IMG/VR virus record: IMGVR_UViG_3300009379_000006 | Coordinates: 1-20,412 of that record | Reading direction: 5' to 3' (one strand) | Source: a virus | Length of the DNA stretch: 20,412 nt | Shown here: positions 1 to 20,412 of the stretch, piece after piece | How the letters are laid out: every line of letters begins with the position of its first letter | How positions within the stretch are numbered: position 1 is the stretch's first letter | Translations under genes and position numbers: made by a program | Notes under the pieces: generated by a model | Databases searched by the model: none | The model's input: the letters and a program-made list of their open reading frames with translations, nothing else | Told to the model about the DNA's origin: nothing

Positions 1-70
1 TTTTCAAGCAGAAGACGGCATACGAGATTCCTCTACGTCTCGTGGGCTCGGAGATGTGTATAAGAGACAG
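1..70. other. Illumina P7/Nextera adapter (sequencing artefact)
   Basis: Bases 5-28 match the P7 flow-cell primer, 29-36 (TCCTCTAC) match the Nextera i7 index N712 as read in the adapter, 37-51 are the Nextera read-2 adapter, and 52-70 end in the transposon mosaic end AGATGTGTATAAGAGACAG. This is untrimmed library adapter, not genomic DNA. True insert sequence begins at 71. An apparent minus-strand ORF that runs into it gives the tell-tale peptide CLLYTSPSPRD. The four leading T bases are also not trustworthy. Confidence 0.98.
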
Positions 71-337
71 CTCGTAGGTGATGGGGTCCAGAAGGTCTCC
101 TTCCCCCTGAAGCAGGCTCTGTCCACCCTTGCGGGTGGCGGCATAGCCCGCGCTCCATTCGGGCCAGGGCGTTCCGTCCGGTGCGGTCTTCTCATCTGAG
201 ATCCGCCGCCTTGTCTGGTTCTCCAGCTCGCTGCCCGTGTTGTCCAGGAGGTTATCCAGGGCAAGGTGGGAGAACCGGTCCAGGCGCTGGGAAAGCCGAG
301 CCAGGTCATGGGTGATGATGATGCCGGTGCCTGCCAT
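71..337 (-). CDS. Phage virion morphogenesis protein (Mu gpG / P2 gpS-like), 3'-truncated
   Basis: The start ATG at 337 overlaps the stop of the upstream DUF1320 gene (TGATG), so the two are translationally coupled. The 89 visible residues begin MAGTGIIITHDLARLSQRLD and contain the helical segment LLDNTGSELENQTRRRI and the family-typical PDGTPWPEWSAGYAATRKGG followed by LLQGEGDLLDPI. This matches the Phage_tail_S / virion morphogenesis family, which acts in head-tail completion. In Mu, G lies between F and I; here it follows gp36, an order seen in other Mu-like prophages. The C-terminal part is missing only because the contig runs into sequencing adapter at base 70, so this is not a natural truncation. 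Confidence 0.85.
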
Positions 338-756
338 CAGAGCCCCCCCATGGTGTCACGGCTGAAGAGCCGAACCGGGCCTGAGATCACCACCCCGCCC
401 CCCACACTCGGGGGAGGGGTGGCAAGGCCCAGGGAGACTTTCCCCGAGGCGATACGCGAAAGCAGGCTCACGGTGTCTTCATAGCGCTGGCGCTTCTCCT
501 CCGTGTAGGTGTCGGCATCACCGGAGAGCCGATAGAAGGCGATGTCCACACAGAGCCGCACCAAAAGATCAGGCACCTCGGCAAGGGGCATGCTGTAACG
601 GCTGGCGAGATAAGGGTCTATCTCAGCCGTTGCATCCGACAGAGCCCGCACCACAACTTCGGTGTCAATCTCTCCGTCGTTGTCCCTGTCCGCGACCATA
701 AGCAGTGCGTCGTGGCCATACCGATCTTCCATGTCCTGTTGGGTCGCGTACGCCAT
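337..756 (-). CDS. Mu gp36-like protein, DUF1320 family
   Basis: The product is 139 residues. The N-terminus (MAYATQQDMEDRYG, then a segment rich in D/E, then ALSDATAEIDPYLASRY) and the later VRLCVDIAFYRL and EKRQRYEDTVSLLSRIASG segments are the standard pattern of the DUF1320 family, which corresponds to Mu gp36. The family is thought to act at the head-tail junction, but its exact role is unsettled. An AGGAG Shine-Dalgarno overlaps the end of the upstream gene, about nine bases before the ATG. The C-terminus is glycine/proline-rich (PPPSVGGGVVISG). It sits in the late head operon between a gp35-like gene and the virion-morphogenesis gene. Confidence 0.88.
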   Translation of the reverse strand: MAYATQQDMEDRYGHDALLMVADRDNDGEIDTEVVVRALSDATAEIDPYLASRYSMPLAEVPDLLVRLCVDIAFYRLSGDADTYTEEKRQRYEDTVSLLSRIASGKVSLGLATPPPSVGGGVVISGPVRLFSRDTMGGL

Positions 757-762
757 GGGTTT

Positions 763-1119
763 TTACTCCTGATTCTCGTTCTGAAGGGCGGTCCAGGCTT
801 CATCACGCTGGGCCGCGCTGACGGGGTATCCCAGGATCTCGGCCATGGCCTTGGTATCCGGGGCACCGCTGCCGATGACGTTGCCGTCGGCAATGGCTTT
901 GCGGGCTGCTTCCTGGAGGCTCAAGAGATCGGCTTCATCCGTCTTGTCGCTGCCGGGCTCTTCGCCTTCCGTCACCTCCACCAGGAGGCGGGGCTCGGCC
1001 TTAAGCCGATAAAGCGCCTCAATGGTGAAGCGGTCATCGGGGTAGGTGACAGCGGCCTTTGTGTGGGCGATACCGCACCTTCGGAACCCTTCCTTGGTCG
1101 ATCGAATGATTACAGGCAT
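763..1119 (-). CDS. Mu/FluMu gp35-like protein (HI1506-type N-terminal domain)
   Basis: A 118-residue protein directly after the major capsid gene, with a perfect AAGGAGGTGA ribosome site seven bases or so before the ATG. Residues 1-50 (IIRSTKEGFRRCGIAHTKA, then FTIEALYRLKAEPRLLVEV) have the pattern of the FluMu/HI1506 N-terminal domain found next to gpT in Mu-like prophages. The rest is acidic, ending in a helical segment (MAEILGYPVSAAQRDEAWTAL). Function is unknown; from position it may be a capsid accessory or decoration protein, which is inference only. Confidence 0.75.
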   Translation of the reverse strand: MPVIIRSTKEGFRRCGIAHTKAAVTYPDDRFTIEALYRLKAEPRLLVEVTEGEEPGSDKTDEADLLSLQEAARKAIADGNVIGSGAPDTKAMAEILGYPVSAAQRDEAWTALQNENQE

Positions 1120-1131
1120 AGCGTCACCTCC

Positions 1132-2034
1132 TTAAATCCAATCCGGAACGAGGAGTTCCAGCTTGCCGTGAAGGGTGTTGGTTTCGCCGCCCGCCTTGAT
1201 CTCTTTGAGAGCCTCCTCGGCCGCTTTCTCCTGTCCGGATCTCGCCACCAGAAGGTTGGGACGGATGCCAAGTTTCTTGCCACCGTCTGACTTGAAGCCT
1301 TTCATGGCTTCGTAGGCCGCCCAGATGTTGTCAGGGTTGATCTCCGCCTTTGAGCAGAAGGCCATCTGCCAGAAGCCGTAACCGGCGTTGGCGCGGCAAT
1401 CCACGCCGTAACGGTACTGCTTGGCGGTGAAGACCTGCTCATCGGAGCCTTCAATCATCCGTTCGAACTTCATGGGCCTGCGCTCCTGGTAGATCAGCGG
1501 GTAAAGGGCGCGGGTGGTGTCCAAAAGGAACCAGGCAGGCCCAGCACCGTCGATGTAGTTGGAGACGGATGCCGCCGTGCCCGTGCCGTCAGCGTTGGGG
1601 TAGACGGGGTGGTCGGTGTCGAAGAAGTACTGGCCGTCGTAACATTCGGTGGTGAGTCCGGCATAGAGCAGGGGGAAAACCAGCTCATCGGGGAACACCT
1701 CGGAAGCTCGGCCCATCTCCTGGAAGAGGGGCGCGTACACGCCGATCTCGTCGTCTTCGATGTCGTCACGGTCCACACCGATGGTGGATTCAAACGACTT
1801 GTTCACAATGCTGTAGGCATGGGCGGCCATTTGGTTGATCACGCGGTCGCCGATCCACTCACGAAACGCGGGCCACTTGCCCAGCCATCCGTAAGTTGTG
1901 GACTTCCCCCCACTGGGAACCTTGGTGGCTACTTTCAGATACTGGGAGTTGGCCATGGACTGGCCCTCCTGAAACTTCTTGCTGAAGCCCACCATCTGGG
2001 CCTGCAAAAGGGCCGGGGTAATAATGGTCGCCAT
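1132..2034 (-). CDS. T: Major capsid protein, Mu gpT-like
   Basis: The product is 300 residues and forms the icosahedral shell. Recognisable gpT features in order: N-terminal ITPALLQAQMVGFSKKFQEG, the TTYGWLGKWPAFREWIGDR motif around residue 45-65, SFESTIGVDRDDIEDDEIG near 80-98, and YFFDTDHPVYPNADGTG near 137-153. Its length matches the family. The start overlaps the stop of the protease/scaffold gene (TAATG), so it is coupled to it. Gene I before and the gp35-like gene after match the Mu arrangement. Confidence 0.95.
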   Translation of the reverse strand: MATIITPALLQAQMVGFSKKFQEGQSMANSQYLKVATKVPSGGKSTTYGWLGKWPAFREWIGDRVINQMAAHAYSIVNKSFESTIGVDRDDIEDDEIGVYAPLFQEMGRASEVFPDELVFPLLYAGLTTECYDGQYFFDTDHPVYPNADGTGTAASVSNYIDGAGPAWFLLDTTRALYPLIYQERRPMKFERMIEGSDEQVFTAKQYRYGVDCRANAGYGFWQMAFCSKAEINPDNIWAAYEAMKGFKSDGGKKLGIRPNLLVARSGQEKAAEEALKEIKAGGETNTLHGKLELLVPDWI

Positions 2035-2540
2035 TAACCGATCTCCTTCTTGGTCTTGATATATTCATCTTCGGCAATGCCCAGCTGGCGGCACACCGCC
2101 TTGTCCTCATCGGAAAGGCTCCCGCTCTTATCCTTGAGGTCCTTGCCGTCAAGGCCCGTGTCGCCTGCCACCTCCGGTGCCGCTTCGGCAAAGGCCTTGA
2201 ACCGGTCCAGCCCCCCTTCGGTGCGGCACTGAGCCTTGTGGTAGTCCACACTGCCGGGCGTAATCTTGCCGCCTTCAAGGGCCGTGTTGAGGGCGGTCTC
2301 GATGGATGCCTCCAGGCTCTCAGTCTCTTGGGTTTTGAGCTTCTGCTCGGCGTTGGCAGCGCGAGACACCGCCGCGTTGTAATCTTCACGCGGTACAAAC
2401 TTTTCAAGGGAGGGCGTCTCGGCCCGGTTCTGTGCGGTGGCCAGGTCTCCCTTCAGCTTTGCCGCCGCCGTGAGCACCTGCTCTTCGGTGGCGTCTTCAG
2501 GGACACCCAGCGTTTGGCACAACGCTTTGGGGAATTTCAT
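2034..2540 (-). CDS. Internal in-frame scaffold protein (Mu gpZ equivalent)
   Basis: Within gene I, residue 163 is a methionine (ATG at 2540) preceded by AGGAG with a six-base spacer, a far better ribosome site than the one of gene I itself. Translation from here gives 168 residues (starting MKFPKALCQTLGVPEDATEE) that are rich in Ala, Glu and Lys, include a heptad-like NAEQKLKTQETESLEASIETA stretch, and lack the protease domain. In Mu the scaffold Z is made from an internal start in I, so this is the expected second product. The start is inferred from sequence, not observed. Confidence 0.7.
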   Translation of the reverse strand: MKFPKALCQTLGVPEDATEEQVLTAAAKLKGDLATAQNRAETPSLEKFVPREDYNAAVSRAANAEQKLKTQETESLEASIETALNTALEGGKITPGSVDYHKAQCRTEGGLDRFKAFAEAAPEVAGDTGLDGKDLKDKSGSLSDEDKAVCRQLGIAEDEYIKTKKEIG

Positions 2541-3026
2541 GTCGGTCTCCTCATTGGGGGTTGTCTGTCGATTCAGCGCCGTCAAATGCAGGTTGGGCTG
2601 GTTGGTCAGCCCTGCCGATGTGAGGGCTATAATCCGGCGGTCCTGGGTGGTGTACAGAAAGACCGGGGAGAGGTAGCGGTACCGCTTGTTGGTGATGTCG
2701 TCGGCTCCGTCTGTCGTCCATTCGGTCTGTCCCCAGATGGCACCGTCCCGTACCTCCATCGCCTTGATCCATCCCGCCGCCGGGGCCTTCTCACCCTTGG
2801 GGGCTTTCTTCTCAGTGGCGTGTTCCCAATCGATGGGCAGGTCCGCACCGTTGGATTCAAACGCAGCCACCACCTCGTCGGGGGTGGGGTTGATCCAGTG
2901 GCGCTTGTCCCGCCCCAGGACCAACTCACCTGCCGGGATCAGCTCCACCCATTCGGGAAGGGAGCCGTCTTCGGGAAGCCGGACGTTCAGGGCGATTTTT
3001 AACTGTGGGGTCTTTTTCCTGTTCAT
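2034..3026 (-). CDS. I: Mu gpI-like prohead protease fused to scaffold
   Basis: The product is 330 residues. The N-terminal half (about 1-150) is the Mu-like protease domain: EWVELIPAGELVLGRDKRHW, then PIDWEHAT with H69, then YRYLSPVFLYT, and RIIALTSAGLTNQPNL with S137; H69 and S137 are the likely catalytic pair of this serine protease family. The C-terminal half (163-330) is charged, helical and scaffold-like. It contains an internal start for a separate scaffold product (separate entry). The ATG at 3026 has no clear Shine-Dalgarno; the bases before it are GTTACCTTGGCAGC. It is the first gene after a 284-bp gap that carries a candidate late promoter, as at Mu PI. It overlaps gpT by one base. 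Confidence 0.92.
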   Translation of the reverse strand: MNRKKTPQLKIALNVRLPEDGSLPEWVELIPAGELVLGRDKRHWINPTPDEVVAAFESNGADLPIDWEHATEKKAPKGEKAPAAGWIKAMEVRDGAIWGQTEWTTDGADDITNKRYRYLSPVFLYTTQDRRIIALTSAGLTNQPNLHLTALNRQTTPNEETDMKFPKALCQTLGVPEDATEEQVLTAAAKLKGDLATAQNRAETPSLEKFVPREDYNAAVSRAANAEQKLKTQETESLEASIETALNTALEGGKITPGSVDYHKAQCRTEGGLDRFKAFAEAAPEVAGDTGLDGKDLKDKSGSLSDEDKAVCRQLGIAEDEYIKTKKEIG

Positions 3027-3048
3027 GCTGCCAAGGTAACAGCCGGGC

Positions 3049-3090
3049 GGTAAAGGTGTGTTTCATGCGTTTCACCATGAAATTCAGGGG
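3049..3090 (-). promoter_or_regulatory. Candidate late promoter / activator site (PI-like)
   Basis: This 42-bp stretch aligns without gaps to 9829-9870, in front of the first lysis gene. Shared columns on the minus strand read CCCCTnAAnT, then GnTGAAA, four bases, TGAAACACnCC. The pattern includes the dyad TTTCA-TGG-TGAAA. The left edge lies 64 bp before the gene I ATG, against 65 bp for the other copy. Mu has its C-activated PI and Plys promoters at exactly these two gene positions. A weak -10 (TACCTT, 3038-3033) would put the transcript start at or next to the ATG. Confidence 0.6.
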
Positions 3091-3140
3091 TGTTCGGGCT
3101 GAAAAATAGCTTGGAGAAAGGGGGCCTGGGATCCCGGGGC

Positions 3141-3154
3141 GGCGGTTGGCCGCC
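3141..3154 (-). terminator. GC hairpin upstream of PI-like promoter
   Basis: GGCGG-loop-CCGCC hairpin between the end of gene F and the gene I promoter motif, with the further palindrome GGGATCCC at 3128-3135 and then CCCCCTTTCTCC on the minus strand. It lacks a clean U-run, so it is a weak intrinsic or Rho-assisted terminator at best. A similar but stronger hairpin lies in the same relative place before the lysis promoter. The rest of 3155-3310 shows no gene. Confidence 0.4.
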
Positions 3155-3310
3155 TCCGAAAGCCCTGGTCGGTGGGGATGTGGGGGATATCGCAGCCTGC
3201 CAATATTCAAAATACGGGGCTGAATATCGGATGCAGAAGGATTTGCGAGGTGTGTTTATGGCTCAGTATGTATTCAGGAGTGATCGTTTAATTTTGAGCT
3301 GTTTTGCGGT

Positions 3311-4108
3311 CTACTCCTTCCAGAGTGCTTTGGCCGCTTTGATATCGGCGGGATGGGCCGTGGCCAGCTTCTGATTCAATATATCGCTTAAAGCATCCAT
3401 GCGCGCCTTGCCGGGGTTCCAATCCCATCCCGGATCGATTCCTTTCGGAACCTCCACGGTCTCGCCGGTGCGCTTGTTCTCCCAGGAACGCATCACCACC
3501 TCGGGCCGCTTGGTCACACCGCCCAGGCGCTGGGCTTCCCGCTCCGTGATTTGGCGCACGAAGCACTTGCACCCCCATCCGTTGGGCGGGAAGTGCGTCA
3601 GCCAGAACGGATCATCCACAGGCAGGATGATATTATGCCAGGCCACATGCTCCTCCCGGTGGTCGGTGGACGGCCCCAGCTGGTAGATGAAATAGGGCCG
3701 GAGCTTCTTCGTGCGCTGGGCGCGCTCCCACTGGGCTGCAGCCCTGGCCGTGCGCATGTTGGCCCGGTAGATGGTTTTCAGCCTTCGGGGGCTGCCCAGC
3801 TGGGCCTCCACCACTTCGCCGGTCTCCGGGTCCACCATCTCCTGAACGCCCCACCAGCCCCGCTTCTGCAGGGTCGGTGTCAGCTTTTTGGCGAACTGTT
3901 GAAACGTCTGGCCGCCTTCCTTGGCCCTGTCCACCGCCTCCCGGATGTCGGCAAGCAGGTCCATCTCCATGGCCTTGGCCACCGTGAAGGCGCTGGCGTG
4001 CTCGGCCTTCCACACGTCGCGGTAATCAAAGCCAATGGCCCACCCCTTGGTGCGGAAGTACGCCAGGGCTTCCTTGGGCACCGGGCCGGGGAACATGTAA
4101 TCAGGCAT
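3311..4108 (-). CDS. Mu gpF-like minor head protein (phage head morphogenesis, SPP1 gp7 domain)
   Basis: The product is 265 residues. N-terminal FPGPVPKEALAYFRTKGWAIGFDYRDVW is the usual start of Mu gp30/F proteins. The core head-morphogenesis domain lies at about 110-190: RLKTIYRANMRTARAAAQW, then the His/Cys-rich segment with H150, H154, H158, HFPPNGWGCKCFVRQ (C180, C182). The family is a minor head protein near the portal, injected or involved in early capsid assembly. It overlaps the portal gene by eight bases. It is shorter than Mu F and ends soon after the domain, so the long C-terminal extension of Mu F is absent. No frameshift is visible. Confidence 0.9.
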   Translation of the reverse strand: MPDYMFPGPVPKEALAYFRTKGWAIGFDYRDVWKAEHASAFTVAKAMEMDLLADIREAVDRAKEGGQTFQQFAKKLTPTLQKRGWWGVQEMVDPETGEVVEAQLGSPRRLKTIYRANMRTARAAAQWERAQRTKKLRPYFIYQLGPSTDHREEHVAWHNIILPVDDPFWLTHFPPNGWGCKCFVRQITEREAQRLGGVTKRPEVVMRSWENKRTGETVEVPKGIDPGWDWNPGKARMDALSDILNQKLATAHPADIKAAKALWKE

Positions 4109-5645
4109 CGGTGGCGTCCCCCTGGCCCCTGGCTTTGAAGGTCGCCTCGGCCATGTGCTTGATCACGTCGCCGGGGTCCATCTCGGCAAGCAGGCCGGGG
4201 AGCCCTTCAAGGAAATCGTCAAAGGAGTCCACTTTATCTGCCAATGCAAGCACCGGATTGACGACGGGCTCCATTTGGGGCTCCCATTCGGCCAGCATGG
4301 CTTCTTCAATTTCATCCAGGGTATCGGTGGGCATGGCCGACTCGGTGCGGTTCAGGGCCTTGTTTGCCCCCTTGGCTGCATTGTCCGCTGTCGGGGTCGG
4401 TGCACCCAACAGTTCAGCGTCTGGCTTTGGATCGGGAACACCCAACTTATCCCGCGCCCAGGCTGCGGGCACCTTCAGGCCCAGGGGCACCAGCTTTTCA
4501 AGGGCATCGGTCAAAGCCTTGATATCCTCCGGTTCATGAACGGCAAGCATGATGCGGGGATACGCCTCTTGCTTACCGAAGTTGATGTCCACGAAGGGCT
4601 TCACCAGGTCACGGTTCAACGTGTTGGCAAGGGCCTTGGCATCGGCCTTGAGAATGTCTTTTCTTACGTCATCCTGGGCGTCGTCGTTGCCAAGCTTGCC
4701 GGGAGTCCCCTCGCTGCTGGCCGTCTGTCCCAGGACCGCCTTGGAAACCTGCCTGTCCAGCCATTCGGCCAGCTTCAAAAACAGCTCATGGCCACCGGCC
4801 CCCTTGGCCGTCTCCTGGAAGTCGATGCGCATGGTATCGGGCAGCACCGCCGCCGCATCCGAACCGATGTTGGCCACCGCCTTGATCAGGGTCTCGATGT
4901 CCTTTTGCGTGGCGTTGGAATTGTAACGTCCCAGGCGAAGGGGCATACCGAAGATCTCGGCAAAGGCCATCCAGTCCTTCAGGGTAAAGCTCTTGCACAT
5001 GTAGCTGGCCGCCGCCAGCCTGGCCAGCCCGCCCCGAATGGGGATCCCGCTCTTGATACGGGGCGTGTGGATGATGAACTTGAAAGGCGGCAAAGCTATG
5101 CCATTGTGGTGCCTCTCATCCATCAGGCGCAGGGTGCGGCCATCCTCCTGGTCGAACACAAAAAAGCGGGGGTCACGCCACCTGTAGGTGGGGATCCAGG
5201 AGACCCCCTTGTCCCATACAATCTCCACGGTGCTGAACCCCTTGCCCAACCCATCCAGCAGGTCATCCACCGCCTCGCCAAACTCCGGCTTGCGGGTCAG
5301 CTCGCGAACGGCAGCGGCTATCTTCATATCCTCCGGAGACTCCGAGGCGGCCTCCACCGTGGGCTCAATCCCAGAAACGGCACGCTTCCGGGTCCCCAGC
5401 ACACTGGCATAGTGGGGTTCTCGTTCCTCCATCTCTTCGGCCAGGGTGAGGTAGTCCCAGGCGTTGCCGTCGGCTGCGTTGGAAAGGATGGTGGCCAGCC
5501 GCGCGGGCGAGAGGTTGTTGGCCGCCGAAGCAAAGGACCACACAGAGCGGATCCCCATCAGCGTGGGGGCGGCGATCTCTTCGGTTAAGGCGCGCTCGGG
5601 CAAGAGCTTGTTATCCGGGCCATACAGGCGAACGTTTTGTGACAT
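4101..5645 (-). CDS. Portal protein, Mu gp29-like (DUF935)
   Basis: The product is 514 residues and forms the dodecameric DNA gate at the capsid vertex. Diagnostic segments: MEEREPHYASVLGTRKRAVSG (72-92), LGKGFSTVEIVWD (133-145), YRWRDPRFFVFD (154-165), MCKSFTLKDWMAFAEIFGMPLRLGRY (216-241) and WLDRQVSKAVLGQT (295-308), all standard in DUF935 portals. The C-terminal about 100 residues are acidic and low in conservation. The ATG overlaps the terminase stop (TAATG) and the gene overlaps F by eight bases, so packaging and portal genes are tightly coupled. Confidence 0.95.
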   Translation of the reverse strand: MSQNVRLYGPDNKLLPERALTEEIAAPTLMGIRSVWSFASAANNLSPARLATILSNAADGNAWDYLTLAEEMEEREPHYASVLGTRKRAVSGIEPTVEAASESPEDMKIAAAVRELTRKPEFGEAVDDLLDGLGKGFSTVEIVWDKGVSWIPTYRWRDPRFFVFDQEDGRTLRLMDERHHNGIALPPFKFIIHTPRIKSGIPIRGGLARLAAASYMCKSFTLKDWMAFAEIFGMPLRLGRYNSNATQKDIETLIKAVANIGSDAAAVLPDTMRIDFQETAKGAGGHELFLKLAEWLDRQVSKAVLGQTASSEGTPGKLGNDDAQDDVRKDILKADAKALANTLNRDLVKPFVDINFGKQEAYPRIMLAVHEPEDIKALTDALEKLVPLGLKVPAAWARDKLGVPDPKPDAELLGAPTPTADNAAKGANKALNRTESAMPTDTLDEIEEAMLAEWEPQMEPVVNPVLALADKVDSFDDFLEGLPGLLAEMDPGDVIKHMAEATFKARGQGDATDA

Positions 5646-7291
5646 TAGAGAATCCCTCCTCGTGATCGAAAGCCAGCGGTAATGCGCACGGGCCGGTCGA
5701 TGGGGTCATCGTCTTCGGTGAGTTTGGGTTTAACGGGGGTATAGGCAAAGATCTCCACATCGCTTTGTGAGGCGGCGTAGGCTAAGGCCAGGGCGATGGC
5801 TGCATCCCCATGGCGCTTGAAATCCGAGTTCTTGGTATCTTCCACCCGGAGCTTGGGCAGCTTCACGATTCCGTCGATACGCTCCAGACTGCGCAGGTCA
5901 TTCTTGATATCCAAATCTTTAGGAAGATCCATCATCCCGTCTTCAAAGGCTTGCACAAAGGGCTCCATATTTTCACGGTACCAGCTGTCGCTAAGCTTGA
6001 TCTCTCCAATGCGATTGCGGCCATACCGATCTGCCGTATATTCGGCCAGGGTGTACCCGTTGCCAGAGGCGTCCATCTCGCCGCGCCGCCAGCGGGGAAG
6101 CCGGTCAATGATGTGGTAGATGATCTGCTCCTGGTGGCGCGTGGGCACGTTGTGCATCTCAAGAGCCCACGGCACCCGCCGGGTTAAAGTTTTTGTAATC
6201 TCCATGGGCGTGAAGACGGCAAAGTCCCAGTAGCGGGAGTAGTCCGAGCCGAACACCTGTTCATGCTCGGGATTGAGAAGGTCAAACAGCGGGTCGATAT
6301 GCGCCTCTATCCACGCTTCTATCCAGGAATCCCGGTACTCTAAGCTGCGAGGCACAAAGCTGTCCTCAAGGGCCAGCCGCAACACGGGCCGCTCTTCGGT
6401 CATGCATTTTTCTATCAACACACCGGGGATGGCCACGCCGCTTCCTTCTCGCGGGATGGCGTCCAGCTCCTCCAGCATGGCGGCACGCCGCGTGCCATAA
6501 CCCTTGCGCACCTTCTCGTACCACTCTTTTTTCCCTTCCGGGCTCGGCGTCCAGCCCCGCACCAGGCACACCCGTTCGTACAACCCGTTGGCTACTGCAT
6601 CGTCAAAGGTGACGTGAAAAACCTTGAACGCATAAAGCCCGGCGCGTGAGTCTTTGATCAGCTGGTTAAAGGCGTTCTTGGCCCCGTTATGGGTGGAGAT
6701 GATACGGATTTTCCCGCCCCAGATAATAAGCGCCAGGCACGCCTCGATGACGGCGTCCACGTTGGCGTGGAAGGCCGCCTCGTCAATGTTCACGATCCCC
6801 TGAAGGCCCCGGATGTTTGCCGGGTTGCTGGAGAGGGCCACAATCTTGAACCCCGAGGCAAACCGGATGCGATAGGCCGTGATGTTCTTGGACGTGCCGT
6901 CCTCCCGCTGGTCTTCAAAAAGAAAGACCTCCACACCGTCCCAGCCCACCGCCATGGCCGTGGCCATCACCTTGGCCATGTGGGCACAGTAGCCGATAAA
7001 TTCCAGGCCCTTTTCTTTTGTGTCGCCCACGTAATAAATATCATCACCGCCTGCCGAGCGTTTGCTGGAGGCGGTGATGGTGTCGTCTAAGGCCGTGGCA
7101 TAGGTGATGCCGGTTCGGCGGCCCTTCTCGGCAGCGCACAGGTCGTTGTGTGCGATCAGGTCACACCACTCCACCTGATGCTTCATCAAAACGCCTTCAT
7201 CCAGGGGGTTGTAGCCTTCGGGAATCTCCCGAACGCTCTTCGGCAGGTCTTCCCAGTTCAGCACCCGCAATGTATCGCCCGGTATCTGCAT
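5645..7291 (-). CDS. Terminase large subunit, Mu gp28-like
   Basis: The product is 548 residues from ATG 7291, which overlaps the gp27 stop (TGATG) with AGGGG five bases upstream; a GTG three bases earlier is an alternative. This is the DNA-packaging motor and nuclease. The ATPase part has a divergent Walker A around 53-63 (AAEKGRRTGIT, no GKT), Walker B at 166-171 (IVNIDE) and a coupling motif IISTHNG near 200. The RNase H-like nuclease has three acidic residues in context: GSDYSRYWDF (about D350), MDASGNG (about D407) and RHGDAAIA (about D496). The degenerate Walker A is usual for the Mu gp28 group. It follows the small subunit and precedes the portal. Confidence 0.95.
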   Translation of the reverse strand: MQIPGDTLRVLNWEDLPKSVREIPEGYNPLDEGVLMKHQVEWCDLIAHNDLCAAEKGRRTGITYATALDDTITASSKRSAGGDDIYYVGDTKEKGLEFIGYCAHMAKVMATAMAVGWDGVEVFLFEDQREDGTSKNITAYRIRFASGFKIVALSSNPANIRGLQGIVNIDEAAFHANVDAVIEACLALIIWGGKIRIISTHNGAKNAFNQLIKDSRAGLYAFKVFHVTFDDAVANGLYERVCLVRGWTPSPEGKKEWYEKVRKGYGTRRAAMLEELDAIPREGSGVAIPGVLIEKCMTEERPVLRLALEDSFVPRSLEYRDSWIEAWIEAHIDPLFDLLNPEHEQVFGSDYSRYWDFAVFTPMEITKTLTRRVPWALEMHNVPTRHQEQIIYHIIDRLPRWRRGEMDASGNGYTLAEYTADRYGRNRIGEIKLSDSWYRENMEPFVQAFEDGMMDLPKDLDIKNDLRSLERIDGIVKLPKLRVEDTKNSDFKRHGDAAIALALAYAASQSDVEIFAYTPVKPKLTEDDDPIDRPVRITAGFRSRGGIL

Positions 7292-7851
7292 CACATCCCC
7301 TTCAGCACGCGTTCACGCCAGAAGCTGGCCTGGTCGGAATCCATGCCCATCTGCTTTGCCGTCTCCTCCACGGTTTCTGCTGCGTTCTCAAGGACCTCTT
7401 TTCGGATCACCGCCTCACGTTCCATGCTGGTCTTACTGGCTCGCTCCACTCTCTGGGTGATGAGCGCCAGATCCTTCAGGGTATCAAGGTTCTGCTCGCC
7501 CCCATTGGCAACGATGTCAAAGGCAAAGGTCTTCACCATTTCGGTCAGCGCCCGGCCCAGGTCCGTGCCTTTCTGCTCCCCAAGGCCGCCCACCAGGGCG
7601 TTGGCCGCCTCCCTGGCTTCCCGCATCATGGCCCCTTTCTCTTCGATGGCCACCGAGTAACGATTGACCGCGCTTTTAGAGAGGGGCATCTTGCCACGCC
7701 CAGTAAGGGCCTCATTGATATCTCCCACAATCTCGGTCTGTGTCTTGCGCCGGTCACGCAGATCCGAGTTGAGCTTTAAGCGCAAATCTTCGGGCAGCGT
7801 GTCGATGGATGAGGGGCGGCCCCGGCCCGTCTTTCGTTTCCGCTTTGCCAT
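7291..7851 (-). CDS. Terminase small subunit, Mu gp27-like (DUF3486)
   Basis: The product is 186 residues. A basic N-terminus (MAKRKRKTGRGRPSSIDTLP) leads into a DNA-binding helical region (LRDRRKTQTEIVGDINEALT, then PLSKSAVNRYSVAIEEKG) typical of DUF3486, which corresponds to Mu gp27 and recognises packaging DNA. The C-terminal part is a long helical oligomerisation segment (about 90-170). It sits one base after the gp26-like gene and overlaps the large terminase, as in Mu. Confidence 0.92.
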   Translation of the reverse strand: MAKRKRKTGRGRPSSIDTLPEDLRLKLNSDLRDRRKTQTEIVGDINEALTGRGKMPLSKSAVNRYSVAIEEKGAMMREAREAANALVGGLGEQKGTDLGRALTEMVKTFAFDIVANGGEQNLDTLKDLALITQRVERASKTSMEREAVIRKEVLENAAETVEETAKQMGMDSDQASFWRERVLKGM

Positions 7852-7852
7852 G

Positions 7853-8149
7853 CTACTTCCTCCTGGGGGAGGGTCGCTTGATCCCCGGTGCCGTCACCCG
7901 ACCGCGCGCCACATCGGCCCCGCGTTCGGTGAGGGTGGCAATGATGATCTTGCCGTCGTCCAACTCCACAAGCCCCTGCTCGGCCAACCAGGCAAGCTCC
8001 GTGCGCACCTTGTCCCGGCTGGGGGTAAAGCCAAAATTCTCGGTGAGATCCGTCATAAGCGAATCGTTCAGGGTGTAGTCCGGATCTTCGAAGAGCAACC
8101 GCAGCAGGGTGAGGCGCAGATGCTCGGTAATGGTATCTTTGTAGCTCAT
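7853..8149 (-). CDS. Mu gp26-like winged-helix protein (VpaChn25_0724 family)
   Basis: The product is 98 residues. The sequence reads as a small winged helix: HLRLTLLRLLFEDPDY, NDSLMTDLTENFGFTPSRDKVRTELAWLAEQGLV, then a wing-like ELDDGKIIIATLTERGADVARGR. Small proteins of this kind occupy the gp26 position before DUF3486 in many Mu-like phages and are annotated as VpaChn25_0724 family; their function is not established. Start and stop overlap their neighbours (ATGA with the gp25-like gene, one-base gap to gp27). The basic tail IKRPSPRRK may contact nucleic acid. Confidence 0.8.
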   Translation of the reverse strand: MSYKDTITEHLRLTLLRLLFEDPDYTLNDSLMTDLTENFGFTPSRDKVRTELAWLAEQGLVELDDGKIIIATLTERGADVARGRVTAPGIKRPSPRRK

Positions 8150-8514
8150 GATGTTTGTCCTTTTCCGTTCAGCAGGTGATCTTGGATGATGTCCAAAGTG
8201 CCCTGGATGCTATCCATTTTTCCGGAAAGTACGGATACGTCGTTGCTCACCGTCGTGACATCTTTAGACACATCTGTAATACGTTCATAGACGGCCCCCA
8301 GGTCCTCATGAGAAAGGGCGTGAACCATGTCGGTCTCCACCTTGGTGACGCGGTCTTTCGTCTTTGCCACGTCCTTTCTTATCTTCTCAATCTCGTGGGT
8401 GTTGGTCTGGGTCCGGTTGGAGAGCCACACGTAAACGGCAACCCCAATGGTGCCGAAACACTGCGCCACATCAAACCAGAACCGCAGAGCCGAGTAGTCA
8501 GGTGGTTTAGTCAC
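8146..8514 (-). CDS. Mu gp25-like membrane-anchored coiled coil (DUF2730)
   Basis: The product is 122 residues. A single transmembrane segment (CFGTIGVAVYVWLSN, about 19-33) is followed by a long coiled coil rich in heptads (IEKIRKDVAKTKDRVTKVET and ITDVSKDVTTVSNDVSVLSGKM). This is the DUF2730 layout, the Mu gp25 position. It may act in lysis as an inner-membrane partner of the neighbouring holin-like protein, but this is inference. The start is GTG at 8514, overlapping the stop of the zinc-finger gene (GTGA). Confidence 0.85.
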   Translation of the reverse strand: MTKPPDYSALRFWFDVAQCFGTIGVAVYVWLSNRTQTNTHEIEKIRKDVAKTKDRVTKVETDMVHALSHEDLGAVYERITDVSKDVTTVSNDVSVLSGKMDSIQGTLDIIQDHLLNGKGQTS

Positions 8515-8723
8515 ATCGGGTTCCTTTCATGTTTTTCCTGGCACCTGACGCATCGCACACAGCCAGGCTCAGCATTTCTTCTGCCTTCCGGGATCTCTTC
8601 ACCGCAGTCCACGCATTCCATGAAGGATTCCCCGGAAGAGGCCCGCCCCTTTTCAAGTTGGCGGGCCAATGCATCCTGGTTAAATCGCCCGGTATAAACG
8701 CTTGCCCGATCACATTCATCCAT
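8511..8723 (-). CDS. TraR/DksA-type C4 zinc finger protein
   Basis: The product is 70 residues from ATG 8723, four bases after the holin-like gene. The C-terminal half carries the DksA/TraR zinc finger CVDCGEEIPEGRRNAEPG followed by CVRCQEKHE (four cysteines). N-terminal ECDRASVYTGRFNQDALARQ is the usual short helix of phage TraR-like proteins. Such proteins bind the secondary channel of RNA polymerase and can alter host transcription; here this is inferred from family. It is commonly placed in the lysis-to-head interval of Mu-like phages. The reading frame stays open upstream to 8786, but the extra residues overlap the upstream gene and do not fit the family. Confidence 0.85.
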   Translation of the reverse strand: MDECDRASVYTGRFNQDALARQLEKGRASSGESFMECVDCGEEIPEGRRNAEPGCVRCVRCQEKHERNPM

Positions 8724-8727
8724 GGTG

Positions 8728-9366
8728 TCAAGCACTCCCCAGTTTAAGCGTTTTCGCCAGGCCCTTGGATGCCATGCGATCCCCAAACCACCAGGTCACT
8801 GCCGTCACCGTGAGATACAAAACGATATTGATGGTATCCGAGATAATGCCCCCGGCCATGGCAGGCGTCAGCGTCGGGGCGTTCACCGCCTCCAGGAGCT
8901 TCCACGCTTTCACGGTGATCCAGGTGCTGACGCCCAGGAGGTAGGCGGTGATGGTGGGCCGGGCCATGGACTTGAAGGCGTCGGCCATTCCGAAGAGCAT
9001 GGCCAGAAGCACCCCGAAAGGAATGGTGACCCAGCGTGCCCGGCCCGTGGCGTCAAAGAGCCGGTCCATGTAACCGCTGTCAAAGACCCGAACACGGCCA
9101 GCCTTCTGGCTTTCGGTAAAGGCCCCCACTTCAGCCACTTCAATCTCTCCGGACACTCGCGCGGTGGTCACTTTGATGTTGGCCTCTGCTTCGGCCACCA
9201 TGGCCTCACTCTCAGCTTTCACCATGGTCACTTCGTGAGCGCGCTGTTTGTCCCGGTCTTTGATTTCCAGCTCTTTATTCTTACGCTGGTTGTAGGTAGA
9301 CCAGACGGTACCTAAAAGGCCCGTCAGCCCGCCAAAAAGGGTCGTAAAAAGGGTTCCCTCAAGCAT
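8728..9366 (-). CDS. Putative holin / multi-TM lysis protein
   Basis: The product is 212 residues with four hydrophobic segments: about 6-22 (LFTTLFGGLTGLLGTVW), 112-130 (WVTIPFGVLLAMLFGMADA), 138-155 and 176-194 (NIVLYLTVTAVTWWFG). Between the first and second lies a charged coiled-coil region (KNKELEIKDRDKQRAHEV onward, rich in E and A). This architecture and its place right after the DUF5675 gene, which it overlaps by eight bases, point to a holin or related inner-membrane lysis component. No specific holin family is recognised. GGGGGA lies about seven bases before the ATG. Confidence 0.6.
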   Translation of the reverse strand: MLEGTLFTTLFGGLTGLLGTVWSTYNQRKNKELEIKDRDKQRAHEVTMVKAESEAMVAEAEANIKVTTARVSGEIEVAEVGAFTESQKAGRVRVFDSGYMDRLFDATGRARWVTIPFGVLLAMLFGMADAFKSMARPTITAYLLGVSTWITVKAWKLLEAVNAPTLTPAMAGGIISDTINIVLYLTVTAVTWWFGDRMASKGLAKTLKLGSA

Positions 9367-9805
9367 TGTGTTTCCCCCAGGGTTCGATGATGGTGATCTG
9401 GGCGTCTTTGCCCGCCATCAATGTGTTGAATCGCCTCACCGTGGTCCGTGACACCAGGACGGCCCGTTGACCATTCAGCCAGCCCATGCGTTTGCCCAGG
9501 AGGACACACCCCTCCACATGGGTCTTGAATCCCTTGTGAATGTCCCCGGCATAGTTGCCGGAGTGAAGAAGGATGTAGGTACGGCCAGGAACCTGGCGGA
9601 TGTGGTAGGTAGAACGCCTGCTCGTCACACGCCATGCCATGGGGTAGGTGCCGGGCGGAATGCACGACACATTGGAACGGTTGTTCCGCCAGGGCAGCTC
9701 CAGGGTGAAGCAGGCGAAGCCAAGCTCGGGAACGGTCAGGAAACCTTCGGTCCCTTGGTCGGTCCGACGTAATCGGGTGAGGTATACGTTAGTCGTCTTT
9801 TCCAT
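9359..9805 (-). CDS. DUF5675 family protein, probable lysis/peptidoglycan-active enzyme
   Basis: The product is 148 residues. The pattern GTEGFLTVPELGFACFTLELPW, SCIPPGTYPMAW, YILLHSGNYAGD (H81) and HVEGCVLLG (C100) is that of DUF5675. The gene lies first in the lysis cassette, where Mu has its lysozyme gene, so a role in cell-wall degradation is likely but not proven. The His-x-Gly plus Gly-Cys arrangement recalls L,D-transpeptidase folds; this resemblance is my inference. No signal peptide is visible, so export would need the holin. The ATG at 9805 lacks a Shine-Dalgarno and follows a late promoter motif. Confidence 0.72.
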   Translation of the reverse strand: MEKTTNVYLTRLRRTDQGTEGFLTVPELGFACFTLELPWRNNRSNVSCIPPGTYPMAWRVTSRRSTYHIRQVPGRTYILLHSGNYAGDIHKGFKTHVEGCVLLGKRMGWLNGQRAVLVSRTTVRRFNTLMAGKDAQITIIEPWGKHNA

Positions 9806-9828
9806 GTGCGCACTACATCACATGGGAA

Positions 9829-9870
9829 GGAAAGGGGGTGTTTCAGCGTTTTCAACGAAGATTTGAGGGG
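9829..9870 (-). promoter_or_regulatory. Candidate late promoter / activator site (Plys-like)
   Basis: Ungapped partner of the motif at 3049-3090, with shared CCCCTnAAnT, TGAAA and TGAAACAC blocks at the same spacing. It starts 65 bp before the ATG of the first lysis gene. A plausible -10 (TGTAGT, 9817-9812) lies at -12 to -7 relative to that ATG, with no Shine-Dalgarno in between. The Mor/C-family gene is immediately upstream and is the likely activator. Confidence 0.62.
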
Positions 9871-9887
9871 TTGGAAAAGGGGAAGGT

Positions 9888-9908
9888 GGCGGCCCGAGCC
9901 GGGCCGCC
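9888..9908 (-). terminator. Perfect GC hairpin after the Mor/C-like gene
   Basis: GGCGGCCCG, loop AGC, CGGGCCGCC: a perfect nine-pair stem between the Mor/C stop (9924) and the Plys-like motif. On the minus strand it is followed by ACCTTCCCCTTTTCC, pyrimidine-rich but with a broken U-tract. It would end the middle transcript and insulate the late promoter. Confidence 0.65.
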
Positions 9909-9923
9909 ATTGCAAGGGGAGCG

Positions 9924-10358
9924 CTACTTAAACGGCAGTATCATCTGGCTGCGGTCCTGCCTCAACGTGCGCTCTTTGCTGATAATGTTGTATATCGTCG
10001 GGGTGGTGAGCCCGGTCTTGCGGGAAAGCTCCAGGTGGTTGCCCCCGTCAAAGGCCCGGTAGATCATCGCATCCCGGATGGCCCGCTTCAGGCGGTCATC
10101 CCGTGGCAGGTAGATGTTGCGGCCACCCAGATAATGGGCGATCACCACAATCACATTTTGAGCCCATTCCATGGCTCCATCCGGTTTCATCTTGGCCCAT
10201 CCCTCGAAGTGATCGGCCACCCGGTCCACCAGCTCGGCCAGGAGGGTGGGCCACACTCGGGGATCATCTCTCACCGCAGGGTCCAGGGCGTTCAACACCT
10301 GATTCACATCCATGTAATCCGGGTCAAACAAGTCGAGTTGTTCAGGTTCCTTTTTCAT
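9924..10358 (-). CDS. Mor/C-family transcription activator
   Basis: The product is 144 residues from ATG 10358, which has GGAGG four bases upstream; an in-frame ATG at 10382 has no ribosome site. The C-terminal half is the classic Mor domain: the dimer helix PDGAMEWAQNVIVVIAHYLG, the connecting strand GGRNIYLPR (78-86), and the HTH with HLELSRKTGLTTPTIYNIIS (about 108-127). Mu has two such proteins, Mor (middle) and C (late); only one is seen here. Its position just before the lysis genes corresponds to C, so it probably activates the late promoters at 9829-9870 and 3049-3090. Confidence 0.92.
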   Translation of the reverse strand: MKKEPEQLDLFDPDYMDVNQVLNALDPAVRDDPRVWPTLLAELVDRVADHFEGWAKMKPDGAMEWAQNVIVVIAHYLGGRNIYLPRDDRLKRAIRDAMIYRAFDGGNHLELSRKTGLTTPTIYNIISKERTLRQDRSQMILPFK

Positions 10359-10379
10359 CTTTCCTCCATATCGGCTGCT

Positions 10380-10435
10380 CATCAGGGCAAGGCCACCACG
10401 CCCTGCCGACGCCCCGAGGGGCGTTCCGCTTCTTC
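10380..10435. repeat. Tandem stem-loop repeat, copy 2
   Basis: A 56-bp intergenic element that matches 11968-12025 at 52 of 58 aligned columns. It has two hairpins: an outer CAGGGC/GCCCTG pair and ACGCCCC-GA-GGGGCGT (10409-10424). It overlaps the last two bases of the gene ending at 10434 and precedes the Mor/C gene. Likely a terminator or a mobile REP-like element. Confidence 0.75.
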
Positions 10436-10874
10436 AAACCATGCCAATCTTCACTATGCGGATCTCCTTGTTGTTGGCCTCCAGGTGCTTGCGTAAAGAC
10501 CGGGCGCTGTTCCAGGTGGGGGAAAGCCAGTACATTCGTTTATCGGCAAACTCTTTGGCCTTTTTCTTTCCGCATATTTTTTGAAAGCCTTTTATATCTT
10601 TGGCGCTGTAGAGCCCTTTCGAACGGGGCATGAAGAACCGGCGGCCCACTTCATGTTGTGGTTCAGGCGAATCATAATTGACCGTTGAAAGCCACGCGCC
10701 CTTTATCTGGCCGTTCACATACATCGTGGTCACAATCTTACGCTTCGAGAGCTGCTGCTGAAGAGTCACCTTGTACCCGTCAATCATCAAGGTCGCTTCC
10801 CCCCAGACCCTATCCATCATTGTCTTGATTTCATCCCAATCCGCATCGGTGATGGGTCTGCTTTCGTCCGTCAT
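10434..10874 (-). CDS. Hypothetical protein, middle region
   Basis: The product is 146 residues from ATG 10874, two bases after the previous stop; the longer frame overlaps the upstream gene and lacks a better start. Not recognised. It is basic, with a beta-rich middle (YKVTLQQQLSKRKIVTTMYV, then GQIKGAWLS) and a Trp/Arg-rich end (KRMYWLSPTWNSARSLRKHL). The YxSPxWxS-RSLRKHL segment looks conserved in style and may bind nucleic acid, but this is a guess. It is last in the middle gene group before the stem-loop repeat. Confidence 0.75.
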   Translation of the reverse strand: MTDESRPITDADWDEIKTMMDRVWGEATLMIDGYKVTLQQQLSKRKIVTTMYVNGQIKGAWLSTVNYDSPEPQHEVGRRFFMPRSKGLYSAKDIKGFQKICGKKKAKEFADKRMYWLSPTWNSARSLRKHLEANNKEIRIVKIGMV

Positions 10875-10876
10875 CA

Positions 10877-11266
10877 CTACACCGCCTTTCCTTGCTGTTG
10901 CGCCTGTTCCAGATGCTCCACGGAGCACGCCACATGACCAAATCCAGCGATACCTGAAGGTTTTCCGCAAATCTCGCATGGCCCGTGAGGATCGGCGCGA
11001 TGGGCATTGTAATAGTCTTCGGCGTCACCGGCCCATTCACTTTCCATATCCGGCAAACAGTCAGGGCCTTCCAATGCGTTATAGATCCATTCCAACCCGG
11101 ATTCAGCGCCATTGTGATGAGACTCAATCAATGCGGCTTGCATACTAACAATCAAGTCATGCACGCACTGATTCAATAGTTTCCGGGCATCCTTCAACCG
11201 TCGGATCTGATCCTGAAGCGATTCCATGGTTTCAATCGTTTTGTTTTCTTTTTGTTCAACCCCCAT
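10877..11266 (-). CDS. Hypothetical protein with helical N-terminus and Cys/His cluster
   Basis: The product is 129 residues from ATG 11266, chosen because AGGAG lies eight bases upstream; the open frame extends further but only with TTG or poorly placed starts. N-terminal half is a long helix or coiled coil (TIETMESLQDQIRRLKDARK, LLNQCVHDLIVSM). C-terminal half has CEICGKPSGIAGFGHVAC and a nearby His (H after CSVE), which suggests one bound zinc. Function is unknown. It belongs to the middle gene group read toward Mor/C. Confidence 0.72.
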   Translation of the reverse strand: MGVEQKENKTIETMESLQDQIRRLKDARKLLNQCVHDLIVSMQAALIESHHNGAESGLEWIYNALEGPDCLPDMESEWAGDAEDYYNAHRADPHGPCEICGKPSGIAGFGHVACSVEHLEQAQQQGKAV

Positions 11267-11321
11267 TTTCAAATCTCCTTTCATTTCAGCCTGTTCATAA
11301 AATACAAATCTGCTCAACCCA

Positions 11322-11552
11322 TCAGTATCGGCAGTGGCCCGTATATTCTCTTCTCAGCGTCGCAAGGCTCCTGAGCTTCCCATCATCATCCAGCCCTTTG
11401 TCAAAGAAAAACATGTCCACATTCGCCTCAAAGATCTGCCGTGCCCGTGTCTGGCTCACCTCGAAAAGCCGCCCGGCTTCCGCAAAGGTTTTGCCTCAGA
11501 GCACGGCACGGGTGAGCTTGATGTTTCGGGTTGTTTGTTCTGGCTGGCCCAT
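11322..11552 (-). pseudogene. Small HTH gene with an in-frame UGA at codon 19
   Basis: ATG 11552 has a strong AAGGAGG site five bases upstream and follows the previous gene closely. Eighteen codons (MGQPEQTTRNIKLTRAVL) lead to TGA at 11498-11496. The same frame then stays open for 57 codons with a convincing sigma-like helix-turn-helix (GKTFAEAGRLFEVSQTRARQ) and ends with TGA at 11322-11324. Either a nonsense mutation broke a small regulator (for example CGA to TGA), or the UGA is read through, possibly as selenocysteine. A stem-loop at 11464-11481 (seven pairs counting two G-U, loop GGGC) starts 14 bases after the UGA. I favour a broken gene, but not strongly. Confidence 0.6.
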
Positions 11553-11563
11553 CTTCTCCTCCT

Positions 11564-11767
11564 TTACCCGCCCAGCTGTTTCAGCGCCTTGCGCATTGCC
11601 GTGGCCATCACCTTCCGTCGGGTTTTCTCTTCAAAATCCTGCGCTTCAATCTCCTTGAAGCAGGCTGTGACCCGTTCCAAAACCTTCACCGAGTCTCCAT
11701 GCCTAAGGGCACAATCAAGGGTGACCCTCACGTCATCCACAGAGGTATTGAGTAATCCGTGATCCAC
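11564..11767 (-). CDS. Small hypothetical helical protein
   Basis: The product is 67 residues from GTG 11767, preceded by GGGAGG four bases upstream. The frame stays open to 11827, but the added residues lack a ribosome site. The protein is mostly helical and charged (VDDVRVTLDCALRHGDSVKV, EIEAQDFEEKTRRKVMATAM). No family is recognised. It is the first gene after the stem-loop repeat at 11968-12025 and opens the middle gene group, so a promoter may lie in 11768-11967. Confidence 0.65.
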   Translation of the reverse strand: MDHGLLNTSVDDVRVTLDCALRHGDSVKVLERVTACFKEIEAQDFEEKTRRKVMATAMRKALKQLGG

Positions 11768-11967
11768 GTATCCTCCCTGTAAAAAGCGGTTAAATGAATG
11801 GTTGCCGGGCATTGCCAACCTGCCCACAGTGGCTCTGGACTGCGACGTTATTCCCGGCCAGGAAAGGGCGAACCTTTTTCAACCTTCGGGCATCCGTCAG
11901 TAGGTTGTGGGGTTCCTCACCTGTTATCAGGTCGCGGCAACCGGTTATTTCAATTCTTTGGCTGCAT
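11768..11967. other. Gene-free leader with possible RNA structure
   Basis: No convincing gene on either strand. On the plus strand 11902-11941 can fold with GGTTG pairing CAACC around the hairpin ACCTG-TTAT-CAGGT, and an overlapping AACCT/AGGTT pairing exists on the minus strand. It could be a middle-promoter leader. No known riboswitch or RNA class is recognised and no tRNA pattern fits. Confidence 0.3.
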
Positions 11968-12025
11968 CATCAGGACAGGGCCACCACGCCCTGCCGACGC
12001 CCCCGAGGGGGCGTTTCGCTTTTTC
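11968..12025. repeat. Tandem stem-loop repeat, copy 1
   Basis: A 58-bp element starting eight bases after the DUF3164 stop. Two perfect hairpins: CAGGGC-CACCAC-GCCCTG (11976-11993) and ACGCCCCC-GA-GGGGGCGT (11997-12014). Compared with copy 2, one base is added on each arm of the second stem, so pairing is conserved. The plus strand has a T-rich tail (TTTCGCTTTTTC), which makes it terminator-like in that direction. Confidence 0.78.
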
Positions 12026-12032
12026 GCTTAAG

Positions 12033-12641
12033 TCACACCGCCGACAGCGACAACGACACCGGCTTGTACGCCTCGCTCTCCTCATCCCGCTCGTACACCC
12101 GCAGATAAGCCTTGGTCTCCACCACCTTCATGGAATCGGAGATAGCCTCCATGGCCCTTTTCCAGGTGGGGTGATCGATCTTCAATTGCCTCAGCCCCAG
12201 CACCCGGTGCGTACTCACCTGGCCCTCGCTGTTGGCCTTAAAGGCGTGCTCCACCAGGGCCTTCACCTCGCTTCGGCTCCCGTTCGTCCACTCATGGATG
12301 CACTCGTCAATCAGCTCCTTGGCCACCTGAAGGCGTTCATCAAAAACGATGTAATCGCTCATGGCCCGCTCGATACGGTACCTGCCATCAAAGGAGTAGA
12401 GGGTGACGTTGCCTTTCTTCCCGCCGATCTTCACCCCGTACTGCTCGCCGGAGAGTTCCACAAAGGCTTGGGTGTCGGCCATGGCCCTGACCTTGAATGT
12501 GGAAAGCACCTCCTGGGTGGCCTTGGCAGCGGTCACGATCTCCCGCACCAGGGCGTCCCGCGTCTGGTCCAGTTCATCCACCATATCCACGGGGACCAGG
12601 CGTCCCTTCATATCTTCCATGTATCCTTCAGGTACCTGCAT
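12033..12641 (-). CDS. DUF3164 family protein
   Basis: The product is 202 residues. The motifs LVREIVTAAKATQEVLSTFK, AFVELSGEQYGVKIGGKKGN followed by VTLYSFDGRYRIERA, then FDERLQVAKELIDECIHEW and LRQLKIDHPTWKRAMEAI are those of DUF3164, found in the early region of Mu-like phages. Function unknown; a DNA-related role in replication or transposition is often assumed from position. Preceded by a GGAGG-type site (AAGGAGGGACCG). It is the last gene before the first stem-loop repeat and so probably ends the early operon. Confidence 0.9.
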   Translation of the reverse strand: MQVPEGYMEDMKGRLVPVDMVDELDQTRDALVREIVTAAKATQEVLSTFKVRAMADTQAFVELSGEQYGVKIGGKKGNVTLYSFDGRYRIERAMSDYIVFDERLQVAKELIDECIHEWTNGSRSEVKALVEHAFKANSEGQVSTHRVLGLRQLKIDHPTWKRAMEAISDSMKVVETKAYLRVYERDEESEAYKPVSLSLSAV

Positions 12642-12651
12642 CGGTCCCTCC

Positions 12652-12879
12652 TTAGTTCAACAGTCCAATAAACATCTTCTGTACGGCGTCCGGCGTGGCT
12701 TCGGTAAAATACCCCTGCCTGTCGTGGTCCACCTTCGTCCCCCGGCCCATCACCCTCACAAGCGTGCCAGGCTTGTCCGACCGCACCCGGATCTGCCCCT
12801 CCTGGGTTTTCATCACGTCAATGCGTCCGCTTCCAAAAAGCATCTTCACCTTGGTCTCTCTTGTGCTCGTCCGTGCCAT
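12652..12879 (-). CDS. Small basic hypothetical protein
   Basis: The product is 75 residues. The ATG directly abuts the GemA stop (TAGATG), with GGAGGTG six bases upstream. The sequence is basic and beta-rich (KMLFGSGRIDVMKTQEGQIR, TLVRVMGRGTKVDHDRQGYF) and ends with a helix (ATPDAVQKMFIGLL). No family is recognised. Tight packing between GemA and DUF3164 supports it as real and early expressed. Confidence 0.72.
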   Translation of the reverse strand: MARTSTRETKVKMLFGSGRIDVMKTQEGQIRVRSDKPGTLVRVMGRGTKVDHDRQGYFTEATPDAVQKMFIGLLN

Positions 12880-13383
12880 CTATTCACCTCCGTGCCGTCT
12901 GTTGTGTATAATCAGCATTTTCATCACCTTCTCCAGATCCCCAATGGTCAACCACTCCACCACCTGCACGTTAAAGCGCTTCTTTGCGATCCCGTCCGCA
13001 TACGCCCAGGGCTTCTTCTGTGCTGCCAAAATGGCCCCGATCTTCTTCACCATGGCCACCTTCTCCTTGGGAACCCGAAGGGGCCGCACCCCGATGCCGG
13101 GTGAGAGTGGCTCGGCAGCCACCATCGCCGGGTCCCCCTTCTTCCAGTGCCACAACGGCCTGGGCACGCCGGGGTTGTAAATGGCGAGCCCCTGTTTCTG
13201 GAAGGTCTTCAGAAGCCGCCACCGCTCCACCAGGGTCAGTTCGGAAAGCCCATCCACCTTGCGCTTGGCCAGGCGGCATAAGAAGAGAACCCAGTGACCC
13301 TTGTTCTCTTCATAGGGCATCCCGAACAGGGCGAACGCCTTGTGCAGCGCCTTGTTCTGCGCGTTGTAAACCTTCGCCCCCAT
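12880..13383 (-). CDS. GemA-like protein, Mu gp16 family (DUF1018)
   Basis: The product is 167 residues from ATG 13383, overlapping the zinc-ribbon gene stop (TAATG). The open frame extends to 13527 but wholly inside that gene. N-terminal ALHKAFALFGMPYEENKGHW, LSELTLVERWRLLKTFQKQG and C-terminal KVAMVKKIGAILAAQKKPW with FNVQVVEWLTIGDLEKVMKM are the two-part pattern of GemA/gp16 regulatory proteins. In Mu, gemA affects host gene expression and DNA topology; the mechanism is not settled. Confidence 0.82.
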   Translation of the reverse strand: MGAKVYNAQNKALHKAFALFGMPYEENKGHWVLFLCRLAKRKVDGLSELTLVERWRLLKTFQKQGLAIYNPGVPRPLWHWKKGDPAMVAAEPLSPGIGVRPLRVPKEKVAMVKKIGAILAAQKKPWAYADGIAKKRFNVQVVEWLTIGDLEKVMKMLIIHNRRHGGE

Positions 13384-13589
13384 TACGCCACCCCCTTGGA
13401 AGAGGGCACCATCCGAACCATCGGGCACCCTTCCGAAGAGGGTACCCAATAGGTCAGGGGCATCCCCGTTGAGCCGCACACCGGGCATTTGCCCTTGCCG
13501 CTGTACAGCGTCTCGCATTGCACGCACATTCGGGTTGTGGAAAGTTTCAGCTTCGGCCCTTCGACCACCACCACACGTTTATTCATCAT
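13383..13589 (-). CDS. Small zinc-ribbon protein
   Basis: The product is 68 residues. Four cysteines (C22, C25, C35, C38) form a compact CVQC-x9-CPVC zinc ribbon after a short beta N-terminus (MMNKRVVVVEGPKLKL). A strong AAGGAGG site lies eight bases before the first of two consecutive ATG codons. The C-terminus contains a near-repeat WVPSSEG / MVPSSKG. Role unknown; it may bind DNA or RNA polymerase. Coupled to GemA by a one-base overlap. Confidence 0.75.
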   Translation of the reverse strand: MMNKRVVVVEGPKLKLSTTRMCVQCETLYSGKGKCPVCGSTGMPLTYWVPSSEGCPMVRMVPSSKGVA

Positions 13590-13608
13590 CGTTAAGCCCT
13601 CCTTAAAC

Positions 13609-13622
13609 GCCCTTTAAAGGGC
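13609..13622. repeat. 14-bp perfect palindrome
   Basis: GCCCTTTAAAGGGC between the MuB stop and the ribosome site of the zinc-ribbon gene. It could be a small operator or a transcript-stabilising hairpin; no U-run follows. Confidence 0.4.
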
Positions 13623-13629
13623 ATGACTT

Positions 13630-14577
13630 CTATGCTTCAAGATCCCGCCACGCCGCCTTCAGGTGCTTCAGGGCCAATGTGTCACCGCGTGATCCGGCCA
13701 CCATCTGCCCCAGCCGGATGGTCTTCACCATCATCCGCAGGGCTCCGGGCTTGGCGGCGATCTGCTCACAGAACGCAACCATCTCCCTGGCCGTCACGCC
13801 CCAGCTCGCGCACAGGGCTTTCACGTCGTCCTCCTTGGGTTTCAGGAGTTTCACCCGCTTGCCGATGCGGCTGAACAGCTGGGCAAAGGTGGCCGACCGA
13901 ACGCCCCGCCCTGTCATCTGGGCATACACCAGGTCGTTGCCCAAAATGGCCAGCCCCACCCCCGTGGCATCGTGGATGCTCCGGAGGGCCTCCAGGCTTC
14001 GCACATTCAAGTGCTGAGCCTCATCAATAATCAAAAGCCCGTCCGTCCCCGTCAGCCGCTCCATGAGAGCCATCTCGATCTTGGCCGCCCGCCCGGACAC
14101 ATGAAGCCCCATCTTCAGGGCCACCCGCTCCAGGCATGCCCCCACCACAGCGGTGGAGGGCGTCATGGTCACGTGCCATACATTGGGGTTGTTGGCGGCG
14201 TACTCCTTGCTGGTCTCGGTCTTGCCCACCCCGGCCCCTCCGAAAATCACCGTGATGTCCCCGGCCATGTGGGCATAAGAGAGGGCCGCCGAAATCCGCT
14301 TGGCCGTGGGCGTCGGGCACCAGGTGACCGCCTTGGGCAGTGCCGTAGTCTGGGCCGCCTTCTTCCTGCGAAAGGTAAGCCACCGCTCCATAGACTCGGC
14401 CATCCTGTCGTTGTCCCCCGGATACTTGCCCTTCATCCACTGAGAGAGGGCAGAGGCATTCACCCCCGCCTCCTGGGCAGCACCCGCCTGGGAAAGACCG
14501 GGGTTGTCGGCAATCTCGTTTCGGACCATTTCGCGGGTGGCATCCATCATTTCTTTATTGACATGGGGCTGGCTCAT
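13630..14577 (-). CDS. B: MuB-like transposition ATPase (target-DNA activator)
   Basis: The product is 315 residues. An N-terminal HTH (NPGLSQAGAAQEAGVNASALSQW, about 25-47) precedes the AAA+ core: Walker A FGGAGVGKT (112-120), Walker B LLIIDEA (181-187) and the sensor-like ILGND (211-215), then an arginine-rich LFSRIGKR near 234-241. A helical C-terminal domain ends the protein, as in MuB. MuB coats target DNA and delivers it to the MuA transpososome, and confers target immunity. Length and domain order match the family. Unusually, it is separated from A by an inverted gene. Confidence 0.95.
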   Translation of the reverse strand: MSQPHVNKEMMDATREMVRNEIADNPGLSQAGAAQEAGVNASALSQWMKGKYPGDNDRMAESMERWLTFRRKKAAQTTALPKAVTWCPTPTAKRISAALSYAHMAGDITVIFGGAGVGKTETSKEYAANNPNVWHVTMTPSTAVVGACLERVALKMGLHVSGRAAKIEMALMERLTGTDGLLIIDEAQHLNVRSLEALRSIHDATGVGLAILGNDLVYAQMTGRGVRSATFAQLFSRIGKRVKLLKPKEDDVKALCASWGVTAREMVAFCEQIAAKPGALRMMVKTIRLGQMVAGSRGDTLALKHLKAAWRDLEA

Positions 14578-14615
14578 TGATATCTCCTTTGAAAAATTGC
14601 TTATTTTTCTTGATT

Positions 14616-14645
14616 AAGACCGAGGCTGCCACCTTGGTCTTTTTC
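14616..14645 (+). terminator. Intrinsic terminator, plus strand
   Basis: A ten-pair stem (AAGACCGAGG / CCTTGGTCTT, one G-T pair, six-base loop) followed by TTTTC on the plus strand, a good Rho-independent form. It lies just before the plus-strand gene at 14661, so it either blocks incoming plus-strand transcription or acts as an attenuator in that gene's leader. A weak promoter TTGAAA (14589-14594), 17 bp, GATTAA (14612-14617) lies upstream of it. Confidence 0.7.
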
Positions 14646-14660
14646 TGCTAAGGGGGCTCC

Positions 14661-15131
14661 GTGAATTCTGAAAGACCGAACCTGATTAAACCGATGACAG
14701 AACAAATTCTTCATGGGTTCGAAACGGCTTATATTTTTATGTCTTCTGACAATTTGTTCCGCGAGCTTCAGACAATCAGTGAAGCCTTGTTGAAAAGTGG
14801 GCCTCTCATTTATGACAAGCTCCCTACTAAAGATGAGGCCATTGATGTCGCCCATGATTTTAAAAACTTCTTTGAAGGCGCTTGCGAGCCTCAGCCTTCA
14901 GTTTTATCTGAAAAGCTTGCGCATCTTCGCGTGACCCAAAGGAAACAACTGTGTTGTCAGCTTCTTCGAGTTGAGCGGGCAATTGCGTTTGTCCAAGATC
15001 TTTCAGGTGAAGATTTTGAGCCGACAAATGTTTTTGCGGTTTCTCCCACATGGTGCGCACGTTGGTGTTCTTTAATTTCTGGTGGGGTTTACCCTGCATA
15101 CATTCCATTTATAGATACCTCCTGCTTTTAG
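14661..15131 (+). CDS. Unknown cargo (moron-like) gene between A and B, opposite strand
   Basis: The product is 156 residues from GTG 14661, with AGGGGG four bases upstream; ATG 14694 is an alternative. No family is recognised. It reads as a mostly helical soluble protein (MSSDNLFRELQTISEALLKS, DEAIDVAHDFKNFFEG, HLRVTQRKQLCCQLLRVERA) with a hydrophobic aromatic end (WCSLISGGVYPAYIPF) and five cysteines. Codon use is more AT-rich than in A or B, which suggests later acquisition. It converges on A, their ends overlapping by three bases. Lying antisense to the early transcript it probably serves the lysogen, such as exclusion of other phages; that is inference. Confidence 0.65.
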   Translation: MNSERPNLIKPMTEQILHGFETAYIFMSSDNLFRELQTISEALLKSGPLIYDKLPTKDEAIDVAHDFKNFFEGACEPQPSVLSEKLAHLRVTQRKQLCCQLLRVERAIAFVQDLSGEDFEPTNVFAVSPTWCARWCSLISGGVYPAYIPFIDTSCF

Positions 15132-17206
15132 ACTTTTTCGCTTCGCTCCCGAATCACCCGCCGCATATTCCCCATCTGCCCGATAAGGATGTCATCCACG
15201 TTCAGATCCTCGCCGTCGTCATCGGGCACATAATCCGCATTCACCGCCATGGGCCTTCGCGTGGGCTGCTTCTGTTCCGGCATGGAGGGAAGCCCGAACA
15301 TCCCTTCCGTCATGCCCGGTTCAGGCATCTCTCCGTCTTCTGAACCTGCCTTAACCAGCTTGTCCGCCACCTCTTCGATGGTCATGCGCTTGGCCAGCTC
15401 CGCAGCTCTATTCTCGGCCTTGATCTTGGCGTTACGGTTTCGGTTATGCCGTGTCGATGCGTCGGTATCGCCAAAACCGGCATCATGCATGCATTTGGCC
15501 TCGCAAAGCATCTGCCCGTTTGCGTCGTATACCCACACGTCTTCGTGCAGCTTGGCCGGATCAAAACGCACCACAACCCGGCTGCCTGTATAGCGGTAAA
15601 GCACGTTGGTCTTGCCGCTGTATCGGTTCGCCCCCACACCCACCGCCGACCCTGCATCCAATGTAAAGGAACCGTCTTTCCCAATTCGCACCGACTCCGC
15701 AGCCATCAGGCACATGCGGAACTGGGCGTCTGTGGCCTTGCGGATGGCGACCTTGGCGTACGACTCGTTGAACACCTCATTAAAGGAGTACACACCGCAG
15801 CCCGTTTCAGTGCGGCGTCCCTTGCGCGCGTTGTATTCGGTCATGCATCGCTTTAGCTCTGCTTCAAACACCTCAAGCTCGATGGCGGTTTCGCCGTAGT
15901 TATCGGGCTTGTTCATCGGATCAGGGCCGGTGTACGCTCCGGCAAACACAGGGCTTTTATCCACCCACTCGCCGATGCCGCCCACGCCGAACTGCCGTTC
16001 CACCGGTTTGGCCTGGCCGTGCCCGTGGCCGTCATGCACGCTGGTCCAGTGCACCTTGCAGCCGAAGGTGGGAATGATGCCCATGGGATCTTCCTCTTTC
16101 ACCTTAAAGCGGTAGCGGTTGGGGACTCCGCCGGTCAGCCACTTGTTTGCCGCCGCCCGTGTGTTGTCGATGGTCACGTCCGTGGGGATCCCAATGCGGA
16201 TCACATCCCCGAAGGCCAGCCGGATCGTGTTCTTGTTCTCGCTCTTGTCCGTGCGCCAGGCGATAACCTTCCGGCTGTACACATCTTGCCAGAACCACGT
16301 CTTAGGGCGTCCCACCGTGCCGTCCGGCCACTTCACAAACACGTTGTGCTTGTACCCGTCGCCGTTGATCCATTGGGTGGCATACATCCCTCGCACCGTT
16401 CGGCGCTGTGCGGGCAGCATCTTCATCAGCCCTGGGCTCCCCTCGCGAAGCAGGGCCACCGTGGTCACATCCACCTCACGGTTGATGCGTCGTTTAAGGG
16501 TGTCCAGAGAGGGCACCTGCCACCCGTGGGCCTTGGCCATGTCTTTTACGCGTCGGTAGCAGTCGCTGTACGTTGGTTTTTCCGGCCTGAGATAGTCAGC
16601 CTTGAACACCTCCCACGCCTCATCCGAAAACGCCGCCTTGGGTTTTCCCGCCGCCCGGCTATTGGTAAGGAGCGCAGGGAGCCAGTCCTCCCGTGCAATG
16701 CCCTTCACCTCCCCGTACCAGCGGTAAATCGTGGCCCGGTTTTTCCCGCTGGCCTTGGCCACTTCCCTCACTGTCCGTGTTCGCGGCCCGCCGGAGGCCA
16801 CTAGGTCCTCGATCATATGAAGGATGCCCAGGGCCTCGTTAGCGCGCGCCCTTTGTTTTGGCGTTGCCTTCTCCCAGGCGGCCCATAAAGAGTCCCGGTT
16901 ATAGGCAGGCGGGGCGTCGTCTTTTTTATCTGCCCCCGTAGTCTCGGCCACCTGGGCCAGGGCTTCGGGCGTGATCAACTGCGCAGCCACCTCGACAGGG
17001 TTGACCTGGGACAGAAAGGCGAGGCGGATGTCTGCGGATATATCTGTTAAAGCAAACCGCTTGATTTGGCCGTTACGTCCTGGCCCCGGTACCAGCTTCG
17101 GTTCCCACTCTTCCTTTTTGGCCCGGTACTCGACGGCTTGCCTTGAAAGTCCAAGAACACTTGCAATTTCAGAGATTGTGGCCGTTTGTATTGGCATGTT
17201 TGTCAT
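15128..17206 (-). CDS. A: MuA-like DDE transposase
   Basis: The product is 692 residues from ATG 17206, with AGGTGG five bases upstream; an in-frame GTG nine bases earlier falls inside that site. An N-terminal HTH (ISEIASVLGLSRQAVEYRAK, 11-30) matches the MuA-type DNA-binding start. End-binding helical domains follow (including ARANEALGILHMIEDLVASG and REVAKASGKNRATIYRWYGE). The catalytic triad is D283 (INGDGYKHN), D347 (TIDNTRAAAN) and E403 (KPVERQFG), close to MuA D269, D336 and E392 with the same D-E spacing. The C-terminal tail (LAKRMTIEEVADKLVKAG) would contact MuB and ClpX. It performs replicative transposition. Confidence 0.97.
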   Translation of the reverse strand: MTNMPIQTATISEIASVLGLSRQAVEYRAKKEEWEPKLVPGPGRNGQIKRFALTDISADIRLAFLSQVNPVEVAAQLITPEALAQVAETTGADKKDDAPPAYNRDSLWAAWEKATPKQRARANEALGILHMIEDLVASGGPRTRTVREVAKASGKNRATIYRWYGEVKGIAREDWLPALLTNSRAAGKPKAAFSDEAWEVFKADYLRPEKPTYSDCYRRVKDMAKAHGWQVPSLDTLKRRINREVDVTTVALLREGSPGLMKMLPAQRRTVRGMYATQWINGDGYKHNVFVKWPDGTVGRPKTWFWQDVYSRKVIAWRTDKSENKNTIRLAFGDVIRIGIPTDVTIDNTRAAANKWLTGGVPNRYRFKVKEEDPMGIIPTFGCKVHWTSVHDGHGHGQAKPVERQFGVGGIGEWVDKSPVFAGAYTGPDPMNKPDNYGETAIELEVFEAELKRCMTEYNARKGRRTETGCGVYSFNEVFNESYAKVAIRKATDAQFRMCLMAAESVRIGKDGSFTLDAGSAVGVGANRYSGKTNVLYRYTGSRVVVRFDPAKLHEDVWVYDANGQMLCEAKCMHDAGFGDTDASTRHNRNRNAKIKAENRAAELAKRMTIEEVADKLVKAGSEDGEMPEPGMTEGMFGLPSMPEQKQPTRRPMAVNADYVPDDDGEDLNVDDILIGQMGNMRRVIRERSEKV

Positions 17207-17224
17207 CGTGTCCACCTGATACGT

Positions 17225-17509
17225 CTATGGGTTCACGCTCTCTAAAATCCCTCGGGCATCTGCAATCCAGTACCACGATCCGTCATCCAGTCTCTCGGAC
17301 ACATCCCCCCAGGAGAAGGTTTGGTCCTTATAAAAAGGGGCAAGGATGTTGGCGCAGTCATCACATACCTGTCGACACGGCTTGGGCTTGGTTCCCCTCT
17401 TGGCCGCAGGAACGGGTTGTTTGATATCCTGAGAGTTTACAAGTCGCGTCCTCTCACAGACGGGGCAGATCACAACAATGCTGGCCTTTTTTCTTCGGGT
17501 AATAGTCAC
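17225..17509 (-). CDS. Small zinc-binding early protein
   Basis: The product is 94 residues from GTG 17509, which overlaps the previous stop (GTGA) with GGAGGG about seven bases upstream; the frame stays open to 17554. Cysteines come as CPVC near residue 15 and CRQVCDDC near 45-52, a likely zinc site. N-terminal residues are basic (TRRKKAS) and the C-terminus is Trp/Asp-rich (DDGSWYWIADARGI). Family not recognised. It lies just before the transposase in the early operon. Confidence 0.7.
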   Translation of the reverse strand: MTITRRKKASIVVICPVCERTRLVNSQDIKQPVPAAKRGTKPKPCRQVCDDCANILAPFYKDQTFSWGDVSERLDDGSWYWIADARGILESVNP

Positions 17510-17727
17510 GCAGCCACCCTCCCAGCCTTCGTATCCACAAGCTCCTTCGGGCACCCCCTGCCCGCCAGGTAGGCGGCAATCGGGCGGCTTGTCATGTCTC
17601 CGTTGATAAAATGGGTCACGGCAGAGGTGTGGGATAGGCCCAAAGCTTCTTTGATTTCAGTGGGCTTCACACCCGTCCTCAACATCCACACGCGGATTTC
17701 GGTAAACTCTGGTTTTTGGGTATTCAT
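17506..17727 (-). CDS. Small HTH protein, possible Ner equivalent
   Basis: The product is 73 residues. VWMLRTGVKPTEIKEALGLS (13-32) followed by HTSAVTHFINGDMTSRPIAA forms a Cro/Xre-like helix-turn-helix with a variable tail ending KAGRVAA. Its size and place between the operator region and A match Mu Ner, which turns down early transcription, but it does not resemble Ner closely and is third rather than first in the operon. The ATG is one base after the preceding stop, with GGGGG upstream. Confidence 0.72.
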   Translation of the reverse strand: MNTQKPEFTEIRVWMLRTGVKPTEIKEALGLSHTSAVTHFINGDMTSRPIAAYLAGRGCPKELVDTKAGRVAA

Positions 17728-17728
17728 A

Positions 17729-18262
17729 CTACGCCCCCTTCAGGTGCTTCTTGAGTTGCTGCAGCTCGGAAATGTTCTGGTCAATCTTGCCCAGGGCAAG
17801 CTGACGTGCCTCGTAGCGGTCCACCACCCGTGCCCCCATGGGCTCCACCAGGGCGCTGGCAGGCTCCAGGCTCTCGGTCACATACATAATCGCCACCAGG
17901 TAATACGCGGGGATCGGGGCCTCATCCGGCTTGCAGATGTATTTGTTCAGCATGTTCAGGGTCAGGGGGCGGCGGCAGGAGGGCGGGTCCGTCTCTGTCC
18001 CCTCGGCGGAACGGGTAAAGAATGCGTTGACCCCGTCCACCACCTGGTCACGTGAAAGGTCGCTCTCCCGGATGGCTTTCTTGATCCCCGCCACTATCTC
18101 GGCCCCGTACTCAAACTCGTTCTCGTAGTCCGAGGGACTCCGCAGAGAGGTCATCGCCGAGACAATCCCCTGGCGCTCATCCACGTAGCGGTCAACCCGT
18201 TGGCCCCAGGTGAAGGGGATATGCCCTTGAATTAGGTCAAATTTTTTGCATGGTTTGGTCAT
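17729..18262 (-). CDS. Early hypothetical protein, possibly DNA-binding
   Basis: The product is 177 residues. GGAGG lies about ten bases before the ATG. The sequence has an acidic helix (SDYENEFEYGAEIVAGIKKA), a helix-turn-helix-like segment (IRESDLSRDQVVDGVNAFF), then PLTLNMLNKYICKPDEAPIP followed by AYYLVAIMYVTES, and a C-terminal coiled coil (LGKIDQNISELQQLKKHLKG). No named family comes to mind. The LNxYxxKPxExPIPAYY stretch looks like a conserved core. A regulatory role is plausible from its place between the operators and the transposase. Confidence 0.75.
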   Translation of the reverse strand: MTKPCKKFDLIQGHIPFTWGQRVDRYVDERQGIVSAMTSLRSPSDYENEFEYGAEIVAGIKKAIRESDLSRDQVVDGVNAFFTRSAEGTETDPPSCRRPLTLNMLNKYICKPDEAPIPAYYLVAIMYVTESLEPASALVEPMGARVVDRYEARQLALGKIDQNISELQQLKKHLKGA

Positions 18263-18283
18263 TGTTTGGGTGCCTCCTCTTTG

Positions 18284-18472
18284 CTACGATCTCAATGAAA
18301 GGTCTGAATGGTTCGTTTCTTCATGCAGGCCGTGGATACAATCACTGCAGAGAACTTCCCAGACGGGCTCTTCAGCCTCCCTGGCAAAGCCCTCGTCGGC
18401 GCTCCACGCCTCGTCAAACTCAAGTTGTTCTTCCTGTCCGCATAGCGGGCAGCGGTTTAAAATGACAATCAT
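18284..18472 (-). CDS. Small zinc-binding protein, first early gene
   Basis: The product is 62 residues from ATG 18472; the frame continues to a TTG at 18568 inside the operator block, which is less likely as a start. Cysteines CPLC (8, 11) and CSDC (42, 45) make a C4 zinc site separated by an acidic linker (EEQLEFDEAWSADEGFAREA). It looks like a compact zinc ribbon with some resemblance to phage Com-type proteins, though not enough to name it. It would be the first gene read from the early promoter. Confidence 0.6.
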   Translation of the reverse strand: MIVILNRCPLCGQEEQLEFDEAWSADEGFAREAEEPVWEVLCSDCIHGLHEETNHSDLSLRS

Positions 18473-18561
18473 CGTTTCATTCCATAGTTGTCGAATCGGT
18501 TCTCGACCTGTTTTGTCGTTTGCACAAAACACGAATTCTGGTAGGTTCGTGTTTGCATATT

Positions 18562-18577
18562 CACTCAACTTTTTGAG
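18562..18577. repeat. Short hairpin in early leader
   Basis: CTCAA-CTTT-TTGAG with an extra A-T pair at the base, on the early transcript between the operators and the first early gene. It could be an operator half or an RNA hairpin; the evidence is only the pairing. Confidence 0.35.
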
Positions 18578-18591
18578 TTAAAATTACACGG

Positions 18592-18646
18592 AATGTAATT
18601 ACAGTCAATGTAATTTTTCGTTTGCATATAGAAATTTTATTACATT
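18592..18646. promoter_or_regulatory. Second operator-like repeat family, AATGTAATT
   Basis: AATGTAATT occurs at 18592-18600 and 18608-18616 (16-bp spacing) and as inverted ATTACATT at 18639-18646, interleaved with the GTTTGCA sites. A different sequence suggests a second DNA-binding protein, such as the Ner-like product of 17506-17727. Another partial inverted copy may be ATTACA at 18583-18588. Confidence 0.5.
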
Positions 18647-18670
18647 AAAAATAATATTTAGGTAACTATC

Positions 18671-18676
18671 TATAAT
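18671..18676 (+). promoter_or_regulatory. Candidate -10 box of the repressor promoter
   Basis: A perfect TATAAT on the plus strand about 95 bases before the repressor ATG. No good -35 lies at the usual distance, so it would need activation or be weak. It is flanked by operator sites and could be autoregulated. Confidence 0.35.
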
Positions 18677-18742
18677 CAAAAGCAAACTTTTCGTTAGCTA
18701 AAACAGAATTAAGTTTGCAAATCCATTTGCATATTCTGAAGA

Positions 18743-18769
18743 ATTATATGCAAACGAATTCGAGGGTCA
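18743..18769 (-). promoter_or_regulatory. Early promoter (PE-like)
   Basis: On the minus strand TTGACC (18769-18764), a 16-bp spacer and a perfect TATAAT (18748-18743). Transcription would start near 18736 and run into the early genes. The -10 box lies inside the operator dyad 18726-18755, and the -35 box overlaps the ribosome site of the repressor on the other strand, so repressor binding would block it directly. Confidence 0.72.
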
Positions 18770-18770
18770 A

Positions 18771-19535
18771 ATGGGGATCGAAGCAGCGATAAACCGAATT
18801 AAAAATGCAACAGGAATCAAGACCCAGAAGGAATTGGCAGATCTACTTGACGTGCCACAGCCCTCAATCTCTGATGCAAAGAAGAGGGGCAACATTCCCG
18901 CAATTTGGCTTGTCAAGCTTTGTAATAGCTACGATCTTAATCCTAAGTGGGTTCAGGACGGGGCTGAACCGATATACATTGGTAGGGGAAATGAAGGGGA
19001 GAGTGTAGGCGCACCCACACAAAAGGCCATACGGCAGCCGTCATGCATACGCCAGGAATGCAGGATTGAAGAGGATGAGAACGGGGAGCTGAAGGTACCC
19101 GTCTTGGAAGCGCCGGAGGTGGACCATTACGATTACATCCCCATGGTCGAGGCCCGGTTGTCGGCGGGAGGCGGGTCCTTTATGGCCAGCGAGCGGATCA
19201 GGGACTACTACGCCTTCCGCAAGGCCTTCATCGCCAACGTCGCCACATCAGTAAAAAAACTTATCCTGATGCGTGTCTCCGGCGAATCCATGGAACCCGA
19301 GATCCGAAACGGGGCCACCGTCATGATTGACCTGGGCCGCAGGCACATCAAAAACAACTGCATCTTCGCCCTGGGCCTCGGTGACACCATATCTATTAAG
19401 GAGCTTGAAATGCTTCCCGGTGGCATCGTTCGCGTCATCTCCAAGAATCCCCAGTACCCCGCATACGAAGCCGACGCCAAGGACCTCCGCATCATCGGGC
19501 AGGTGATCTGGGGGGACAGATTGTACCCGCTATAA
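18771..19535 (+). CDS. LexA/CI-like phage repressor (HTH + S24 peptidase)
   Basis: The product is 254 residues from ATG 18771, with GAGGG four bases upstream. An N-terminal HTH (TQKELADLLDVPQPSISDAK, 18-37) is followed by a linker and an S24 autoprotease domain: cleavage site A132-G133 (ARLSAGGGSF), catalytic S173 in VSGESMEPEIRNG and K210 in DTISIKELE. This is the form that self-cleaves when RecA is activated, so the lysogen is probably SOS-inducible. Mu's own repressor is not of this type. The DNA is visibly more AT-rich in the HTH half than in the protease half, suggesting domain exchange. It is divergent from the early operon. Confidence 0.93.
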   Translation: MGIEAAINRIKNATGIKTQKELADLLDVPQPSISDAKKRGNIPAIWLVKLCNSYDLNPKWVQDGAEPIYIGRGNEGESVGAPTQKAIRQPSCIRQECRIEEDENGELKVPVLEAPEVDHYDYIPMVEARLSAGGGSFMASERIRDYYAFRKAFIANVATSVKKLILMRVSGESMEPEIRNGATVMIDLGRRHIKNNCIFALGLGDTISIKELEMLPGGIVRVISKNPQYPAYEADAKDLRIIGQVIWGDRLYPL

Positions 19536-19584
19536 GCTATGATAATTTGGTCTGTTTTATGAATTTTTACTGTTCGGAGGTTGT

Positions 19585-20049
19585 ATGGGTAATCAAAGTT
19601 TGAAATGTAAATCATGTGGAGAATACGTTGAAATTAAGGCTAAGGTTTGCCCGCATTGTGGGCAGAAAAATCCGACGTTATCAGCAAAGGATCTGGTCAT
19701 CGCTGTCATGCTGATAGTCGCACTGATTATAGGTTGGAAGGCCTTTAGTGCTCCTGAACCTGTGTCCGCTGCTAAAGAAAAAATAGAACTCCACTATATC
19801 AAAAATGAAATCTATCGCGCTGTTGACTGCAAACTAAAAAAAGTCGACGGAGATTATTATGTTCGTTGTTTCCCCGCAGGTTCTGATGTTATCGGTGGTT
19901 TGTTTCTGATTGAATATGACGACAATGATGCGTATACAATTATCACCGTAAACGGTAAAGCATTGCAGCACGCTAAAAAAGGATTAGGATTAGAAATATC
20001 CCGCCTTGATGCGCCACGAGATGTTTCAGAAATTCTAAAGCATTTTTAA
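19585..20049 (+). CDS. Zinc-ribbon membrane protein, left-end cargo gene
   Basis: The product is 154 residues from ATG 19585, with GGAGG five bases upstream. A C4 zinc ribbon (CKSCGEYVEIKAKVCPHCG, C8, C11, C22, C25) is followed by one transmembrane helix (about 37-54, LVIAVMLIVALIIGWKAF) and a 100-residue outer domain with DCKLKKVDGDYYVRCF and GGLFLIEYDDNDAYTI segments. The ribbon would be cytoplasmic and the rest periplasmic. The gene is AT-rich compared with the head genes. Read in the same direction as the repressor and closed by a terminator, it is probably expressed in the lysogen; surface exclusion or host conversion is a guess from position. Confidence 0.8.
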   Translation: MGNQSLKCKSCGEYVEIKAKVCPHCGQKNPTLSAKDLVIAVMLIVALIIGWKAFSAPEPVSAAKEKIELHYIKNEIYRAVDCKLKKVDGDYYVRCFPAGSDVIGGLFLIEYDDNDAYTIITVNGKALQHAKKGLGLEISRLDAPRDVSEILKHF

Positions 20050-20063
20050 CCTAAGCATATAAA

Positions 20064-20100
20064 AAAGCGGCCCCAGGGAGTTCATCCCCAAGGCCGCTTT
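20064..20100. terminator. Bidirectional intrinsic terminator
   Basis: A nine-pair stem AAAGCGGCC / GGCCGCTTT with an inner GGGA/TCCC pair in the loop. On the minus strand the stem is followed by TTTTTTATAT, on the plus strand only by TTTC. It closes the cargo gene and, more strongly, blocks transcripts entering from the right (host side). Confidence 0.85.
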
Positions 20101-20152
20101 CAAAGCGTCCATTTAAACGCGATTTAAATTTTCTTTAAACGCTCAGGCACGG

Positions 20153-20318
20153 GTCGCAAGCAAAGCGCATCAAATTAGCCGATACCCAAAAAACCGGAAA
20201 AAGTCGCAAGCACAAAATCTCAGCCTCGCACCACCACCCGCGTCCCACAATCCACCGTCACTCAAGCCTTTTCCCACCAGTTCCCGCTTTTTCCCGCTTA
20301 ATCCCGGATAGTCGCATG
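20153..20318 (-). promoter_or_regulatory. Candidate transposase end-binding sites (attL side)
   Basis: On the minus strand TGCGAC occurs three times, in GACATGCGACTATCCGG, GTGCTTGCGACTTTTTCCGG and TTTGCTTGCGACCCGTGCC. Spacings are about 108 and 50 bp, similar to the L1-L2-L3 layout of Mu, with the outermost site about 17-22 bp from a TGTGTG that could be the terminal TG of the phage. Confidence 0.45.
20271..20310. repeat. Four 10-bp phased TTCCC units
   Basis: Units TTCCCACCAG, TTCCCGCTTT, TTCCCGCTTA and ATCCCGGATA follow each other without gaps, so TCCC recurs once per helical turn, next to the candidate outermost end site. Confidence 0.65.
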
Positions 20319-20412
20319 TCTATTGCTCGCACACACTGGGTTAAAAAAAATTTCGGCATCAGCTCCCGGGGTGTTTCTCGCTAAAAGCGTAAGGAACATA
20401 ACCCTCCAGGCA

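Follow-up and report, generated by a model that had tools for sequence, protein, structure and literature searches.

Two stretches of a Mu-like phage genome, one preceding gene I and the other preceding the first gene of the lysis/packaging operon, match each other closely, which raises the question of what these two late operon starts share and which protein would act there. The window, that is, the whole stretch of DNA analyzed, is an entire IMG/VR record (IMGVR_UViG_3300009379_000006; 20,412 bp), whose late genes lie on the minus strand (Table 1). From comparative sequence analysis, we consider it probable that both copies serve as operators for the only Mor/C protein of the phage at activator-dependent promoters, Plys and PI, with a -10 hexamer 6 nt before each ATG, and that both mRNAs are leaderless.

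Table 1. Predicted late-promoter features and associated genes in the window
Feature	Position	Strand	Basis
I copy, full 42-bp stretch CCCCTGAATTTCATGGTGAAACGCATGAAACACACCTTTACC, flanks CCCCT and CACACC	3049..3090 (reads 3090-3049)	-	28/42 match to lys copy
lys copy, full 42-bp stretch CCCCTCAAATCTTCGTTGAAAACGCTGAAACACCCCCTTTCC	9829..9870 (reads 9870-9829)	-	28/42 match to I copy
Putative Mor/C operator of PI, GTGAA-ACGC-ATGAA	3062..3075	-	Pair match, alignment with 15 clade sites, matrix
Putative Mor/C operator of Plys, TTGAA-AACG-CTGAA	9842..9855	-	Pair match, clade alignment, matrix
Putative extended -10 of PI, TG-T-TACCTT, hexamer 3038-3033	3033..3041	-	Ends 6 nt before ATG
Putative extended -10 of Plys, TG-A-TGTAGT, hexamer 9817-9812	9812..9820	-	Ends 6 nt before ATG
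GGCAGC-ATG, predicted transcription start at A (3026) of I start codon, no Shine-Dalgarno	3024..3032	-	Geometry
Predicted leaderless start of DUF5675 gene	9805	-	Geometry
Gene I, Mu-like head protease, opens head operon	2034..3026	-	Pfam Mu-like_Pro, E = 4e-64
DUF5675 protein, first gene of lysis/packaging operon	9359..9805	-	Pfam DUF5675, E = 3e-31
Mor/C-family activator, presumed binder of both operators	9924..10382	-	Pfam Mor, E = 3e-23

The two copies are identical at 28 of 42 positions without a gap, as the preliminary description had it, whereas the next-best 42-mer anywhere in the window reached 24 against the I copy and 22 against the lys copy. When the two intergenic regions were shuffled 500 times with dinucleotides preserved, no shuffle attained 28 (best score, mean 22.6, SD 1.2, maximum 27), and the pair ranked first in a blind scan of all gene-upstream pairs in the window. 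Exactly two occurrences of the TGAAACAC block were found in the record; both site copies lie at late operon starts and none lies at the early region. Distances to the start codons of 64 and 65 bp, given previously, hold when measured from the far edge of the match, and the core of the sites lies 49 to 50 bp 5' of the two ATGs. With the A of ATG taken as the putative +1, the operator centers fall at -42.5 (I) and -43.5 (lys). Neither operator has the TTAT...ATAA half-sites of Mu, so the sites do differ from the Mu C site as claimed.

The gene that follows the I copy is indeed gene I. The other gene had been called the first lysis gene; it is the first of the lysis/packaging operon, and the lysis role of the DUF5675 protein is putative, assigned from this position. 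The sole Mor/C gene of the record (a single HMM match) lies just upstream of the lys copy, again as first described. One Mor/C gene each was found in the window record and in two related IMG/VR records (G016 and G038), and Mu's two-step Mor-then-C cascade therefore seems to have collapsed to a single activator in these phages.

Searches of IMG/VR by peptide patterns found no close relatives of the window Mor/C, and relatives were therefore reached through the terminase and gene I. Neither did an exact search of IMG/VR with the 42-bp pattern give a match, because the code diverges quickly. The relatives comprised a Desulfoluna limicola prophage (L061; 77% identity to the window in both Mor/C and I), two Desulfobacterota contigs (L064 and L065), and two IMG/VR records (L018/G016 and L141/G038), all of which carry a matched pair of their own, exact or near exact, before the same two genes. 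The preliminary description would have been refuted by a lack of further copies at late operon starts in relatives; their presence at the same two operon starts instead supports its proposal that the PI and Plys positions hold predicted operators for the phage's own Mor/C.

Across 15 aligned clade sites, the consensus is a dyad, TTCAA-N4-TTGAA, followed by ACnC; half-site complementarity is highest at a spacer of 4 (4.13/5), and the ATG lies 49 to 51 bp from the site start in 15/15 sites. The preliminary description had taken a TTTCA/TGAAA dyad in the I copy as the operator. That dyad (spacer 10), tried as the main symmetry, is complete in the window I copy (5/5) and reaches only 1 to 4 of 5 in the other 14 clade sites; the symmetry conserved in relatives is TTCAA-N4-TTGAA, centered on ACGC, and the TTTCA/TGAAA dyad is probably not the operator. 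The window and the D. limicola prophage have diverged from the symmetric clade form (GTGAA-ACGC-ATGAA and GTGAA-ACGC-CTGAA, respectively), the window copies being two of the least symmetric sites in the clade (2 and 3 of 5 half-site pairs). The lys site of the D. limicola prophage has TTCAA-N11-TTGAA, resembling the wide spacing of Mu.

Each genome was then scored with a matrix built without its own sites. The pair gave the two best matches in G016 (30.7 and 30.2, next 14.7) and in G038 (30.9 and 30.8, next 12.4). In the window, the I operator was the best match (22.8), and the lys operator scored 14.4 against 13.0 for the next, which is barely above background by matrix alone; its assignment as a putative operator draws on its position and on the relatives. 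The lys copy of the D. limicola prophage is degenerate and fell outside the top matrix matches. The search for a further copy at the tail operon start, suggested earlier, found none above background by matrix in G016, G038, or the Desulfoluna region, and late promoters in the window clade seem to be only two; phage B23 has a third copy. A conserved weak site, CCCAAACGATTGAAAAACATGACG, lies directly 5' of an ATG in G038 (G038:C1 27214) and in the L064 contig (G036), approximately 9.3 kb past gene I (score 12.4); this ATG is too near for the late-promoter spacing.

A canonical -35/-10 promoter was rejected for the window sites, as a scan for sigma-70 consensus promoters found none at either. Both sites have a recognizable -10 and no consensus -35, and both genes lack a Shine-Dalgarno (SD) sequence, with the hexamer 6 nt before the ATG. 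At the position of the PI extended -10, the D. limicola prophage has TG-C-TATCTT; the Plys element is identical in that prophage and reads TG-A-TTTAGT, 7 nt before the ATG, in L064. With the -10 hexamer ending 6 nt ahead of the ATG, the first transcribed base should be the A of the start codon, and the constant distance from site to start codon implies leaderless mRNAs. On this geometry, late mRNAs that begin with gene I, and in the window phage those of both genes, are probably leaderless. For both copies, about 90% of the sites in 24 phages with pairs have NANNNT at an offset of 41 to 43, versus 2 to 3% elsewhere. Gene I starts without an SD in 73 of 114 non-redundant cases, compared with only 11% for the following head gene, and TANNNT ends 6 or 7 nt before the ATG at 18% of I starts versus at most about 1% of other late-gene starts; these gene starts were set by rule, and some are wrong (e.g., L148 and L080).

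The spacing also agrees with that of a characterized Mor-dependent promoter. At Mu Pm, which lacks a -35, Mor binds a dyad from -51 to -36, centered at -43.5, and recruits RNA polymerase (PMC4287176). This dyad of about 16 bp has nearly the same spacing as that of the window if +1 is the ATG; Pm differs in its half-sites and in that it drives the C gene, whereas the window sites would drive late structural and lysis operons. The operators could nevertheless be real and the leader nonzero, in which case a different -10 would set the start 10 to 25 nt ahead of the ATG and the hexamer would be incidental. The Mu lys and I promoters do have leaders with an SD, and the window hexamers (TACCTT and TGTAGT) match TATAAT weakly. 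We regard such a leader as unlikely, however, given the single offset of NANNNT in both copies across the 24 phages, the TG that precedes the hexamer in L061, L064, and the window, the missing SD, and a dyad center at -43.5 that demands a start at the ATG by analogy with Pm (PMC4287176).

The design of paired sites recurs with other half-sites among more distant Mor/C-bearing Mu-like phages, namely, G014 (CTGAA-N4-TTCAG), G017, G030, Shewanella MuM16-1 (a 25-bp exact pair), and B23. Together with the clade pairs, these co-diverged sites answer the earlier suggestion to look for the motif in related prophages. Further half-sites at I-protein loci include CGGAA-N4-TTCC, CTAAC-GCGC-GTTAG, GTGAC-N4-GTCAC, and GTGCA-ATTT-TGCAC. 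More than one late operon start per phage carries the putative operator: there are two copies in the window, G016, G038, G014, G017, and G030, and three in B23 (L057). The third B23 copy, CTGAAGGGCTTCAGGCC at 28422, lies about 130 bp 5' of a gene at 28554 that is annotated as a tail protein, which corresponds to where PP lies in Mu.

Recurrence was quantified in 33 non-redundant Mor/C phages without an SD before gene I by seeking the I site in the 3 kb past mor/C. The mean best match was 16.2/21, whereas the opposite strand gave 13.4 and a control with a packaging gene 13.0 (Wilcoxon p about 1e-5), and at least 17/21 positions were identical in 16/33 phages, versus 1 and 0 in the controls. Seventeen phages with an SD before gene I, a class that is mostly vibrio-type with some deltaproteobacterial phages, had a mean best match of 13.5 versus 13.0 in both controls, and 0 reached 17; no pair was seen in several Mor/C phages of this class. 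In the vibrio-type phages L129, L131, L132, L140, martha, and MuM16-2, gene I is preceded by an SD and no lys/I pair is clear, and GTTTAAAC-like repeats stand before other genes.

HMM matches to Mor/C were obtained in 94 sources, and the gene lies directly upstream of lys in most relatives. Site similarity grows with identity in the Mor/C helix-turn-helix (Mantel r = 0.66, p ≤ 0.0005). The N-terminal half of Mor/C correlates with site similarity equally strongly, so shared ancestry could explain the correlation between site and activator; a specificity code written in helix-turn-helix residues was dropped for this reason, and we make no residue-level claim. The binding of Mor/C being putative, another regulator might coordinate both operons through these sites, either a host factor or a phage repressor such as the CI-like protein that the window also encodes (18771-19535). 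This seems quite improbable to us, since there are two copies only, both of them preceding late operons while the early region has none, their position fits Mor/C activators, and mor/C lies just 5' of the lys copy in nearly all phages that have the pair.

The motif might also act in RNA, as a translation enhancer or hairpin in the 5' leader of both messages, and not as a DNA operator; the fixed distance from motif to ATG in the window clade and the inverted repeat that is often found around the hexamer just before the ATG would fit such an element. In L079, L087, L098, and L116, however, the first ATG after the second copy is 72 to 75 nt from the site start, mostly with an SD, compared with about 54 nt in leaderless cases. 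As the second copy holds the hexamer spacing despite this leader and SD, it is the interval to the hexamer (NANNNT), and not that to the ATG, that stays constant, which favors a promoter element over an RNA element. The dyad is moreover kept as DNA symmetry while its sequence varies, and it sits where Mor binds at Mu Pm (PMC4287176), so that a role in RNA appears very improbable. Chance similarity between two short GC-rich upstream regions, which the weakness of the window lys copy alone against background might suggest, is already refuted by the shuffles and by the independent pairs that many relatives carry at these positions.

The mechanism that we propose would begin with the single Mor/C protein being made before the late genes. 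A Mor/C dimer would bind the short dyad (two 5-bp half-sites with a 4-bp spacer), centered some 43 bp 5' of the start site, and bring host RNA polymerase to a promoter that has a -10 hexamer and no consensus -35, and the lysis/packaging and head operons would be transcribed from their first codons, both as leaderless mRNAs that would be translated as such. The layout (dyad, fixed spacing, and -10) would be kept across Mu-like phages, with the half-sites changing in step with the activator and every lineage thereby having a late-promoter code of its own. We further think it likely that, across a large part of the Mu-like phages, Mor/C-activated promoters transcribe the late head operon as leaderless mRNA, and do so for the lysis operon as well in some lineages; their dyads would share one geometry, and their sequence would diverge with the activator into a code private to each lineage.

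Among known systems, the window is best filed as a divergent member of the Mu C-activated late promoter kind. It resembles Mu Plys, PI, PP, and Pmom in having a Mor/C-family activator and in the lysis and head operon positions, and, like the Mu late promoters, it has a predicted operator upstream of and overlapping the -35 region, a weak -10, and no good -35. CCC stands directly past the right half-site in both (Mu oligonucleotides ATAATCCC and ATAACCCC, PMC4461284; window TGAAACACCCC). The Mu lys operator is TTAT-N11-ATAA (oligonucleotides of PMC4461284), in contrast to approximately TTCAA-N4-TTGAA here. Mu has four late promoters and both Mor and C, whereas two promoters and one Mor/C were found here, a separate Mor not being found, and Mu late mRNAs have a leader with an SD, whereas in the window phage the ATG is at the predicted start site.

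Leaderless promoters are exemplified by lambda PRM, from which the cI mRNA is transcribed; its -10 is set so that the transcript begins at the AUG, and it is activator dependent. The window promoters would share this -10 placement and activator dependence, and differ from PRM in the family of the activator and in that they precede the first genes of large late operons. Neither leaderless late mRNAs of Mu-like phages nor operator diversification in the Mor/C family turned up in a literature search that left most subscription journals outside its range, and this absence is weak evidence of novelty.

These results suggest that late promoters and their operator can be predicted from sequence for any Mu-like genome with a Mor/C gene, by comparing the region 5' of gene I with that 5' of the gene after mor/C. 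The many naturally matched activator-operator pairs are a resource for studying DNA recognition by Mor/C. Leaderless mRNAs for major phage structural operons are a testable claim, apparently absent from the literature searched, and, if true, would bear on the translation of these messages at late stages of infection.

Several further features were noticed. The window opens (positions 1 to 70) with a complete, indexed Illumina P7/Nextera adapter (CAAGCAGAAGACGGCATACGAGAT...AGATGTGTATAAGAGACAG) that is an artefact of assembly, and ORFs there are not real. An inverted repeat ending at the start codon often flanks the hexamer, as in the window (3027-3048 and 9803-9825) and at many I starts; examples are CATGTG..CACATG at the window lys gene and CCGCC-TAATCT-GGCGG-CATG elsewhere. 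A read-through transcript would fold this repeat into a hairpin just 5' of the AUG. In L090, L092, L093, L095, L110, L113, and L218, a terminator-like hairpin and T run directly precede the second-copy operator, presumably marking the end of the preceding operon.

What the first reader, a model, noticed from the sequence alone, without database searches (positions are those of the whole stretch)
14577..15131. Inverted, unrecognised gene inserted between transposition genes A and B
In Mu A and B are adjacent and cotranscribed. Here a 156-residue gene on the opposite strand lies between them, AT-richer than its neighbours, with its own ribosome site, a weak promoter and an intrinsic terminator just upstream. 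Its mRNA would be antisense to the early transcript. Such placement suits a gene expressed in the lysogen, such as a defence or exclusion factor, and may be an insertion hot spot.
Basis: partly seen in the sequence, partly recalled or inferred. Interest (0 to 1): 0.65.

Follow-up and report, generated by a model that had tools for sequence, protein, structure and literature searches.

The report
Inverted prophage gene overlapping early gene
Between two transposition genes of a Mu-like phage lies a backwards gene of a previously unnamed family; relatives carry it in other places of the same region, always with a second open frame on the opposite strand, an arrangement that in one Pseudomonas phage is known to block rival phages.

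Summary
A 156-codon plus-strand ORF (14661-15131, 43.5% GC) fills the gap between MuA and MuB. It is a real gene: homologous frames lie inverted in the early region of Mu-like prophages in three further groups (L027/L025/L148, L145, L064), as close as 32% identity over 146 aa (E=4e-11), and the plus frame is by far the best conserved of the six. The nearest relative (L082, MuA 63%) has an empty A-B junction. No Pfam, PHROG, NCBIfam, PADLOC or PDB family matches.

Every homologue has one (82-128 codons) in the same phase. That phase is more open than synonymous shuffling allows in three independent lineages (P 0.0022-0.021; 1 of 56 control genes at 0.05 or below). Between L027 and L145 the inverted gene's synonymous sites are frozen opposite the early ORF's second half (6 of 32 four-fold sites changed; 139 of 213 in MuA).

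Closest known system: Fc02 olg1/gene 10, where both strands' proteins give superinfection exclusion. Best reading: a lysogeny-strand accessory gene, probably exclusion, overlapping an early ORF. Transcription, promoter and function are not shown.

The parts
14661..15131 (+). inverted gene ('anti' gene), 156 aa, GTG start; family with C-terminal W-x-x-R-W ... YPAYI-like motif
   Evidence: homologues and frame test; no hits in Pfam/PHROGs/NCBIfam/PADLOC/PDB
14650..14656 (+). ribosome-site-like stretch (AAGGGGG) in front of the GTG
   Evidence: sequence
14616..14641 (+). terminator-like hairpin upstream of the inverted gene (10 pairs, T tail)
14860..15108 (-). early-strand ORF nested inside the inverted gene, 82 aa, ATG led by AGGAGGT; first codon positions face first codon positions
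   Evidence: P=0.0022; controls
14601..14855 (-). second early-strand ORF, 84 aa, starts 4 nt after the first one stops; its openness is not exceptional
   Evidence: P=0.27 for this antisense frame
15117..15123 (-). Shine-Dalgarno-like site (AGGAGGT) after the MuA stop; probably the ancestral MuB ribosome site (compare L082)
15128..17215 (-). MuA-type transposase; its stop codon overlaps the stop codon of the inverted gene
13630..14577 (-). MuB-type transposition ATPase
18771..19535 (+). CI/S24-type repressor, same strand as the inverted gene

Best explanation
The 156-aa plus-strand ORF is a genuine accessory gene carried on the lysogeny (repressor) strand of a Mu-like phage, inserted as cargo into the A-B junction. 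It belongs to a small, so far unnamed family that sits inverted, tail-to-tail behind an early gene, at different points of the early region in different Mu-like phages. On the early strand the same DNA carries an SD-led open frame, so the cassette is two-faced: one frame for the prophage state and one for the early transcript. By analogy with the Fc02 olg1/gene 10 module, the inverted protein is most likely made in the lysogen and protects it from other phages (superinfection exclusion). Shown: coding of the plus frame, homologues, cargo status, and an excess of openness in the opposite frame. Inferred: expression in the lysogen, translation of the early-strand ORF, and exclusion.
For: Homologues: L027 4e-11, L025 8e-11, L064 2e-4 by tblastn on the fetched loci; L145 68% identical to L027; L148 in a bacterial genome. 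Strand test: plus-frame scores 135/88/104 (z 20.0/14.8/16.2) against at most 70/45/36 in all other frames. dN/dS of the plus frame 0.385, 0.251, 0.186; of the opposite ORF 0.99, 0.96, 2.36. Empty site in L082. Opposite frame exceptionally open: window P=0.0022, L145 0.021, L064 0.020, L027 0.044, L148 0.17; 1 of 56 control genes at P<=0.05. Simulated drift under plus-frame constraint alone keeps the opposite ORF open in only 4-5% of runs at the L027-L145 distance, 28% at the L027-L148 distance. Four-fold sites changed, L027-L145: 6 of 32 in codons 27-90 against 139 of 213 in MuA, Fisher 1e-6. Precedent with the same layout: PMC9936078 (records read).
Against: No consensus promoter in 13500-16500, and the terminator-like hairpin lies between any promoter further upstream and the gene. 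No defence or exclusion family matches, and both AlphaFold models are poor (mean pLDDT 41 and 47). No sequence relation to Fc02 Olg1 (hhalign probability 0.05%). In the window the repressor lies 3.6 kb beyond the gene, so a shared transcript as in Fc02 would have to cross all of MuA. L148's openness is not significant (P=0.17), and the opposite ORF's dN/dS is near or above 1, so its translation as a selected protein is not proven. In the window the opposite strand is split into two ORFs in different frames.
Confidence: 0.5

Rival explanations
1. The early-strand ORF is a ribosome relay: it makes no useful protein but keeps ribosomes on the early transcript while it crosses the inverted gene, preventing Rho-dependent polarity on MuB and later genes. 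The inverted gene itself is real.
For: The opposite ORF has an SD-like site and ATG right behind the upstream early gene in all members; it is open beyond chance yet its dN/dS is about 1 or more. In the window two ORFs cover 15108-14601 with 4- and 23-nt gaps.
Against: In the gammaproteobacterial members the second half of the opposite protein is strongly conserved and freezes synonymous sites of the inverted gene, more than a mere open frame needs.
Confidence: 0.25
2. The main product is an antisense RNA: plus-strand transcription from the insert represses A/B expression in the lysogen, and the protein is secondary.
For: Geometry: the transcript would be antisense to the A-B mRNA junction.
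Against: The plus frame is under protein-level constraint and the gene sits at other early junctions in relatives, so A-B repression cannot be the common role.
Confidence: 0.12
3. The early-strand ORFs are the real genes and the plus ORF is their antisense shadow.
For: Good SD and ATG at 15108; PHROGs holds the early-strand ORF, not the inverted one, for the Pasteurellaceae prophages (phrog_21703, phrog_25056).
Against: Frame comparison: window-L027 135 in the plus frame against 59 in the early-strand frame; plus-frame dN/dS below 1 and early-strand near or above 1. The SD is explained by the ancestral MuB site.
Confidence: 0.04
4. Chance ORF or decaying relic in an AT-rich spacer.
For: Long spurious antisense ORFs do occur here (for example 4155-5588, 477 codons, opposite the portal-like gene).
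Against: Shuffle P=0.0034; homologues with conserved frame and purifying selection.
Confidence: 0.03

Closest known systems
olg1/olg2 versus gene 10 of Pseudomonas transposable phage Fc02 (B3-like); PMC9936078
   Same: Mu-like transposable phage; lysogeny-strand gene overlapping antisense with an early-operon gene; in gammaproteobacterial members of our family the pair sits directly behind ner and upstream of the repressor, as in Fc02; olg1 and gene 10 also have first codon positions facing each other (coordinates); a terminator-like stem-loop lies near the start.
   Different: No detectable sequence relation. Olg1 is 74 aa and lies opposite a larger early gene; here the inverted gene is the larger. 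In the window the cassette is at A-B, far from the repressor. Fc02 has RNA-seq and exclusion assays; here there are none.
Inverted ORF plus early-strand ORF at A-B of Pasteurellaceae Mu-like prophages (L110, L111, L117-L120, L124, L125)
   Same: Same junction, same inverted orientation, same pairing with an SD-led early-strand ORF, same phase; inverted frame better conserved than the early-strand frame.
   Different: Unrelated protein family (hhalign probability 0.2%); only partial overlap of the two frames.
Prophage morons in general (recalled concept)
   Same: Single accessory gene inserted between core phage genes; AT-rich; apparently for the lysogen.
   Different: No own promoter found; the insertion overlaps a functional-looking ORF on the other strand.

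Membership tests
WxxRW/YPAYI inverted-gene family defined here | sequence homology in the plus frame | tested here: met
WxxRW/YPAYI inverted-gene family defined here | inverted relative to early genes of a Mu-like phage, tail-to-tail with the preceding early gene | tested here: met
   window; L027; L064; L145; L148; 3' ends
Fc02 olg1/gene 10 type exclusion module | homology to Olg1 or gene 10 | tested here: not met
   (hhalign probability at most 1%); no convincing hit in the phages collection, which holds Fc02 and B3
Fc02 olg1/gene 10 type exclusion module | lysogeny-strand ORF overlapping an early-operon ORF | tested here: met
   (ORFs and their conservation; translation not tested)
Fc02 olg1/gene 10 type exclusion module | transcribed in the lysogen from a promoter upstream that also serves the repressor | not testable with these tools
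   no RNA data; no consensus promoter in the window
Fc02 olg1/gene 10 type exclusion module | gives superinfection exclusion | not testable with these tools
   needs phage challenge
Known anti-phage defence families | match to a PADLOC model | tested here: not met
   (4 members, 0 families); for the Pasteurellaceae family (8 members, 0)

The most novel reading that the evidence does not exclude
Mu-like phages carry interchangeable two-faced cassettes: DNA that codes on both strands in a fixed phase, one protein for the lysogen and one for the early lytic operon, arisen at least three times from unrelated sequences (this family, the Pasteurellaceae family, Fc02 olg1/gene 10) and inserted at several early-operon junctions.
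Probability: 0.35. Interest if true: 0.78.

Novelty: new variant of a known kind. Interest (0 to 1): 0.6.

Why it matters
Antisense gene pairs are usually dismissed as annotation noise. Here two unrelated families at the same junction, a third published module with tested exclusion activity, and a calibrated openness test point to a repeated design in transposable phages: lysogeny and lytic frames sharing one stretch of DNA. If right, it gives a simple rule for finding prophage-expressed exclusion genes that annotation overlooks, and a tractable system for testing dual coding.

Tried and rejected
Family searches of the inverted protein and its relatives gave no family (Pfam; PHROGs 6, 56; NCBIfam 53; PADLOC 54; PDB 57, best E=0.73). 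Rfam has nothing at 14000-15700. tblastn of the window protein in phages gave 5 matches at E 4 to 8, judged chance; relatives gave none at E<=1; plasmids none. Pattern scans with the window protein in viral and genome contigs found no relative: the relatives were found by comparing it with loci fetched for MuA. Later viral scans with the family found only one new member, L145. Scans with the 82-codon early-strand ORF and with MuB found nothing.

Whole-genome samples with the window protein or family profile: 17 of 291 genomes at E<=0.1 in the order of L082's genome, best 6e-4, judged chance (the best, L131, gives 0.015 and lies in an unrelated region); 0 of 19; 1 of 394; 0 of 345; 1 of 152 and 1 of 369, both the same genome as. 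So the family is rare.

Two AlphaFold jobs gave mean pLDDT 41 and 47; no fold search was run because such models give meaningless matches. A relation of this family to the Pasteurellaceae family and to Fc02 Olg1 was tested and rejected. My first idea that the SD-led early-strand ORF alone is the gene was rejected by the frame comparison. The first simulation wrongly counted the native stop of the opposite ORF; it was redone as and only that is used.

Full report
What is there. The window is a 20,412-base virus record holding part of a Mu-like phage. A (15128-17215) and B (13630-14577) run on the minus strand. Between them lies a plus-strand ORF, 14661-15131, 156 codons from GTG. Its GC is 0.435, while the 500-base windows over A and B are mostly 0.59-0.64. 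The ORF's stop overlaps the MuA stop. Dinucleotide shuffles of the 554-base interval reach 156 codons in 0.34% of 5000 trials. The consensus scan finds a 10-pair terminator-like hairpin at 14616-14641 but no promoter on either strand.

Is it a gene? Family libraries know nothing of it. Direct scans of viral and genome contigs with the protein found no relative. Comparing it with loci fetched for MuA did: L027 (E=4e-11, 32% over 146 aa), L025 (8e-11) and L064 (2e-4). L027 led to L145 (68% identical), and the family profile led to one bacterial genome, G666 (L148). These are six records in four groups: window; L027, L025 and L148; L145; L064. Scored in all frames, the plus frame wins clearly: window-L027 135 (z 20.0) against at most 70 elsewhere; window-L064 88 (14.8) against at most 45; L027-L064 104 (16.2) against 36. 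dN/dS of the plus frame is 0.385 (L027-L145), 0.251 (L148-L145) and 0.186 (L027-L148). The conserved core is a C-terminal W-x-x-R-W followed by a YPAYI-like motif.

Is it cargo? The nearest relative, L082 in a Desulfobacterales assembly (MuA 63%), has the MuA stop, AAAAGGAGGTACCCC and the MuB start in direct succession. In the window the site behind MuA (AGGAGGTATCTATAAATG) and the site before MuB (AAGGAGATATCAATG) both resemble it, as if the insert had split or duplicated the MuB ribosome site. Of 125 MuA loci (L002-L126), 122 had A and B located; 108 have 86 nt or less between them (three negative values are start-choice artefacts) and 14 more than 120. The 14 are: four with one early-strand ORF of 99-112 codons (L015, L018, L037, L083); eight Pasteurellaceae loci (L110, L111, L117-L120, L124, L125, of which six come from one Avibacterium strain); L121 (192 nt, no ORF of 50 codons); and L123, an artefact of a broken MuA frame. 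The loci are redundant, since viral and genome collections share prophages.

In our family the place varies: behind MuA in the window, behind ner and upstream of MuA in L027, L145 and L148, and behind a DUF3164-like gene downstream of B in L064. The names ner and DUF3164 for these relatives are recalled from the look of the proteins, not from a call. The gene is always inverted and tail-to-tail with the preceding early gene.

The opposite strand. In every member an ATG with a Shine-Dalgarno-like site follows the preceding early gene and opens a frame inside the inverted gene: 82 codons in the window, 128 in L027, L145 and L148, 90 in L064. In all of them first codon positions face first codon positions. 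I asked how long this frame stays open if the inverted protein is kept and its synonymous codons are shuffled: window P=0.0022, L064 0.020, L145 0.021, L027 0.044, L148 0.17. Of 56 ordinary genes from four of the same sources, 1 gave P<=0.05 in that phase, so the test is calibrated. The other antisense phases are not unusual, apart from L064 phase 0 (P=0.036). Drift simulated under the inverted gene's constraint alone keeps the opposite frame open in 4-5% of runs at the L145 distance and 28% at the L027-L148 distance. Between L027 and L145, four-fold sites of the inverted gene changed at 7 of 8 in codons 1-26 (no opposite ORF), 6 of 32 in codons 27-90 and 9 of 16 in codons 91-150, with 139 of 213 in MuA (Fisher 1e-6 for 27-90). 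L148-L145 gives 9 of 30 in codons 27-90 against 128 of 219 (P=0.005). L027-L148 gives 8 of 35 against 139 of 281 (P=0.004), but there codons 1-26 are also low (1 of 8). The frozen part faces the well-conserved second half of the opposite protein. Against this, the opposite ORF's dN/dS is 0.99, 0.96 and 2.36, and between window and L027 its frame is no better conserved than other antisense frames. So the opposite frame is kept open and, in one clade, probably codes; in the window only openness is shown.

An independent parallel. The Pasteurellaceae A-B intervals hold an inverted ORF of 144-172 codons and an SD-led early-strand ORF of 99-101 codons, in the same phase (four loci read). The inverted frame is the better conserved between genera (L111-L119 111, z 15.1, against 60, z 5.7), though its part outside the overlap shows no significant similarity between those genera (z -0.5). 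The early-strand ORFs are already families of unknown function (phrog_21703, phrog_25056); the inverted ones have no convincing match in any library searched. hhalign sees no relation to our family.

How it most likely works. The one characterised case is Fc02, a B3-like transposable phage of Pseudomonas aeruginosa (PMC9936078; I read the abstract, passages and sections 3.3, 3.4 and 4). There the lysogen transcribes olg1 and olg2 and the repressor from pC1, gene 10 lies opposite them behind ner in the early operon, and both Olg1 and gene 10 protein give superinfection exclusion when expressed; Olg2 was not detected and showed no exclusion. In our L027, L145 and L148 the cassette lies in the same place, behind ner and upstream of the repressor on the repressor's strand. 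Olg1 and gene 10 also have first codon positions facing each other, by their coordinates. There is no sequence relation. By this analogy I think the inverted protein is made in the lysogen and excludes other phages. The steps not shown are transcription, translation of either frame, and function. In the window the cassette is 3.6 kb from the repressor, so it would need its own promoter, which was not found.

Novelty. The overlapping lysogeny/early layout is in print for Fc02; my searches for the same in other transposable phages (search listings only) listed nothing else of the kind, within the open-licence library searched. The protein family, its movement among junctions and the second family at A-B appear new. 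I file it as a new variant of a known kind.

Noticed in passing
L110:8048-8645, L111:3338-3914, L117:8019-8553, L119:8001-8520: A second, unrelated inverted gene family sits at the A-B junction of Pasteurellaceae Mu-like prophages, partly overlapping an SD-led early-strand ORF in the same phase; only the early-strand ORF is in PHROGs.
   Followed up: partly
window 19585-20049 (+): AT-rich ORF with a zinc-ribbon-like CxxC start and a hydrophobic stretch, just downstream of the repressor on its strand: a candidate lysogen-expressed gene.
   Followed up: no
window 4155-5588 (+): A 477-codon open frame opposite the portal-like gene; a reminder that long antisense ORFs in GC-rich phage genes are not evidence of a gene by length alone.
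   Followed up: no
L015:3901-4200, L018:3329-3631, L037:4146-4484, L083:4230-4529: Four Mu-like loci have an early-strand ORF of about 100 codons between A and B with no convincing inverted partner.
   Followed up: partly
L123:7179-8050: The large apparent A-B gap holds the rest of the MuA frame, so this MuA reads as broken.
   Followed up: no
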